DNA of 64,000 nucleotides from Adhaeribacter pallidiroseus (GTDB taxonomy: Bacteria > Bacteroidota > Bacteroidia > Cytophagales > Hymenobacteraceae): assembly GCF_003340495.1 (NCBI RefSeq), contig NZ_QASA01000001.1:806001-870000 (forward strand), read 5' to 3'. Made by a program: the position numbers and the translations under genes. Of this stretch, positions 1 to 64,000 are shown piece by piece (the stretch's first letter is position 1; the number at the start of each line of letters is the position of its first letter). The notes under the pieces were generated by a model, which had not been told where the DNA came from, did not search any database, and saw nothing but the letters and a program-made list of their open reading frames with translations.

Positions 1-34
1 AATGGAGCTTCTTGGCTCTGATTAAAATATTCTT

Positions 35-199
35 TTATAACTGATTAACAACAAAATAGCGCTGTTTTTGGCCGGGTTTATTGTGTCCGAAGTTGCCGCG
101 AGTTAAGGCGCTGACTACTCCATTTTTGGAAAAATGCGCCCACGCCAACCGCTTTAAGGGCTTTTTCGGACAATCCGCCGAAAAGTGTTGATGCTTCAT
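35..199 (-). CDS. Small basic hypothetical protein (54 aa)
   Basis: I do not recognise this protein. The reading frame is open further upstream, but ATG at 199 is the start that fits the change from random-looking to gene-like codons (CCC, GGC, GCC TTA, AAG CGG, as in the neighbours). The product is basic, with a KKPLKR patch and no membrane segment. The start lies only 6 nt from the ATG at 206 of the divergent gene, so one of the two starts, or one of the two genes, may be wrong. It could also be a chance frame. Confidence 0.35.
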   Translation of the reverse strand: MKHQHFSADCPKKPLKRLAWAHFSKNGVVSALTRGNFGHNKPGQKQRYFVVNQL

Positions 200-205
200 C
201 TTAAT

Positions 206-769
206 ATGGAAAAGATAAAGAAATACTATGCCTGCTGGTTCCGGCTGAATCAAGCAGATAAATATCTTATTTGGATTGATAAAGAAAATCCGGAAATAGA
301 CGAACCAGAAGAGGTATTCGTAAATGAACAAGGCCGTATCCCGGTTTTTACTTCCGAAACAGAATTAGCCCGATACGCGGAACTAATAGGGGTAGAGATA
401 GAAAATCAAGAGCCTGGTTTAATCAACTTTGATGCGGTAGAAGAATGGTTGCAAGAACCCAATAGCTACATCGACTGTCCTGAATGTTTGAATGCCTGGA
501 ATTTATTTATTGATGTAGCTTATCCCTTGAAGTTAACTTTTAATGGCGACAAACTTAACCGCTTGCGCAACCGCATTTATGACAAACTGTTCTGGGGAAA
601 TAATGATTTTGTGGGATGCCCTAATCTGGGACACCCGAGCGGTGATTATTATTTTCCGGAATGGAGCCCCGCGGAAGTAAGAAAATTAGTTAAAATATTA
701 AAACAAGGTCTCAAGCTGTTCCGGAGATACACCGTGGAAGTGCAAGTTTCCGCCATTTTTACGGATTAA
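206..769 (+). CDS. Hypothetical protein (187 aa)
   Basis: Function unknown. The frame can also start at GTG 185 or ATG 191; ATG 206 (MEKIKKYY) is preferred because the upstream residues look untypical and 206 leaves a minimal gap to the divergent small gene. The product is acidic and soluble, without a signal peptide. It has a CPEC pair near residues 91-94 and many aromatic residues; the C-terminal third (SGDYYFPEWSPAEVRKL) looks like a compact alpha/beta domain. A terminator-like hairpin follows at 899. Composition matches the core genes, so it is probably a native gene of narrow distribution. Confidence 0.7.
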   Translation: MEKIKKYYACWFRLNQADKYLIWIDKENPEIDEPEEVFVNEQGRIPVFTSETELARYAELIGVEIENQEPGLINFDAVEEWLQEPNSYIDCPECLNAWNLFIDVAYPLKLTFNGDKLNRLRNRIYDKLFWGNNDFVGCPNLGHPSGDYYFPEWSPAEVRKLVKILKQGLKLFRRYTVEVQVSAIFTD

Positions 770-898
770 TAAGCCGGCTTGGTAAATGGAAAAGTAAGCT
801 GAATGATAAGTTAAACTAAGAAATAAAATTTTAAATTTTAAGTAAGATAAAACTTCTTTTATAGCTTTTAGTCTTTTTATTTCACGAACTACTAAAGG

Positions 899-937
899 AA
901 AGGTAAGTCTGGTTTGTTTTCAGGCTTGCCTTTTTTA
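899..937 (+). terminator. Hairpin followed by T-run
   Basis: Arms at 899-911 and 921-933 pair through Watson-Crick and G-U pairs around a T-rich loop, and six T follow. It lies 130 bp beyond the hypothetical gene ending at 769 and about 105 bp before the HTH gene, so it most likely ends the upstream transcript. Confidence 0.4.
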
Positions 938-1041
938 TTTTAACCAGCCCAAGAAGTTTAATATTATTATTTGCGTAAACTGTTCTTATTTTAACCACCG
1001 TATTGGCTTACTTGCGTTTGTTTTCACTTTTATTTGTCCCT

Positions 1042-1395
1042 ATGAAAGAGTTATTTGCCCCGGAGCTTACCTTTAGAGTGAGTGGCCGATTGTGGATTGA
1101 GAGTGATCAGGATCGTTTTCTGGGGCCGGGCCGGATGGAGTTACTCGAAAAAATTCAGGAGTTTGGTTCTATTTCTAAAGCGGCGGCAGCTATGGGAATG
1201 TCGTACAAAAAAGCCTGGGATTTAGTAGCATCCATGAACCAACAAGCCCACTCGCCGATGGTAATTGCGCAAACCGGAGGTAAAAAAGGAGGCGGCGCCA
1301 GTGTAACCGAAATGGGCGAGCAAGCCATTACCCGATACAAAGCCTTACAAACCCGCTTTCGCGCCTTTCTGGACCAGGAAACGCAGGCACTTTAA
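1042..1395 (+). CDS. ModE-type winged-helix regulator, HTH domain only
   Basis: DNA-binding protein of about 117 aa resembling the N-terminal domain of the molybdate-responsive regulator ModE. Residues about 28-68 (GPGRMELLEKIQEFGSISKA, then AAAMGMSYKKAWDLV) form the helix-turn-helix. The Gly-rich wing GGKKGGGASVTEMG and the following long helix are typical of the family. ModE normally carries two C-terminal Mop/TOBE domains that bind molybdate; none is present here, as in the short single-domain members found in many bacteria. The start at ATG 1042 (MKELF) is chosen over TTG 1003 because the family begins close to this point. No molybdenum transport gene is adjacent, so the ligand and targets are unknown. 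Confidence 0.85.
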   Translation: MKELFAPELTFRVSGRLWIESDQDRFLGPGRMELLEKIQEFGSISKAAAAMGMSYKKAWDLVASMNQQAHSPMVIAQTGGKKGGGASVTEMGEQAITRYKALQTRFRAFLDQETQAL

Positions 1396-1696
1396 AAGGA
1401 AAAAGTGTAAAAGAGCGCTAAGTATCAGCCTAACTGGCCTCGGCAGGATAAGTTTTATTGGCCATCAACTGTGGGAGCAGGTACAATGCCAGCTTTCCAC
1501 CACCTGGATGCCTGAGTAAGTTTAAAAAATAAACTGCATAAATTTTTGGCAAAAGTAATTGGTAGTAATATGCTAACTCACGGGTATCAACAATTGAATA
1601 CAGAACCCTCAATTAGTGCTAGTTACTACTTTCCTTTCGGGTTCGATGAACCATTGCGGTAACACTACAAGTAATGCTGTAAATAGCTGGTCGTAT
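1396..1696. other. Intergenic stretch, nothing recognised
   Basis: This 301-bp gap lies between the converging HTH gene and GNAT gene. I see no convincing gene, RNA or strong hairpin in it. Confidence 0.5.
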
Positions 1697-1978
1697 TTAT
1701 TTTAATAATTTTTGCCACTCCGGATGGCGCCGGATATAAGCTGAAACCGCTGGGCACGAAGCAACAACTTTTAAGTTATGATCCTGGGCGTATTGCAAAC
1801 CGGTTTTAATGAGTTCGTTCGCTACCCCTTGGTTACGCAAGTCTTCATCCACGTAGGTATGCGAAAAATCAATAACATCGTCCTGGGGCAGCGAATACGC
1901 CAGCTCGCCGCCGCTACCTTTGATATCTACCGTAAATTCCTGCTCGTCGGGGTTATGTTTTACCGAAATATTTTCCAT
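1697..1978 (-). CDS. Small GNAT-like N-acetyltransferase (93 aa)
   Basis: Member of the short GCN5-related acetyltransferase-like family (YjdJ / GNAT_acetyltr_2-like, about 90 aa). The motif VDEDLRNQGVANELIKTGL carries the acetyl-CoA pyrophosphate-binding loop (R-N-Q-G-V-A). The C-terminal KVVASCPAVSAYIRRHPEW is characteristic of the small family, including the conserved Cys and the H-P-E-W end. The start is taken at ATG 1978 (MENISVKH), which matches the family start; the open frame continues upstream to 2023 without similarity. Substrate unknown. It is transcribed alone, converging with the HTH gene. Confidence 0.85.
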   Translation of the reverse strand: MENISVKHNPDEQEFTVDIKGSGGELAYSLPQDDVIDFSHTYVDEDLRNQGVANELIKTGLQYAQDHNLKVVASCPAVSAYIRRHPEWQKLLK

Positions 1979-2174
1979 GATGTTGCCTGATTGTAATAAT
2001 GCCTTGTAAGTACCCGATTTCAAGTAAAAAGTTTTAGGTTTTTTTTAAAAATCCGGCTTTATTCCTCTGCCGGAAACCCAAATAAAGGTAAGTATTTCGG
2101 CGAATGTTGTTAGCGGATGATTACGGTTACGGGGTTAATTACTCCTGATTTTTTAACCTGCAAAGAACAATGAT

Positions 2175-2492
2175 TTATTGATTAACCAGGAGTACTAAGA
2201 AAGGCAGCATGAGCAACAACGAAAGCCAGAACCACCGCATAATCTGGTTTTTGTGCTTGCGTGGTACCAGATTGCTTAACAACAGCATCGCCCCAATTAC
2301 CACCGCCAGGTACAGTAAAATAAAATATACCACGCTCACCCAGCGGGGCACAATGGTAGGGTCTTTGGTATCCTGTGTAAACGGTTGATCAAACAAAAGG
2401 TACCGCAAACCCCCGTACAAGACCAACTCGAAGGCCGCAAAGTAAATAAGCTGCAAGAGGTTTTCCAGAAAAAATGAAAATAGCTTTTTCAA
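2175..2492 (-). CDS. Small hypothetical membrane protein (105 aa)
   Basis: Integral inner-membrane protein with three hydrophobic segments (residues about 8-30, 52-76 and 87-103), separated by a polar loop (DQPFTQDTKDPTIVPR) and a basic cytoplasmic turn (PRKHKNQ). No catalytic motif is visible and I do not recognise the family. Codon use is that of the core genome. Confidence 0.7.
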   Translation of the reverse strand: MKKLFSFFLENLLQLIYFAAFELVLYGGLRYLLFDQPFTQDTKDPTIVPRWVSVVYFILLYLAVVIGAMLLLSNLVPRKHKNQIMRWFWLSLLLMLPFLVLLVNQ

Positions 2493-2598
2493 ATAAATCG
2501 GGTTTGTCGCGAAGGTAAAGTATTTTAAGAATACAAATCACTGGCTTTTAGCACAAACTTTTATATTAAATCAAGTAAATATAATATATTGGTGAAGT

Positions 2599-2639
2599 AG
2601 TTCCGGTTATCGGTTATTTTTGGGCGGATAACCGGAACT
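2599..2639. repeat. Perfect 12-bp stem-loop
   Basis: AGTTCCGGTTAT at 2599-2610 pairs exactly with ATAACCGGAACT at 2628-2639 around a 17-nt loop. It lies directly upstream of the attC-like hairpin at 2657, with which it shares the CCGGAAC word. It lacks a T-run on the forward strand. It may be the edge of the cassette-like island or a terminator for an upstream transcript. Confidence 0.6.
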
Positions 2640-2656
2640 TTCCTCTAAAATATAAT

Positions 2657-2697
2657 GCCTAACTACCGGAACAGTTCCGTTTATCCGGTAGTTGGGT
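2657..2697 (+). repeat. attC-like site A (RYYYAAC...GTTRRRY hairpin)
   Basis: The site begins with GCCTAAC, which fits the integron R'' consensus RYYYAAC, and ends with GTTGGGT, which fits the R' consensus GTTRRRY. Between them TACCGGA at 2664-2670 pairs with TCCGGTA at 2684-2690. At 41 nt it is shorter than characterised attC sites (about 55 nt or more), and I see no clear extrahelical bases. It lies 63 nt before the orphan lipoprotein gene, where a cassette boundary would be expected. Confidence 0.45.
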
Positions 2698-2760
2698 TTA
2701 ATTTGAAATATATTATGGAATATCGGTAAATCTCACGTCTTAAATAAAAAGCTAAAGACG

Positions 2761-3828
2761 ATGAAAAATTTCATTTATCTGTTCTTAATTCTCCTAAGTA
2801 TATCTTCCTATAGTTGCTATGAACAGGAAGCAATAAAAGGAAAGGCCATTGAATTTGATAAAATTGATTTTACAAAAAATAATTACAAAGATAGCCTAGA
2901 GGACAACCTTTTAAACAATTTATATAAAAAATTCTCCGCTGATCACTCCTACTATTTTGTTTCAAAGCCTTATGCTGACCAACTCTATGATACTTTAGGG
3001 GTAACCACTATTTATAAAAAAAATGGGGAAAAGTTATGGGAAATAGGACGGTATTTTTCTAAATGGTCTACCTTTCTTAATAATAAAGGAGATGCCTTAA
3101 CCTTTGTGAATGATTTTGCAGGAGATAGTCATTTTACAGAAGAAGAAACAGTAATACTATTTTATAAAAATGGTGCTTTGGTAAAAGACTATAAATTAAA
3201 AGATGTTTTTAAAGAGCCAACTGCTTATGGAACATGGGTGTATACTGTTGAAGGTGAGCCACAGGAAATAAATGGCGAAGAAATTGTTGATCCTGATTCA
3301 GTCCAAAGTATTATGGGGAAAAAGAATTTATTTACCCAAAATGAAATATTAAATATAATTACCTCAGAACGGCAAATAATTTCAATGAATTTAAATAATG
3401 GACAAATTAATAGAAGGATCAATGATGCCTATAATTATGTAAAGAATTATAAAATTAAATATGACTCACTTCAAATTATTGGCAGAAATGTAGCCTTTAA
3501 TCAATTTGGCTTGCCTAAATTGACCAATGGCCAAGATTTCGAAATGGCTTTAGCTGAGTTTCTTGGTTTAACACTACTCTCAGGTGATGAAGTTATTACG
3601 GATCGACGAAAACTAGTTGGCTTTGAACTTCACTTATTAATCAATAAGGATGGTAAAGCTGAGATTATTTCTGTTGATGAAGAAAATGAAAAGATCAAAT
3701 CCCAGATAAAGAAATTTGTTGAAAGAAATACTTTTTCTACTAATTATCATGATCCAGACATTGATAAAATGAAATTTTTCTCTATTATCCTAATGGAAAG
3801 AAATAAAACTAAACCCAACAACAGCTAA
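2761..3828 (+). CDS. Orphan lipoprotein in a cassette-like unit (355 aa)
   Basis: Predicted lipoprotein: residues 1-19 form a signal peptide with a lipobox ending in Y-S-C, so acylation at Cys19 and anchoring in the outer membrane or periplasm are likely. The rest is soluble and rich in Lys, Asn and Asp. The C-terminal region (about residues 265-350: hydrophobic strand, LLINKDGKAEIISVDEENEK, then helix and strand) vaguely resembles the TonB C-terminal fold seen in secreted Bacteroidota proteins, but this is a weak guess. The gene is markedly AT-rich compared with its neighbours, which suggests transfer. attC-like hairpins lie on both sides, and the downstream one overlaps the last codons of the gene. 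Confidence 0.75.
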   Translation: MKNFIYLFLILLSISSYSCYEQEAIKGKAIEFDKIDFTKNNYKDSLEDNLLNNLYKKFSADHSYYFVSKPYADQLYDTLGVTTIYKKNGEKLWEIGRYFSKWSTFLNNKGDALTFVNDFAGDSHFTEEETVILFYKNGALVKDYKLKDVFKEPTAYGTWVYTVEGEPQEINGEEIVDPDSVQSIMGKKNLFTQNEILNIITSERQIISMNLNNGQINRRINDAYNYVKNYKIKYDSLQIIGRNVAFNQFGLPKLTNGQDFEMALAEFLGLTLLSGDEVITDRRKLVGFELHLLINKDGKAEIISVDEENEKIKSQIKKFVERNTFSTNYHDPDIDKMKFFSIILMERNKTKPNNS

Positions 3829-3864
3829 AAAGCATTAAAATGCATTTTAGCCCAACCGTTAGGC
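3813..3864 (+). repeat. attC-like site B overlapping the end of the lipoprotein gene
   Basis: Starts with ACCCAAC (3813-3819, fits RYYYAAC) inside the last codons of the upstream gene and ends with GTTAGGC (3858-3864, fits GTTRRRY). The middle is an almost perfect hairpin: a 13-nt arm from GCTAAAA at 3825 pairs with an arm ending in TTTTAGC at 3852, with one mismatch. The 52-nt length and the overlap with the gene end are typical of integron gene cassettes. The next gene starts 56 nt further on. Confidence 0.5.
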
Positions 3865-3919
3865 GTAATAAATATAAGTTTAGATTTTTATGAGGTTGAT
3901 CTTTCTTAAGGGCTAAAGC

Positions 3920-4255
3920 ATGCATTTCAAAAATATAAATTGGAAGGAATTTTTAATTGTACTACTAATATCTATTTTTTTGCCAGCTTCGATAATTGCT
4001 GGCCTTATATATAAAGCACAACACGCATCCATTAGAAATGGAAATGAGCTAGAAACCGCACTTATTGGTTTAATTGCTTCATTCTTTTTGACTCCTATAA
4101 TTTTATTTATTTTTTATTTTTCCACTAAAGATTATAAGGATGAAAATGCTGATAATTCTGGGCCTAAAGGTTTTCTTTTTGCTGGTTTGTTTTGGGTTAT
4201 TATAGATATAATAGTTTTAGGTACTTTTCAAGACATTTTATCTTCTCACAATTAA
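3920..4255 (+). CDS. Orphan membrane protein in a cassette-like unit (111 aa)
   Basis: Small AT-rich gene for a membrane protein with three hydrophobic segments (residues about 11-30, 45-68 and 85-105) and a charged loop (KDYKDENADNSGPK) between the second and third. No family is recognised. The gene lies between attC-like sites B and C in the same orientation as the upstream orphan lipoprotein, with tight spacing on both sides. The composition differs from the core genes, consistent with mobile cassette cargo. Confidence 0.7.
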   Translation: MHFKNINWKEFLIVLLISIFLPASIIAGLIYKAQHASIRNGNELETALIGLIASFFLTPIILFIFYFSTKDYKDENADNSGPKGFLFAGLFWVIIDIIVLGTFQDILSSHN

Positions 4256-4293
4256 TACTTCTATTATATAAAAGAATTAAGATAAATTAATTC

Positions 4294-4339
4294 GCCCAAC
4301 CACACCTAAAAAACACTACGCGCTTTTTAGGTATTGTGT
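4294..4339 (+). repeat. Truncated attC-like site C at the edge of an IS110 element
   Basis: GCCCAAC at 4294-4300 fits RYYYAAC. It is followed by a hairpin in which ACCTAAAAA at 4304-4312 pairs with TTTTTAGGT at 4324-4332, extended by ACAC/GTGT. No GTTRRRY box follows; instead the 3' side of the IS110-family transposase begins about 55 nt on. The missing half suggests that the IS inserted here or deleted the end of the site. Confidence 0.4.
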
Positions 4340-4394
4340 CAAAAGTCAAGTGTTTTTAAGAAATTTTAGGAAGCATACCACCCATCGGGTGTTG

Positions 4395-5441
4395 CTATCC
4401 TGTGCAGCAAGGGCTTAAGGTTCTTGCTGTTTTTTGTTTGGGCTGTGGAGTATAAAATTCATCTTTTTTATACAAGCTATACATGAGCAAAAGCAGTTTC
4501 CGCTGCACCGCTCCTAAAGCTACTATAGATTTGACCTTTTTTGGTTTGAGACGTTGGTAAAATACTTTTAAGGTTGGATTCACCCGTACTGCTGTCATAG
4601 AAGGCATGTGCAAGATGCTCCGGATGTGCTTGTTGCCTTTCTTGCTTATTTTGGTGCTGCCCCTAAAGTTGCCCGATTCTTTTAGCACCACATCATACCC
4701 GGCATAACAAGTTAGTTGTTTGGCCGAAGTAATTTCATTAAACCCACATGTCTCCCCTACCACTGTGGCAGCCGAAAGGAAAGATACGCCTGGAATGCTT
4801 TCCAGATAGTGCATCTTCTGAGCCAGTCTTTTATTTGAAGCTACCAGCTCCCGCCTTTCCTGCTCCACTTCCTCGAGTTGCTCCTCGAGTAGTTTTAACC
4901 GCCTGGCATAGCGTTTTATTTCTTTTTTATTGCTATAAGCCGCCGTTTCTACGGCATGCAGTCGGTTTTTCTCCACATTCTTTTCCTTGAGTAAAAAGGA
5001 GCGCTCCCGGCTTAAGGCTTTGAGCTGGCGCAAGGTCTTATTCGGAGGAGACCAGCTGGTAAGTTTGCGTTCATAACCCAGCATGGCCAGCATCCGGCTG
5101 TCTAAGGCATCAGTCTTAGAACGCTGATCCAGGCTCTGCGCATACCGTTTTACCCGACCCGACTGCATCACACTGATGGTATACCTTTTCTGATGCAGGT
5201 ACATGGCCAACGCCTCATGGTAAACGCCAGTTGCTTCCATGACCACGACCAATTTCTCCTTTTGGATGCCTAGTTTGCATAACCACTCAGCTATTTTCTG
5301 GAATCCGGAAGAATCATTTGCTACATCAGCTATAGTGGTAAATTATTTTTCCAGATCTGGCTTTAAGGTACCTAAACAAAGGGAAAGAGAATCTTTAGCT
5401 ACATCTAGGCCTAAGGCTTGTCTTAATACGTGTGCTTCCAT
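4395..5441 (-). pseudogene. IS110-family transposase with one in-frame stop
   Basis: DEDD/serine transposase of the IS110 family. Reading from ATG 5441 gives MEAHVLRQALGLDVAKDS, with the first catalytic Asp at residue 13. Codon 33 (5343-5345) is TAA, after which the same frame continues unbroken to the natural stop. The remaining catalytic residues are visible: Glu69 in VVVMEATGVY, and Asp111 and Asp114 in KTDALDSRM. The C-terminal Transposase_20 domain contains SIPGVSFLSAATVVGE and the TKISKKGNKHIRSIL region. Full length would be 348 aa, normal for the family. A restart at TTG 5252 would lack the first Asp. The gene is therefore probably inactive, unless the stop is read through or is a sequencing error. 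Confidence 0.85.
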
Positions 5442-5547
5442 AGGTTCATTGTTATTTAACCAGATCACTCTCTTCTTCGCCTTCGCTCGTTTTTAATTCG
5501 GTCTCTACAAATGGACCTAGGTACTGTTCAAGCTCTAAGAAAGTTAA

Positions 5548-5619
5548 ATAGAAGGGTGGAAATTCTAAACAGCGACATCAGCAACTTGTGTCAAGCCAAG
5601 TACACCCTATCCCTTCTAT
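5548..5619 (-). ncRNA. Candidate bridge RNA stem-loop of the IS110 element
   Basis: Upstream of the transposase, ATAGAAGGG at 5548-5556 pairs exactly with CCCTTCTAT at 5611-5619, enclosing a 54-nt loop that can fold internally. In the IS110 subgroup the non-coding end upstream of the transposase encodes a bridge RNA with internal loops that pair with target and donor DNA. The position and shape fit; the loop guides were not matched to the flanks. Confidence 0.35.
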
Positions 5620-5672
5620 CTGGTTTTTTATATCATTAATTTATCTATATTTAACCTACGTACAAAAGAAAT

Positions 5673-5701
5673 CGCTAACATACGAGCTCAGTATGTTGGC
5701 G
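5673..5701. repeat. Stem-loop with CTAAC / GTTGG ends (site D)
   Basis: CGCTAACATAC at 5673-5683 pairs with GTATGTTGGCG at 5691-5701, with one G-T wobble, around a 7-nt loop. It resembles the outer boxes of the attC-like sites at 2.6-4.3 kb but does not strictly fit RYYYAAC / GTTRRRY. It lies just beyond the likely IS110 end. Confidence 0.4.
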
Positions 5702-5836
5702 GTAAGAAGAATCAAGGAATTGTGAAATATAGCACAGACTCCCTTATAGCAGCTCCTAAAAAAGCTTTCTGAATAAAGAAGAGATTTTGAAGAGTGAGAA
5801 ATGTATATATAAGTAGAACCTAAAACGAAATCTGTT

Positions 5837-5883
5837 AAACAGAAAAGCCTTCTAAGTATTTATCTTAAAAGGCTTTTCTGTTT
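5837..5883 (-). terminator. Strong hairpin downstream of tRNA-Arg
   Basis: A perfect 15-bp stem (5837-5851 with 5869-5883; core AGAAAAGCCTT / AAGGCTTTTCT) lies 8 nt beyond the 3' end of the tRNA. The ends carry T-rich tracts in both directions. It probably ends the tRNA transcript and may also work for forward transcripts. Confidence 0.7.
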
Positions 5884-5890
5884 ATAAAAG

Positions 5891-5962
5891 TGCTCCCGAA
5901 GGGATTCGAACCCCTATCATTGGTACCGGAAACCAACATTCTATCCATTGAACTACGGAAGC
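5891..5962 (-). tRNA. tRNA-Arg (anticodon CCG)
   Basis: The reverse strand folds into a cloverleaf. Acceptor GCTTCCG pairs with CGGGAGC, followed by discriminator A. The D arm contains AGTTCAATGGATAGAAT. The anticodon stem TTGGT/ACCAA holds the loop TTCCGGT, so the anticodon is CCG. The T arm is AGGGGTTCGAATCCCT. CCA is not encoded, as is usual in this phylum. tRNA genes often serve as insertion sites, and the accessory island lies directly beside it. Confidence 0.95.
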
Positions 5963-6054
5963 AGGTGAATTGGTGGCACGAAATTAAAAAATATTCGCTA
6001 GGAACAAAAATGATTTTGCAATTAGCCGATTATTTACGAAAAAAACTTAACTGA

Positions 6055-6927
6055 TTATACAGTGGCCATTAGCTTTACCACAATACCGTCGGAATCGGTA
6101 ATTTGTACTGTGTTTTCAGCAACATGTTCAACCGCATAGCCGGCTTCCTGCAAGCGCGTAGTTAATTGGTTTAGCGTGGGTCTATCCGGTACCTGAATTT
6201 GAAAAGAAGCTAAGCCGGTTGCCTGCGGGTTTCGGGGCCGGGTTTCTCGGCTACGCCAGGTATTTAGGCCAATGTGATGATGATAGCCACCAGCTGCCAC
6301 AAATAAAGCGCCCGGGTAAGATTCCTGCATCACGGTAAAACCCAGTAAATGGTGGTAAAAGCCGCGAGCTAGGTTTAACCGGCTAACTTGTAAATGAATG
6401 TGCCCAATCCGCGTGCCAGTTGGTAAGCCGGTCCAGGATTGATCGGGTACCGGCAACTCCCGCAATAAACTTTCCACATCTACCGGCTCCGTGGTCATTT
6501 GAACTTGTCCGTTTAAGATGGGCCAGGTAGTCCGGGGACGATCCGCGTAAATTTCAATACCATTCTGGTCCGGGTCAGCCAAGTAAATGGCCTCGCTCAA
6601 CCGATGGTCGCCAAGACCTTGTAAGGGCCAATTGCTTTTCTGAAAGTGCTGCCACCAGCGGGCCAGCTCCAGCCGGCTGGGTAAGAGGTAAGCTACGTGA
6701 AACAAACCCGGCTGCTGCGCACTTTGTCGGGGTGCGGCTAAGTCTTGTTCCAGCACTAATAAAGCCGGCTCCTGACCAGTAGCGGAAAAACACACTGTAT
6801 CAGCTTCTTGCCGGATTAGCTGCAACCCGATTACCTGTTCATAAAATAAGGTAAGTGCTGGTAGGCGATGGGTACGTAAAGTGACCTGGGCAATAGAAGT
6901 GCTATCCGGAAGTTCAAAAGAATCCAT
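6055..6927 (-). CDS. Two-domain VOC protein, catechol dioxygenase/glyoxalase-like
   Basis: Protein of 290 aa in the vicinal oxygen chelate superfamily, similar in layout to CatE-type catechol-2,3-dioxygenases. The first VOC module (about residues 8-130) contains THRLPALTLFYEQVIGLQ, a possible ligand His in FHVAYLLPS, and Glu in NGIEIYAD. The second module (about 170-288) starts GHIHLQVSRLNLARGFYHHL and contains GGYHHHIGLNTW. The His and Glu positions suit a metal-dependent enzyme, but VOC sequences do not reveal the substrate. It is monocistronic, downstream of the conserved unknown at 6980-7714, from which it is separated by 52 bp. Confidence 0.85.
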   Translation of the reverse strand: MDSFELPDSTSIAQVTLRTHRLPALTLFYEQVIGLQLIRQEADTVCFSATGQEPALLVLEQDLAAPRQSAQQPGLFHVAYLLPSRLELARWWQHFQKSNWPLQGLGDHRLSEAIYLADPDQNGIEIYADRPRTTWPILNGQVQMTTEPVDVESLLRELPVPDQSWTGLPTGTRIGHIHLQVSRLNLARGFYHHLLGFTVMQESYPGALFVAAGGYHHHIGLNTWRSRETRPRNPQATGLASFQIQVPDRPTLNQLTTRLQEAGYAVEHVAENTVQITDSDGIVVKLMATV

Positions 6928-6979
6928 ACGCGGCTACAGTTTACAAATAAATAAACCTTTAAAAGTACAAACCTTATAG

Positions 6980-7714
6980 TTACTCCCGAACGGGATAATT
7001 ACCTAAAGCACTCAGGTATTTTACCAATGAGCGTTTGGCAATAGGTAAAATGGAATGTTCGAACGGAAAACGGGCCCGCGCCACCACGGCAAAAGTAGCC
7101 GGATTCGGAAAGTCGCGGTTCTCCCGGGCCAACTGTAATTTCAGGTTTTCGTGGGTAAGCGCCATGCCTCGCCGTACGGTATCCAGGTGCTGGGTGTGGA
7201 TACCCCGGTATTGCTCGTAAGTATTTTTAAAAATGGTAATTTTGTAAAAGTAAATTTTGGTTTCCTGATTCCAGTATTCTTCCAAAAATAAATAGCCTTC
7301 GTTGAAATAAATGGGCGTAATACCCACCGGCGTTATTTCCAGGTGGCGTTCCACCGTGTTGTATATTTCTTTACCGGTATCTACGGCTTGGCTAAACAAA
7401 GGCGCGGCAAACTGAATAATTTCTTCCAGTTCTTTCATGGTAGCATCGTCTTCCACAATCTTCTGGTACACCAGTTCCAGCTTTTCAAAATCGGCCCGAC
7501 TGATCCGCTCCGGGAATTGCTCGTAAACCAATTTTTTGTGTTCTTTAATTTGCAGTAAATTTTGGTAATGCATGATTAAATCAGAGAAGATAGGGTAGAG
7601 CCGTTGCGCGCCAAACTCGGTTTTTACCCCCTGCAAATAATCGAGTAATAAGTATTTCTTGTATTCAAAATCAATTAAGCCATCACTTAACCAGTTTACA
7701 GGCAGCTTTTTCAT
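6980..7714 (-). CDS. Conserved hypothetical protein (244 aa)
   Basis: Soluble protein without signal peptide or membrane segment. It begins with a helical half (LPVNWLSDGLIDFEYKKYLL, then coiled-coil-like residues 60-110) and ends in a beta-rich half (LEITPVGITPIYFNEGYLFL, KIYFYKITIFKN). This resembles a housekeeping protein of Cytophagales that I have no name for. Upstream and downstream genes give no functional link. Confidence 0.75.
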   Translation of the reverse strand: MKKLPVNWLSDGLIDFEYKKYLLLDYLQGVKTEFGAQRLYPIFSDLIMHYQNLLQIKEHKKLVYEQFPERISRADFEKLELVYQKIVEDDATMKELEEIIQFAAPLFSQAVDTGKEIYNTVERHLEITPVGITPIYFNEGYLFLEEYWNQETKIYFYKITIFKNTYEQYRGIHTQHLDTVRRGMALTHENLKLQLARENRDFPNPATFAVVARARFPFEHSILPIAKRSLVKYLSALGNYPVRE

Positions 7715-7875
7715 AATCTAGTATTCCAAAATTTAAAAATTATCTATTTCAGGTGAGCCGATCGGGCAGTACGAATGAAGGTACACTTGACCGGCCAGAA
7801 GGAGTTATTTAGGTAAGTAAAAAGTACGAAAAAAAAAGCACAATGTATAGGATATACGGTGCGGTAACTTCCATA

Positions 7876-7911
7876 AAAAAATCCTGCTCTTACATCGGAG
7901 CAGGATTTTTT
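7876..7911 (-). terminator. Bidirectional rho-independent terminator
   Basis: A perfect 14-bp stem (7876-7889 with 7898-7911; core ATCCTGCTC / GAGCAGGAT) has A-runs on one side and T-runs on the other. It lies 26 bp past the stop of the DUF4142 gene. Confidence 0.85.
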
Positions 7912-7937
7912 ATAACAAAGGGTATTTTTTTAAATTT

Positions 7938-8471
7938 TTAAAAAGAATCGATTTTAGATTTTACCATAACGGCGTGGTCCCGGTGGCCCTGCAAAATGGG
8001 TAACGTTTTAGTGGCAAAGTTCCGGATATCCGGGTCTTGAATTTCGCGGGTGGCTTGCTCGTACAAACTGATGGCTTCGTCGTGAGCAGTTATTTGCACT
8101 TCTATAAAATCTTTATCAAAGGCAACACCACTTTGGCCGGAAAGGCGCATCCGAATAGCCCGGTTATCTTCAGTAAGCGAGTCGGGTAATGTTATTTTCT
8201 TTTGATTGGCCAAAATTCGAAGTTCGTTGCTGGAGGTTGTGTGGTCCATTACCAAGTGCTGCGCGAACTCCCGGACTTCGGAAAGCGTACCTTTTCCAGA
8301 AGCTATCTGCCCGGTCTGAATTTCAAAAAGATCGCTATTGGCCGCTGCCACCATAAAATCCGTTTCGGTTAACCGACCGGCATTACCCGAATCTTCCTTC
8401 TCGCAGCTACTAACTGTGGTACTTATAATAAGTAGCAAGAGCAGCCACCATTTTACCTGAATATTTTTCAT
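7938..8471 (-). CDS. DUF4142 lipoprotein (ferritin-like four-helix fold)
   Basis: Lipoprotein of 177 aa. Signal peptide residues 1-22 end at the lipobox V-S-S-C, so Cys23 is acylated and the protein is periplasmic. The body is a DUF4142 domain: TDFMVAAANSDLFEIQTGQI, then LVMDHTTSSNELRILA and HDEAISLYEQATREIQDPDI, ending with FATKTLPILQGHRDHA. The His and Asp residues in the helices recall ferritin-like metal sites, but no activity is established for the family. A second paralogue lies at 46621-47247. Confidence 0.88.
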   Translation of the reverse strand: MKNIQVKWWLLLLLIISTTVSSCEKEDSGNAGRLTETDFMVAAANSDLFEIQTGQIASGKGTLSEVREFAQHLVMDHTTSSNELRILANQKKITLPDSLTEDNRAIRMRLSGQSGVAFDKDFIEVQITAHDEAISLYEQATREIQDPDIRNFATKTLPILQGHRDHAVMVKSKIDSF

Positions 8472-9161
8472 TGAAATTTGTAATTAAAAAATGTTTGTTT
8501 TTTGTTAAGAAAATTTTGCTGTACTACACGGGTAAATATGGTTTTACGCAGTGCAAGTAAAAACGGATTGCTTTACCGGATTGTTGAATGGCCAACTTGA
8601 TTTTACGTATTTGCAGCAGGTAATTACGTATAAAATACAGAAATGCATTATCAGGCCGTAAATGGAATTTTAAAATAACAGGAGCTGCGTGCAAAAAAGT
8701 TAAACGGATGATATATAAACAAGTGGTTTACCGACAGCTAATACTGCGAGTTGCCAGCTATAAAAACATTAGTTGATAATTATGGAAAAATAGCTCAGGA
8801 GTTACTCCATCTGGGTTGATTTAGAAAAAGAAGAGTGAAGCAGAAAAGGCTAGGAGTTAAAAAGGGAATGGGTGAGCTTAGCTTTTACCAATTAGCGAAA
8901 GATACTTAATGGCGCGGATTCGCTTTACAGTCAAGCAAAAAAGGTGAGGTAGGCGGTCGCGTAGAAGCTTTGATCTACTAAAACTTCGGTAAAAGTTACC
9001 AGTATGCACCTTGTTCCTGAACGGTGCCGTTGTTGGTGTCTGCACGAACAACTTTAAGTATCTTTTTGCAAATGGCCTACAAAATAGAAAGTCTGGAATT
9101 CAACGTAATGCATCGGTGAGTTCCAGACTTTCCTTATTTTAAAAAAGCCAAAAGTTCTTGT
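8472..9161. other. 690-bp intergenic region with one terminator
   Basis: The spacer separates the DUF4142 gene from the GH109 gene. I see no gene or RNA in it except the hairpin at 9087-9132. The part nearest 8471 should hold the DUF4142 promoter. Confidence 0.5.
9087..9132 (-). terminator. Hairpin ending the GH109 transcript
   Basis: GAAAGTCTGGAA at 9087-9098 pairs perfectly with TTCCAGACTTTC at 9121-9132 around a 22-nt loop; a short T-rich tract follows on the reverse strand. It starts 29 bp after the GH109 stop. Confidence 0.7.
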
Positions 9162-10520
9162 TTACACCGCAAAAACCGGTTTGCGCGTTTTCCATTTGCC
9201 GCGGGTAAAATCCGGGATAGGAATGGAGGCGGAGTTCTGGGCAATGGATTGTTCCGACAAAGGACTGATAGCCGACCAGGCGGCAGCATCGTACACATCA
9301 ATGGGGGGAGCGGTTTTGTTTTTAACGGCTTCTACAAAATCCCGCATCACAAAATAATCCATGCCGCCGTGGCCCGCGCCTTCGGCTACTTTCTCGAACT
9401 GCTGCCAGACTTTATGATCGTATTTTTTTAAATACGGATCGGCTGGTTCCCATTCATCATTGGTTTTACTTACTTTTTCAATGTAAATTTGGTTACCATC
9501 ATCCATCCAGAGGCCATTAGTACCCTGCACCCGGAAACCTAAAGAATAAGGGCGCGGCGAGTTGGTATCGTGGGTGATTAAGATGGTTTCGCCGTTGGCG
9601 CACTTAATCATGGTTTGCACCACGTCGCCGAGCTTAAACTTTACTTGGGCGTTGGGGTGGTTTTCGCCGCCGTTATCTACAATGTACTTGTGCAAACCTA
9701 AGCCTTTGGAGGCCATGGAGGTTAAATACAAAAACTGATTGCCCCGGTTAATATTAATCATTTCGGCCACGGGTCCTAAACCATGGGTGGGGTAGATGTC
9801 GCCGTTCCGGTCGATGGAATGCTGGGTGCGCCATTTGGCTTCGCTAAAAGCTTTCGGCCCGAATTCTACGCCCACGCCGGGCGGTTGTTTGCCGTCGTTA
9901 AATTTTATGCCCCGCAAATCGTGTTGGTAGCCGCATTGTAAATGCGTGATTTCGCCGAAAAGATTTTGCCGCACCATGTTTAACACGGCCATTACGTCGC
10001 GGCGGTAACACACATTTTCGAGGATCATGCAATGCGACCCGGTTTTTTCAAAAGTATCTACCAAGGCCCAGGATTCTTCCAGTTTTACCGTGGCCGATAC
10101 TTCTACGCCGGCGTATTTGCGGGCATTCATGGCGGCTAAGGCCATGGGCACGTGCCATTCCCAGGGAGTAGCGATAATAACGCCGTCTACATCGTCGCGC
10201 TTGACTAAATTTTCAAAATCGTGATCGTTTTTATTGTAAACTTTCGCTTCTTTGTGGCCGGCTTCGCGAAGCATTTTCTGGGTTGCCGCAATAGCGGCCG
10301 GATCGGTATCGCAAATAGCGGTAATGGTTACTTCCGGAAAAGCTAAAGCATTGTGCACGTGGTTGCGGCCCCGCAAACCTACCCCAATAAAGCCCAACCG
10401 AACTTTAGGAGCGGCTTTTTGCGCCAATAAGGTTCCGGGTAATAAACTGGTTGCGGCCGTGGCGGCCAAAAGATGGGAACTCTTCCGGATAAAATCCCGG
10501 CGGTTAACAAAGTAAGCCAT
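9162..10520 (-). CDS. GH109-type NAD-dependent glycosidase (alpha-N-acetylgalactosaminidase family), Tat-exported
   Basis: Gfo/Idh/MocA-fold protein of 452 aa. The N-terminus VNRRDFIRKSS is a twin-arginine signal followed by a hydrophobic stretch, so folded export to the periplasm is likely. The Rossmann motif VRLGFIGVGLRGRNH starts at about residue 40. The distinctive GH109 blocks are present: ENVCYRRDVMA, CGYQHDLRG, AKWRTQHS, YPTHGLGPV, KGLGLHKYIVDNGGE, and AGHGGMDYF. I recall the same blocks in the characterised Elizabethkingia enzyme that cleaves terminal alpha-GalNAc through transient NAD-dependent oxidation. GH109 is a broad family, so the true substrate could be another alpha-glycoside. 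It follows the GHMP kinase by 74 bp and is probably in its operon. Confidence 0.88.
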   Translation of the reverse strand: MAYFVNRRDFIRKSSHLLAATAATSLLPGTLLAQKAAPKVRLGFIGVGLRGRNHVHNALAFPEVTITAICDTDPAAIAATQKMLREAGHKEAKVYNKNDHDFENLVKRDDVDGVIIATPWEWHVPMALAAMNARKYAGVEVSATVKLEESWALVDTFEKTGSHCMILENVCYRRDVMAVLNMVRQNLFGEITHLQCGYQHDLRGIKFNDGKQPPGVGVEFGPKAFSEAKWRTQHSIDRNGDIYPTHGLGPVAEMININRGNQFLYLTSMASKGLGLHKYIVDNGGENHPNAQVKFKLGDVVQTMIKCANGETILITHDTNSPRPYSLGFRVQGTNGLWMDDGNQIYIEKVSKTNDEWEPADPYLKKYDHKVWQQFEKVAEGAGHGGMDYFVMRDFVEAVKNKTAPPIDVYDAAAWSAISPLSEQSIAQNSASIPIPDFTRGKWKTRKPVFAV

Positions 10521-10594
10521 AGGCTGTATGATTAATTAGTATTTTTAAATTTTTTTAAATTTTGGGAGCGTTGCGTGCTAAGAAGCGCCTTTAT

Positions 10595-11707
10595 TCAGGC
10601 TAAACTGACCACCGGCGTATCGGCCGGCTCCACGCGGGTTCCTGCATCTACCGTAATAATATACCCTTTGCCGCCTTGTTTTTCAATGGTGGCTACTACC
10701 TGTTCCGGATTTTCCGGGGCGTAGGCAAACATACAACCGCCGCCACCCGAACCGTTTATTTTGGCGCCTAAAGCCCCGGCCTCCAAAGCGGCCGCAATCA
10801 TGGCGTTTATTTTGGGCGTCGAAACTTTCTTGGCCTCGCGCAAATTAGTTTGGTGCTGGTTTAACAGTTGGCCCAGTTTAGAATGATCGGTAGTGGGCTG
10901 TTCCAGCAAATTTTTAGCTTCCAGTAAAATATCGCGGTCGGATAAATTACTTTTAAAAAGTATTAATTCGTCAGGAGTTAAAATATCGCGGTAATCGTTG
11001 GCGTGGTCCAGGGGGAACCGGTGTAAATGGAAATCCGGATCATGGGTCTTTATCTTACGGAGAGCTTCCAGCATGCCGTATTTTACTCTTTTTAAAATGG
11101 TGAGCGTATCTTTGGGTTCCTGCGAATCGCCCAACACAAAAGTGCCCAAGGTGGGCCGGAAGGTTGCAATGCGAATAACGGGTTGCGACTCCAGGTAAAT
11201 AATATCACCCACGGCCGTAGAATAATGATCCATCATGCCGCCGGGTTCGCCAAATTCCAGGACTTCGGCCTGGTACGCTAATTCCCCGATAGTTGCCTGC
11301 GATTTAGATATGGGATTATCGGTTACCTGCAACAAAAAATTAATCCAGGCTACGAGCAAGGCCGAAGAACTGGATGTGCCCGAGTTGATGGGAATATTGC
11401 CCCGCACGGTAACTTCCAGGCCCCGGGAAAAGCGCAGGCCCTCGCGTTGCAAAATATTAACCGCACTCCGGAAATAGTCGCGGGGTTTTTCGTAGGTTAG
11501 CGCGGGGGCTAAGGTAAAGGTTTCGGTACTGTTTATATCGGGCAAATGCAAAATTACTTGTTTATCCTCCCGAATGGTGCCGGTAAGGCCAATCCGCCGG
11601 GAAATAGCCGCCGCAATAACCGGTAAACCCAGGTAATCCTGGTGCTCGCCGAATAAACAAATTCGCCCAGGGCTGGAAACACGAATGGAATTGTCCGGAG
11701 GGGGCAT
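10595..11707 (-). CDS. GHMP-family sugar kinase, galactokinase-like
   Basis: Cytoplasmic kinase of 370 aa. The N-terminal PGRICLFGEHQDYLG is the galactokinase signature (GR-x-x-x-GEH-x-DY). GNIPINSGTSSSSAL near residue 105 is the ATP-binding motif. EFGEPGGMMDHYSTAVG holds the likely catalytic Asp. AKINGSGGGGCMFAYAP is the third GHMP motif. Galactose or N-acetylgalactosamine is the natural guess, given the downstream GH109 enzyme, but other hexoses or heptoses are possible. It is the first gene of a reverse-strand pair, divergent from the LacI regulator across a 267-bp spacer. Confidence 0.85.
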   Translation of the reverse strand: MPPPDNSIRVSSPGRICLFGEHQDYLGLPVIAAAISRRIGLTGTIREDKQVILHLPDINSTETFTLAPALTYEKPRDYFRSAVNILQREGLRFSRGLEVTVRGNIPINSGTSSSSALLVAWINFLLQVTDNPISKSQATIGELAYQAEVLEFGEPGGMMDHYSTAVGDIIYLESQPVIRIATFRPTLGTFVLGDSQEPKDTLTILKRVKYGMLEALRKIKTHDPDFHLHRFPLDHANDYRDILTPDELILFKSNLSDRDILLEAKNLLEQPTTDHSKLGQLLNQHQTNLREAKKVSTPKINAMIAAALEAGALGAKINGSGGGGCMFAYAPENPEQVVATIEKQGGKGYIITVDAGTRVEPADTPVVSLA

Positions 11708-11974
11708 AGGTTAATTTTTCGTTTTTATAATTAGACCAATAAGCCTTCGAATTTTAAAAATCCGGGCTCTTATTTCTGTTATAGCTGATGAATATAAATA
11801 CTTCCGGCTAGTTATTCAAGACGCCTGAAAGGAATAAACCGGAATTATGCCGATAAACAGACTTCAATTAAAGCACAACCGATTGCGCAAATTAGGCGCT
11901 TTTAAATAGATTTTATTTATTAGCTTAATGGCCGGTAAGGCTTTATTTTTAAAAATAGTTTATTTCCTGCTGCC

Positions 11975-12985
11975 ATGGCTTCCAATGTGCCCACGATGAA
12001 AGAGATTGCCAAACGTTTGGGCGTTTCGGTTACTACTGTGTCGCGCGCTTTGCAGAATCATCCGCGCATTGGTTTACGAACCCGGGAGCAAGTGCACGCG
12101 TTGGTGCAGCAAATGGGGTACGTGCCGAATTCCACGGCTATTTATTTAAAAAAGAAATGCACGTTTAACATTGGCGTGGTGCTGCCGTTTTTAACGGAAC
12201 AGTTTTTTTCGCTAGCAATTTCGGGGATTGAAGATACTACCACGCCTTTGGGTTACAGTGTTTTGGTGGTGCAATCGCGGAATAATTTTGAGCGGGAACG
12301 GGCCGCCATTACTTCGCTGATTAAACACGGCGTGGACGGCATAATTGTATCGGTGGCTTCGGAAACCCAAACCTACCTGCACCTGGACGAAGCTCAAAAA
12401 CACGGTGTGCCGGTGGTGCTGTTTGACCGGGTGATTAAGCGGGCCCCGAACAGTTGCGTGTATTCCGACATTATGGTGGGCGCCTACGAAGCCATCGAAT
12501 TTTTGATTGCAAATGGCTGGTCGCGGATTGCTTTGTTAAATGGCCCTAATACTTTGCAAGCCACCGAAGAACGCTTAAACGGCTACGTGAAAGCCTTGCA
12601 GGAACACCGCATTCCGGTTAATATTCATTATATAAAAAGTGTAAACCTGTTGCGGGAAGATACTATCCGGAAAACCAACGAACTTTTAAATTTACCCGAA
12701 CCACCGCAAGCCATTCTGGCTTTTCACGATTACGTGGCGTTGGATGCCATGCAGGTGTGCAAAGAACGCGGCCTGCACATAAATAAAGATATTTGTTTTG
12801 TCAGCTTCTCGAATCTTTCTTTCTGCGCTTACCTCGATCATCCGCCCATTGCTTCTATTGAGCAGTTTCCGTACGAAATGGGCCAGAAAGCGGCCCAGAT
12901 TTTAATGGCGGCTATTGCCGATCCGGATACCGCTACCCGGCAAGAAGTAGTTATTAAGTCCAAACTGATTCAACGTTTGGAATAA
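11975..12985 (+). CDS. LacI-family transcriptional regulator
   Basis: Regulator of 336 aa. Residues about 8-60 form the LacI HTH (TMKEIAKRLGVSVTTVSRAL, then the hinge GYVPNSTAIYLKKK). Residues 62-330 form the periplasmic-binding-protein-like sensor (NIGVVLPFLTEQFFSLAISG; DGIIVSVASE; PVVLFDRV). ATG 11975 is used, although ATG 11996 (MKEIAKR) also fits. It lies divergent from the kinase-GH109 pair and within 13 kb of a susC promoter region with a LacI-type palindrome, so it probably represses or activates these genes in response to a sugar. Confidence 0.93.
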   Translation: MASNVPTMKEIAKRLGVSVTTVSRALQNHPRIGLRTREQVHALVQQMGYVPNSTAIYLKKKCTFNIGVVLPFLTEQFFSLAISGIEDTTTPLGYSVLVVQSRNNFERERAAITSLIKHGVDGIIVSVASETQTYLHLDEAQKHGVPVVLFDRVIKRAPNSCVYSDIMVGAYEAIEFLIANGWSRIALLNGPNTLQATEERLNGYVKALQEHRIPVNIHYIKSVNLLREDTIRKTNELLNLPEPPQAILAFHDYVALDAMQVCKERGLHINKDICFVSFSNLSFCAYLDHPPIASIEQFPYEMGQKAAQILMAAIADPDTATRQEVVIKSKLIQRLE

Positions 12986-13080
12986 TTTCATAGATGAGTT
13001 AAAATTTAAAAAAGTTAGATTGGATGGGCTGCTTAAGGCCAGTTGAGTTAATTTTAGTGTTTTAATAATGGTTCATCTTT

Positions 13081-13683
13081 GGAGCCTTTTCAAGTCTCCG
13101 TGCTCGGGCGCTATCGTGTTTGAACTGGCTGAGTTTGCCTCATGGCCAAACGGGGAGTTCACCCCTCCCCTGCGGGACCTCCCCTAAAAACAGGGGAGGA
13201 GATGCCGCTGTTGCTTCATTCTTTTCTTTCTCGCTCCGCGGCGGTATGTGCCTGCTGCACACCAAAATTTTAGTAGCCCATCCACAGCCAAACTGATGTT
13301 AGTTGTTCTTAGCTACCGTTACTACCATTTTTATACTGGTTAAACATGAATGTTTTAAGTAAATTTTTAAAATTTACTTAGAAAAACAGAGCCAAGAATA
13401 TAAACATTAGTGCTTTCGGTACTAGGTGATAATGTAAATATATTTTCTAAAATCGCGCGTCTAAACTATTTGAGTCAAGAAAGCCGAAGCTAAATGTAGA
13501 TGACATCAGTTTGGCTCAGGAGGGCCTTCTAAGCTTGTGGTGTCGAGGAACGAGGCATTGTGAGGCACGAACAAAACAAGCTTAGACCAGCCCGGAAGAG
13601 CCAAACGGGGCCCGCCGGCCAGGAGGCAAGCATAAAGGTGGCTAGCTAGATAGCACCAGTAAATGGAGACGGGAACCGGCTCC
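13081..13683. repeat. Dispersed structured non-coding element, copy 1
   Basis: This 603-nt stretch is homologous over its length to 28957-29425. Landmarks shared by both copies: outer arm starting GGAGCCTTTTCAAG (13081); AGCCAAACTGATG (13286-13298); TAGCTACC (13310 area); GCCGAAGCTAA; CATCAGTTTGGCT (13504-13516); GGGCCTTCTAAG; AAGCTTAGAC; AGAGCCAAACGGG; CCAGGAGGCAA; and a closing arm GGAGAC...GGCTCC (13665-13683). The outer arms pair with each other and the AGCCAAACTGATG block pairs with CATCAGTTTGGCT. No protein frame is conserved. Relative to copy 2 it carries about 140 extra nt at 13145-13286. It ends 50 bp from the stop of the amidohydrolase gene. Confidence 0.75.
13178..13199. repeat. 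GC-rich stem-loop in the insertion of copy 1
   Basis: CCTCCCCT at 13178-13185 pairs with AGGGGAGG at 13192-13199 around AAAAAC. It is part of the segment absent from the other copy of the dispersed element. Confidence 0.6.
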
Positions 13684-13733
13684 AAAAAACAACCTTAAGT
13701 GGTAGCAATGCTCTTGTTACTCACTATCTAGTT

Positions 13734-14813
13734 TTACTTCATCAGAATCTTTAAAGCATTATCGCGGTAAACTTTGCGAAGCGTATCATTGTCGAGGTTA
13801 AATCCATTCAGGGGCCAATGGTAGCTAAACTGATGAAATTCGTAGAAGTGTTCGTCCGAAGTTTCTAAAATCCGGAAGGTGGTTTCGTACATTTTGGGGC
13901 TGGTGCCCATATCGGTGCCATAAACCAGGCGGTCCTGGTATTTTTTAAAAAAAGTTTGCATGTACCGCGGTATAGGCGCTACTTCTCCGTAACGGGCGGC
14001 GATGTCGGCGTACAGGTTCGGGTATTTATCGAACAAATTGCCCAGAATGCTTAAATCATATTCGGTGTTGGCAAAGTGGCAGGCTACAAAAGTAGTTTTG
14101 GGGTTATCGCGGGCGGCATTTTCCAATGTTTTCACTAATTCGGCGTGGCCAATTAAACCGGGTTTGGTTTTATCAATTTTCCATTGGTAAGCGTTCATTA
14201 AACCGTCGTTGGTGGAGTCCATGGGTTCGTACATCCAGTAAGGTTCGGCCACGTGGATGCTGATAGGCATTTTTAACTCGGCGCATTTTTGCAATAAAGG
14301 TTTCATGCGCGGATCATCCATATGCAGACCATACCCGGGCGTGGGCAATGAGTAAAATTCACCTAAGCCTTTATCGCCTAACTCGCCTACCCCCCGGGCA
14401 CCCGCTTTAAAACAACGCTCCAACTCTTTCACGGCTTTCTTACTCCAGCCCGTTTTGTCTTTGCCCGTAAAATCAAAGCCACACCAAACCTCGAACCGGT
14501 TCCCGTATTTCCGGTAGGCTTTCTGGATCGAATCAAACCGGGCGCCGGTGGAATACGATAAAATAACGGTTTTCTCCACGCCTACCTGGTCCATAGTTTT
14601 TACCCATTCGGCTATTTCGGTGTCGGATTTGGCGTACGGGTGCGAATGCAGATCGATTACAGGATACTTGGCTTTCGGAACCCGGGTAATCGGAATTTTA
14701 TAGATGGACTGCGGCCGGTAATCTTTTAACAGTAATTTGTCCAGGTCCTGGGCCACAGAAGTGCGCCCGATTACAACCAGAAAAGCCAGGAGCAGGGTGG
14801 TATTTTTAATCAT
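13734..14813 (-). CDS. Secreted amidohydrolase (Amidohydro_2 TIM barrel)
   Basis: Exported metal-dependent hydrolase of about 359 aa. ATG 14813 is chosen because it starts a clean signal peptide (MIKNTTLLLAFLVVIG...SVAQ); the frame extends upstream to 14864 without it. The barrel starts with VIDLHSHPY, holding the first two metal-binding His. Further metal or catalytic residues are likely in PISIHVAEPYW, GLIGHAELV, FVACHFANTEYD and VYGTDMG. These suit PF04909 (decarboxylases, lactonases and related enzymes). The substrate cannot be read from sequence. It follows the DUF5009 gene at 200 bp on the same strand. Confidence 0.82.
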   Translation of the reverse strand: MIKNTTLLLAFLVVIGRTSVAQDLDKLLLKDYRPQSIYKIPITRVPKAKYPVIDLHSHPYAKSDTEIAEWVKTMDQVGVEKTVILSYSTGARFDSIQKAYRKYGNRFEVWCGFDFTGKDKTGWSKKAVKELERCFKAGARGVGELGDKGLGEFYSLPTPGYGLHMDDPRMKPLLQKCAELKMPISIHVAEPYWMYEPMDSTNDGLMNAYQWKIDKTKPGLIGHAELVKTLENAARDNPKTTFVACHFANTEYDLSILGNLFDKYPNLYADIAARYGEVAPIPRYMQTFFKKYQDRLVYGTDMGTSPKMYETTFRILETSDEHFYEFHQFSYHWPLNGFNLDNDTLRKVYRDNALKILMK

Positions 14814-15013
14814 AAAACAAGTTTTGACAAGCTGATGAGGTGAACGGATAGGCTTTCGGTACAAAATTTTTTGGTGCGGAGATAAGCGGTTACGACCGGT
14901 TTTTTAAAAATTTAAGGTTAACCGTAGCTAAATTTAAAAATGACGGAAGCAATGCGTTTTGATTACCGGATCCGTATAGAAAGAAGACCCGGCTTTTACT
15001 TGAACGGGCTGCC

Positions 15014-16162
15014 TTAAACTTTAAAAAATATACCGCGCCGGTACAAAAACAGCAACATCCGCCATTCGAGGTAAAATATTACCAACGAGGTTATGATACC
15101 GATTAAGGAAGCAGGCACTTGCGCCATCTGCAGCAATCCGCCGGTAATAGCCCCGATGTACTCGTTAAACCAGCGATGACCGACAATCTCGAAAAACAAG
15201 TAAATAAACAGCGAGTTCATGCCTACTACCAGAAAGAAAAACAAATACTTGCGGTGATTTTTAATATCAATCCACCAGTATAAAAAAGCCAGGGCGAGTA
15301 AACACCAGCCGCCGGAAACCAACACAAACGAACTGGTGGCAATGCGTTTAATAATGGGCGTGATGGTAAAATCCAGCAGGTAACCGGTTACAAAGGCGGC
15401 AGCTCCGGCCACAAAAAGCCATTTTACTTTTTCGAGGCCGGGTTTATTAGAAAGTAACAGCCGGCCGGCCATGGCTCCCCATAAGGTATGGGCCGTGGTA
15501 GGAAGGCAGTTAATAGCTACCCAACCGCCGGAGTTAATCACGTTCATTAATAACAAATCGACGTAGTTGCCAAAATTATGCTGGTCGGTGAAAGGTTGGT
15601 CGAAGCCGGGAATAGCGGTAAAGCGGTATAAAACTTCGGTTAAAAGTAATAATCCGAGGCTAAAAACAAATTGCGATTGCAGGCTCCATCTAAAAACCAG
15701 GAAAGTAACCAAGGTGGTAAAAGACAACTGGGTCAGCACATCCCAAAGCTCAAACGAAAGGCCTTTTGGCCTAACCGCGTAATCCAACACGCCCCAGAAA
15801 AACAACCAGCCCGAGCGCTTTAATACTTTTAAAAAAGACTGGCTCCAGGGCATGTTTTTTTGTTGCTGCCGGATCAGGGAATAGGCCAGGGCGGTACCGG
15901 CAATAAACATAAAGCCGGGTTGGATTAAATCCCAGAAACGCAAGCCGTGCCACGGATGGTGAAAAAACTGCTGCATGAAAGCATGAAAAACACCCGACCC
16001 TTCTTCCTGGTACAATTGTTCGTACAAGCCCGAAGCTTCCAGCATGAGCAAAACCATGATGAGCCCGCGCATAAAATCGAGCGAAAGCAGGCGGGGAGAA
16101 CTGGTTTGCGTTAATGGGGTTTGCTCAATATCCGCTGAGGTATCCGGGGTCATTACTTTCAT
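15014..16162 (-). CDS. DUF5009 / HGSNAT-like membrane acyltransferase
   Basis: Polytopic inner-membrane protein of 382 aa with about ten hydrophobic segments. The N-terminal RLLSLDFMRGLIMVLLMLEA and the block HPWHGLRFWDLIQPGFMFI are typical of the bacterial relatives of heparan-alpha-glucosaminide N-acetyltransferase (DUF5009). Such proteins are thought to move acetyl groups from cytoplasmic acetyl-CoA onto extracytoplasmic sugars. The gene lies among glycan-use genes, which fits a role in sugar acetylation. Start ATG 16162; the first 22 residues are polar and cytoplasmic. Confidence 0.8.
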   Translation of the reverse strand: MKVMTPDTSADIEQTPLTQTSSPRLLSLDFMRGLIMVLLMLEASGLYEQLYQEEGSGVFHAFMQQFFHHPWHGLRFWDLIQPGFMFIAGTALAYSLIRQQQKNMPWSQSFLKVLKRSGWLFFWGVLDYAVRPKGLSFELWDVLTQLSFTTLVTFLVFRWSLQSQFVFSLGLLLLTEVLYRFTAIPGFDQPFTDQHNFGNYVDLLLMNVINSGGWVAINCLPTTAHTLWGAMAGRLLLSNKPGLEKVKWLFVAGAAAFVTGYLLDFTITPIIKRIATSSFVLVSGGWCLLALAFLYWWIDIKNHRKYLFFFLVVGMNSLFIYLFFEIVGHRWFNEYIGAITGGLLQMAQVPASLIGIITSLVIFYLEWRMLLFLYRRGIFFKV

Positions 16163-16252
16163 ATTTTAAATTTTAAGTTATTTTTTTAAAATCAGCCTTA
16201 AACTTTTCCGGCTATTCTGCACCGGCTGCTGGTGTGCATTTCTCAAAATTAT

Positions 16253-19200
16253 TCATCTAGCCATTGGCGGTGATTTTAAATTTTTGGTAGCCAGTACCTC
16301 CATTAATGGCCCGGTGAGGCGGCGGCTTACGCCTTGGTAATCGGTAATTTTCACCTGCACTACATCAGGAGAAAGGGCTAACATTCTTTCGGTTTGGGAG
16401 AGGTAAGCTGCGCCGTAGGTAAATTCGTGCTTGTAGCGTTTCCCGTTTTTCAGCTGCACCTCCGCGAAGGCGTCGTTGGGTTGGGCCGGGTAATACGTGC
16501 CGGAAGCCTGCCCCGCAAATACGGTTAAGCTGCCGTGGTTATTACTCGTTAGATACAAGGGCGGGCCATTTTGCTGTTTTATTTGCACCAGGGCTTTTGC
16601 ATCGCCTTCGGCTATAAATCCACTTTCCCGGGCGGGTATTACTGTAAATTGGCCTTTCCCATTCCCGCATAACAACCACCCTAAGCCGGCATCGTAGCGC
16701 CCGGTAACTACCTCGGGGGCATAGGAATTGCCTACGGCGAGCACATCCAGGAACCCATCCTGGTTAAAATCATTAGTTACCATGCCGTTGAGGGGCGCTA
16801 TCTGCACTGCCGCCGGCAAAGTCCGGATAGTAAACCGGCCATTACCCCGATTTTCCAGGTAGCTGCTTTCCATGCGTTCGGCGCACAAAACCTGGGCATC
16901 GGCTAGTTCCTGGGGTAAAAAAGATTTATCGAAGGTAGCTTCGGCGTAAGACCGGTAAGTCGGGAAGCGGCCCCGCATGGAGTTTATCTGGTCTATCAAA
17001 TCGTCGCGGCCCGGCAAAATGTAGCGCTGGCCCTGGTTATAATAGCTCATTACGGGATCCAGAAGGCCATCCCGGTTGTAATCCTTGGCGTACAGGCACA
17101 AAGGCTCCTGGGCCGTGGCCCGGTAACGGGTATTCAGTCCTACGTTTCCCGCCAAGTAATCGGTATCCCCGTCCTGGTCAAAATCGCCGGGTACTAAGCT
17201 GTTCCACCATCCGGTCGTATGGGCCAAGCCGGTTTGCGGAGTAGCTTCTACTAACTTGCCGCGCTGGTTATGGTAAAAGCGAATGGGCATAAACTCCCCG
17301 GCCACCAGCAAATCTACCCAGCCATCGTTATCGTAATCGGTCCACAAAGCACTGGTTACCATTCCCGCCCGGACTAGTTCCGGACTGATCTGCTGGGTAA
17401 CTTCCCGGAAAGAGCATTGGCCGGCCTTACTTTCGTTGCGTAATAAATAGCTCCGCGGCGTAGTAGGGTAGGCCCCCGGCGTGAGCCGCCCGCCCACGAA
17501 TAAATCTAAATCCCCGTCCCGGTCGTAATCGGCGGCCACTACACTGGCGCCGCTCTCCCGCAACGGGGGCAAAGCCGAAGCCGCACGGGTAAACTGACCT
17601 TGGCCATTGTTCCGGTACAAGTAATCCGGGTATCCGGCCGCGCCGGTTGCCGGCTCCGAGCCGCCACTCGCCACGTACAAGTCCTGGTCCTGGTCGCCGT
17701 CGGCATCGAAGAAAAGAACACCCAGACCATCGGCCAAACTATCCGGTACCGGGGTGGGTTGCCGTTGGAACCGGCCATTGCTTTGCTGAAAAAACAAGGC
17801 GCCCGCCTGATTGCTGGCTCCGCTCACGTACACGTCGGCCAGGCCGTCGCTGTTTACATCGCCCACAGCTATCCCGGGGCCCTGGCGGGAATGGCCGTGC
17901 GGTAACAAAGGTTGTCGCTTAAAATCCACAAAGTTGCTTTCGCGGTGCTGGTAATGTAATCCTAGTTTATCGGGTAAGGGTTGGAATAAAGTTTTGGGGG
18001 CAGCAGGAATAACAGCGGGCGCCGTTGTGGCCGAAGCGTAATGGACTGGCAGCACCTGGTTAGCCGGCACACGCGGGATTAACTGATACTGGCCATCGGG
18101 CCACCAAACCTCTACCTGGTCTACCGTTTTTAAATTTCCCAGGCCGAAGTGAATCACAGGGTCCACGGAAGATTCGTAGCCCCGGGAAAGAAAATGTTCG
18201 TAAAATTGGCGCCGGGCTTTAGTGGTTATTTTTATTTTGGTGCCAATGCCGTTGCGATTCTGGGCAGGCCCGACCAGCTTGATTTTTAAAAAATTCTTCT
18301 TCTGACGCTCATTGCTTTTGTTTTCATAAACCTGTGCTTCGGCATTAATGGTATTTACCACCAATTCCAAATCCCCGTCGTTATCTAAATCAACGTACAC
18401 CGCTCCGTTAGAAAAACCTTCGGCCTTCAAACCCCAGGCTTCGGACTGGTTCTGAAAAGTTAAGTTGCCTTTGTTTTCGTATAAATAATTGCGGAGCGGA
18501 ACCCCCGGCAACGATTGAATAGCGGCTATTTTGTTTTTGATTTTACTTTGCTCGGAGCCGATGGGACCGTTGTATATATTCTGGTAATGCACGTAATCCA
18601 GATCGCCCATGTTTTTTAAAAAACCGTTGGTTACGAATAAATCCCGGTCGCCGTCGTTGTCGTAATCGGCGAGTAAGGCGCTCCAACTCCAATCGGTACT
18701 GCTGATACCCGCTAGATAACCTATTTCGCTGAACTTGCCGTTGCCTTGGTTTAACTGTAAGGTATTGCGGCTGTATTGCGCATTATAGCCTTTATTCAGA
18801 GAAAGTTGAAAACGGTCGTAACCCGAGGCCGGCATGATTAATTTCTGCCGGTGATTATCTTCGGGCCGCATGTCCAGCTCCACGATATCCATCAGCCCAT
18901 CGTTGTTAATATCGGCAATGTCGTTGCCCATGCCCGCGTAGCTGGTGTGTTTCAGGCATTCCGCGGCCCGGTCGGTGAAGGTGCCATCCTGGTTGTTGAT
19001 GTACAGAACATCGTTGCTGATAAAATCATTGGAGATATACACGTCGGGCCAGCCATCGTTATTAATATCGCTTACGGCTAAACCCAGGCTGTAACCTTCG
19101 GCCAGAATACCGGCTTCCCGCGAAACATCCGTGAAAGTATTATCGCCGTTGTTCCGGTACAAAACATCCGTGCTGGGACTTTCGCCTTTTAATTGGCGGG

Positions 19201-19801
19201 TCCGGATCAGGTTTACATTGTCGCGCAGCGAAGCCGGGTTAACGATTAAAAAAGCATCGAGGTCGCCGTCGCGGTCGTAATCAAAAAAAGAAGCGTGCAT
19301 CACCTGGCGTGTATCCGCCAGCCCGTAGGCCTGGGCGCTTTCGGTAAAAGTATTATTACGATTGTTGATGTACAGTAAATTGCCGCGTTCCGGGCCAACT
19401 TCATTCCCGGAAACACACACGTAAATGTCCGGCCAGCCATCCTGGTTAATATCAACTACCGTGGCACCTGTTTGCCAGCGGGTGCTGGTGAGGCCCGCCG
19501 CAGTGGTAATATCTTCAAACTTTAAATTTCCCTTGTTCAAATACAAACGGCCCGACACCATGTTGCCACTAAAAAACAAGTCGGTTAAGCCATCGTTGTT
19601 AAAGTCGCCGGCGGCTACTCCGGCACCGGTGTAAATATTGGTATAGGTAAATACATTGTGCTGCTCGTTTTCCTGAATCGTATTTTTAAAAAAAATGCCT
19701 GTTTTGGCCGGCGAGAGTCGTTCAAAAAGAATGGTTTTGGGTCGGCAACCAAGCAATAGGCAACAAAAGCCCCAAAGAAATATGCTAGTGAGCTTGGGCA
19801 T
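16253..19801 (-). CDS. Large FG-GAP/VCBS and ASPIC-UnbV repeat lipoprotein (1182 aa)
   Basis: Surface or periplasmic lipoprotein: the signal peptide ends at the lipobox L-L-G-C, with acylation at Cys19. The chain is made of FG-GAP/VCBS repeats with calcium-binding DxNxDGxxD loops (for example GDFNNDGLTDLFF, DINQDGWPDIYV, DYDRDGDLDLFV), arranged as two beta-propeller-like halves. Between them, near residues 510-585, is an ASPIC/UnbV domain (NRNGIGTKIKITT; VEVWWPDGQYQ). Such proteins are frequent in Bacteroidota glycan loci and are thought to bind or present polysaccharide. The upstream susD is separated by a terminator, so transcription may be independent. The DUF5009 gene follows at 90 bp. 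Confidence 0.88.
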   Translation of the reverse strand: MPKLTSIFLWGFCCLLLGCRPKTILFERLSPAKTGIFFKNTIQENEQHNVFTYTNIYTGAGVAAGDFNNDGLTDLFFSGNMVSGRLYLNKGNLKFEDITTAAGLTSTRWQTGATVVDINQDGWPDIYVCVSGNEVGPERGNLLYINNRNNTFTESAQAYGLADTRQVMHASFFDYDRDGDLDAFLIVNPASLRDNVNLIRTRQLKGESPSTDVLYRNNGDNTFTDVSREAGILAEGYSLGLAVSDINNDGWPDVYISNDFISNDVLYINNQDGTFTDRAAECLKHTSYAGMGNDIADINNDGLMDIVELDMRPEDNHRQKLIMPASGYDRFQLSLNKGYNAQYSRNTLQLNQGNGKFSEIGYLAGISSTDWSWSALLADYDNDGDRDLFVTNGFLKNMGDLDYVHYQNIYNGPIGSEQSKIKNKIAAIQSLPGVPLRNYLYENKGNLTFQNQSEAWGLKAEGFSNGAVYVDLDNDGDLELVVNTINAEAQVYENKSNERQKKNFLKIKLVGPAQNRNGIGTKIKITTKARRQFYEHFLSRGYESSVDPVIHFGLGNLKTVDQVEVWWPDGQYQLIPRVPANQVLPVHYASATTAPAVIPAAPKTLFQPLPDKLGLHYQHRESNFVDFKRQPLLPHGHSRQGPGIAVGDVNSDGLADVYVSGASNQAGALFFQQSNGRFQRQPTPVPDSLADGLGVLFFDADGDQDQDLYVASGGSEPATGAAGYPDYLYRNNGQGQFTRAASALPPLRESGASVVAADYDRDGDLDLFVGGRLTPGAYPTTPRSYLLRNESKAGQCSFREVTQQISPELVRAGMVTSALWTDYDNDGWVDLLVAGEFMPIRFYHNQRGKLVEATPQTGLAHTTGWWNSLVPGDFDQDGDTDYLAGNVGLNTRYRATAQEPLCLYAKDYNRDGLLDPVMSYYNQGQRYILPGRDDLIDQINSMRGRFPTYRSYAEATFDKSFLPQELADAQVLCAERMESSYLENRGNGRFTIRTLPAAVQIAPLNGMVTNDFNQDGFLDVLAVGNSYAPEVVTGRYDAGLGWLLCGNGKGQFTVIPARESGFIAEGDAKALVQIKQQNGPPLYLTSNNHGSLTVFAGQASGTYYPAQPNDAFAEVQLKNGKRYKHEFTYGAAYLSQTERMLALSPDVVQVKITDYQGVSRRLTGPLMEVLATKNLKSPPMAR

Positions 19802-19980
19802 GCAGTAAAGACAAACGCTGTTTTTGGTGAAAATTAAAGACTTGTTGGTATTTGTGTGAAAAAATTCATTCAGAGTATTGGCTATAGCTAAAAATTATTT
19901 TTTATGTAGGGTAAAAAACAGTACCCGGAAAAACTTTTTTTAAAATTATGCTTTGTAGTTGATAGTCTATCTGGTTAAAA

Positions 19981-20021
19981 AGCAGAGAGGAACTGGTACG
20001 TGTACCAATTGGCCTCTCTGT
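19981..20021 (-). terminator. Terminator of the susC-susD transcript
   Basis: CAGAGAGG at 19983-19990 pairs with CCTCTCTG at 20013-20020, with an inner TGGTAC/GTACCA stem. Reading on the reverse strand the stem is followed by CTTTTT. It sits 124 bp after the susD stop. Confidence 0.75.
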
Positions 20022-20050
20022 ATTGGTTGGTGGTTTTTTTAATTTTTGCT

Positions 20051-20100
20051 CCGGAACACGTATGCTGGTTTAAATCCGGAACACGTATGCTGGTTTAAAT
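20051..20100. repeat. 25-bp perfect tandem duplication
   Basis: Two identical head-to-tail copies (20051-20075 and 20076-20100) begin CCGGAACACGTATG and end GGTTTAAAT. It lies in the 3' untranslated region of susD and looks like a recent slippage or recombination event. Confidence 0.9.
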
Positions 20101-20144
20101 AATTTTTAAATTTAGAGGGTCCACGGGTGGTAAACTTTTCACTT

Positions 20145-21677
20145 TCAGTATCCCGGATTTTGTTTTAAAATACCGCCGGTGCGATCGATTTCGGTTTGGG
20201 GTAAAGGATACACGTTGTATTTATCCTGCCATTTACTGCCGAACACCTGGGCGCCAATGCCCCAGCGTACAATATCAAACCAGCGGTGCGGCTCAAAAGC
20301 CAGTTCTACTCTTTTTTCTTTCCGGAGCGCTTCGGTAAGATCAACGCCAGCAACTAAATCGGGTAAGCCGGCCCGGCGGCGGATATCGTTAATTTGTTGG
20401 GCCGCATCGGCGGTTCGGCCCTGGGCAATTAAGGCTTCGGCGTAAAGCAGTTTTAACTCGGCGAAACGGTAGAGCCGCTCGTTGTTAAAATTGGCCTGCT
20501 GGTTTGGGGAATTATCGGCTTGCACCATGTTGCGGGCGCCCCCGTATTTTTTCATGGTATAACCCGTGGAGGACCATTCCGGATTGTAAGGTACCGGCGT
20601 ATAATCGGTGGTGTAATAGGTATCGCCGGCTTGATATACGTACACTTTTAAGCGGGCATCGTTGGGTTCGTAAGCGGCCACCAAATCCGGGCTGGGTGCC
20701 CACCAACCCGATTTTCCCCCGGGTGCTCCGTTCCCAGCATCCCAGTACAGGCTACGGGTAGTTCCCTGCGAAGCTTTAAAGGCCTCGGAGTGCGTATCGT
20801 CGAAAACCCAAACGTTATCATCGGAAAAAGGGCCGCCGTACTGCACTTCAAAAATGGATTCCGGATTGTTTTCGTTGTTAAAAGCAAACACATCGTCCAG
20901 GTCTTTCTGCGAATTGCCCGTGCTGATTAAACTAAACGGGCCGTTGGTAATAACATCCTCAAAAGCCGCAATGGCCGCGGGCCAATCTTTTTTCCAGACG
21001 TTTACTTTGCCCACGTAAGCCTGGGCGGCGTATTTGGTTACCCGGCCTTTATTAGCATCGTCCCAAGTTAAGGGCAACTTGTTATAAGCGTCGGTAAAAT
21101 CCGCCAGTATTTGCGTGTATAATTGCTCCGGAGTAGCGTTGGGCAAGGCTAAATCATTTAAATCGCGTTTTACCTGGGTAGCCAAAGGGGGCGTTCCCCA
21201 CAATTTTAAAGCTTCGAAATGAAAAAAAGCCCGGAGAAACTTGGCTTCGCCTTCGAACCGGCTTTTTTGTTCGGCGGTTAACTGATTCTCGTTGTTCAGG
21301 TTTTCCAACACCAGATTAGCCCGCAGAATACCTTCGTAAATCTGGGTATATATGGCCGCATAAGGTTTGTCGCTGGCCCGAATAATTAAATTATCGGCAT
21401 CGCGCGAAATACCGTCCGCGTTATTAGGGTCAGCGATTACATCATCCGAAGATACCACCGAGATTTTCCAGAATTCGCCCGCCTCGCCGAGGGTTTCGGT
21501 ACTGGTGCCCCAGAAATCCTGAATGGAAGAATACGAGGCAAAAATGGCTCCGTCGAAGTCCGCGGCCGTTTTGTAAAAGTCGCCGGAGGTAAGCTTATCC
21601 AGGGGCACTAAATCCAGGTTATTACAGGAATTAAGCGTTAGAAAAGCGGCTAATAGAGAAAAAGATATTTTTTTCAT
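20145..21677 (-). CDS. SusD/RagB-family glycan-binding lipoprotein
   Basis: Outer-membrane lipoprotein of 510 aa: signal peptide with lipobox L-N-S-C, Cys18. The N-terminal LDLVPLDKLTSGDFYKTAAD and the TPR-like helices (FLRAFFHFEALKLWGTPPL) are the SusD N-domain. The C-terminal RRRAGLPDL, ALRKEKRVELAFEPHRWFDIVRWG and YPLPQTEIDRT are hallmark SusD blocks. It caps the SusC transporter and binds the glycan at the cell surface. It follows susC by 41 bp and shares its operon. The ligand is unknown; nearby GH109 and galactokinase-like genes hint at a GalNAc- or galactose-containing glycan. Confidence 0.96.
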   Translation of the reverse strand: MKKISFSLLAAFLTLNSCNNLDLVPLDKLTSGDFYKTAADFDGAIFASYSSIQDFWGTSTETLGEAGEFWKISVVSSDDVIADPNNADGISRDADNLIIRASDKPYAAIYTQIYEGILRANLVLENLNNENQLTAEQKSRFEGEAKFLRAFFHFEALKLWGTPPLATQVKRDLNDLALPNATPEQLYTQILADFTDAYNKLPLTWDDANKGRVTKYAAQAYVGKVNVWKKDWPAAIAAFEDVITNGPFSLISTGNSQKDLDDVFAFNNENNPESIFEVQYGGPFSDDNVWVFDDTHSEAFKASQGTTRSLYWDAGNGAPGGKSGWWAPSPDLVAAYEPNDARLKVYVYQAGDTYYTTDYTPVPYNPEWSSTGYTMKKYGGARNMVQADNSPNQQANFNNERLYRFAELKLLYAEALIAQGRTADAAQQINDIRRRAGLPDLVAGVDLTEALRKEKRVELAFEPHRWFDIVRWGIGAQVFGSKWQDKYNVYPLPQTEIDRTGGILKQNPGY

Positions 21678-21718
21678 GAGTGATAGCTTTAGATAAAAAC
21701 CGGAGTAAACCGCTTTGC

Positions 21719-24700
21719 TTAGAAAGTAACCTGCACGCCCAACTGGTAAATGCGGGGTTGCGGCGAGTTGCCGGGGTCCTGACCGTTGGCCAAAACAATG
21801 TCTCCTTTCTGGAAACTAAAGCCCCGGGTTACTTCCGGGTCGAAGCCCAGGTATTTGGTAAAGGTGTACAGGTTCTGAGCCGCGACGTAAATACGGGCTT
21901 TCGAAACAAATTCTTTGGTCCAACCTTGCAGTTTAGTGGTGGGTAAAGCGTAGCCGATTTGTAAATTTTTAATCCGCATAAAGCTGGCGTTCTCGATCCA
22001 GCGGTCGGAGTAGCGGCCATTACCGTTCGGGTCGTTGGCCACGGCGCGGGGCATGGTGTTGCTCGAACCCGCTTCGGTCCAGCGGTCCAGTACGCGGGTG
22101 GTGGAATTGTTGGCACCGGTCATGCTTTCCATGCCCACCCGCGCTTCGTTATACACTTCTATGCCGCCAACGCCTTGGAGTAATAAAGTTAAGTCGAATC
22201 CTTTGTAACTGGCCGAGCCGTTGATGCCGTAAAAATAGCGGGGATTCGGATTTCCAATTTTGGTACGGTCCAGGGCATCCACTCGGCCATCTTTATTTAC
22301 ATCCACAAACCGGATATCACCGGGAGCGCGGTCCGAGGAAAAAGCATCGGGCAAGGCGGCATCTACTTCGGCCTGGGTTTGGTAAATACCATCGGTTTTG
22401 TAACCGTATAAATAACCCAGCGGCTCGCCTACGGTAGTACGGTGGGTAGAGGCCCCGCTTACCCCGGTAATAATTTCGGTAATGTTACCTAAATCCAGCA
22501 CTTCGTTGTGCACGGTAGTAATGTTGCCGCCCAAGCTGTAACTCACCTCGCCAATGCGGTTACGGTAGTTTACCGCCAGTTCTATGCCCCGGTTTAAAAT
22601 TTCGCCTACGTTGGCATCGGCCGCCAGAAAATAACCGGAGGTAAACGGAATAGGCAGGCCAATGAGCACATCTTTGGTGATTTTGCGGTAGTAATCGGCG
22701 GTGATTTCGATGCGGCTGCGCAGTAAGCTAATGTCGGTACCAATATCTAACTGGTTACTGGTTTCCCAGCGCAGGTTTTCGTTGGTAAAGTTTACGGGAG
22801 CCAGGCCACGCATGGGCACTTGCCCCGTACCAATCGGGTAAAAAATAGTGGTTTTCAGGGTTGATAAAAAGGCAAAGTTAGCTCCGGTAAACTGGTTACC
22901 CGACTGGCCCCAGCTGCCCCGAATTTTTAAATCGTCGAACACGTTGCCTTTCGGAAAGAAACTTTCTTCGCTGATGCGCCAGCCCGCCGAAAAAGACGGG
23001 AAAGTTTGGGAGCGGTTGCCTTTGGCAAACCGGGAAGTATTATCGTTGCGCACGTTAGCCGTAAATAAGTATTTACCTTTATAAGAATAGTTTACCCGGC
23101 CCAAAAACCCGCGTAAAGCCCATTGGTCGGCTTCGTTGGCCGCGGCCACGGTAGAACCTGTAGAGGCAAACTGAATTTTAGAATTAAACAAGCTATTACC
23201 CTGTAAACGTACTTTATCGAACCGGAAGTTGGTTTCTTCTTCGCCTACCAGCACAGTTAAACTATGGTCGCCGAAAACTTTATTATAGGTAAGGGTATGG
23301 CTTAAATTGGTGGTTAACTCAATGGGGCGTTCCTGCACCAGCAGCGAGCTGCGAGGTGTAATGCCATCAAAAGCAATGGCTTCCTGAAAAAAGTCGCCGC
23401 TGCCCACGTTATAATCCACGCCGCCGGTTATCCGGTATTTTAAACCCGCTATAATTTCCCATTCGCCGTAAATGCTGGCTAATACCTTGCGGGTAATAAT
23501 GCGGGTAGAGTTGGCGCGGGTATCGGCCCGTAAGAGGATATTCGAGGCGTCGCCGCCTTCGCCCAAGGTCGTGGTGTTTTCGGGGTTATAGCCTAAAGGG
23601 CCGTTGGGGTCGTAAATTTTAAAATACGGCGCATTATCGGCCGCGCCGATGCCGGCAAAAGAACCGCTTTCGGATTGCGTTAAGCGGTTAACCGAACTCA
23701 GTAACAGCGACTCGCCGAATTTTAATTTTTTACCCACACTCACGTCGGAGTTGGCTTTAATGGAATACCGGGTAAAACCCTGGGCCGGCTCAATACCATC
23801 CTGGTCGTAGTAACCCGCTCCCACAAAGTAATTGGCGGTGGGCGAGCCTCCCGAAACCGCGATGTTATGGTTAATAATGGTGGAAGTCCGGAATACCGCG
23901 TCCTGCCAATCCACAAAAGGCTGGCCCCGGAACTGGCTGAAATCGCGCCCTAGTTCTTGCTGCAAATCGATGTACTGTTCTACGTTGAGTACGTCCAGTC
24001 TTTTTTGGGTGGAGCCTTTGCCTACGTAGCCGTCGTAAGTAAAGCTGGCTTTGCCGTCTTTGCCCCGTTTAGTGGTTACAATGATAACCCCGTTCGCCGC
24101 CCGCGCTCCGTAAATAGCCGCTGCCGAAGCATCTTTTAACACGTCAATGGATTCAATATCGCTCGGGTTTATTCCGGCCAGTGGATTTGATTCGGTGTTG
24201 GAACCGGTATTTACCGTCATGTTTTCGGTTTGCACGATGGGTACGCCGTCGATTACCCACAAAGGCTGGTTTACGCCCGGCGAACCAATGCCGCGGATGC
24301 GGACGTTAATGGGCGCACCCGGATCGCCGCTGCGGTTGGCAATGCTTACCCCCGAAGCCCGGCCCGCCAAAATCTGGTCCGGACTGGAAACCGGCTTAGA
24401 CGTAATGCCAATATCATCGCCCCGGATACCACCTACGGCCCCGGTTAAATCCCCTTTTTTCTGCGTACCAAAGCCCACTACTACCACTTCTTCCAAGGCT
24501 TTAATATCGGGTTTTAGCGCAATGGTTAAATTGGTTTGATTTGTTACCGGAATTTCCTGCGACGCATAACCCACGTAAGAAATTACTAAACGGGCGTTAT
24601 TACCGGTAATGGGTAAAGTAAAGTTGCCGTTTACGTCGGTGGAGGTACCCGTGGAGGTACCTTTCAGCAAAACCGAAACGCCGGGCAAACCATCGCCTTT

Positions 24701-24808
24701 GTCCGAGTCGGTTACTTTACCGGAAACAGACCGCTCCTGGGCAAATAAAAGCGGAGAAGTTAGGGTAAAAAGAAAGCATAATACAATTTTCAGGGTAGAA
24801 CTTCTCAT
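21719..24808 (-). CDS. SusC/RagA-family TonB-dependent outer-membrane transporter
   Basis: Transporter of 1029 aa. The signal peptide ends at LLFAQ. A CarboxypepD_reg-like domain (SGKVTDSDKGDGLPGVSVLL, then FTLPITG, VISYVGYASQEI) occupies residues about 30-105. The SusC signature region ALEEVVVVGFGTQKKGDLTG comes next, then the plug (PDQILAGRASGVSI; PLWVIDGVPI; DIESIDVLKDASAAAIYGAR; GVIIVTTKRGK). The remainder is a 22-strand TonB-dependent barrel ending in LGVQVTF. It imports oligosaccharides together with SusD. No anti-sigma or STN domain is present. The upstream spacer carries a LacI-type palindrome, which suggests regulation by a LacI protein rather than an ECF sigma factor. Confidence 0.97.
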   Translation of the reverse strand: MRSSTLKIVLCFLFTLTSPLLFAQERSVSGKVTDSDKGDGLPGVSVLLKGTSTGTSTDVNGNFTLPITGNNARLVISYVGYASQEIPVTNQTNLTIALKPDIKALEEVVVVGFGTQKKGDLTGAVGGIRGDDIGITSKPVSSPDQILAGRASGVSIANRSGDPGAPINVRIRGIGSPGVNQPLWVIDGVPIVQTENMTVNTGSNTESNPLAGINPSDIESIDVLKDASAAAIYGARAANGVIIVTTKRGKDGKASFTYDGYVGKGSTQKRLDVLNVEQYIDLQQELGRDFSQFRGQPFVDWQDAVFRTSTIINHNIAVSGGSPTANYFVGAGYYDQDGIEPAQGFTRYSIKANSDVSVGKKLKFGESLLLSSVNRLTQSESGSFAGIGAADNAPYFKIYDPNGPLGYNPENTTTLGEGGDASNILLRADTRANSTRIITRKVLASIYGEWEIIAGLKYRITGGVDYNVGSGDFFQEAIAFDGITPRSSLLVQERPIELTTNLSHTLTYNKVFGDHSLTVLVGEEETNFRFDKVRLQGNSLFNSKIQFASTGSTVAAANEADQWALRGFLGRVNYSYKGKYLFTANVRNDNTSRFAKGNRSQTFPSFSAGWRISEESFFPKGNVFDDLKIRGSWGQSGNQFTGANFAFLSTLKTTIFYPIGTGQVPMRGLAPVNFTNENLRWETSNQLDIGTDISLLRSRIEITADYYRKITKDVLIGLPIPFTSGYFLAADANVGEILNRGIELAVNYRNRIGEVSYSLGGNITTVHNEVLDLGNITEIITGVSGASTHRTTVGEPLGYLYGYKTDGIYQTQAEVDAALPDAFSSDRAPGDIRFVDVNKDGRVDALDRTKIGNPNPRYFYGINGSASYKGFDLTLLLQGVGGIEVYNEARVGMESMTGANNSTTRVLDRWTEAGSSNTMPRAVANDPNGNGRYSDRWIENASFMRIKNLQIGYALPTTKLQGWTKEFVSKARIYVAAQNLYTFTKYLGFDPEVTRGFSFQKGDIVLANGQDPGNSPQPRIYQLGVQVTF

Positions 24809-25392
24809 AGTTAAAGGTTAATCGATTAGGCAATCTAATGGCAATACTTTAAGCTAATTTCCGGAACAGGTTCTTATCCGGCGGGTACTTCTAATCTTAA
24901 GTTACGAAGCAACGGGTAAAATCCCGTTAAAAAATAAATCGTGAAAAAGGTACTGAATGCTGTTGGTAACTATTCTTCTTCGCCAATCTAAAATTAAGCT
25001 TTATTGGGTGGAAGAAGCAGGCTATTTTAAGTTTAAGCTTTAAAAAGAAGCTGGTTCTTTACTTGTCTCTTCAATTAAAAGAAAATTGACCTATAAATCA
25101 AGGTTGAATTTAGCGTAATTCAGAATTTCGGGGTAAAAAGCTTTGCTACTGCTTGCGCAAACGTTTGCGCAAATTCACAATATTTTGGGTCCTGATTATA
25201 AAATTAATTCTCCGCTGATTTTTTAAATTTTTGATCCGGAATAGATTGAAAATAAAGGTCAAAAATTTTGATTTAATCAGGAGGAAAAGCCTACATTGGT
25301 TTAGTAAAAGGTTACAATCCTTTTGCGCTGCTGGCCCCGGGAGTTGGAAATACGAATACTGCCGCTTTTTTCTTACCTCTAATTAGATTAAC
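24809..25392. other. 584-bp divergent spacer between susC and the flavin oxidoreductase
   Basis: The spacer must hold the promoters of both genes. The only strong signal is the palindrome at 25153-25172. The rest is AT-rich and featureless. Confidence 0.55.
25153..25172. promoter_or_regulatory. 20-bp perfect palindrome, likely LacI-family operator
   Basis: TTGCGCAAAC at 25153-25162 is followed directly by its reverse complement. The centre CAAACGTTTG with a central CG is typical of operators bound by LacI-family hinge helices. It lies 345 bp from the susC start and 221 bp from the divergent oxidoreductase start. A candidate regulator is encoded at 11975. An isolated half-site TTGCGCAA also occurs at 11883-11890, between that regulator and the kinase. 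Confidence 0.65.
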
Positions 25393-26865
25393 ATGAAACA
25401 GGTTAACCGCAGAAATTTTTTAAAATCGACGGTAGCAGCGGGTTTGGGATCGTCTATTTTAACGCCTGACCTTTTAGGCGGGAAACAGCCTTTGGAAAAT
25501 AACACTCCGGCACTAGCGCCCCCGGCTCAGACCGCTGCCCCCAAAAAAGTTATTGTGGCCGGGGCGGGTATTGCCGGGCTTTGCTGCGCCTACGAGCTCA
25601 TGAAGCGCGGCCACGAAGTTACGGTTCTGGAAGCCTCGCCCCGGCACGGGGGGCACGTGTTAACCGTGCGCGACGGACTATCGGATGGCTTATACGCCGA
25701 CTTTGGCGCCGAAAACATTACTCAGCCGGGTTACGAATTATTCTGGAACTATGCCAAGCAATTTAATATTCCGGTGCTGCCTTATCCCAAGCGCGAAAAA
25801 ATACTCCGGCGGATCAACGGCCAGTTTTACTCCGAAGAAATGCTGGCGGATCCGGTGGTACTTAAAAAATTTAATTTAAATGCCCGGGAAATAAAATTTC
25901 TAACGCAAAACGAATGGCCGGAACTGCCTTTATTGTACACCAAACCTTACCTGTCCAAATTTAAAGATGAATACCAGCCTTTTGGCGTCGGCTATGATCA
26001 TCTGGACAATACCCCGATCAGCGAAATTTACCGGAAAGAAGGTGCTTCTAAAGCCGGACTGGAATTTATGGGCGGCCAGGAAACCTCGGCTTTGTTCGAA
26101 TTATGGCGGCAAGCCATTTTGCAACTCCGGGGATTACCGTTGTTTCCAAAAAAAGTCTTTCGGCTGCAAAACGGGAATCAAAGCTTACCCAATGCTTTTG
26201 CCAAGCAACTAGGGGAACGGGTGAAGCTAAACTGTCCCATTTTAAAAATTAACCACCACGCGCAAGGAGTTACGGTTCGGTATCAGGAATTTAACCAGGA
26301 AAAAGAAATAAAAGCCGACTATTTAGCGAACTGCATTCCTTTGCCGGCTTTTAGTAAAATTCCGGTGGAGCCTGCTTTATTGCCCGAGAAACAATACGTA
26401 GTAGATCATATTGCCTACGATTCTTACGCGCGGTTCGTCTTTCAGGCCAGTTCTAAATTCTGGCAGAAAGATAATCTGAGCATCAACATGGAATTAAATC
26501 ATCCGAATATTGATGCCATTTGGCAAGTAGCCGAAGAAGTAGACACCCACCGGGTGGCCCTGATGGGGATGGGTCCCGGCGGCACCACGCCGCAACAAGC
26601 TTTAGCGGCCTTCCGGGAAGTTTATCCGGGCAAACAAGATACCATTGAACAGGTGTTGGTAAAGGATTGGCCCCGAGAACAATTTGCTTTTACTTGCGAA
26701 CGGCTGAATTTTCCGATGGGCTCGCTTAAAAAACTTTGGCCGCACGTATTAACCCCCAACGGCCGCATTCATTTTGCGGGAGCTTACGCCGACAATCTAA
26801 ATTGGGGCATGGAGGCAGCCACCCGATCCGCTAACCGCGTTGCCCAAGAAATAGATCAAGCTTAA
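25393..26865 (+). CDS. FAD-dependent amine oxidase-like protein, Tat-exported
   Basis: Flavoprotein of 490 aa in the flavin monoamine oxidase / phytoene dehydrogenase superfamily. The N-terminus QVNRRNFLKSTVAAG is a twin-arginine signal, so it is probably exported folded with FAD. The dinucleotide-binding motif VIVAGAGIAGLCCAYEL starts near residue 53 and is followed by VTVLEASPRHGGHV. The C-terminal GRIHFAGAYADNLNWGMEAA is the second FAD contact typical of amine oxidases. The substrate is unknown. It is monocistronic and divergent from susC. Confidence 0.88.
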   Translation: MKQVNRRNFLKSTVAAGLGSSILTPDLLGGKQPLENNTPALAPPAQTAAPKKVIVAGAGIAGLCCAYELMKRGHEVTVLEASPRHGGHVLTVRDGLSDGLYADFGAENITQPGYELFWNYAKQFNIPVLPYPKREKILRRINGQFYSEEMLADPVVLKKFNLNAREIKFLTQNEWPELPLLYTKPYLSKFKDEYQPFGVGYDHLDNTPISEIYRKEGASKAGLEFMGGQETSALFELWRQAILQLRGLPLFPKKVFRLQNGNQSLPNAFAKQLGERVKLNCPILKINHHAQGVTVRYQEFNQEKEIKADYLANCIPLPAFSKIPVEPALLPEKQYVVDHIAYDSYARFVFQASSKFWQKDNLSINMELNHPNIDAIWQVAEEVDTHRVALMGMGPGGTTPQQALAAFREVYPGKQDTIEQVLVKDWPREQFAFTCERLNFPMGSLKKLWPHVLTPNGRIHFAGAYADNLNWGMEAATRSANRVAQEIDQA

Positions 26866-27439
26866 ATGTTTTCACCGAATTTGACGATACCATAGGAGTA
26901 CCTTTACTTTTCCTGAGGCCCAAGTTTTTTAACATGAAACTCCAACTTTTTTAAAAAACCAGCGCCAAGATAGCTAATTAGGACGTGAAGCAATCGAATA
27001 AAGTGGCCTTTAAAAATGGGAAAGGAAGCCCTTAATCTTCTTTAAACAGCTTCATGCTCCTGGTAGCATTTGCCAATTTATTCGCCGCGGCTGGCGTATG
27101 GCCGTTATAAAAGCGTTGTTTTATAGAAAAATTTAAAAATAATGCTGCCTTTAAAAAAATCCACACCTTTTTTTAAATTTTCTGTATCCTGCGGGCAGGT
27201 CTAAGCAGTGGTGACTACCGCCTAAGGATGCAGCTTAACGAAATGCGATTAGTTTTGTAATTTTAAAAATTTTCAAAATACTATTTTAAAAATGCTTGAT
27301 TTTTATAGTAGCTTAAACAGGATTATACCGGCAAAAAGAAAAACGCACAGTTCCCAAAATAACTTTTCAGGAACTACCACCTATATGATTATTACCAGAT
27401 TTTTTTCTTTAATTTAAAATATAAATGAAAGGCTGGCCT
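26866..27439. other. 574-bp spacer, nothing recognised
   Basis: AT-rich spacer with several TTTAAAAA tracts. No gene, strong hairpin or RNA is evident. Confidence 0.5.
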
Positions 27440-27688
27440 TTAACTAACACCTTTACTGTTTAAGTACTGTAAGGCTTCGTTTTCCGATATTAGCACAAAA
27501 GTATCTAATACTTTATCGGACGTACCCGTGTTGTAGCCTTTAATGTAATAACACTGGTTGGCTTTGTATACCGCAAAATTATGGGCACCGTAAGGGGCAC
27601 TCAGGTTACGGGCAAACGGAAATGCCCGAGATAAATCGAATCTTTTGCCGCAATTAGTTTGAATGATGTTGTTGAATTGGTGTTCCAT
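27440..27688 (-). CDS. Small protein of a two-member paralogous family (82 aa)
   Basis: Function unknown. It shares its plan with the 98-aa protein at 47610-47906: an N-terminal block (FNNIIQTNCGKRFDLS here; LNLITTTCGRHYVID there) and a C-terminal block (VLISENEALQYLN here; QVISEEEALSYLD there), with aromatic beta-like residues between. The single Cys in a T-x-C-G context is conserved. It has no signal peptide. Both genes are single, on the reverse strand, in long AT-rich spacers. Confidence 0.65.
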   Translation of the reverse strand: MEHQFNNIIQTNCGKRFDLSRAFPFARNLSAPYGAHNFAVYKANQCYYIKGYNTGTSDKVLDTFVLISENEALQYLNSKGVS

Positions 27689-27923
27689 GGCACGAAAATA
27701 ATTTAAACGGGTTAATTGAAAGTTAAATTAAGATTAAGTTGTGTTAAGATACTATTATTTTTTTGGATAAAAAAAATATTCAAACATTAATATAGTTTTT
27801 AAATCGATTATTCCATTATTTTTAAAATATTTCAATGGATCTAGCTTTAGTAATAAGTTTAGTTCGGGATACTTTTTTTTTAGCTTAAATTGGAGGCTCA
27901 TTAAAATAACTGAAACAGAAACG

Positions 27924-28772
27924 GTGACCAAAAAAAAATCTTCGGTTAAACGATCTACCACCAGGCAACTCCCATCTGGTAGAAAATCTTTCTTCTTTAT
28001 TTTGGGGATAGGAGTACTTTGTGTCTGTGGCGTTTACCTGGTGCATCAGTATCCGCCGAGTTTTCTGGTTAAATGGCGCGGCAAAAAAACAATAGACCAA
28101 ATAAGCAAAGAAGAAAAAGGTTACTACTATGGTTTACCCGGGGAACCGGTAAGTTGGCCAACGGGAGAGGTGGTGCGGGGTATTGACGTATCTAGGTACC
28201 AAGCTCATGTAAAATGGCCCGCAGTAAAAAAACAAAAGATTGCTTTTGTTTTCGTGAAAGCTACCGAAGGTTTTTTGGGCCGCGACCGCTTATTTCAAAA
28301 GCATTGGCGCAGAACCGGACAAGCAGGATTAATGCGGGGAGCCTACCACTTTTACCGCCCTAATCAACCGGCCTGGTTGCAAGCCATTAACTTTTTAACG
28401 CAGGTAGAGATTGGTACCGGTGATTTACCCCCCGTTTTAGATGTAGAACAGGCCGGCCATGCTACCGAAGAAGAATTACGCGACCGCGTGCGTACCTGGC
28501 TCCGATGGGTAGAATGGCAATACGGCGTAAAACCGATTATTTATACTAATTATAGTTTCTATAAATATTATTTTGAAGGCTTTTTTGAAGAATATCCTTT
28601 CTGGATTGCGCATTATCAGGTGAATAAATTAAAACTCACGGATTACAGCCGCAAACAAGTAAAGTTCTGGCAACACACCGACCGCGGCGCCGTGCCCGGC
28701 ATTGAAGGCCGGGTTGATTGCAATGTGTTCTACGGCAGTAAAGCAGCTTTAAAGCAACTATGCGTGAATTAA
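27924..28772 (+). CDS. GH25 lysozyme, membrane-anchored
   Basis: Muramidase of 282 aa. It starts at GTG 27924, because no in-frame ATG precedes the basic region. Residues 1-23 are basic and 24-42 form a signal-anchor (FFFILGIGVLCVCGVYLV). The GH25 domain covers about 84-278: VRGIDVSRYQ, with the catalytic-site Asp; FVFVKATEG; GAYHFYRP; PPVLDVEQ, with the catalytic Asp-Glu pair; PIIYTNYSFY; FWIAHYQ; and the terminal KFWQHTDRG...VDCNVFYG. It cleaves the MurNAc-GlcNAc bond of peptidoglycan and probably acts in cell-wall remodelling. Confidence 0.93.
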   Translation: MTKKKSSVKRSTTRQLPSGRKSFFFILGIGVLCVCGVYLVHQYPPSFLVKWRGKKTIDQISKEEKGYYYGLPGEPVSWPTGEVVRGIDVSRYQAHVKWPAVKKQKIAFVFVKATEGFLGRDRLFQKHWRRTGQAGLMRGAYHFYRPNQPAWLQAINFLTQVEIGTGDLPPVLDVEQAGHATEEELRDRVRTWLRWVEWQYGVKPIIYTNYSFYKYYFEGFFEEYPFWIAHYQVNKLKLTDYSRKQVKFWQHTDRGAVPGIEGRVDCNVFYGSKAALKQLCVN

Positions 28773-29442
28773 AATACTTTCTTTAATTCTCTGTTTTTTA
28801 AATATTTAATGTTTAAACCTATAAAAAATTAAAAAACGCTTGGTTAATAAAACCTTTCGGTTCGTTTTAACGATGTTGCTATTGCATGTTAGTAATATTC
28901 ATTAGTAAATAGTAATTGATATAAAAAGAGTATAGCGTTCATTACCGTTGATCGTTAGAGCCTTTTCAAGCCTCCATGCACTGGCGCTGTCTAGTTGGCA
29001 CGTGCTGAGATTGCTCCTGAGCCAAACTGATGTCAGTTGCTAGTAGCTACCTAGATTACCTTCTTCAGAGTAATAATAACCTAATACGAAACCAACTTTC
29101 ATTAGAATTTACTCAAAAGAAAACAAGACTAGGAAGTTTAATTTTGCCGCTTCTAGTATTGGGGCATATAGTAAATGTAATTTCTAAATTTTCCCGTAAA
29201 ATCTATCTATTGGAGTCAGAAAAGCCGAAGCTAAGAATAAACATCATCAGTTTGGCTGTGAAGGGCCTTCTAAGGTTCCGGTACTGCGCAGCAGTATTCT
29301 GCAGCGGAGTGAGGAAAGGAAGCTTAGACTAGCCCGAAAGAGCCAAACGGGCCCCGCCGGGCAGGAGGCAAACTTGAAGTTAACATGCTAGGTAGCACCT
29401 GAGCCTGGAGACTGGAACAAGCTCCACAGAACTATACTGGCT
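28773..29442. other. 670-bp spacer occupied by dispersed element copy 2
   Basis: Between the GH25 gene and the end of kynU. The part 28957-29425 is the dispersed element; 28773-28956 is AT-rich with nothing recognised. Confidence 0.6.
28957..29425. repeat. Dispersed structured non-coding element, copy 2
   Basis: This 469-nt stretch aligns along its length with 13081-13683, without the roughly 140-nt insertion of that copy. Landmarks: AGAGCCTTTTCAAG at 28957; AGCCAAACTGATG at 29020-29032; TAGCTACC; GCCGAAGCTAA; CATCAGTTTGGCT at 29246-29258; GGGCCTTCTAAG; AAGCTTAGAC; AGAGCCAAACGGG; GCAGGAGGCAA; and GGAGAC...GCTCC at 29407-29425. The distance between the inner paired blocks is nearly equal in the two copies (213 and 205 nt). 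It ends 17 bp from the kynU stop, much as copy 1 abuts another gene end. Confidence 0.75.
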
Positions 29443-30774
29443 TTAACTACTCTGATCGCTTGTGTTAGCTGGCGCAACCAATCCCTTGGTAGAAGCCTGT
29501 TCTAATTCTGTCCAGCTTTTACGCAAGATTTCGGCAAAGCAAAATACATCTTCAAAGGAATTATACAAAGGCACCGGCGCCACCCGGATAACGTTGGGCT
29601 CGCGCCAATCCAAAATAACGCCGGCCGCGGTTAGTTTTTCGAATAAAGCGCGTCCGTTTTGGTGTACCAGCAAAGATAGCTGGCAACCTCGAGCGGTGGG
29701 TTCGGCAGGCGTAATAATTTGCAATTGGGTGGCGGATAATCCCATTTCCTGAATTAAAAATTCTAAATAGCCGGTTAATTGTTCGCTTTTGGCTCGTAAG
29801 GCGGGCATGCCGGCTTCGTCAAAAATATCCAGCGCCGCTTTATGCGCGGCCATGGTTAAAATAGCGCCGTTACTAAGCTGCCAACCCGCCGCGCCCGCCA
29901 TGGGTTTAAAGCCTTTTTTCATCTGAAAACGTTCTTCTGGGTTATGGCCCCACCAGCCGGCAAAACGGGGAAGGTCGGGATTATGGGCGTGTTTTTCGTG
30001 CACAAAAGCGGCTCCCACGCCACCCGGTCCGGAATTTAAATATTTATACGTACACCAAACGGCAAAATCAACTTCCCACTCGTGCAAGCTAAGCAAAACA
30101 TTACCCGCAGCGTGCGCTAAGTCAAAACCCACCAAGGCACCGGCAGCATGTCCGGCTTTCGTGATGGCGGCTAAGTCAAATACCTGGCCGGTATAATAAT
30201 TCAGGCCACCCATTAAAATCAGCGCTACCGAATGGGCATTTTCTGCAATGGCGGCTTCGATATCTGCGGTGCGCAAATTACATTCGCCGGGTCGGGGTTT
30301 TAGCTCCAAAATAGCCTCTTCCGGATGAAAGCCGTGAAATTTTACCTGCGTTTCCAGGGCGTATTGGTCCGAAGGAAAAGCGCCAGCTTCGGTAATAATA
30401 CGGTAGCGCTCCGGAGTTGGCTGGTAAAAAGAAACCAGCAACAGATGTAAATTAGTGGTTAGATTATTCATCACGATTACTTCTGCGGGCTGAGCGCCCA
30501 CTATCCGCGCCTCTTTTTCCGAAAATAACTCGTGGTACCGAAACCAAGGATTTTTCCCCTGAAAATGACCTTCGACCCCTAAATTTTGCCAATCCAGTAA
30601 TTCTTGTTCCAGGGCTGCCCGTACCGATTTCGGCTGTAACCCCAACGAATTGCCGCATAAATAAATGGCGTCTTTCCCGTTTACCTGCGGAATGTAAAAC
30701 CGTTCCCGAAACGTTTGTAATGAATCGTTATGATCTTGGGAGCGGGCAAATTGCAAAGAATTTTCGTAAGTCAT
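29443..30774 (-). CDS. kynU: Kynureninase
   Basis: PLP enzyme of 443 aa that cleaves kynurenine or 3-hydroxykynurenine to (3-hydroxy)anthranilate and alanine. Family blocks: IYLCGNSLGLQPKSV; VEGHFQGKNPWFRYHEL; VMNNLTTNLHLLLVSFY; GFDLAHAAGN with PLP-ring Asp218; VWCTYKYLNSGPGGVGA with Schiff-base Lys244; FAGWWGHNPEERFQM; and VIRVAPVPLYNSFEDV. The length is normal. kmo, the enzyme of the preceding step, lies 2 kb away on the other strand, so the pair forms the core of aerobic tryptophan catabolism or de novo NAD synthesis from tryptophan. The remaining pathway genes are not in the window. Confidence 0.97.
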   Translation of the reverse strand: MTYENSLQFARSQDHNDSLQTFRERFYIPQVNGKDAIYLCGNSLGLQPKSVRAALEQELLDWQNLGVEGHFQGKNPWFRYHELFSEKEARIVGAQPAEVIVMNNLTTNLHLLLVSFYQPTPERYRIITEAGAFPSDQYALETQVKFHGFHPEEAILELKPRPGECNLRTADIEAAIAENAHSVALILMGGLNYYTGQVFDLAAITKAGHAAGALVGFDLAHAAGNVLLSLHEWEVDFAVWCTYKYLNSGPGGVGAAFVHEKHAHNPDLPRFAGWWGHNPEERFQMKKGFKPMAGAAGWQLSNGAILTMAAHKAALDIFDEAGMPALRAKSEQLTGYLEFLIQEMGLSATQLQIITPAEPTARGCQLSLLVHQNGRALFEKLTAAGVILDWREPNVIRVAPVPLYNSFEDVFCFAEILRKSWTELEQASTKGLVAPANTSDQSS

Positions 30775-31337
30775 AAGCTGGCCAGTGATAAAGCTGGTTC
30801 CCGTAGAAACGGAAATAAACCCTCAATAGATTTACTGTTTTTGGCGAATGATTGGTTGGCACGTTGTAATTGGGTGCTGCATACCAGAATTACTAAAATT
30901 AAGTTTATTGTAGAATTAGTTTGGTTAAAGGTAATTGTCCAGAAGAATAAACGCAGGAAAGCCTATACAAACAAGTTTTTCTATTTTTAAACAATTACCA
31001 GCAGTTGTAGTTAAAGCTTTAATTATAGCAAACCATAAACAGCAATATAGTACTTCACCAACGGAAGAAGTTTAGAAAGTTAATTTTAAAAAAATTGGTT
31101 TTACATTGCTTGTAATTCTGTTAAATTGTACTGTTTAATTTATTATGGCTATTTAAAAGCATTTATAGGTTTTTTAATTGTAATTTTTAAATAATTTAAA
31201 ACCCATTGCCTCATTGATAAGTTAAGCGCTATTAATAACCTTTTCTGCCAGAGTGGTAGTATACGCGATTTTATACTATCCGCAGATACTTTCGTTATCT
31301 AACAAAATGTTGTTAAACCACCTTATCTATAACACGA
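30775..31337. other. 563-bp divergent spacer between kynU and the GH1-like gene
   Basis: Holds the promoters of both genes. Two small symmetric sites lie near the GH1-like start: TAGTATA at 31257-31263 paired with TATACTA at 31272-31278, and TAACAA at 31300-31305 with TTGTTA at 31310-31315. The second is 22 bp before the ATG and could be an operator. Nothing else was recognised. Confidence 0.4.
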
Positions 31338-32540
31338 ATGAATCAATTCATGTTTGCTACCGGCATAGAAAATAGCTATCCGAATATTATTTTACCAGAT
31401 GGGAAGGTAAAGCGAGTAGATGAAATGGAGAAAGCTTTTCATTACGATTTTTGGGAAGAAGATTTCCGGTTGGTAAAAGAAACCGGCATTGATTACCTGC
31501 GTTACGGCCCGCCTTTGTTCTCGACGCACGTGGGCCCGGGCCAGTACCATTGGGATTTTACCGACACTACCTTCCGGAAAATGGAGGAAATGAAAATTAC
31601 CCCATTAGTAGATTTATGCCACTTTGGGGTACCCGATTGGTTAGGTAATTTCCAGAATACCGACTTTCCGCATTATTTTGCCGAATATGCCCGGGCTTTT
31701 GCCGAACGATTTCCGCATTTACAATTTTATACGCCCATTAACGAAATCTTTATTGCCGCCACTTTTTCGGGCCAGTATGGCTGGTGGAACGAATGTTTAA
31801 GCAGCGACAAAGCCTTTGTAACGGCCCTGAAGAATTTGTGTAAAGCCAACGTAATGGCGATGCACCAAATTTTAAAAGTGCGGCCCGATGCGGTATTTAT
31901 TCAAAGTGAATCGTCGGAATATTTTCACGCCGAAGACCCGAGTTGCACCAAACTGGCTAGTTTTTTAAATCAGAAACGGTTTTTATCGTTGGATTTAACT
32001 TACGGCTATCCCATTCGGGCCATGATGTACGAATATCTGCTGGACAATGGCATGACCCGCGAAGAATACCATTGGTTTTTGCAGAATCAGGTAAAAGCCC
32101 ACTGCATTATGGGCAACGATTATTATTTCACTAACGAGCACATGGTGCACGCCAACGGCAGCACCAGCGCTTCCGGCGAAATTTTTGGGTATTACGTGAT
32201 TACCACGCAGTATTACAACCGCTACCGCTTACCGGTAATGCACACCGAAACCAACATGATTGAGCCGAACTCGGTAAACTGGCTCCGGAAAGAATGGGCC
32301 AATGCCAAACGTTTGCGCCGCGACGGTATTCCGTTAATGGGCTTTACCTGGTACAGCCTTATTGATCAGGTGGACTGGGATTCGGCGCTACGGGCCGATG
32401 TCGGGCGCGTAAATGCCTTAGGCTTATACGACATGAACCGCCAAATCCGGCCGGTGGGAGAAGCCTACAAAGAACTTATAAAGCAATGGAAAGGCGTAAT
32501 GGAAGAAGAAAAATTCGGGCTGCACTTTAATTACTACTAG
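31338..32540 (+). CDS. GH1-like clan GH-A glycoside hydrolase
   Basis: Cytoplasmic TIM-barrel protein of 400 aa, without a signal peptide. It resembles family 1 beta-glycosidases: WEEDFRLVKETGIDYLRYGPP near the N-terminus, ITPLVDLCHFGVPDWL, FYTPINEIFIAATFSGQYGWW with the putative acid/base Glu136, and PVMHTETNM with the putative nucleophile Glu304, then GIPLMGFTWYSLIDQVDW. Classical GH1 enzymes have N-E-P and T-E-N-G at these sites; here they read N-E-I and T-E-T-N, so this is a divergent subgroup and activity is unproved. It lies between kynU and kmo but has no metabolic link to them that I can see. Confidence 0.78.
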   Translation: MNQFMFATGIENSYPNIILPDGKVKRVDEMEKAFHYDFWEEDFRLVKETGIDYLRYGPPLFSTHVGPGQYHWDFTDTTFRKMEEMKITPLVDLCHFGVPDWLGNFQNTDFPHYFAEYARAFAERFPHLQFYTPINEIFIAATFSGQYGWWNECLSSDKAFVTALKNLCKANVMAMHQILKVRPDAVFIQSESSEYFHAEDPSCTKLASFLNQKRFLSLDLTYGYPIRAMMYEYLLDNGMTREEYHWFLQNQVKAHCIMGNDYYFTNEHMVHANGSTSASGEIFGYYVITTQYYNRYRLPVMHTETNMIEPNSVNWLRKEWANAKRLRRDGIPLMGFTWYSLIDQVDWDSALRADVGRVNALGLYDMNRQIRPVGEAYKELIKQWKGVMEEEKFGLHFNYY

Positions 32541-32793
32541 TATTTAGTCCAGAGTCGATAGACGATGGTCCACGGTTATAAGACACTGTATTTCGGTGGT
32601 TTTGGTTTTACGTTCTAGGCTTTCTGTTTAAATGGAGGTATTCAGGTTTAAAGTTTCAGATGGAAACAAGCGGCTGGTAGTGGATACTTATAACTTAAAA
32701 CTTACAACTAACTTAAAACTTACAACCAAACTACTTACCGGAAGTTTGCTACCTTTACAATCCTCGGAATTTTAAAATTCCGATCGAAAGCGT

Positions 32794-34143
32794 ATGACAA
32801 CAGCCAATAATCAAGTAACTGTCATGGGAGCCGGCCTAGTCGGCTCCCTTTTGTCATTGTATCTGGCTAAGAATAACTATCAGGTGGCGGTATATGAGCG
32901 GCGCAACGACCTGCGGCAAAACTACGTGGAATACGGCCGTTCTATTAACCTGGCGCTCAGCGACCGCGGTTGGAAAGCTTTGGAAGGCGTAGGTATTGCG
33001 GAAGAGATTCGGAAAGTGGCTATTCCCATGTATGGCCGCATGATGCACGATGTACAGGGGCAGTTATCGTACCAGCCCTACGGTAAAGAAAACCAGGCTA
33101 TTTACTCGGTATCGCGGGGCGGCTTAAACGTGGCGCTCATGAACCTGGTAGATCAGAACCCGAACATCGACCTGCATTTCAACCAGCAATGCCTGCACGT
33201 AGATTTGGTAGCCAACGAACTAGAAATGCTAAACACGGTTACCCAGGAAAAGCTGAAGATTCCGGCGAACCGGTTGTTCGGAACCGATGGGGCTTATTCT
33301 ATGGTGCGTTATGCTTTGCAGAAAACGGAACGATACGAATTCTCGCAAACCTACCTGGAATACGGTTACAAAGAATTGCGCATTGCCCCGGGCGAAAACA
33401 ACCAGTGGATGCTGGAGAAAAATGCTTTACACATCTGGCCCCGCGGCTCCTACATGATGATTGCCTTGCCCAACCTGGATGGCTCTTTTACTTGTACTTT
33501 ATTTTTTCCTTACGAAGGCGACGTATCGTTTAACAGCCTGCAAACGGAAGCAGACATACTCGATTTTTTTAAAAAAATATTCCCCGATGCCTTGCCACTC
33601 ATGCCGGATTTAGTGAGTGATTTTTTTGAAAATCCTACGGGTTCGCTGGTTACCATAAAATGCTTTCCATGGTCGCTGGAAGATAAAGTAGTATTGCTGG
33701 GCGATGCGGCGCACGCCATTGTGCCTTTTTACGGCCAGGGCATGAACGCTGGCTTCGAAGATTGCACCGAATTAAACCAATTATTAGAGCAACATTCCGG
33801 CGACTGGCAAACTATTTTTAAAAAATTTCAGGAACTCCGCAAACCCAACACCGATGCCATGGCCGAACTAGCCGTGCAGAACTTTATTGAAATGCGCGAT
33901 TTAGTAGCCGATCCGCGGTTTTTGTTGCGCAAGAAAATAGAATCTAAGATAAATGCCCAGTTTCCGGAAAAATGGCTGCCGCTTTACACCATGGTTACCT
34001 ATACGCATTTACCTTATTCCCAAGCCTTGGAAACCGGCAAGCACCAGGATAAAATCATGAAAAAACTCATGAAACATATTACCCACGAAAGCGACTACGA
34101 TAAACCAGAAGTGCAGCAATTGGTGCAGAAATTAATGCGGTAA
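32794..34143 (+). CDS. kmo: Kynurenine 3-monooxygenase
   Basis: FAD-dependent aromatic hydroxylase of 449 aa, producing 3-hydroxykynurenine with NADPH and oxygen. The Rossmann motif VTVMGAGLVGSLLSLYLAK begins at residue 8; YGRSINLALSDRGWKAL and RGGLNVALMN are KMO-specific; GDAAHAIVPFYGQGMNAGFE is the second FAD motif. The C-terminal helices of bacterial KMO (YTMVTYTHLPYSQAL) are present. The length is normal. It pairs functionally with kynU. Confidence 0.97.
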   Translation: MTTANNQVTVMGAGLVGSLLSLYLAKNNYQVAVYERRNDLRQNYVEYGRSINLALSDRGWKALEGVGIAEEIRKVAIPMYGRMMHDVQGQLSYQPYGKENQAIYSVSRGGLNVALMNLVDQNPNIDLHFNQQCLHVDLVANELEMLNTVTQEKLKIPANRLFGTDGAYSMVRYALQKTERYEFSQTYLEYGYKELRIAPGENNQWMLEKNALHIWPRGSYMMIALPNLDGSFTCTLFFPYEGDVSFNSLQTEADILDFFKKIFPDALPLMPDLVSDFFENPTGSLVTIKCFPWSLEDKVVLLGDAAHAIVPFYGQGMNAGFEDCTELNQLLEQHSGDWQTIFKKFQELRKPNTDAMAELAVQNFIEMRDLVADPRFLLRKKIESKINAQFPEKWLPLYTMVTYTHLPYSQALETGKHQDKIMKKLMKHITHESDYDKPEVQQLVQKLMR

Positions 34144-34264
34144 AAGCCGAGGAGAAAAGAATATTAACTACCTGTAAATCTATTACTCTGGCTCCTTTAA
34201 AAACACGGAAGTAATTCCTTGCCCGGTAATTATTTAAAAAATTCTATTGCATTTAACTATTTCT

Positions 34265-35032
34265 CTACCGATCCAGCCAGTTTTTAAAAGCATTTACTTT
34301 CTCGCGGCTTACCACTACATCTGGTTCGGGGGCGTTCCGGAGAAAGGTTTTTAAACGGCTGTTGGAGTAACTTACAATATCCTGAATGGCGGGTAAACTG
34401 ATCATGTAACTGCGGTTAATCCGGAAAAACTGCTGCGGATCAAGCAAGTTTTCGAGTTGCTCCAGTGAAAAATCAATGACAAATCGCTTGTTTTCTTTCG
34501 TTTGCAAAAAAGTGGCCTTCTCTTTACTAAAAAAGAAATCAACCTGGTCAACCGGAATAGCTTTAATGTGTTCGCCTACCTTTACCACAAATCGGTTTTT
34601 GTAAGGAGTTTGCCCCAGCATGTGCATGGCTTTTTGTAAAAGTTCCAGATTAGGAGTAACCGAAACCGGCACCGGAGCAGCTAAATGGCGAAATTTCTGG
34701 AGAGCAGCCGCTAACTCATCGGCATCAATGGGTTTCAATAAATAATCAATGCTATTTACCTTAAACGCTTTTATGGCATACTCGTCGTAAGCGGTGGTAA
34801 AAATAACCGGACAAGGAACCTGGGTTTGATCAAAAATCTCGAAACTTAAACCATCGGCTAATTGAATATCCAGAAAAGCTACATCGGGTTTTAGACCAGA
34901 ATTAAACTGCTGCACGGCTTTTCGTACCGATTCTATTTGACCGATAACTTGGATGTTTGGGTCAATTTGTACCAGTAAGCGGGCCAATCGGTTGGCCGCC
35001 AGTTTTTCGTCTTCAATGATCAGGGCGCGCAT
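34265..35032 (-). CDS. LytTR response regulator
   Basis: Regulator of 255 aa. The receiver domain (residues 1-120) has the acidic pocket Glu7-Asp8-Glu9, the phospho-acceptor Asp in VAFLDIQLADG, Thr-Thr in PVIFTTAYDEYA and Lys in YLLKPID. The C-terminal LytTR DNA-binding domain (about 150-253) has KVGEHIKAIPVDQVDFFFS and FRINRSYMISLPAI. Its start overlaps the stop of the kinase gene by 1 nt (TGATG), so the two are co-translated. Target genes unknown. Confidence 0.95.
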   Translation of the reverse strand: MRALIIEDEKLAANRLARLLVQIDPNIQVIGQIESVRKAVQQFNSGLKPDVAFLDIQLADGLSFEIFDQTQVPCPVIFTTAYDEYAIKAFKVNSIDYLLKPIDADELAAALQKFRHLAAPVPVSVTPNLELLQKAMHMLGQTPYKNRFVVKVGEHIKAIPVDQVDFFFSKEKATFLQTKENKRFVIDFSLEQLENLLDPQQFFRINRSYMISLPAIQDIVSYSNSRLKTFLRNAPEPDVVVSREKVNAFKNWLDR

Positions 35033-36126
35033 CAGGAGGTGAAATAGAGTAAAGGTAGTTTTACCCGAAAATACGCCGAGGTTTGTTCGATTAATACCGG
35101 CCTAGCCGTTAAGTAACGGTAGCGGGCTTCAATGTTTTTCAGGCCCATTCCTATTGAATCAGGGTGAAAATTTTTAATCTGAAAATTGTTTTCTACGGCC
35201 AGGTACTCGTCCGGCGTAACCGCTATTTTAAGGTGCAGCGGCTGGTCTTCCAGAATCATATTGTGTTTAATGGCGTTTTCCAGGAGCATTTGCACCGATA
35301 AGGGCGCAATCTGGTACTGGTAAAGTTCGGCAAGATCAGTGGTAATCTGCAAACTTTCACCGTACCGGATTTGCTGCAGAAAAATGTAAGACTGCACAAA
35401 GTTTAGTTCGTCGGCCAGCGGTACTACTTCTTTATTTTGGCTGTCCAGCACGTACCGGTACACTTCCGACAGTTGCTTAATAAACTTTACCGCCAGGTCT
35501 GGGTCGGTGGTTACCAGCGAGGTGAGCGCATTCAGACTGTTAAATAAAAAATGCGGATTTACCTGGGTTTTTAAGCTTTCGTACTGCGAGGCAATATTTT
35601 CTTTTTGCAGGCGCTCGGCATCAATCGCGGTTTGCCGCCAGCCTAATAAAAAGGAACGGCTATGCATAAACAACGAAATAAAAAACGTAATAATTACCGG
35701 CCCAAATACCATGCTTATCCATTGGTTGGTGCCCAATGCGTTGAAGCTTAGGCCGCGTAAAGGCAAGAGCACCAGGTTAATGCCCATAATAATTGTAAAC
35801 GAAACCACTAAGGTAGCTACGGCGCTAATCCATAAGCGGCGGATGGGGTGTTGTAACCAGGGATAATAGCGCTCCAGTCCGCGCGACAAAAAGTGATTGG
35901 CCGTCCAGAGCAGGGCAAAAGCCACCGCCGAGAAAAATAAATTAAAAATTCCGCTTTTTACCTGCCACTTTTCCGGATGCTGGATATACGGGATAATCGC
36001 TAAGGATTGCACGAGCAAAAATATGAGAATTACCCATTTTAAAAATTTTGCAAAATGGCGCGGACGCGAGGAAGCTAATTTTACGGGTGGTTCCGGAACA
36101 GAAATGTTTTTGTGGAGGTAAGCCAT
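35032..36126 (-). CDS. LytS-like sensor histidine kinase
   Basis: Membrane kinase of 364 aa with four hydrophobic segments within residues 28-160, a short linker, and a His_kinase domain (PF06580) with the phospho-acceptor in QVNPHFLFNSLNAL. The ATP-binding lid shows ENAIKHN (N box) and GMGLKNIEARY (G box). No periplasmic sensor domain is present, so the signal is probably sensed within the membrane. It is the first gene of the pair with the LytTR regulator. Confidence 0.94.
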   Translation of the reverse strand: MAYLHKNISVPEPPVKLASSRPRHFAKFLKWVILIFLLVQSLAIIPYIQHPEKWQVKSGIFNLFFSAVAFALLWTANHFLSRGLERYYPWLQHPIRRLWISAVATLVVSFTIIMGINLVLLPLRGLSFNALGTNQWISMVFGPVIITFFISLFMHSRSFLLGWRQTAIDAERLQKENIASQYESLKTQVNPHFLFNSLNALTSLVTTDPDLAVKFIKQLSEVYRYVLDSQNKEVVPLADELNFVQSYIFLQQIRYGESLQITTDLAELYQYQIAPLSVQMLLENAIKHNMILEDQPLHLKIAVTPDEYLAVENNFQIKNFHPDSIGMGLKNIEARYRYLTARPVLIEQTSAYFRVKLPLLYFTS

Positions 36127-36162
36127 AATCAGGAAGCTAAGATAAAGCGAAACTTAAACCCA

Positions 36163-36642
36163 TTAAGGCTGCGGAGTACCCTGCATGCGACTACGGGCCT
36201 GGTTTAAATGCTCCGTAACCGTAATGGCCTTACCTACTTTGCCCAAGCCAAAAGGAGGCATGTTCACGTAAATGCTCTCGTGTTTGCCCCGCGTAATCTG
36301 GTAAGTTTCGTGCCATACGCCCACCGCTCTGGAGGCGCGTACCAGTTTATTAAATTTAACCCAGTTCGGAAAATGTTCGGCATCGGGGTTACGAGCGTAG
36401 GCTTCCAGCTTTTCAAAAGATTCCCAGTATTGCACCATCATGGTGGTGCGCCCAAACCATTGCTCACTCCCCAGAAAACCACTCGCCGGATTTTTTACTA
36501 ACTCTTGAATCATGCGGGGCATGGACATAGCTACGGGCCACCATTGGCCAAAACTCCAGAATTTATTAATGCGCATGCCAATTAAAAATACCACAAAATC
36601 CTGGTTTAACTGGGTAGTCATGCGGCCGGGTATTATACTCAT
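36163..36642 (-). CDS. DUF4188 family protein (159 aa)
   Basis: Protein resembling DUF4188, a dimeric alpha/beta-barrel (ABM-like) family. Blocks: TTQLNQDFVVFLIGMRINKFW, FGRTTMMVQYWESFEKLEAYA, HFPNWVKFNK, VGVWHETYQI, and SIYVNMPPFGLGKVGK. Members are sometimes annotated as monooxygenases, but the function is not established. It lies 36 bp upstream of the kinase gene on the same strand and could be its co-transcribed partner. Confidence 0.8.
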   Translation of the reverse strand: MSIIPGRMTTQLNQDFVVFLIGMRINKFWSFGQWWPVAMSMPRMIQELVKNPASGFLGSEQWFGRTTMMVQYWESFEKLEAYARNPDAEHFPNWVKFNKLVRASRAVGVWHETYQITRGKHESIYVNMPPFGLGKVGKAITVTEHLNQARSRMQGTPQP

Positions 36643-36990
36643 ATTTTTAAATTTTAGCGGTTGAAAGAAAACATGATTAAAGCTGGCTCCTATTTTCCCA
36701 TTTACTTTTAATTAATGCGGGAAGTAGTCTCCTTGTTTTAAAGCAAATAGAAGCTAAACCCAAAAGTTTTTTAAATTTTTTGTGGCCAAGCGTAGAAATA
36801 TGCAACTGAAATGTAGATAAGCGTAATTGAAAGATAGATAGTTAGGGCCTTTTTTTGTTGTAGATAAAGCAATATTATTGTTAAAGGCGCAAAGCCTGCT
36901 ATCTTAGAGATGTTTGCGCAACTTTAGCATAAGTCACTATTTATACGTAATAGCAATGAACAAGCTGATTCAAGAATTAAGTTCATAAAT
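36643..36990. other. 348-bp divergent spacer
   Basis: Lies between DUF4188 and the alpha/beta hydrolase gene. It holds a short hairpin GCGCAAA (36887-36893) / TTTGCGC (36913-36919). No gene seen. Confidence 0.45.
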
Positions 36991-38178
36991 ATGAAAGGTG
37001 AATGGATAAGGAAGTCTAAAGGAAATACGTCGGTTATTTTTGTACATGGAATTCTTTCTAGTGGAAAAACTTGTTGGACCCATAAAAATGGTTCTTTTTG
37101 GCCTGATTTATTAAAAGAAGAAAAGGAGTTTGAAGACTGGGGCATTTATAATTTCATGTATGAAACGGGCTTTTTCTCTGGTACTTATAACTTAAGCGAT
37201 ATTGTGGATGCATTGAAAGAGCAGCTGAAACTTGACAAACTACTCGATAGTAAGCAAATTGCGTTTGTTTGCCACAGTATGGGAGGAATCGTTGTTAGAA
37301 AGTTTATCGTGGAAAGGGTGTATGATTTTATTGAACAGGAGATAAAAATTGGCCTTTTCTTGGTGGCATCACCTTCGTTAGGTTCTTCTTATGCCAACTT
37401 ATTTAGTGCTATAATTAAATTTGTAAGAAACTCGCAGGCAGATATACTACGATTTAATAAAGATAACTTATGGTTAAACAGCTTAGATAAAGAGTTTCAG
37501 AACCTGAGAAGTTCAAATAAACTTGAAATTAGAGGCAAAGAATTAATTGAAGATAAGTTTATTGTTCTAAAAAATTTTTGGACTAATCAGGTAGTTGAAC
37601 CTTTTTCAGGAGCAAGATACTTTGGTGAATCTTACAAAGTGCCTTATTCCGATCACTTTTCGATTGCTAAGCCTGAGAATAAGGATGCTGTTCAACATCG
37701 TTTACTTTGTGAGTTCCTAAATGAATTTTTTAAAAATAAGGTTGACAAACAAGAAAAAAGTTTAGCTCACCAAATAATTACCTTTTTGGAGAAAAGAGGA
37801 CTTTTGCATTTGGCTCTAGAAGGCAATCATCCGGAGCATCCACAAAGGTGCTATGAATACGCAAATACGTTGCGAGAAGGTATTATAACTATTCTTATGA
37901 AGATACCTCGAAATAGTCAAATTTATACATATGGAGATAGACTTCATGACGAGTTTATAAAATTCAGACGGGAACTGGAAAGACTTGGCATTGAAGCAAA
38001 AGAGCGTGAAACTGACTTAACCAATGAACAACTGGAAGGTTTTACTAAATCAATTTATGAATTAAGAAAGAATTGTTCGGGATACATCCAAGAACTGGGA
38101 AATAAATATAGTATAGATGTTTCAGATATTGTTTCGCAAATAGATTCTTCACTTCCAAATTTTGACAAACTTATATAA
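36991..38178 (+). CDS. Alpha/beta serine hydrolase with C-terminal DUF6650-like helical domain
   Basis: Protein of 395 aa in two parts. Residues about 10-250 are an alpha/beta hydrolase of the PGAP1/lipase type: oxyanion region IFVHGILSSGKTCW, nucleophile elbow FVCHSMGGIVV with Ser near 92, and a late His in YSDHFSIAKP. Residues about 260-340 are helical and match a motif pattern that I recall from C-termini of multidomain bacterial proteins (DUF6650): ITFLEKRGLL, E-x-x-x-PEH, LREGI and FIKFRREL. That pattern is frequent in conflict and defence proteins, so an effector role (lipase or esterase) is possible. The gene is AT-rich relative to its neighbours and looks acquired. Confidence 0.7.
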   Translation: MKGEWIRKSKGNTSVIFVHGILSSGKTCWTHKNGSFWPDLLKEEKEFEDWGIYNFMYETGFFSGTYNLSDIVDALKEQLKLDKLLDSKQIAFVCHSMGGIVVRKFIVERVYDFIEQEIKIGLFLVASPSLGSSYANLFSAIIKFVRNSQADILRFNKDNLWLNSLDKEFQNLRSSNKLEIRGKELIEDKFIVLKNFWTNQVVEPFSGARYFGESYKVPYSDHFSIAKPENKDAVQHRLLCEFLNEFFKNKVDKQEKSLAHQIITFLEKRGLLHLALEGNHPEHPQRCYEYANTLREGIITILMKIPRNSQIYTYGDRLHDEFIKFRRELERLGIEAKERETDLTNEQLEGFTKSIYELRKNCSGYIQELGNKYSIDVSDIVSQIDSSLPNFDKLI

Positions 38179-38415
38179 AGCCTTCTTTTATCATCATCTT
38201 TGTAGCTTTATCCACTGATGTTCCGGCATAAGTAATGTGAAATACTGCCACGACGCCAAGTCTTAGCCCTTAAGTACAAGTTAGTTCTAACTATATAGAT
38301 AATATAAATTTATGAGAGTGAAAAAACTTTTTTATTTCTCTTTCTTTTAAAAAACATTTACAAAATATAACCAACTCTCGGGCGCATTCTTAAAAAATAT
38401 GATAATATAATATAA

Positions 38416-38652
38416 ATGAACCATATGAAAACAATGCTATTTCATATACCGGATAATGTAGAATTAGATGTAAAACAAACCGCCCGGTTTTTAGCGGCTA
38501 AACTTTACGAAGCGGGAAAATTAAGTTTAGGGCAAGCAGCGGAGGTAGCCGGGCTTTCTAAAGTTGCTTTTGCCGAAATACTGAGCGATTACAACGTAGC
38601 CTTGTTTAATTATCCGGCTAGTGAAATTGGGAAAGATGCCTCCATTATCTAA
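38416..38652 (+). CDS. UPF0175 family antitoxin-like protein (78 aa)
   Basis: Small HTH-containing protein: an N-terminal strand (MLFHIPDNVELDVKQTARF), then LAAKLYEAGKLSLGQAAEVAGLSKVAFAEIL, the typical UPF0175 core, then a short tail. UPF0175 proteins are encoded just before DUF3368 PIN-like proteins and are regarded as their antitoxins. The stop overlaps the start (38636) of such a gene. ATG 38425 is an equally good start. Confidence 0.88.
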   Translation: MNHMKTMLFHIPDNVELDVKQTARFLAAKLYEAGKLSLGQAAEVAGLSKVAFAEILSDYNVALFNYPASEIGKDASII

Positions 38653-38764
38653 AATCGTTATTGCCGATACTACTTGCTTTATTCTTTTAGACAAAATTGA
38701 TGAAATTACATTAGACTTCTTTCAAAAGTAATTAGATATTAAGTAAATAGCAGAACTTTGCGGT

Positions 38765-39208
38765 ATGGTGACAAAATACGAACAAATCCGCTTTTTAAGC
38801 GAAGCTCTTTTCCGGCGCTTAACAGGGGTGCATAAAGCCACCTTTGAGCACATGAAAGCAGTTTTAAGCGAACAAATAGCCAAAAACAAGAAAGTTCTCG
38901 GTCGTCCTAGTCGCTTGTCGGAGGCCGATCAAGTATTGATGATGTTAGAATATAATCGGGAATACCGGACCTATTTTCACATCGCTCAGAGCTACCAAGT
39001 GAGTGAAGCCACGGCCTTCCGCTTGATTACACGAGCGGAAAATCTTTTACTCCAATCCGGGGAATTTAGCTTACCTGGCAAAAAAGCCCTTCTCCAAAGT
39101 TCCATCAGTTACCAAGTAGTACTGGTAGATGCTACGGAGACAAGAATCGAACGTCCCCAAAAAAACAAAGACGCTACTACTCGGCTAAAAAGAAACAACA
39201 TCATCTGA
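38765..39208 (+). CDS. IS5-family transposase, first frame (OrfA)
   Basis: First part of the transposase, 147 aa. The N-terminal helical DNA-binding region (GRPSRLSEADQVLMMLEYN; SYQVSEATAFRLI) is followed by VVLVDATETRIERPQKN, which holds the first catalytic Asp. The frame then runs into KDATTRLK and stops shortly after. At 39160-39166 the heptamer A-AAA-AAC lies in the correct phase for -1 ribosomal frameshifting. The -1 frame continues as RRYYSAKKKQHHLKTQ, the expected family sequence, so the functional enzyme is probably an OrfAB fusion. Confidence 0.9.
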   Translation: MVTKYEQIRFLSEALFRRLTGVHKATFEHMKAVLSEQIAKNKKVLGRPSRLSEADQVLMMLEYNREYRTYFHIAQSYQVSEATAFRLITRAENLLLQSGEFSLPGKKALLQSSISYQVVLVDATETRIERPQKNKDATTRLKRNNII

Positions 39209-39216
39209 AAACACAA

Positions 39217-39594
39217 ATGATAGTGGATAAGAAGAGCGGAAAAATCATTTGTACGCATTTTGCCAAAGGAGCAGTGCATGATTTCCAACTTTTTAAATGC
39301 AGCCAGCTTAAACTCCCAACTCCTATCCTGCTATTAGCGGATTCGGGTTATCAAGGAATCAAAAAGTTGATCCCGCAAGCCCATACCCCGAAGAAGGCCT
39401 CCAAACATTATCCTTTAACGCGGCAAGACCAGCAACAAAACCGAGCGTTGTCTTCCCAGCGAATCAAGATTGAAAACGTGTTTGGTTTTCTTAAACGATT
39501 CAAAATTTTTGCTACCAAGTATAGAAATCGTCGAAAGCGCTTTGGCTTACGCTTTAACCTCTTTGCTGCCATTGCTAATTACGACACTATCTAA
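39217..39594 (+). CDS. IS5-family transposase, second frame (OrfB)
   Basis: C-terminal half of the transposase: MIVDKKSGKIICTHFAKG, then LLLADSGYQGIKKL with the second Asp, and QRIKIENVFGFLKRFKIF with the catalytic Glu. The open frame in fact begins before ATG 39217, upstream at the frameshift site, which supports translation as a -1 fusion with the first frame. All three DDE residues are present, so the element may be active. Confidence 0.9.
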   Translation: MIVDKKSGKIICTHFAKGAVHDFQLFKCSQLKLPTPILLLADSGYQGIKKLIPQAHTPKKASKHYPLTRQDQQQNRALSSQRIKIENVFGFLKRFKIFATKYRNRRKRFGLRFNLFAAIANYDTI

Positions 39595-40092
39595 GTACTT
39601 TTGAAAGAAGTCTATTATTAAAACAGCTATTTAAGGAGGTAATAACCACTAAGGAGATTGCGCAAGAGTTCGGGAAAGAATTACCAGAATGGATCTTTAT
39701 TGAATCTGTGAAGGATAGAAAGTATCAGGCTGTATTGGCGCTAGAAGTAGACGAAGGCGAAGCCAGTGCTATTGCATTGTGTGCGGAAAAGTTGGACGCT
39801 TTATTGATTTTGGATGATTTACAGGCTCGAAAATTAGCTGAAAAATTAAAATTAAATTATACAGGCACATTAGGAATAATAGCTAGAGCAAAAAAAGAAG
39901 GAGTTATTGCTTCAGTTAAACCAATTATTGAAAAAATACGAATGACCAACTTCAGATTTAGCGAAGAAGTATTTGCCGCAATCATAAAAGCAGCTGGAGA
40001 ATGAGGAAGCTTGTAGGTGGCCTGGAGCAATTACAACTTAAGTGAAAAGCCAGAGAAAGTTATACTAAAATACACCCAGGTAAATTCTTGGA

Positions 40093-40710
40093 TCATACCA
40101 AAATACCAATACCGGTGCTAAGCGTGAGACCCAGGAAAAAACCCGTATAAACCTGCAGAGGGGTATGCGCATCTAACGCCAACCGGGCTGATAAAACGGC
40201 CCCACTCATTAAAATAGTGCCGGAAACCAGGTGTAAGGAGCGCTGTTCCGGTTGCCAGGTATGCAGCAATAGCATAAAACCCAGTGCCCCACCCATGCCA
40301 ATGCTGTGCGCGCTTATTTTCCAGAAGCGGGAAATAATAAAGGTTAAAAAAACGGCCATCGTAATTACGGCCATAATGGCGTAGAGTAAATCGTCAAAAA
40401 CCTGTTCGCGGTAAAACATGTAGGTAGCCATGGCAAAGCAAACAGTGGTAAAAAACAAAGGCCAGCTGCGTTCACTGCGTTCTTCGGCCAGCATGGATTT
40501 AACGTAACCCGTTCGTACTAATGCCAAAGTGCCCAGCGTAGGAATCAGGAAAGTAGAAATAAAAACCAGCAGCATTACCAACCAACGGCTTACCAACGGA
40601 AAAGTAAGCATGGAATCGGGCATTACGTACAAAAGCAGATAATACAAGTAACTAGGAACGAGCAACGGATGAAAAATAACGGATAAGATCTGCGCCAACG
40701 TTCGGTTCAC
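40093..40710 (-). CDS. PAP2-like membrane phosphatase family protein (205 aa)
   Basis: Membrane protein with about six hydrophobic segments. The motifs WKISAHSIGMGG and SARLALDAHTPLQVYTGFFLG match the second and third PAP2 motifs (S-x-H and R-x-x-x-x-x-H). The first motif (K-x-x-x-x-x-x-RP) is not evident, so catalytic activity is uncertain. PAP2 enzymes hydrolyse lipid phosphates such as undecaprenyl pyrophosphate. It follows rpoN on the same strand, with an inverted repeat between them. Confidence 0.75.
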   Translation of the reverse strand: MNRTLAQILSVIFHPLLVPSYLYYLLLYVMPDSMLTFPLVSRWLVMLLVFISTFLIPTLGTLALVRTGYVKSMLAEERSERSWPLFFTTVCFAMATYMFYREQVFDDLLYAIMAVITMAVFLTFIISRFWKISAHSIGMGGALGFMLLLHTWQPEQRSLHLVSGTILMSGAVLSARLALDAHTPLQVYTGFFLGLTLSTGIGILV

Positions 40711-40713
40711 TTT

Positions 40714-40867
40714 AAGAGTTATGAGTTGAAAGTTAAGAGTTATAAGTTGCTAACTATTTTTAAGAAAATAATTAAATCAACTTTAATGAGCTTAAAAGTA
40801 AATAATTAAAATAAAACAACCATTACTGTTTCCACTCTTAACTTATAACTTTCAACTCATAACTCTT
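40714..40867. repeat. 22-bp inverted repeat overlapping the rpoN stop
   Basis: The arms 40714-40735 (starting AAGAGTTATGAGTTG) and 40846-40867 are exact reverse complements separated by 110 nt. The right arm covers the last codons of rpoN. The arms belong to a family of drifting TTATAACTT-type simple repeats. Confidence 0.85.
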
Positions 40868-42380
40868 TCCGCAGTCGGGCTACGGGTATGTTTAGTTGTT
40901 CGCGGTATTTGGCTACGGTGCGGCGGGCAATGTTGTAGCCTTTGTCGTTCAGCATTTTTTCCAGTTTGTCATCCGATAAAGGTTTTTTCTTATTTTCTTT
41001 ATCAATAATTTCTTTCAGAATGTGTTTTACTTCCCGGCTGCTGGCGTCTTCGCCGGAGTCGGTGGCAATGCCTTCGGAGAAGAAATACTTCAACGGATAA
41101 ACCCCAAACTCGGTTTGTACGCTTTTGCTGTTCGCTACCCGCGAAATCGTGGAAATGTCCATCCCGATATCTTCGGCAATGTCTTTTAAGATCATGGGCC
41201 GCAGTTTGCTTTCGTCACCTTCCAGGAAAAATTCGCGCTGGCGTTTTACAATGGCTTCCATGGTGCGCAGTAAAGTTTGCTGCCGTTGTTTAATCGCATC
41301 AATAAACCACTTGGCCGCATCCAGCTTTTGCTTTACAAAAGTTACCGTTTCTTTAAATTTTTTATCTTTCTTGGCGCTTTTATCGTAGGCGTCGAACATA
41401 TCGGCGTATTCGCGGCTTATGCGTAAATCGGGCGCGTTGCGGGAGTTAAGGGTTAAATTAAACTGGCCATTTTCTAAGGTTAAGATAAAATCCGGAATAA
41501 TGTATTGGGGTTTGCCGGCTCCCGCATCCGACCCGCCCGGTTTAGGGTTTAACTTTAAAATAATATTAATCGCTTGTTTTAGCTCGAAATCATCAATATC
41601 GAGCCGCGATTTAATTTTTTCGTAATGCTTTTTGGTAAATTCGTCGTAACACTCGTCAATAATGCGCTCCGCAATTTCGGTAAATTCATCTTGTTCGTGG
41701 CGTTCGAGTTGCAGTAGTAAGCATTCCTGTAAATCACGGGCCGCAATACCAGCGGGGTCGAAGGTTTGAATTTTACGCAGAACGGCTTCTATCTCGGCTT
41801 CGGAAGCTTCAATGTTCTGCGAAAAAGCGAGATCGTTGGCAATTGAACTAAGTTCGCGCCGGATGTAGCCGTCGTTGTCGATGCTGCCAATGAGCTGCAT
41901 GCCAATAGCTTCCTGTTCTTCGTTCAAATTTAAAAAACCGAGCTGGTCGAGCAGCGCATCAATTAACGAGGAAGAGCCGGCTAAGGGCATGTCGCGGTCT
42001 TCTTCTTCCCCGGGGCCATCACCCTGCATTTTATAACCCGCAATCTCGTCGGAATGCAAGTAGTCATCCAAGTCCAGATCGCCGCCATCATCTACCACGG
42101 TATCTTCCGGACCATCGTAGCTGTCATCCGAACTGCCTTCGTCAAAATCTTCGTCGAGGCTGTCGTCGGCGTCAAAATCATCGTCGCTGTCCTCGCTTTC
42201 ATCATCATCCGTGCGTTCTTTATCTTCGTCAGAACCTTCTTCTAAAGCAGGGTTCATCTCCATCTCTTCTTTTATCCGCATTTCCAGTTCGGCCGTGGGT
42301 ATTTGCAACAGTTTTATGAACTGTATCTGCTGCGGCGATAGCTTCTGGGATAAAAGTTGTTTTAAATCGAGTCTTTGCAT
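40857..42380 (-). CDS. rpoN: RNA polymerase sigma-54 factor
   Basis: Sigma factor of 507 aa. The Gln/Leu-rich region I (LDLKQLLSQKLSPQQIQFIK) is followed by a very acidic region II (about residues 48-120) and the core-binding domain (LLDQLGFLN; IQTFDPAGIAARDLQECLLLQL). Next come the HTH (ILKDIAEDIGMDISTISRVA) and KYFFSEGIATDSGE. The diagnostic RpoN box ARRTVAKYRE is at 485-494. It needs AAA+ enhancer-binding activators; none is encoded in the window. A TAnnTTTG -7 element lies 37 bp upstream. Confidence 0.97.
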   Translation of the reverse strand: MQRLDLKQLLSQKLSPQQIQFIKLLQIPTAELEMRIKEEMEMNPALEEGSDEDKERTDDDESEDSDDDFDADDSLDEDFDEGSSDDSYDGPEDTVVDDGGDLDLDDYLHSDEIAGYKMQGDGPGEEEDRDMPLAGSSSLIDALLDQLGFLNLNEEQEAIGMQLIGSIDNDGYIRRELSSIANDLAFSQNIEASEAEIEAVLRKIQTFDPAGIAARDLQECLLLQLERHEQDEFTEIAERIIDECYDEFTKKHYEKIKSRLDIDDFELKQAINIILKLNPKPGGSDAGAGKPQYIIPDFILTLENGQFNLTLNSRNAPDLRISREYADMFDAYDKSAKKDKKFKETVTFVKQKLDAAKWFIDAIKQRQQTLLRTMEAIVKRQREFFLEGDESKLRPMILKDIAEDIGMDISTISRVANSKSVQTEFGVYPLKYFFSEGIATDSGEDASSREVKHILKEIIDKENKKKPLSDDKLEKMLNDKGYNIARRTVAKYREQLNIPVARLRKEL

Positions 42381-42416
42381 AACGGGGCCATCTTACCGGC
42401 GGATTAGTTGGCTCTT

Positions 42417-42424
42417 CAAAAATA
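42417..42424 (-). promoter_or_regulatory. Candidate -7 promoter element of rpoN (TATTTTTG)
   Basis: On the reverse strand TATTTTTG matches the Bacteroidota sigma-A -7 consensus TAnnTTTG, 37 bp before the rpoN ATG. A convincing -33 TTG was not found. Confidence 0.4.
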
Positions 42425-42485
42425 TGATATTTTTACTGGTGTTCTAAAAAAAAGGTTAAAATATCGTTACTTTGTGCCGAATCGG

Positions 42486-42615
42486 GTATCAGGTAGCAAG
42501 TAGCAAGTAGCAGGATATTAAGTAGCAAGATGCTAATAAAATAAGAAGAAATAACATTTCTTACTTAATATCCTGCTACTTGCTACTAAAATAAGTAAGT
42601 CTTGCTACCTGATAC
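42486..42615. repeat. Nested long inverted repeat upstream of asnS
   Basis: The outer arms 42486-42500 and 42601-42615 (GTATCAGGTAGCAAG and its complement) enclose inner arms 42499-42524 and 42562-42587, a perfect 26-bp match. Together they can form a cruciform or RNA hairpin of about 130 nt, ending 24 bp before the asnS start. The arms consist of AGTAGCA-type simple repeats. Confidence 0.85.
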
Positions 42616-42639
42616 TTGTTACCTGATACTACCGTAAAA

Positions 42640-44028
42640 ATGAAACGAATTAAAGTTGCCGAATTGCTGCAAGGAACTGCTCTGGGGCAGGAGGTATTAT
42701 TAAAAGGCTGGGTGCGCACCAAGCGCGGAAATAAATTTGTGAATTTCATCGCCGTAAACGATGGTTCTACCATCAACACCATTCAGGTGGTAGCGGATGT
42801 GCAGCAGTTTAACGAAGAAAGTTTAAAAGATATTACAACCGGTGCTTGCGTGGCGGTTACGGGTACGCTCGTGGAGTCGCAGGGGAAAGGACAGTCCGTG
42901 GAAATACAGGCGAAAATCATCGAAGTAATTGGTTTGGCCGACCCCGAAACGTATCCTTTACAGAAAAAAGGCCATTCGCTGGAGTTTTTGCGCGAAATAG
43001 CGCATTTGCGCCCGCGTACCAATACTTTTGGCGCGGTGTTTCGCATCCGGCACGCCATGTCGTACGCGGTGCATAAATATTTTAACGATAAAGGTTTTTA
43101 CTACGTGCAAACGCCCATTATAACGGGTTCCGATGCCGAAGGAGCCGGTCAAATGTTTCGGGTAACCACCCTGGATGTAGCTAATCCGCCTAAAACCGAA
43201 ACGGGAGCCGTTGATTTTTCGCAGGACTTTTTTGGTAAAACCACCAATCTTACCGTATCGGGGCAATTAGAAGGCGAAGTGGCCGCGATGGCTCTGGGCG
43301 AAATTTATACGTTTGGCCCCACGTTCCGGGCCGAAAACTCGAACACTACCCGTCACTTAGCCGAGTTCTGGATGATTGAGCCCGAGATGGCTTTCTACGA
43401 CCTGGCCGATAACATGGAACTGGCCGAAGATTTTTTAAAATTTTTGGTGCTTTACGCCCTCAATAACTGTAAAGATGATTTGCAGTTTTTAAATGACATG
43501 TACGACAAGGAGCTGCTGAACCGGTTAAACTTTGTAGTAAACAATAATTTTGAACGCCTGGAATACACGCAAGCCGTCGAAATTTTAAAAACCGCCAAGC
43601 AAAAGTTTGAATACCCGGTGGAGTGGGGCACCGATTTGCAAAGCGAACACGAACGGTATTTAGTAGAGAAACACTTTAAAAAACCGGTTATTCTCATTAA
43701 CTACCCGAAACACATTAAAGCTTTTTACATGAAACAAAACGAAGATGGTAAAACCGTACGGGCCATGGACGTGCTGTTTCCGGGGATCGGTGAAATAATT
43801 GGCGGTTCGCAACGGGAAGAAAATTACGAAAAACTAGCGGCCCGCATCCAGGAAATGGGCATTCACGCAGAAGAATTGTGGTGGTACCTGGAACTGCGTA
43901 AATTTGGCACGGCTCCGCACGCGGGTTTTGGCTTAGGCTTCGAGCGGCTTATTTTGTTCGTTACCGGTATGGGCAACATCCGCGACGTGATTCCTTTCCC
44001 CCGCTTTCCTAAAAGTGCTGAATTTTAA
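42640..44028 (+). CDS. asnS: Asparaginyl-tRNA synthetase
   Basis: Class II aminoacyl-tRNA synthetase of 462 aa charging tRNA-Asn. The N-terminal OB fold has [23 protein letters not shown]. Class II motif 2 is [25 protein letters not shown], broken here into [15 protein letters not shown], and motif 3 is [24 protein letters not shown] 42640 is used ([10 protein letters not shown]); TTG 42616 would add residues from the repeat. A terminator follows. Confidence 0.97.
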
Positions 44029-44085
44029 AATAGTATCAAGTAACAGGACGCTAGATACTAAACTTTTAATATTTTATTATATGAG

Positions 44086-44112
44086 GCCCACTGTTTTAAC
44101 AGTGGGCTTTTT
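44086..44112 (+). terminator. Terminator of asnS
   Basis: GCCCACTGTT at 44086-44095 pairs perfectly with AACAGTGGGC at 44098-44107, followed by five T. It lies 58 bp after the asnS stop. Confidence 0.9.
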
Positions 44113-44185
44113 GTTTGCGCAACTTCAGAACTTCTTAATACCAGGCGGAAAGTTCTTCTATTCTTTTAATCCTATCTGTTACAAA

Positions 44186-45619
44186 TTACTCTACTATTGT
44201 AATTGCCTTCTTGCTGTAAAATTGAGCATTTAAATCATTCTCCCATTCACTGATTTTGGGCTCCTGCCGAAAGTAAATTGATTTGGGCCGGTGCGTTAAA
44301 TCTTTTACGGAGCAAACAGAACACGTACTGGTTTTTAAATAATTGTGCCGGTTTGTTAATTCTTGGTTATAAGCTGCTGCTTCGCCACTCAGCCAGTCGG
44401 CATAAGCCGTTCGTACGTTGGATTGTTTGTTATGAAAAATTAACAGAAAACACGCGCCTAACAATAATACCTGGGCATAAGTGGGTAATTGATGCTGAAA
44501 ACCCGGCCGATGAATTTGATAATATTTTACAATTAAGGATACGTTCAAAAACCAGCCTAGTAAAAAAATAAAATAAATATAATTTTGAGTCCAGATAGGC
44601 GCGTGCATGCCTCGGTTCCAGTAAATAATAAAGTAGAACTGAAAAATAAGCAGGTACAAAAGAGTCGTGGTAATAATCGGATGGGGTAGCTGATGAATGC
44701 TAATATTTTTAAATAATTTATAGCTTACGGGGATAAACAATAGCGTTAAAAGTAAAATAGGCGATAGCGTTAAGTAATTACAGGTATTGTTTAGAGTAAC
44801 CGCTAAGGCGTAAGAAAACGCATAAAGCAGGTTACTATGATTGGTATGCGTTTGCAAGCGAGCTACATTGCCGGGGCTTAGAATAACCAGCAAACTGCAC
44901 CCAAGAGCCAGCACCAGAAAATACAAGAGCATCCGGTTTATGCGCTTGTACCGCCAAGAATCTATTAAGAACAAGCCCAGCAAACCTTCCACAATAATAA
45001 CCATGCTTAGCTCATTGCAACCAATACCAGCAATAATCAGGAATGAAAGTACTACGATATAGCCGCCTTGTCGCAAAGTGGTTCGCTTCTGCTTAAAACT
45101 AATTAAACCACCGCTTAGTAAAAGCAGGCAAATGATAGCTGTTTGATAATTTAAGGCGCTCGACATCCAATAATACCCAGAAGCAATAGCGGGCATAAAA
45201 CCCAAATAAAGCACTTGCAAAAGCAGCGTATAAAATATCTTTAGTTTAGTAGGTATATGCAAAAGAATTCTGGTGATCAGAAGATACAGAGAAGTTAGGT
45301 TAAGGAAAATAAGTAAAATGGGTAAAAGTTTATATCCAATTAATGAATCATACACCAAAGGATTAAAACTACCTAAAAACATAGACGTGTACCGGCCACT
45401 CCAATTTTGCCGGATATCAGCTTGGGCCTGCCAGGCACCTTTGGCAACTACCATGTTGGTTAACCAGAAATCGTCGGCGGAAGGATGGCAAAAAGCCGCT
45501 AAAATTAAAAAAGGCAACACAGCCAGACTTAATAGAAGCAGCCCGATATTAACCCAGCCGAAACGGTGAACATAGCCTGTTAGAAACAAAAAGAACTTCT
45601 CGTAAAAAGCTGTCTTCAT
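44186..45619 (-). CDS. DUF6056-like polytopic membrane protein (477 aa)
   Basis: Inner-membrane protein with roughly ten to twelve hydrophobic segments and a soluble C-terminal tail of about 80 residues. The first extracytoplasmic loop has HPSADDFWLTN, and RQNWSGRYTSMFLGS follows. These features are characteristic of DUF6056, related in shape to GT-C glycosyltransferases such as the mannosyltransferase family. A role in glycan or lipid-linked sugar transfer is a guess. It is monocistronic. Confidence 0.72.
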   Translation of the reverse strand: MKTAFYEKFFLFLTGYVHRFGWVNIGLLLLSLAVLPFLILAAFCHPSADDFWLTNMVVAKGAWQAQADIRQNWSGRYTSMFLGSFNPLVYDSLIGYKLLPILLIFLNLTSLYLLITRILLHIPTKLKIFYTLLLQVLYLGFMPAIASGYYWMSSALNYQTAIICLLLLSGGLISFKQKRTTLRQGGYIVVLSFLIIAGIGCNELSMVIIVEGLLGLFLIDSWRYKRINRMLLYFLVLALGCSLLVILSPGNVARLQTHTNHSNLLYAFSYALAVTLNNTCNYLTLSPILLLTLLFIPVSYKLFKNISIHQLPHPIITTTLLYLLIFQFYFIIYWNRGMHAPIWTQNYIYFIFLLGWFLNVSLIVKYYQIHRPGFQHQLPTYAQVLLLGACFLLIFHNKQSNVRTAYADWLSGEAAAYNQELTNRHNYLKTSTCSVCSVKDLTHRPKSIYFRQEPKISEWENDLNAQFYSKKAITIVE

Positions 45620-45754
45620 TGGGGTAAAGCTAATTAATTTTCAGGTAAAATAGCTTTTCCGGCACTAGTTGCAGAAATAAACAAAAAGCAATGGTATTCC
45701 ATTAGAATTAATTAGTTTTAGAATAACAAGTAGATCTTTTTAAACTGGTTTTTT

Positions 45755-46534
45755 ATGTACGAAACCCTGCATTACTTTGCTTCCGGCAGCATTGCCACCA
45801 TTGCATTAAACCGTCCGGAGGTATTTAACGCGGTAAACGAAAAACTAACTTACGAACTGCAAGCGGCTTTAGAACAAGTTGCCATCGATCAGGAAATACG
45901 AGCTGTTATATTTACGGGTTTGGGTAAAGCATTTTGCTCTGGTCAGGATTTAAAAGAAAGTACGGTTTTAAAAAATGCGTCATTAGCCGAGGCCTTACAT
46001 CAACGGTATAACCCACTTATCCGGACCATGCGCGATTTACCGAAGCCGATCATTTGCAAACTAAACGGGGTGGCCGCCGGAGCGGGTTGCTCCTTGGTGC
46101 TGGCCTGCGATGTGATTATTGCTTCGGAAGCAGCCAGCTTGAGCCAGTTGTTTATTAACATTGGTTTGGTGCCCGACTCTGGCTCCAGCTTTTTTCTGCC
46201 TCGCCTGGTAGGGTCGCTCAAAGCTTTTGAATTATGTGCGTTAGGTACCAAAATAAGTGCCCACGATGCGCTGGAGCTAGGCTTAGTAAACCAGGTAGTT
46301 ACCGCAGAAGCCCTCGATAAAACGGTGCAGCAAATGGCCGAGCGTTACGCGGCGGCTCCCACCAAAGCCATTGGTTTAATAAAAAAAATGCTCCAGAAAT
46401 CCGGGAGCGCCACCTTACAGGAGATGCTTGATTATGAAGCACATTGCCAAGAGCTTGCCGGTAACACGGCCGATTTCCGGGAAGGCGTAGCAGCCTTTCT
46501 GGAAAAAAGAGAACCTCGCTTTACGGGTAATTAA
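45755..46534 (+). CDS. Enoyl-CoA hydratase/isomerase, PaaG-like
   Basis: Crotonase-fold enzyme of 259 aa. IATIALNRPEVFNAVN and GLGKAFCSGQDLKE form the CoA and oxyanion region; CKLNGVAAGAGCSLVLACD forms the second oxyanion loop; and NIGLVPDSGSSFFLPRLVG has the Asp of the 1,2-epoxyphenylacetyl-CoA isomerase (PaaG) type rather than the Glu of plain hydratases. No other paa genes are adjacent, so the physiological substrate is uncertain. Confidence 0.87.
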   Translation: MYETLHYFASGSIATIALNRPEVFNAVNEKLTYELQAALEQVAIDQEIRAVIFTGLGKAFCSGQDLKESTVLKNASLAEALHQRYNPLIRTMRDLPKPIICKLNGVAAGAGCSLVLACDVIIASEAASLSQLFINIGLVPDSGSSFFLPRLVGSLKAFELCALGTKISAHDALELGLVNQVVTAEALDKTVQQMAERYAAAPTKAIGLIKKMLQKSGSATLQEMLDYEAHCQELAGNTADFREGVAAFLEKREPRFTGN

Positions 46535-46620
46535 TATTTTGTTAGTTGGTTTTGCTTTTAAAACGTAATAGTAATAGCTGCGTATAGTAGGTAAGATTTA
46601 AAAGTAAAAATCACAAAACT

Positions 46621-47247
46621 ATGAAAAAACTAATTTGGAACGGTCTGCTGGCATTAACTTTAGTGGCAGGCTATGGCTGCGATTCAAATCCGAAAGCAAG
46701 CACTGAAACTTCCGCTAGTGATAATGCCTCCGGTTCCGGCGAAACCAGTACCGCTTCTACCGATACTGCCGGTACTGCTGCCGTAGACACTACTATGAAC
46801 GAAACGCCCACCAGCACTCCGGCTAATGATTTTATGTTAACAGCCGCTAGCGGCGGAATGCTGGAAGTTACCTTGGGTAAAATGGCGCAGGAAAAAGGCA
46901 GCAATGCCGATGTAAAAGCATTTGGTCAGAAAATGATAGAAGATCACGGGAAGGCAAACGCCGAACTAAAAACCTTGGCCGCTTCTAAAAATGTAACTTT
47001 ACCAGTAAAACTGCTAGCCGAGCACCAAAAACACGTCGACGAAATGACGAAAATGTCGGGGGCTGATTTTGATAAGCATTACATTAGCATGATGGTGACG
47101 GATCACCAGAAAGATGTGGCCGAATTTGAAAAAGCCAGTAAGATGGAGGACCCGGACGTGAAAGCTTTTGCTACTAAAACATTACCGGTTTTAAAATCGC
47201 ACCTGGAGCTGGCCGAAAAAACAAACGGCAAAGTAGCTGCTAAATAG
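46621..47247 (+). CDS. DUF4142 lipoprotein with Ser/Thr-rich linker
   Basis: Second DUF4142 protein in the window (208 aa). The signal peptide ends at the lipobox A-G-Y-G-C, Cys20. A Ser/Thr/Ala-rich linker (residues about 25-68) holds the domain away from the membrane. The DUF4142 core follows: NDFMLTAASGGMLEVTLGKM, KMIEDHGKANAELKTLA, MMVTDHQKDVAEFEKA and FATKTLPVLKSHLELA. It aligns closely with the protein at 7938-8471. A terminator follows. Confidence 0.88.
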   Translation: MKKLIWNGLLALTLVAGYGCDSNPKASTETSASDNASGSGETSTASTDTAGTAAVDTTMNETPTSTPANDFMLTAASGGMLEVTLGKMAQEKGSNADVKAFGQKMIEDHGKANAELKTLAASKNVTLPVKLLAEHQKHVDEMTKMSGADFDKHYISMMVTDHQKDVAEFEKASKMEDPDVKAFATKTLPVLKSHLELAEKTNGKVAAK

Positions 47248-47265
47248 AAAAATTTTAAATTTTTG

Positions 47266-47295
47266 AAAAGCCGGAGCTCACGCTTCGGCTTTTTT
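47266..47295 (+). terminator. Terminator of the DUF4142 gene
   Basis: AAAAGCCGGAGC at 47266-47277 pairs with GCTTCGGCTTTT at 47282-47293 (one G-T wobble), followed by more T. It lies 18 bp after the stop codon. Confidence 0.85.
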
Positions 47296-47609
47296 ATTGC
47301 CCAGCTTTTTAAAATACAAAACTTGAAGATAAAGATAATTATAGGAATAAAAGGAAGTTCGACCTCTATATACGGTCATCCGGGAAGGATCTCATCAGTT
47401 ACCTCCAGGTTAGATCCTTGTGGGATAACGGAAATGGACCGCCAGAAACCAAAAATTGCTGGTTCTGTTCTTTATTCTTTGTGCATTAAAGTGCTTACTT
47501 CGAATTCACCTTAAATATACAGTTCGAGCTGGACTGGAAAATCAATTAAGCAACCTTCGATGAAAGTGTTTAAATAAAAGTAGCCGCTATTGCTACAACT
47601 ACTTAAAAA
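47296..47609. other. 314-bp spacer, nothing recognised
   Basis: A short open frame runs through 47263-47514 but starts inside the terminator and lacks gene-like codons. I see nothing else. Confidence 0.5.
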
Positions 47610-47906
47610 TTAGTAAAAAATTATATTAGCGTTGCCATTATCCAGATACGATAAGGCTTCTTCTTCCGAAATAACCTGGTAACTAGTATCCAGAATATCT
47701 TCGTCGCTATCGTATTGCGTAATTTCCAGCAGGTACTCGTTATCGACTACCGTTTTATAGAGCGAGTAAGTGGTGGGAATAAAAGCCGGATTAGAAGTAA
47801 TACTGGTATTATTTACGATACCCAGGGCAACCTGGTCCAAATGATCGATCACGTAATGCCGACCGCAGGTAGTAGTAATCAAGTTTAAATAAGTTGTCTC
47901 TTTCAT
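47610..47906 (-). CDS. Small protein of a two-member paralogous family (98 aa)
   Basis: Function unknown. Related to the 82-aa protein at 27440-27688: an N-terminal LNLITTTCGRHYVID with the single T-x-C-G Cys, a middle of alternating hydrophobic strands (YSLYKTVVDNEYLLEITQY), and a C-terminal QVISEEEALSYLDNGN. Slightly longer than its relative. No signal peptide. It lies alone in an AT-rich region upstream of the 3' end of uvrA. Confidence 0.65.
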   Translation of the reverse strand: MKETTYLNLITTTCGRHYVIDHLDQVALGIVNNTSITSNPAFIPTTYSLYKTVVDNEYLLEITQYDSDEDILDTSYQVISEEEALSYLDNGNANIIFY

Positions 47907-48358
47907 CTAGGCGATTCTCCTCGCAAATAAAATCTGACGTAAGTTGTTTTGTCGAATTCAGAGTTTTTGCTGCTTAATAAATTTTTAACTAGTACGAATG
48001 AAATATATTAAAGATTAATATTTGAAACTTTTTTAAATTTAATTAATAAACAATAAGAAAAAAGGATTTTACCTGCCCTTTTTAAAGAAAAATTTAAAAA
48101 TTACGGGCTGCCGTATAGCCTTCTGATTCTTAGCTTTTTAAAAGCTTTATACCCGGTATCGATCCTGTTTTCACCAGCCAGCCGTAAAATTTTTGCTGCA
48201 GACTAATGCTTACCGGCAAATAGCTTGGTAATTTGTTAGTTGCGGGCGAATAGTGGGGTATGGCAAATAAAGCGAGGTAGCAGGAGTAAAACGGCCCTAA
48301 AATTTCAAAAATGTTGCGCGTATAGCATAAAAGATCGCTAATACGCGCAACAGATTCT
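47907..48358. other. 452-bp spacer, nothing recognised
   Basis: AT-rich sequence between the small orphan gene and the uvrA stop. Open frames here overlap uvrA in another phase and look like chance. No RNA or terminator was found. Confidence 0.5.
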
Positions 48359-51256
48359 TTAAGGCAAATACTGACTGGTGCGTAATTCTTCGCGCAGAAA
48401 ACGCGCCGTATAGCCTTTTTTACATTTTGCCACCTCTTCGGGAGTACCCTGGGCCACAATACTGCCGCCTTCGTCGCCGCCTTCCGGGCCAATATCAATA
48501 ATATAATCGGCCACTTTAATCATATCCAAGTTATGTTCAATAAGCAGCACCGTATTGCCTTTGTCCACGAGCTTATGAATAACATCCGATAAATGTTTGA
48601 TGTCTTCGAAATGCAAGCCGGTGGTAGGTTCATCCAGAATGTAAAAGGTTTTACCAGTATCTTTTTTAGCCAGTTCGGTTGCCAATTTTACCCGTTGCGC
48701 TTCGCCGCCCGATAAGGTAGTTGCTTGTTGGCCCAACGTAATGTAACCCAAACCTACTTCGTTTAAAATCTGCACTTTGCGTAAAATCCGGGGTTGGTTA
48801 TCGAAATACTCCACGGCTTTTTCTACGGTCATGTCGAGCACGTCGGTTATGGATTTGCCTTTAAAGCGCACTTCCAGAGTTTCGCGATTGTAGCGTTTGC
48901 CTTTGCAGGTTTCGCAGGGCACGTACACATCCGGCAAAAAATTCATTTCGATGGTGCGCATACCGGCGCCTTCGCAGGTTTCGCAACGACCGCCTTTTAC
49001 GTTAAAGGAAAAACGGCCCGCCGAGTAGCCGCGAATTTTAGCCTCGGGTAATTGCGCAAACAAAGCCCTAATATCCGTGAACATGCCGGTATAGGTAGCC
49101 GGGTTAGAACGCGGCGTGCGCCCAATTGGCGATTGGTCTACTTCAATTACTTTATCAATATGCTCCAAACCCAAGATGCTTTTGTAAGGCAAAGGATCGC
49201 GCTTGGCGTTGAAAAAAAACTGATTTAAAATCGGGAATAACGTATCGTGGATCAACGTGGATTTACCACTGCCCGATACACCCGTCACCGCAATTAATTT
49301 ACCCAACGGAAACTTTACCGATAGATTTTTTAAATTATGACCCGTAGCCCCACGTAATTCCAGGAACTTACCGTTTCCCGGTCGCTTTTCCCGACGTACT
49401 TCAATGTGCTTCTGGCCGCTCAAGTACTGCGAGGTCAAACTGCCGGAATTAAAAATTTCGGCGGGAGAGCCTTCGGCCACAATATGACCCCCGTGAATAC
49501 CGGCGCCCGGGCCAATATCCAGCACGTGGTCGGCGTGCAGAATCATGTCTTTATCGTGCTCCACCACAATTACCGAATTGCCAATATCGCGCAGATTTTT
49601 AAGGGCGTTAATCAGTTTTTCGTTGTCGCGCTGGTGGAGGCCAATGCTGGGTTCATCCATAATGTACAACACGCCCACGAGCTGCGTACCAATTTGGGTA
49701 GCCAACCGGATACGTTGCGATTCGCCGCCGGATAAGGTACGCACGGAGCGGTGCAAGCTTAAATATTCCAGACCCACATCCAATAAAAACTTAATCCTTT
49801 TCCGGATTTCTTTGAGTAGTTCGCGGCCAATTAAATTCTGGCGTTCGGTCAGGCGGTCTTCCAGATTATTAAACCAATCGGCCAGCTTACCAATGTTAAA
49901 CTGCGCTAATTGCCCAATGTGCAAACCGTCCATTTTAAAATGCAACGATTCTTTTTTAAGCCGGTAACCCTGGCATTCGGGGCAAGTGCTGGTTTGGGTG
50001 AACTCATTAATCCAGGTGCGGATAGCATCGGAATCGGAATCCATTTGCTTGCGCAAAAAGTTGATAATGCCTTCAAACTGCGTGATAAAGTTCTGGCCTT
50101 TGGCTTTTACAATAATATCTTCGTCGATGCCGTGCAGCAATTGGTTGAGTACCGGGGCCGGAATATCCTGGATGGCCGTGGAAATGCTCAGCTTGTTTTG
50201 TTTCAGGATGGTTTGAATCTGATTAAAAATCCAGATATCGCGAAACTCCCCGAGCGGGGCAATACCGCCGCGGCTGATGCTTAAGGTTTTGTCCGGAATA
50301 ATCGACTCTTCGGTAATTTCCTGAACAGCGCCCAGGCCGTTGCAAGTGGGGCACGCACCGTACGGCGAGTTAAACGAAAACGTGTTCGGAGCCGGATCGT
50401 CGTAGGCAATACCAGTAGCGGGGTCCATGAGGTGCCGCGAGAAAAAGTGCGATTCGTTGGTATCCGGGTCCAGAATGGTAACGGTACCTTTGCCGTGCGT
50501 CAGTGCATTTTGCACCGAACTCGAAATGCGGTACCGATCCTCGGCGTTTACGATAATTTTATCAATTACAATTTCGATGTCGTGAATTTTGTAGCGGTCT
50601 ACCTGCATTTTGGGTACCAGCTCCATTAAGTCGCCGTCTACCCGCACGCGTACAAAACCCATTTTCCGGATTTGCTCGAACAATTCGCGATAATGCCCTT
50701 TCCGGCCTTTTACCACCGGGGCCAGAATAATCAGCTTTTTCTTATCGAAGTTTTCGAGAATGTGGTTCACAATCTGATCATCGGACTGCCGGATCATGCG
50801 CTCGCCGGTTACGTAGCTAAACGCTTCGGCGGTGCGGGCGTAGAGCAAACGCAGGAAATCGTAGATCTCGGTAATGGTGCCCACCGTGGAGCGCGGGTTG
50901 CGGCTCGTGGTTTTTTGCTCAATGGAAATTACCGGGCTTAAGCCTTCAATCTTATCCACGTTGGGTCGTTCCAGGCCACCCAGAAAGGAGCGCGCGTACG
51001 CCGAAAAAGTTTCCATGTAGCGGCGCTGGCCTTCGGCGTAAATCGTATCGAAAGCCAGCGACGATTTGCCACTGCCGCTAATGCCGGTAAAAACGACCAG
51101 CTTGTTACGCGGAATTTTTAAACTTATATTTTTTAAATTATGCTCCCGGGCACCGTACACTTCAATTAATGGTGCTTCGGTAGTAGTTGTTAGTTCGGGA
51201 GCGGCCGCTGTAGCGGTAGCAGTATCAGTAAGGATTGCTTCTTTCTTTGAGGCCAT
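48359..51256 (-). CDS. uvrA: UvrABC excinuclease subunit A
   Basis: DNA damage-recognition ATPase of 965 aa. It has two ABC modules: Walker [21 protein letters not shown] and later [19 protein letters not shown], signatures [13 protein letters not shown] and [13 protein letters not shown], and Walker [15 protein letters not shown] and [14 protein letters not shown]. Zinc-finger cysteines are in [10 protein letters not shown] and CETCEGAG / [11 protein letters not shown]. An extra N-terminal stretch of about 28 residues is rich in Ala and Thr. It loads UvrB at lesions. A perfect -7 box lies 20 bp upstream. Confidence 0.98.
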
Positions 51257-51276
51257 TGTAGGGCTTAATTAATCCG

Positions 51277-51284
51277 CAAAGATA
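51277..51284 (-). promoter_or_regulatory. Candidate -7 promoter element of uvrA (TATCTTTG)
   Basis: On the reverse strand TATCTTTG fits the Bacteroidota consensus TAnnTTTG exactly, 20 bp before the uvrA ATG. The -33 region is less clear. Confidence 0.5.
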
Positions 51285-51500
51285 CGCAAAAGAGCGCGTA
51301 TTAGCAGGTTAAGGTTAATCCTATCTTAACTGTTTTTAAGCGGTTTTAGTTTAATTAAAATTAATATCCGGGTGGATAAACACCGAGGCTTGCGCAGATG
51401 AAATTTTTAAATTTTAGCATGGATTGGTAACAAGATTAACCCTCATTTCGGGCTTGCGTATGAAAAGCCAGCGTTTCAAAATTGCTTCATCCCGTACATT

Positions 51501-52586
51501 ATGCGTCCGTTTTACTGTTTTCTTATTACCCTGCTGCTAACCGCTTGTGCTCCTTACTCAAATAAAAAGCAAACTACTTTACCACCCGCAAATGCCGCCC
51601 ATCCTTTAACGGTACTGGCTTTTGGGTCTTGTAATTCGCAGGAACGCGACCAGCCTTTATGGCTGCCCATTTTAAAAAACAAACCGCAGTTGTGGGTGTG
51701 GCTGGGCGATAACATTTACGGCGATACCGATGACATGCAGGTAATGGCGGCCAAGTACCAGAAACAATTAGCCGAACCCAATTACCGGAAACTGATGGCT
51801 ACCACGCCCATGATAGGCACCTGGGACGATCACGATTTTGGCCACGATAACGCCGGGAAAGAATACCCGCAGAAAGCGGAAAGCCAGCGCTTGTTCTGGG
51901 ATTTTATGCAGGAACCACAAGATAGTCCGCTCCGGCAGCAAGATGGCGTGTATAATGCGCATACCTACGGACCGCCGGGCCGCCAGGTAAAAATTATTTT
52001 GCTCGATTCGCGTACGCACCGCGATTCTTTGTTAAGGCAGAATGGCCGTTACGTACCTAATTTTAACGGCGACTTACTCGGCGAAACGCAATGGCAGTGG
52101 CTCGAGCAGGAATTAAAAAACAGTAGCGCGCAGTTTAATATTATTGGAAACGGCATTCAGGTTATTCAGGAAGAAAGCGGCGGCGAAAAGTGGGCCAACT
52201 TCCCGACAGCCCGGAAGCGTATATTTGACTTAATTGCCCGTACGCAGGCTCGCGGCGTAATTTTACTCAGCGGCGACCGCCACGTAGCCGAACTGGCCAA
52301 AATTACCTGGCCCGGCATAAGTTATCCGGTTTATGACTTAACCAGCAGCGGCCTAACCCACAGCTTAGGCGGTGGCTTAAAAGAAGGCATGCCCAATCGG
52401 TATCGGGTAGGTAAAGTGCACGATAAATTAAATTTCGGCTTGCTACGCTTTGATTGGGGCCCAGAAAAAAAGACGGTTTCGCTGGAAATTAAAGGTCGTC
52501 ACAACAAATCGCACCAGCTGGTAAAAGTAGAATACCTAACTGCTGCCTCGGGCATTAATCCTAAGCCAAGCTCAGGAACCGAATAA
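51501..52586 (+). CDS. PhoD-like alkaline phosphatase lipoprotein
   Basis: Lipoprotein of 361 aa (lipobox L-T-A-C, Cys16) with a metallophosphatase domain of the PhoD type. LAFGSCNSQERDQPLW opens the domain; VWLGDNIYGDTDDM and GTWDDHDFGHDNAG carry the metal-binding Asp, Asn and His; LLDSRTHRDS and ILLSGDRHVAEL complete the site. It probably hydrolyses phosphodi- or monoesters in the periplasm. It is divergent from uvrA and convergent with the lytic transglycosylase gene. Confidence 0.9.
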   Translation: MRPFYCFLITLLLTACAPYSNKKQTTLPPANAAHPLTVLAFGSCNSQERDQPLWLPILKNKPQLWVWLGDNIYGDTDDMQVMAAKYQKQLAEPNYRKLMATTPMIGTWDDHDFGHDNAGKEYPQKAESQRLFWDFMQEPQDSPLRQQDGVYNAHTYGPPGRQVKIILLDSRTHRDSLLRQNGRYVPNFNGDLLGETQWQWLEQELKNSSAQFNIIGNGIQVIQEESGGEKWANFPTARKRIFDLIARTQARGVILLSGDRHVAELAKITWPGISYPVYDLTSSGLTHSLGGGLKEGMPNRYRVGKVHDKLNFGLLRFDWGPEKKTVSLEIKGRHNKSHQLVKVEYLTAASGINPKPSSGTE

Positions 52587-52629
52587 TGCCTCAAATTTTT
52601 AAATTTTTAATAAGAAGCCGGCTCAAACC

Positions 52630-53547
52630 TTAGTCACGGGCGGAGTTTACCGGTGCCTGCGGAATTTGCAGCGAATAAACCGCTGTAGTATCGGCCACGG
52701 TTAACTTGTAACCCCGCAACCAGGGATTTTGCAGCCGCAAGGTTTTGTAGTTAATGCCTTGTTCCAGGGCAAACTGCGGCAAATCTTCAATAGTGCTGGT
52801 AACGGGTATCGCGTGCGTAGGTAAGTTGGCGTAGGCATCGGCTTGCAGCAAATCAAAACCGTAACGCTTGGGGTTCTCCAGAATTTCTTTTAAAGCCAAT
52901 ATCCGGAACAGGTACCGGGAAGTTTCTTCGTTCAAATACAAATCGTAATAAGAGGTTACTTTTTGTGCTTTTAGCGCGGCTTGCAAACCACCCATACCGC
53001 GGTTATACGAAGCCGCGGCGTTGGTCCAGGAACCGAAACGTTGCTTTGCTTTTTTAAAATAATTACAAGCGGCAATGGTCGATTTTTCGAAATGATACCG
53101 TTCGTCTACCTCGTCGTTAATGGTTAGTTTTAACTCCCGGGCCGTAGCCGGCATAAACTGCCAAACGCCCACCGCCCCTTTCGGCGAAATAACATTACCT
53201 AATAAACTTTCGGCCAGGGCTACGTACTTAAAATCGGCGGGTAAACCATTGGCTTCGAGCACCCGTTCCATCTCGGGCAACGTGCGCTGCAAACGTTTTA
53301 GAGCCAGTAAAACATTGGAATGAAAATACGCATTCGATTGTAATTCCCGGTCCAGGCGCTCGGCTACATCGGGTACCTCTAAGGGCACCGGCTCACCGGC
53401 AAAACTTAAAGACTTAGGCAAGGGAAAAGGCCGATGCCCTAAATTGGCTATTTGGCTGGGGTTTACCTGCTGGCTACATAAATTGACTACACCCAATAAA
53501 CAAGCTATAAAAAACAAATATTTAAGGGAAGGAGTGAGGTATGCCAT
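52630..53547 (-). CDS. Lytic transglycosylase (SLT, MltD-like)
   Basis: Exported peptidoglycan lyase of 305 aa with an N-terminal hydrophobic signal (residues 8-24). The SLT domain (about 100-230) has FKYVALAESLLGNVISPKGA, with the catalytic Glu in A-E-S; VGVWQFMPATAREL; and NAAASYNRGMGGLQAAL. It cleaves MurNAc-GlcNAc to 1,6-anhydro ends. The C-terminal part (YKTLRLQNPWLRGYKLTV) resembles a degenerate LysM-like module. Confidence 0.9.
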   Translation of the reverse strand: MAYLTPSLKYLFFIACLLGVVNLCSQQVNPSQIANLGHRPFPLPKSLSFAGEPVPLEVPDVAERLDRELQSNAYFHSNVLLALKRLQRTLPEMERVLEANGLPADFKYVALAESLLGNVISPKGAVGVWQFMPATARELKLTINDEVDERYHFEKSTIAACNYFKKAKQRFGSWTNAAASYNRGMGGLQAALKAQKVTSYYDLYLNEETSRYLFRILALKEILENPKRYGFDLLQADAYANLPTHAIPVTSTIEDLPQFALEQGINYKTLRLQNPWLRGYKLTVADTTAVYSLQIPQAPVNSARD

Positions 53548-53677
53548 GCCGTATGTTTTTTACCGGTTCTGAGTTTTAACAACCCAGTTTTTGAAAGGTT
53601 GGTTCTGATGGTCATTCAAATTTAAAAATCTAATTACTCTTTAAACGAAAGGTGACTTTTGCACGGGTGCAGTGTTT

Positions 53678-54031
53678 TTATTCGTGCCCCATTATATCGG
53701 TATTATCTATTTCAACACAGTTGCAGGTGGTAAACATTTGTATAATTTGATGTAAGTTATTGGCAAACAGATGAAACAGGTCCTTGTTTCTGATATTTCC
53801 TGTAGAAATAAGCAATAATTTCTTCAAAATATTCTTAATGTAGTGGGAATCCAGAAAATCAGAATCCTTGGTAACTACAATTCTGCTTTCCCGAATAGAT
53901 ATTTCCCTAATTTGGTTATCGCTCGTTCTTTCTTTATCCGGCAAATCATCCGTATGGATGGTATCGAAGCCCTTGCTGTTTAATATCCAAGCAATCCCAT
54001 AAGGAAGCTGTGCATCTACAATAAACTTCAT
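53678..54031 (-). CDS. DUF5615 PIN-like toxin (117 aa)
   Basis: Small PIN-fold protein: MKFIVDAQLPYGIAWILNSKG with the first acidic residue, FDTIHTDDLPDKERTSDNQI, then SRIVVTKDSDFLDSHY with the paired acidic residues typical of DUF5615. It is the second gene of a pair with the DUF433 gene and overlaps it by 4 nt (ATGA). It is predicted to be the toxin, probably an RNase. The C-terminal tail (TCNCVEIDNTDI) is of normal length. Confidence 0.92.
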   Translation of the reverse strand: MKFIVDAQLPYGIAWILNSKGFDTIHTDDLPDKERTSDNQIREISIRESRIVVTKDSDFLDSHYIKNILKKLLLISTGNIRNKDLFHLFANNLHQIIQMFTTCNCVEIDNTDIMGHE

Positions 54032-54261
54032 GCAACGACCTTGTGAATCGCCTTTATTTTAGTTAACCGGGAAGCATAAGTTAAACAAGCTTTAATATCT
54101 TCTTCTTCAATCGCCGGGTAATCTTCTATGATTTCCTGAAAGGTCATTCCGGATGAAAGCAAGTCTAATATCATTTCAACAGGATACCGCATATTTCTAA
54201 TGGTTGGCTTACCGTAGCAAATTTCTGGGTTTAAGGTAATTCTATTGATTAATGCTTCCAT
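54028..54261 (-). CDS. DUF433 antitoxin (77 aa)
   Basis: HTH-type antitoxin of the DUF433 family: ITLNPEICYGKPTIRNMRYP, VEMILDLLSSGMTFQEIIEDYP and EEDIKACLTYASRL are the standard blocks. It is translationally coupled to the DUF5615 gene and presumably neutralises it and autoregulates the operon. Confidence 0.94.
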   Translation of the reverse strand: MEALINRITLNPEICYGKPTIRNMRYPVEMILDLLSSGMTFQEIIEDYPAIEEEDIKACLTYASRLTKIKAIHKVVA

Positions 54262-54386
54262 TCTAGTTGTTCTGATTCTTAAATTTATCTTTTTGTACAG
54301 TGAAAAACACCTTAAATAAAGTTTCTTTTAAACGGCGACTAAATTATATGTTTCCATATAACAACGCATCCTTATCAACTCACTGC

Positions 54387-55250
54387 CTAGAAATTTGGCG
54401 ATAACAAATACTTGCTGTAGAACTCGTCGATTACTTTTACGGCGTCGGTGGCGTTATCTACCAGGTGCACTAAATTTAAATCCTCGGGACTAATGTTGCT
54501 TTCGGAATTTAGCATGACGTCTTCTATCCAGTCGAATAAGCCTTGCCAGTATTTCTTGCCCACCAGAATAATCGGGAATTTGCCAATTTTTTTGGTTTGA
54601 ATTAAAGTAATCGCCTCGAATAATTCATCGAGGGTACCGAAGCCGCCAGGCATTACCACGAAGCCTTGCGCGTATTTCACGAACATCACTTTGCGGACGA
54701 AAAAGTAATCAAAATCGAGGAGCTTATCGTGGTCGATGTAAATATTATGAAACTGTTCGAAGGGTAGTTCAATGTTTAAACCCACCGATTTGCCACCCTC
54801 GGCGTGGGCGCCTTTGTTACCGGCTTCCATAATGCCCGGACCACCGCCCGTAATAACCCCGTAACCGTGGCGTACCAGTTTGGCGGCAATTTCTTCGGCC
54901 ATTATGTAATACGGGTTATCGGGTTTGGTGCGCGCCGACCCGAAAATAGAAACGCAAGGCCCGATCCGTGACAACTTCTCGAAGCCTTCTACGAATTCGG
55001 CCATTACTTTAAAAATCTGCCAGGAGTCGGCAATCCGGATTTCGTTCCAGTCTTTATCTACAAACGCCCGCCGGATTTTGCTGTCGTCGTCGGAAATGGT
55101 GCGGTTTTCTTTCAGAGCCTGCTTTTTAGCTTCTTTTATCGATTTGGCTTTATGATCGTTAATTTCGGGTTGACTAATGGTTTGTCCACTACCTTCGTTG
55201 GCGGTTTCTACGTGGAGTTTGGTTTTACTGGTTTTGCTGAGTTTAGCCAT
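54387..55250 (-). CDS. LOG-family (TIGR00730) Rossmann-fold protein
   Basis: Protein of 287 aa. ATG 55250 (MAKLSKTSKTK) replaces the longer frame from 55283, which adds a hydrophobic run with no family match. The lysine-rich N-terminal extension of about 90 residues precedes the LOG core: VSIFGSARTKPDNPYY, GVITGGGPGIMEAGNKGA, VGLNIELPFEQ and VVMPGGFGTLDELFEA, which is the PGGxGTxxE signature. LOG enzymes release cytokinin-type bases from nucleoside 5'-monophosphates; in most bacteria they act as nucleotide phosphoribohydrolases. Confidence 0.9.
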   Translation of the reverse strand: MAKLSKTSKTKLHVETANEGSGQTISQPEINDHKAKSIKEAKKQALKENRTISDDDSKIRRAFVDKDWNEIRIADSWQIFKVMAEFVEGFEKLSRIGPCVSIFGSARTKPDNPYYIMAEEIAAKLVRHGYGVITGGGPGIMEAGNKGAHAEGGKSVGLNIELPFEQFHNIYIDHDKLLDFDYFFVRKVMFVKYAQGFVVMPGGFGTLDELFEAITLIQTKKIGKFPIILVGKKYWQGLFDWIEDVMLNSESNISPEDLNLVHLVDNATDAVKVIDEFYSKYLLSPNF

Positions 55251-55283
55251 AAGTATTAAAAATCGGACAGCACCAAGCAGCAC

Positions 55284-55655
55284 GGTCCTGGGGTTTGCGT
55301 ATTTTTTTTAAAAATTTGGCTTGTGGGCTACGGAATTGCTTCTTTTTAGCGCCTAAAGCCAGTGTATAAGAACTCTAATTTTAACGAAAAGTTGCACAGC
55401 GGGGTATTAATAAACGGACAGGTGAAGTTTAGAGGAATATTTTAAAAAAGTCGTATGGAAAAGAGCTGTTTAGAAGTTTTGACCAACAAACAGAGATTGC
55501 AAAGTGCGTTAATAGAGCGAACACAATAATTTAATAGTCTTTAGCAACAATTAAATTACTGTTTAAAAGTTATACCCTTTCTTAGCTATAAATTATCGCT
55601 TAATTCTAAATAACTTCTATTATGGTGGAAGAGTTTAAAAGGTTTTGCAAGGATG
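55284..55655. other. 372-bp spacer, nothing recognised
   Basis: AT-rich spacer upstream of the LOG gene and downstream of the frameshifted orphan. No gene or strong hairpin. Confidence 0.5.
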
Positions 55656-56362
55656 TTATATAGATCTGACTCCTAAATTTCTAGATCTTGGATATTTAAA
55701 TATAGGAAGAGAAGCAATACTGTAAATTTCCAAAGGGCTGTTTGGGTTTATCAATCGAACGAATGCTCCTGGCCTATTAGGATCATTTGAGTTATCCATG
55801 TTAACCCCATATCCAGTTTTACCTATCAAATTACCTAGAAAATGAACATTGTCATCTTTTAAGTAGATTTGAAAGTATACCATTCTTTCTCCATTAGTAA
55901 CTAATTCAAAACCAGTGCTTCATTATTATATTCATAATCGCTACTGTACAAACTCCAAGTATTATTATGTAGCGCAGCTATTACATCACCTTTATTACTT
56001 CTGATTATTGAATCTACATAAAGTTTATTATCCTTAATGGTAATTTTTATAAGCGGACCGTTAATATCAGAAAAAGGAATTCCGTTAGCAATTGAAAAAA
56101 TTGTTCCACTATCACCAACCATTAACAATGGAATTGTGGCTTTGCCTTTTAAATCTACTATATCGCCAATTTTTGAATTGATTTTCTCTAACAAATTCTC
56201 TTTTTCTACTTGCTTGTAGCTATAATATGCAGTTATTATTGTTCCTATAATTCCAAAAATTATTGCAAGCTGACCAATATAGCCTAATTTTTCCCAATTT
56301 GTTGTTGCAATAATTGTTAGAATGGCTGATAGTGTAACTGATGAAATTCCAAGTGTTTTCAT
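55656..56362 (-). pseudogene. Orphan membrane protein gene split by a frameshift
   Basis: The first frame (56362-55901, 153 aa) encodes two hydrophobic segments (about residues 5-20 and 26-47), then a short coiled coil (YKQVEKENLLEKINSKIGD) and a beta-rich soluble domain ending NNEALVLN. A second frame (55883-55656) continues the domain: MVYFQIYLKDDNVHFLGNL. One extra base at the A4 tract 55908-55911 would join them as EALVFELVTNGERMVYF, a plausible junction without any gap. I therefore read them as a single gene with a 1-nt deletion, or a sequencing error. AT-rich; function unknown; it lies alone on its strand. Confidence 0.65.
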
Positions 56363-56492
56363 TAAAATTATCTAAATATGACTATTTAGTCAGGAAGTGT
56401 ATTGTCTCGCAATTAACTTATAGATTGTATTGCAACCAGTTAATTTAATATAAAATTAGCATTGTTGGTGTTTGTTTAAATATGAATCCGTG

Positions 56493-57740
56493 CTACTTCG
56501 AGCGGATGGCAATTACCGGGTCGAGGTTTGAAGCCAGCACCGCCGGAATAATACCCGATAATACGCCAATCACCACCGATACGCCTAATCCCAGCGAAAT
56601 ATTAGCTAAACTCAGCAGCAACTTTAAAGCATCCTGCGGAATAAGCGTGATCAGGAAAACAATAAAAATACCCACACCCCCGCCGATTAAACTTAAAAAA
56701 ACCGATTCAAACAAAAACTGGAATAAGATAAAGTAGTTCTTGGCGCCCAAGGATTTTTGAATGCCGATAATGTTGGTACGTTCTTTTACCGAAACAAACA
56801 TAATGTTGGCAATGCCAAAGCCACCCACCAAAATAGAAAAACCGCCAATTACCCAGCCTGCTACGCCAATCACACGGAATAGGCCCGAAATAGCTTCCGC
56901 TACCATTTCGGGTCGGTTTAGAGCAAAGCTATCATCATCGCGCGGTTTCTGGCCCCGGATGTTGCGCATCACCCCTTTGGCTTCGTATTCCAGTTCCAGC
57001 AAACCCGGATCAGTGTCATAGCCTTTTAAAGCAATGGTCGGTTCTACGCCGTTCCGGCCAATCGAAAATAATTTACTGAAAGCCCCGTACGGTATAATGG
57101 CATTTTTATCGTTGGTAGGCGCGCCCAGCATGTTTTCGCCTTGCTTTTCCATTACCCCGATTACCGTAAATTTTAAACCTTTAATCCGGACGGGTTTGCC
57201 AATAGCCGATTGGTTCCGAAATAAATTTTCGGCAATGGTAGAGCCAATAATAATTACGTTGCGGGCCGCATCTACCTCCTGGGTAGTAAAATAACGTCCT
57301 TCGGCGGTGGGTATGTCCGAAACCAGATTATAGGCGTACGATACGCCCATTAAATTAATATCCGCAATATTATTGTTGCGGTACTTGAGCGTATTGTTAC
57401 CCGTATCCCAAAATATTGCCACACCTTGCGCGTTCTCTAAACGGCGTTCCAGTAACCGGAATTCGCGAATATTGGGAGCAGGCCGCTGAAAATATTTCCA
57501 CCAGGGATATTCGCCCCCAAACGACCAGGGCCATTTTTGCACGTAAATAACGTTATTACCCAAAAAGTTCATGCTATTCCGGATGCTGCGTTCCAGGGAA
57601 TCTACAATCGTAAAAACCGAAATAATGGCAAAGATGCCAATGGTTACGCCCAAAAGCGAAAGGATAGTACGCAGCAAATTAGCGCGTAAGGCTTGCCCGG
57701 CAAACCGAAAACTTTCCAGAATGAGACGCAGGTAAATCAT
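56493..57740 (-). CDS. MacB/FtsX-type ABC transporter permease
   Basis: Permease of 415 aa with the MacB layout: first membrane helix at about 20-45 (LLRTILSLLGVTIGIFAIIS), a large periplasmic MacB_PCD domain (residues about 50-270), and three C-terminal helices (GVAGWVIGGFSILVGGFGIA; FESVFLSLIGGGVGIFIVFL; LGVSVVIGVLSGIIPAVLAS). Such proteins use mechanotransmission to drive export of peptides or lipoproteins. The ATPase partner is not adjacent. It ends in ASNLDPVIAIRSK, the family tail. Divergent from queA. Confidence 0.92.
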   Translation of the reverse strand: MIYLRLILESFRFAGQALRANLLRTILSLLGVTIGIFAIISVFTIVDSLERSIRNSMNFLGNNVIYVQKWPWSFGGEYPWWKYFQRPAPNIREFRLLERRLENAQGVAIFWDTGNNTLKYRNNNIADINLMGVSYAYNLVSDIPTAEGRYFTTQEVDAARNVIIIGSTIAENLFRNQSAIGKPVRIKGLKFTVIGVMEKQGENMLGAPTNDKNAIIPYGAFSKLFSIGRNGVEPTIALKGYDTDPGLLELEYEAKGVMRNIRGQKPRDDDSFALNRPEMVAEAISGLFRVIGVAGWVIGGFSILVGGFGIANIMFVSVKERTNIIGIQKSLGAKNYFILFQFLFESVFLSLIGGGVGIFIVFLITLIPQDALKLLLSLANISLGLGVSVVIGVLSGIIPAVLASNLDPVIAIRSK

Positions 57741-57801
57741 TCTTACAGCAGGGTTTATGAAGTAATTTATTTAAAAATAATAATAATTGCGCTAAACTAA
57801 C

Positions 57802-57809
57802 TAACTTTG
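57802..57809 (+). promoter_or_regulatory. Candidate -7 promoter element of queA (TAACTTTG)
   Basis: TAACTTTG fits TAnnTTTG and lies 52 bp before the queA ATG. A correctly spaced -33 box was not found. Confidence 0.4.
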
Positions 57810-57860
57810 CGCCTCTTTTTAAAATTTAATACCGTAATATTAAATACAGTAACAGTAATT

Positions 57861-58907
57861 ATGAAGCTCTCCGAATTTAAATTTGACTTGCCCGCCAATT
57901 TATTAGCCATGCACCCCGCCAAAGAACGTGACGAAGCGCGCATGATGGTGGTGCACCGCGACAATGGCAAGATAGAACATAAAATTTTTAAAGAAATTTT
58001 AAATTATTTTGATGATGGCGACACCATGGTCATCAACGATACCAAAGTGTTTCCGGCCCGCATGTACGGCAACAAAGAAAAAACCGGCGCCAAGATAGAA
58101 GTATTTTTGCTCCGCGAACTGAACAAAGACATTCACTTGTGGGATGTTCTCGTGGATCCGGCCCGTAAAATCCGGGTAGGTAATAAGTTGTATTTCGGCG
58201 AAAGCGATTTAGTAGCCGAAGTAATTGATAACACCACTTCCCGGGGCCGTACCATTAAGTTTTTGTTTGATGGTACCGACGAAGAATTTTACAAAACCAT
58301 TAACGAATTGGGCGAAACCCCGCTACCCAAATACATTAAGCGCGAAGCCCAGCCCGAAGATCGTGAACGTTACCAAACGGTTTACGCCAAACACGTTGGT
58401 GCCGTAGCAGCTCCCACCGCCGGTTTACACTTTACCAAAGAAGTTTTAAAACGTCTGGAGTTTAAAGGCATAAACGTAACGCCGGTTACGCTGCACGTAG
58501 GTTTAGGAACTTTCCGGCCGGTAGATGTGGAAGATTTAACCAAGCATAAAATGGATTCCGAAAGCTTTATCGTGCCCGAAGAAACGACCATTCTGGTAAA
58601 TCAGGCTTTAGATAATAAAAAACGGGTTTGCGCTATTGGTACCACTACTTTGCGGGCTTTAGAATCATCGGTATCGGCGAACGGGCGTTTGAAACCCAAC
58701 CAAGGCTGGACCGATAAATTTATTTTTCCGCCCCACGATTTCCGGATTGCCAATGCTTTGCTGACTAATTTTCACATGCCGGAATCTACGTTATTAATGA
58801 TGGCCGCCGCTTTTGGAGGTTACGACTTAATAATGGAAGCTTACAATGCCGCCGTAAAAGAGAAATATAATTTCTTTAGTTACGGCGATGCCATGCTGAT
58901 AATTTAG
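57861..58907 (+). CDS. queA: S-adenosylmethionine:tRNA ribosyltransferase-isomerase
   Basis: Queuosine biosynthesis enzyme of 348 aa that transfers and isomerises the ribosyl part of SAM onto preQ1-modified tRNA. ATG 57861 ([11 protein letters not shown]) is the family start; the frame extends upstream only through promoter sequence. Conserved blocks: LIA-type motif [59 protein letters not shown], and [19 protein letters not shown]. The length is normal. A terminator lies in the ispD leader. Confidence 0.97.
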
Positions 58908-58920
58908 AATGTTAGAATTT

Positions 58921-58957
58921 AGATACTAGATGTTAGATACTAGATGTTAGATACTAG
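58921..58957. repeat. 14-bp tandem repeat, 2.6 units
   Basis: AGATACTAGATGTT at 58921-58934 is repeated exactly at 58935-58948, followed by a partial third unit. It lies between queA and ispD and belongs to the drifting GATACTA-type spacer repeats of this genome. Confidence 0.9.
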
Positions 58958-58985
58958 TATTTAGACTTTAAGAATAGGTGTTATG

Positions 58986-59017
58986 AAAACCCGTTGGTTG
59001 TTTATCCGGCGGGTTTT
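58986..59017 (+). terminator. Terminator between queA and ispD
   Basis: AAAACCCG at 58986-58993 pairs with CGGGTTTT at 59010-59017, and more T follow. It overlaps the possible upstream extension of ispD, which supports the later ispD start at 59040. Confidence 0.6.
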
Positions 59018-59039
59018 TTGTTTTTGTATATTTGGGCTT

Positions 59040-59723
59040 ATGTCTGTTAACACCCAGGAATACGCCATATTGGTAGCCGGAGGATCTGGCACGCGTATGC
59101 AAAGCCATTTGCCCAAACAATTTATTTCAATTGGCGGCTGGCCCATTTTAATGCATACTATTCAGCGATTTTTTAGCTATAATCCGCAGATAAAAGTAGT
59201 GGTGGTATTACCGGCCGATCAGATTTTATTTTGGAAGCAGCTCTGCACTGAAAACAATTTTACTTTACCGCACCAGGTAGTGGCCGGAGGCAACTCGCGG
59301 TTTGCCTCGGTCAACAATGGATTGGCCGTAATAACCGGGGAAGGAGTTGTGGCGGTACACGATGGTGTCAGGCCTTTTGCTCCGGTTAACATCATTAATG
59401 AAGCTTTTGCCGTGGCGGCTCAAAAAGGTAATGCCGTGGTAGCCGTTCCTTTAAAAGAATCTATCCGGAAAATTACGCATGATGGCAGCCAGGCACTCGA
59501 CCGTGATATGTATAGACTCGTGCAAACTCCTCAATGCTTTCAACTTTCGTTGCTCCGACAGGCTTACCAGTTACCCGAAGAAGCCGCCTTCACAGATGAT
59601 GCCTCGGTGCTAGAACGCTTAGGTGAAAAGATAAATCTGGTACCGGGGGCTTACGAAAATTTAAAAATTACTACTCCCGAAGACTTAATTTGGGCCGAAA
59701 GTTTTCTGCAATCCGGCAACTAA
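59040..59723 (+). CDS. ispD: 2-C-methyl-D-erythritol 4-phosphate cytidylyltransferase
   Basis: Third enzyme of the MEP isoprenoid pathway, 227 aa, joining MEP with CTP. The nucleotide-binding loop EYAILVAGGSGTRMQSHLPKQ, split here as LVAGGSGTRM and LPKQF, is at the N-terminus. VVAGGNSRFASVNNGL, VAVHDGVRPF, VPLKESIRK and LVQTPQCFQLSLL are diagnostic; AAFTDDASVLERLG and KITTPEDLIWAE complete the fold. ATG 59040 is used, giving the family length; ATG 58983 would run through a terminator hairpin. Confidence 0.95.
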   Translation: MSVNTQEYAILVAGGSGTRMQSHLPKQFISIGGWPILMHTIQRFFSYNPQIKVVVVLPADQILFWKQLCTENNFTLPHQVVAGGNSRFASVNNGLAVITGEGVVAVHDGVRPFAPVNIINEAFAVAAQKGNAVVAVPLKESIRKITHDGSQALDRDMYRLVQTPQCFQLSLLRQAYQLPEEAAFTDDASVLERLGEKINLVPGAYENLKITTPEDLIWAESFLQSGN

Positions 59724-59760
59724 TATTGCGTAATCCGTGTAAGCCGCGAAAATCCGCGAT

Positions 59761-60840
59761 TCAGAAATCAAAAGTTAGTTGCCGCACAGCGGGCTGGTCG
59801 TGGGCAGAAAGTAGGTTAGATACAGAAATACCTAGTAGCCGGACCGGGTAGAGCGGTAAAGCCGGTGTGCGGAGCAAATCGCGGGCTACGGTAAATAATG
59901 CATCCGCTGAGTTTAAATAACTCAGTAAGGTTTTACTGCGGGTTTGGAGGGTAAAATCAAAGTATTTTAATTTTACGGTAACGGTTTTAGCCGCTGTTTG
60001 CAGGCGCACCATGTCTTCGGCTACTTCCTGGGCCAAAAATTGTAAACGCTCCAGCAAATCTTCTTCCTGAATTAGGTCAACCTCAAAAGTACGCTCTGAA
60101 CCAATGGATTTCCGAAGACGGTGCGGTTGCACGGGTCTATCGTCTTGTACCCGGGCAATGCGGTAATAATACTGGCCGGTTTTACCAAACAACTTTATTA
60201 ATTCTTCTTCCGGGCGCTCCCGCAATTCGGCCCCGGTATTAATGCCCAATTGCTGCATTTTAGCGGCTGTTACTTTACCAATGCCATGAAATTTCTCGAT
60301 GGGTAAACTGGCTACCAGGGCATCGGCCTTATCGGGGGTTACCAGCGTAAACCCATTGGGCTTGTTCAAATCAGACGCAATTTTAGCCAGAAATTTGTTA
60401 AACGACACCCCCGCCGAAGCTGTTAAACCAGTTTCGGCTAAGATGCTGGCTTTTATTTCTTTGGCAATAATGCTCGCCGAAGGCATTCCTACTTTGTTTT
60501 CGGTTACGTCCAGGTAGGCTTCGTCCAAAGATAGCGGTTCCACTAAGTCGGTGTAGCGGTAAAATATTTCCCGGATTTGCCGCGATACAGCGCTGTACAC
60601 TTCAAAGCGGGGCTTTACAAAAATCAGTTGCGGGCATTTTTGTACCGCAATCCGGGAGGCTAAGGCCGAATGTACGCCAAACTTACGAGCTTCGTAACTA
60701 GCCGCTGCCACTACGCCCCGGGCTTTTGAACCTCCCACCGCCACAGGTTTGCCGCGCAAATCCGGATGGTCGCGCTGCTCCACCGACGCGTAAAAAGCGT
60801 CCATGTCGATGTGAATAATTTTGCGGATGGCAGTGTTCAA
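59761..60840 (-). CDS. dinB: DNA polymerase IV (Y-family)
   Basis: Translesion polymerase of 359 aa. IIHIDMDAFYASVEQRDHP holds the first catalytic Asp; GVVAAASYEARKFGV follows; EPLSLDEAYLDVT holds the second acidic pair; SAGVSFNKFLAKIASDLNKP and PIEKFHGIGKVTAAKM are fingers and thumb; the little finger runs to the end (VTVKLKYFDF). The C-terminal QLTFDF is a plausible beta-clamp-binding motif (QLxLF-like). No lexA or recA is nearby. It converges with ispD. Confidence 0.97.
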   Translation of the reverse strand: MNTAIRKIIHIDMDAFYASVEQRDHPDLRGKPVAVGGSKARGVVAAASYEARKFGVHSALASRIAVQKCPQLIFVKPRFEVYSAVSRQIREIFYRYTDLVEPLSLDEAYLDVTENKVGMPSASIIAKEIKASILAETGLTASAGVSFNKFLAKIASDLNKPNGFTLVTPDKADALVASLPIEKFHGIGKVTAAKMQQLGINTGAELRERPEEELIKLFGKTGQYYYRIARVQDDRPVQPHRLRKSIGSERTFEVDLIQEEDLLERLQFLAQEVAEDMVRLQTAAKTVTVKLKYFDFTLQTRSKTLLSYLNSADALFTVARDLLRTPALPLYPVRLLGISVSNLLSAHDQPAVRQLTFDF

Positions 60841-61048
60841 AAAGTAAAAATTTTAAAAATTACACAGTAAATGTAATTTAGAAAAAGAGCAGATAAAAGC
60901 GGTAATTAAGTTGCCTGTGAAATATTAGCTATCGGTAAATCCCCACTTCCGATTAAATTAACTAACATTGCTGAATTTTTAAATTTTCCCTGCTTTATCT
61001 TATGGGCACTTATATATTCCTCTTAAATCTAGTCGTTATCCGATCAGC

Positions 61049-62854
61049 ATGCAGCCAACTCCTTCCGAAATATTTCAAAAACTTACCGAAGAAAACCGGC
61101 AACAAGAACAACATTATCGCCAAAAGTGCAGCCAGGTAGGTTGGTTGCGGTTATTTATCTTTTTAGCCGGTGTAGGTAGTGTAGTTTACTTTTTCCGGCA
61201 AGATTTAACTTCGGTTGCCTGGATAGCAGTGATGGCTTTTTACGTCCTTTTTTTAGTGGTAATGCGATGGCACCAGCGTTTGCGTTATCGCCAGTTTCAT
61301 CACGAATTTTTAAAAAAAATTAATGCGGACGAGACCGAACGCCTCCAGGGTAAACTTTTAAGCTTTGATAGTGGCGAACGTTATGCTAATTCGCAGCATT
61401 TATACACCTCAGATTTAGATATTTTTGGCAAACACTCCTTGTTTCAGCTACTTAACCGGGCAGTAACTTCTATCGGGAAAGATAAGTTGGCGGATTGGTT
61501 AAAACACCCGGCTCAGGAAACGGTAATATTAGAGCGACAGGAAGCTGTGGCAGAATTAACCTCGCAACTGTCGTGGCGGCAAGAGCTGCAGGCAAAAGCC
61601 ATGCATTACAAACACGATAAGCAAAATTCTAACTTGTTCTTCGAGTGGCTGCACGCTCCCGACTTTTTCCGGAATAAAGCCTGGTTAAAAGTTTTGCTGT
61701 TTGTCTTGCCTATTTTAACCGTAGGCAGCATTTTTTATTGGTGGTTTGTGGAGGATGCGCCGTCTTATCCGATACTTGGTTTTATGCTGGTGCAATACAT
61801 CTTAAATGCCCGTTATGCTATATTCCGGGAGCAGTATTACGAACAAAGCAGCGGCATGTACGAAGTGCTTAAAAGTTACACCGCCCTCCTGGCTCAGATT
61901 GAAACGCATTCCTTTACATCCACAAGACTTCAGGCACTACAGCAGCAACTACAAATCAAACTTAAAACGGCATCGGGTTATTTAAACGAACTCGCGGCTA
62001 TTATTCAATACATTTCGGCGCGGCTCAATGTGTACATGAATATTCTCCTGAATGGTACCCTCATGTGGGATTACTACTGGATGTACCGCCTCGAAAAATG
62101 GAAAAAAAATATGGCCGCCAACCTGGAGCCTGTGTTGCTGGCCGTAGCCGAAATGGAAACGCTCGCTAGTTTAGCGGCTTTTCAATTTGCCAATCCGGAT
62201 TATACTTTACCCGAAATCAGTAAACAGCCATTTGAAGTAGAGGCTACTGAACTGGGGCATCCGCTTATTTTTTTAAAAAACCGGGTAACGAATAACTTCA
62301 GGATGCAGGGCGCCGGCCAAACCTTAATCATTACGGGGTCTAACATGTCGGGTAAAAGTACTTTTTTGCGTACGGTGGCTATTAACTTGGTATTGGCTTT
62401 TGCAGGGTCGGCGGTAAGTGCCCGTCGATTGCGGGCTTACCCGGCCCAGGTATACACCGCTATGCGCACCGAAGATAACCTGGCCGAAAGTACTTCATCG
62501 TTTTACGCCGAATTAAAACGTTTAAAAATGCTGCTGGATGTTACGACTAGCGGCACGCCGGTATATTACTTTCTGGATGAAATTCTGAAAGGTACCAACT
62601 CCCGCGACCGCCATTTAGGTGCACAAGCCTTAATCCGACAATTGCACGAGCAAAGTGCTTCCGGTTTGGTATCCACCCACGACCTGGAATTAGGAAACAT
62701 GGCCCAGCAAAATTCAGATTATATTCAAAATTACTCGTTTAACAGTACCATTGAAGAAGATAAAATATTGTTTGATTACAAGTTACACCCGGGCGTATGT
62801 AATAGTTTTAACGCCAGTAAATTAATGCAACTCATGGGTATCCGGATGGAGTAA
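61049..62854 (+). CDS. Membrane-anchored MutS-family ATPase
   Basis: MutS homologue of 601 aa lacking the mismatch-recognition domain I. Hydrophobic segments lie at about residues 33-50, 55-73, 212-232 and 237-252, which is unusual for DNA-repair ATPases. The core (about 260-400) follows, and then domain V: Walker A ITGSNMSGKSTFLRT (430-438), Walker B VYYFLDEILKGTNSRD (Asp510-Glu511) and GLVSTHDLELG. This resembles the short MutS-related group common in Bacteroidota. A role in mismatch repair is unlikely without domain I; DNA or recombination processing near the membrane is a guess. Confidence 0.88.
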   Translation: MQPTPSEIFQKLTEENRQQEQHYRQKCSQVGWLRLFIFLAGVGSVVYFFRQDLTSVAWIAVMAFYVLFLVVMRWHQRLRYRQFHHEFLKKINADETERLQGKLLSFDSGERYANSQHLYTSDLDIFGKHSLFQLLNRAVTSIGKDKLADWLKHPAQETVILERQEAVAELTSQLSWRQELQAKAMHYKHDKQNSNLFFEWLHAPDFFRNKAWLKVLLFVLPILTVGSIFYWWFVEDAPSYPILGFMLVQYILNARYAIFREQYYEQSSGMYEVLKSYTALLAQIETHSFTSTRLQALQQQLQIKLKTASGYLNELAAIIQYISARLNVYMNILLNGTLMWDYYWMYRLEKWKKNMAANLEPVLLAVAEMETLASLAAFQFANPDYTLPEISKQPFEVEATELGHPLIFLKNRVTNNFRMQGAGQTLIITGSNMSGKSTFLRTVAINLVLAFAGSAVSARRLRAYPAQVYTAMRTEDNLAESTSSFYAELKRLKMLLDVTTSGTPVYYFLDEILKGTNSRDRHLGAQALIRQLHEQSASGLVSTHDLELGNMAQQNSDYIQNYSFNSTIEEDKILFDYKLHPGVCNSFNASKLMQLMGIRME

Positions 62855-62956
62855 GCCTTGGTTTAGTTGAATGGGTATGAAAAAGGAGGCAACCTTACTC
62901 TTGCTAATTACATCCGTTAACCAGAATGGTTAACAATAATTTTACCCGAAAACGGT

Positions 62957-63517
62957 ATGGTTAAATTTTTACTAGTACTCGCTTTTATTTTGCCCGTTGG
63001 TGCTTTTACCTGCTTTAGCCAAACCGCAGATTCCACTCAAATAAATTCTGCTGAAAACAAAGTGCCGGCTGCTCCCAAATATTTCCTGGCGCTGGATAAA
63101 CCGGGTAAAATAAGCCGTATCCGGTTTTTTACGGGCAACAAAATTACTTTTAAGCTGGTCGACGAAAAAAGAACTTACTCCGGTCAGATTACCGATATTA
63201 AAAAAAACTCGTTAGTCATGTGGGATACCGAAATTCCTTTGCGCGATATCCGGAAAATACGGTTAACGAATACCAGCCCGGTATCCTCGGGGCTGCAGTT
63301 TTTAGGACGACTTTTAAAAAGTGGTGGGCTATTGTTTACGGTAGTAGGAGGGGGTAATTATTTGTTAGACGTAGAGCCCGGCGAAAACACGCTTACCTTT
63401 TTAACCTACACGGCCAGCGCAGTGGTGGCCGGACAAATATTAACCAGCACCAGCCGTAACCGAACTTATAAAATAAACCAGCGTAACCGCCTGAAAACCA
63501 TCGAGCAATTCTGGTAG
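62957..63517 (+). CDS. Hypothetical exported protein (186 aa)
   Basis: The N-terminal signal peptide (VKFLLVLAFILPVGAF) ends near CFSQTA. The middle is a small beta-rich domain (KITFKLVDEKRTYSGQITDI, SLVMWDTEIPLRDIRKIRL), and a C-terminal hydrophobic region (about 120-160) forms two possible membrane hairpins. It looks like an envelope protein of Cytophagales without a known function. It follows the MutS-like gene by 102 bp on the same strand. Confidence 0.7.
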   Translation: MVKFLLVLAFILPVGAFTCFSQTADSTQINSAENKVPAAPKYFLALDKPGKISRIRFFTGNKITFKLVDEKRTYSGQITDIKKNSLVMWDTEIPLRDIRKIRLTNTSPVSSGLQFLGRLLKSGGLLFTVVGGGNYLLDVEPGENTLTFLTYTASAVVAGQILTSTSRNRTYKINQRNRLKTIEQFW

Positions 63518-63627
63518 AGATCAGATATCAAGTATCAGGTATTGAGTATCATGTATTACGATTTAAGTGATGCATTAATCTAATTCCGAACTTACTACCT
63601 ATAACGTATAACTTAAAACAAAATACT

Positions 63628-63870
63628 ATGCGCGTAGTTGCCGAAATTCCGCATGCAGCGGTTAAAATAACCGTTTTTGCCTGGAACGGAAAATACCTGA
63701 TTAAGCTGGAACGAGGGCCATACGAACAAACCTACAAAATAAGCGAGATGGAAGTCGCTACCGATGAAGCCATCAAGCAACTATTAGACGAAACCTTTAT
63801 AAACGAAGCAGTAGGCTTGTTTCAGCAGATGCATCATAATTTAATGCTGGCGCTAGAGCGGATAGAATAA
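63628..63870 (+). CDS. Small conserved hypothetical protein (80 aa)
   Basis: Acidic soluble protein: a beta-rich first half (VKITVFAWNGKYLIKLERGP) and a helical second half (EAIKQLLDETFINEAVGLFQ). This arrangement matches a small housekeeping protein that I have seen in Bacteroidota genomes, but it has no assigned role. It lies 57 bases after a simple-repeat spacer and 85 bp before the gene at the window edge. Confidence 0.7.
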   Translation: MRVVAEIPHAAVKITVFAWNGKYLIKLERGPYEQTYKISEMEVATDEAIKQLLDETFINEAVGLFQQMHHNLMLALERIE

Positions 63871-63955
63871 GGATAACGGTTTATTATAGAGGCTAAGCAC
63901 CTTTGTCTTTAGGAAATTCGTATTAGCGTATAGACCAAGCTGAAAATTTAAAAAT

Positions 63956-64000
63956 ATGGACCACGAAAATTCCACCATCCGATCCCTGCACGAACTTAAA
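63956..64000 (+). CDS. Start of a gene running off the window
   Basis: ATG 63956 opens a frame (MDHENSTIRSLHELK) that is still open at the last base. Fifteen residues are too few to identify it. The upstream TTTAAAAAT tract resembles that before other genes here. Confidence 0.45.
   Translation, partial: MDHENSTIRSLHELK

What the first reader, a model, noticed from the sequence alone, without database searches (positions are those of the whole stretch)
13081..13683. Large dispersed non-coding element with covarying helices, copy 1
Seen: homology to 28957-29425 along its length, without a conserved protein frame. Three long-range pairings occur in both copies. The outer arms pair with each other: here GGAGCC with GGCTCC and GTCTCC with GGAGAC; in copy 2 the partner bases change at some positions but the helix core is kept. 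AGCCAAACTGATG pairs with CATCAGTTTGGCT. TCTAAG pairs with CTTAGA, enclosing a hairpin tip that differs completely in sequence but still folds. GCCCG pairs with CGGGC around a conserved GAGCCAAA loop. Inference: a large structured RNA or an RNA-based mobile element. I know of no described family that it matches.
Basis: partly seen in the sequence, partly recalled or inferred. Interest (0 to 1): 0.75.

Follow-up and report, generated by a model that had tools for sequence, protein, structure and literature searches.

The report
Spreading structured mRNA repeat in Adhaeribacter
Between genes of Adhaeribacter bacteria and several relatives sits a repeated DNA element, tens of copies per genome, whose sense strand can fold into an intricate shape that evolution keeps although its letters change, which suggests that it works as part of messenger RNA.

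Summary
Copies 1 and 2 belong to an interspersed repeat: 46 motif sites in this genome, 0 for the reversed motif. The unit is not the whole palindrome but one arm of about 200 nt with a 125-nt folded core; copy 1 is two arms in inverted orientation. The core covaries strongly (64 arms: 97.6% of cells paired, shuffled 86.5, sd 0.4; 206 double-change cells, shuffled 62, sd 7), on the strand read from the centre outward. A covariance model finds it in 50 of 148 relatives, in other genera with re-paired helices. Helices are kept at orthologous sites too: 47 pairs changed on both sides and still paired, 7.0 expected. Between tandem genes it is sense 54 times, antisense 11. Copies 1 and 2 are missing at orthologous gaps of relatives. 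No Rfam family; no transposase seen beside it. Best reading: a spreading element that acts in cis in messages (3'-UTR, intercistronic), partner unknown; transcription and effect are inferred. New variant of the ERIC/BOX/bcr kind. How it moves is unknown; a purely DNA-level element is the main rival.

The parts
13081..13683 (.). Copy 1: two arms in inverted orientation plus an AT-rich spacer, between convergent genes
   Evidence: neighbours
13502..13627 (+). Copy 1, folded core of the right (A-type) arm: P1, P2/P3, two tip hairpins P4 and P5, GGGGCCCGCCGGCC..GAGGC block
   Evidence: model match 142 bits; fold z -3.50 sense, -3.70 antisense
13509..13606 (+). Helix P1 of the right arm, outer limits (GTTTGG 13509-13514 with CCAAAC 13601-13606)
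13528..13586 (+). Helix P3 of the right arm, outer limits (TCTAA with TTAGA)
13665..13683 (+). Terminal hairpin of the right arm GGAGAC-N7-GGCTCC
13058..13331 (-). Copy 1, left arm (profile matches 13058-13147 and 13227-13331) with an inserted CCCC/GGGG hairpin between them
13081..13099 (-). Terminal hairpin of the left arm GGAGCC-N7-GTCTCC
28957..29425 (.). Copy 2: right arm complete, left arm shortened, between convergent genes
29243..29369 (+). Copy 2, folded core of the right arm
   Evidence: model match 122.5 bits; fold z -4.24 sense, -3.12 antisense
28925..29071 (-). Copy 2, remains of the left arm (profile matches 28925-29014 and 29013-29071)

Best explanation
An interspersed, spreading repeat whose unit of about 200 nt (conserved over roughly 400 nt in A. 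aerolatus and A. rhizoryzae) acts in cis as part of messenger RNA. Shown by computation: a fold with P1, P2/P3 and two tip hairpins kept by compensatory changes; sense orientation to tandem neighbours; places after co-directional genes, between convergent genes, and in one distant relative between genes of one operon. Inferred: it is transcribed by read-through from the upstream gene; the folded segment marks or protects the 3' end of the upstream message (stalling 3'-5' exonucleases, or bound or cut by a factor that reads the conserved loop letters) and so sets the relative stability of upstream and downstream messages; it multiplies as a non-autonomous mobile element by an enzyme not found.
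For: Covariation. Fold kept at orthologous sites: 12 comparisons, 339 pairs, 47 changed on both sides and paired (7.0 expected if changes fell independently), 19 broken (88.9 expected). Strand: G.U 162 against A.C 18 over 106 arms; 61 against 18 without one conserved G.U pair. Orientation: between tandem genes sense 54, antisense 11, p 6e-8; 50 and 10 with orthologous duplicates removed; upstream gene co-directional in 81 of 100 one-core elements; two-core elements convergent 13, divergent 0, tandem 10. G141: 7 of 9 copies start 27-77 nt after the stop of a co-directional gene, among them SusC/SusD, two molybdenum hydroxylase subunits, PSD1/DUF1501 and GH92/sugar transporter pairs. No TAnnTTTG box enriched upstream (6, expected 7.05).
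Against: No transcript data. Avoidance of promoter regions and a bias to convergent gaps are also what parasitic repeats show (PMC3049150, passages). Folding energy hardly tells the strands apart (sense z -1.75, antisense -1.47, sense lower in 40 of 64). Downstream genes share no function by eye, so no regulon is visible. Gene conversion between copies could mimic upkeep at orthologous sites. Sigma-70-like matches are somewhat above shuffles in both copies (4 against 1.2, sd 1.0; 3 against 1.3, sd 1.3), so an own promoter is not excluded.
Confidence: 0.5

Rival explanations
1. A non-autonomous DNA element (MITE- or REP-like): the hairpins are kept because a transposase acting in trans reads them as single-stranded or cruciform DNA; copies in messages are passengers, and the sense bias reflects removal of harmful antisense copies.
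For: Dispersed copies, many near-alike in G008, missing at orthologous gaps; inverted arms with terminal hairpins; G.T pairs are also better tolerated than A.C in DNA (established knowledge); the tip loops GAGGNACGA and GACGNAAGGA resemble REP hairpins (motif recalled); convergent gaps are favoured by parasitic repeats (PMC3049150).
Against: Structure stays intact at orthologous sites long after insertion; only 3 Y1 transposase genes in this genome and no arm within 1.5 kb of them; no gene recurs beside 94 loci but at orthologous sites and one family in 7 loci; one-armed units have no inverted ends.
Confidence: 0.3
2. Each unit is an independent small RNA gene that acts in trans.
For: Conserved branched core with fixed loop letters; a few sigma-70-like matches.
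Against: No Bacteroidota-type box enriched upstream; copies follow the orientation of neighbours, which an independent gene need not do; copy 1 has one terminator-like match, on the minus strand, copy 2 none.
Confidence: 0.07
3. A mobile RNA: the element inserts at RNA level (reverse splicing or retro-insertion), which would give sense orientation.
For: Sense bias; RNA-like fold; no DNA transposase found near it.
Against: Reverse transcriptase family absent from G003 and G005, which carry many copies; no intron family match; junctions could not be read.
Confidence: 0.06
4. A remnant of a known element: orphan guide RNA of an IscB/TnpB system, or a decayed intron or transposon.
For: Multi-copy structured RNAs are known there (HEARO, recalled).
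Against: TnpB zinc-ribbon family in 0 of 8 Adhaeribacter genomes with working controls; no Rfam match; copies are not decayed. IscB family 0 of 15, but the controls were silent, so that is open.
Confidence: 0.04

Closest known systems
bcr repeats of the Bacillus cereus group (PMC3446304, passages seen)
   Same: Intergenic repeat families; about half of the copies (84 of 165 and 62 of 155 in two strains) are reported as part of an mRNA in UTRs or within operons; some have conserved RNA structure.
   Different: Unrelated host group; I compared no sequences; here the core is branched and kept across genera.
BOX, RUP and SPRITE repeats of Streptococcus pneumoniae, and ERIC as summarised there (PMC3049150, passages seen)
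   Same: Highly folded interspersed repeats, favoured between convergent genes, co-transcribed; effects on message stability or cleavage reported or proposed, for ERIC in a specific orientation.
   Different: Those are described as MITE-like within one group; no sequence relation was tested; here upkeep by compensatory change at fixed sites was measured.
CGTC-tagged REP repeats (PMC3733652, passages seen)
   Same: Repeats present also in Bacteroidetes and without a linked transposase; the tip loops here look alike (motif letters recalled).
   Different: REPs are 20-40 bp single hairpins with a terminal CGTC; here the unit is about 200 nt and branched.
HEARO and OMEGA guide RNAs (recalled)
   Same: Structured RNA in many copies per genome.
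   Different: No Rfam match, no TnpB in the genus; IscB open.

Membership tests
Any Rfam 15 family | Match at the family's gathering score | tested here: not met
   Window: only a tRNA. Six loci at E up to 5: eight matches, all far below gathering scores.
MITE | Terminal inverted repeats | tested here: inconclusive
   Present in two-armed copies, absent in one-armed units.
MITE | Target site duplication | tested here: inconclusive
   Junctions not readable in empty sites or in near-identical G008 copies.
MITE | AT-rich | tested here: not met
   Cores have GC 0.50-0.69; the spacers are AT-rich by eye.
CGTC-tagged REP | 20-40 bp with a terminal CGTC | tested here: not met
   Unit about 200 nt; arm consensus has no terminal CGTC.
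Co-transcribed structured repeats (ERIC, BOX, bcr kind) | Dispersed, intergenic, many copies, folded | tested here: met
Co-transcribed structured repeats (ERIC, BOX, bcr kind) | Part of transcripts | not testable with these tools
   No RNA data; only position and orientation.
TnpB guide RNA | TnpB gene in the genome | tested here: not met
   0 of 8 genomes of the genus; controls rang in 6 of 14.
IscB guide RNA (HEARO) | IscB gene in the genome | tested here: inconclusive
   0 of 15 genomes, but no control rang.
Group II intron | Intron model match, or a reverse transcriptase in genomes with copies | tested here: not met
   No model match; RVT_1 not found in G003 and G005, which carry many copies.

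The most novel reading that the evidence does not exclude
A class of ornate RNA that spreads through genomes of a bacterial family and is kept as a working cis element of messages, read by a dedicated, still unknown partner (protein, RNA or ligand) that recognises the branched core; possibly it inserts at the RNA level, which would explain the sense orientation.
Probability: 0.2. Interest if true: 0.85.

Novelty: new variant of a known kind. Interest (0 to 1): 0.62.

Why it matters
Interspersed repeats in bacteria are mostly treated as parasitic hairpins. Here one branched fold is held by many compensatory changes, also at fixed sites between species, in four genera of one family, and in sense orientation to genes. 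If it works in messages, it is a natural case of a spreading repeat that became a general mRNA part, with tens of copies to test in one strain and a covariance model to find the rest.

Tried and rejected
Rfam, gathering and permissive: nothing. PLSDB plasmids: no match. Viral contigs, three patterns: 0. A gene recurring beside the elements in 94 loci: only orthologous sites and one family in 7 loci that I read by eye as Gfo/Idh oxidoreductases; a second cluster of 6 is the element's own chance frames. A common function of downstream genes: none by eye in 27 loci listed. Own Bacteroidota-type promoter: no enrichment. Y1 transposase, TnpB, reverse transcriptase as partners: not supported; IscB open. 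Homogenisation of the two outer flanks within one element, suggested by L015 and L019: not general, 752 of 5000 permutations reach the observed mean. Exact junctions from empty sites and from near-identical G008 copies: not readable; G008 copies have further repeats on both sides. An attC-like or recombinase-site reading of the palindromic ends: considered and dropped, as one-armed units lack the pair. A larger autonomous element with arms 7.4 kb apart in G003 (L061): ordinary-looking ORFs between, and one arm is an orthologous one-armed site.

Limits: copy numbers in relatives are lower bounds (scored candidates capped per genome). Genes are longest open frames, not annotation. Alignments A3 and A4 were fitted to the model and lean to the structure; A1 was aligned by sequence alone, but its structure was derived from it. 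One search calls an element one-core if model R1 finds one core, so some have a degenerate second arm; 9 elements with incomplete context were left out. The null is a simple random placement of changes. The arm types do not separate C arms with and without the inserted hairpin.

Full report
What is there. The window lies in a 6.43-Mb genome (G000). Its genus is Adhaeribacter: congeners G005 and G001 share contig lengths with A. rhizoryzae DK36 and A. aerolatus NBRC 106133, whose contigs carry the element's motif. The stretch 13081-13683 gives 110 match rows in its own genome, with 40 of 166 candidates scored. Many places show two matches in opposite orientation to the same right-hand 200 bases, so the palindrome is two inverted copies of one unit. 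The motif GCCAAACGRGGCCYGCCGGCCANGAGGC with up to 3 mismatches occurs 46 times (22 forward, 24 reverse); the reversed motif does not occur.

Anatomy. Read from the centre outward, an arm has a conserved GNAGCTA, then P1 (GTTTGG with CCAAAC), P2 and P3, a branch with two short hairpins P4 and P5, the block GGGGCCCGCCGGCC..GAGGC, a variable stretch, TAGCACC, and a terminal hairpin GGAGNC-N7-GNCTCC followed by AAAG. Of 25 two-core elements that I listed, 18 pair one arm with GGGCCTTCTAAG (A) and one with GCACCTGCTAG (C); 2 are C/C, 3 A/A, 2 unlabelled. In A. aerolatus and A. rhizoryzae the unit is mostly one-armed and conserved over roughly 400 nt, with a 5' domain of hairpins that resembles the inserted hairpin of the left arm of copy 1 (by eye).

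Is the fold real? RNAalifold on 64 arms aligned by sequence gives 29 pairs, 18 with changes on both sides. Against shuffles: 97.6% of cells paired (86.5, sd 0.4), 206 double-change cells (62.3, sd 7.0), none of 500 shuffles as high on any of five measures; partners slid by 1 to 3 columns give 28.6-49.1% paired and at most 14 such cells. With other genera added (77 sequences, fitted to the model) 24 of 29 pairs change on both sides, 350 cells against 97.4. The window cores fold at z -3.50 and -4.24. At orthologous sites (12 comparisons, 339 pairs) 47 pairs changed on both sides and stayed paired (7.0 expected if changes fell independently), 12 changed on one side and stayed paired (17.3), 19 broke (88.9) (with one more comparison, gives 49, 12 and 21). 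Gene conversion between copies could add to this.

Which strand? G.U cells outnumber A.C cells 162 to 18 over 106 arms; one pair is G.U in 101 of 106, and without it the count is 61 to 18. So the fold belongs to the strand read outward. Energy alone hardly tells: mean z -1.75 sense and -1.47 antisense, and copy 1 folds about as well antisense (-3.70).

Where does it sit? Both window copies lie between convergent genes: a LacI-type regulator and an amidohydrolase; a GH25 lysozyme and a kynureninase. Over the fetched loci, two-core elements lie between convergent genes 13 times, divergent 0, tandem 10 (9, 0 and 7 without orthologous duplicates); the window's own gaps are 10 convergent and 10 divergent (p 0.002). 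One-core elements between tandem genes are sense 54, antisense 11 (p 6e-8); 27 lie between convergent and 8 between divergent genes. In G141, of another family of the order, 9 matches were found; 7 start 27-77 nt after the stop of a co-directional gene, four of them between genes of related function. In G099, G252 and G377, of a further family, a single simpler copy stands before similar genes; the one in G099 is GH109/Gfo-Idh by Pfam. These distant matches are weak (best E 3.8e-5 and 2.7e-8) but look alike in P1 and P2 by eye.

Does it spread? Copy 1 is missing from the orthologous gap of G007 (about 180 bp there, 760 here); in G003 and G004 the two genes are not neighbours. Copy 2 is missing from G007, G003 and G004 (113, 47 and 75 bp there, 700-740 here). 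No arm is found in these stretches. Other sites are shared between species, two of them between genera (L116/L127, L118/L132). G008 has 65 model matches, many nearly alike. The core is found in 50 of 148 relatives, four genera of one family, and in 31 of 390 genomes of the order (strict filters). As far as tested no transposase, nuclease or reverse transcriptase goes with it (IscB open).

What it most likely is. Places, strand and upkeep of the fold fit best with a repeat that is read as part of messages. Known repeats of this general kind are ERIC, BOX and the bcr families, for which effects on message stability or processing are reported or proposed (PMC3049150, PMC3446304; passages). This family shares the way of life; a sequence relation was not tested, and it differs by its branched, deeply kept core. 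Transcription, effect, partner and means of spreading are inferred or unknown. The strongest rival is a DNA-level mobile element whose hairpins are a transposase substrate; the tip loops resemble REP hairpins (letters recalled; PMC3733652, passages).

Literature. (listings, partly capped) show no description of this family. The library lacks most subscription papers, so absence there is weak evidence.

Noticed in passing
L012 1754-1805, L061 9338-9389, L018 1198, L026 1801, L033 1823, L065 426; weak match window 48625-48641: A second repeat, a palindrome of about 57 bp (CATTCAGGAGGAA..TTCCTCCTGAATG), beside or inside elements.
   Followed up: partly
L010 1859-1877, L029 2174-2192, L173 1283-1301: A third repeat, GACACAAGTATYAAGACAA, in a spacer and flanks; not in the window.
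   Followed up: partly
G000:C1 2677729, 4154061, 5830043, 5849056: Four reverse-transcriptase genes with the same score (141.1 bits, 458-aa frames), probably copies of one element.
   Followed up: no
window 13734-14864 and L062 1192-2557: Related open frames (the window one an amidohydrolase by Pfam) stand beside the repeat at both sites.
   Followed up: no
L003 and L039; L002 and L032: At the same site in two species the arm labels differ (C/A against A/A; C/A against unlabelled/A), as if arms were exchanged or the element turned round.
   Followed up: no
G008 loci L228-L267: In the 49 G008 copies aligned, a hairpin like AGATCCCTCCTATCGTCGGGATGAC and a module AAAACGNTATCCTTT..AAAAACT, seen twice, follow many of them.
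   Followed up: no
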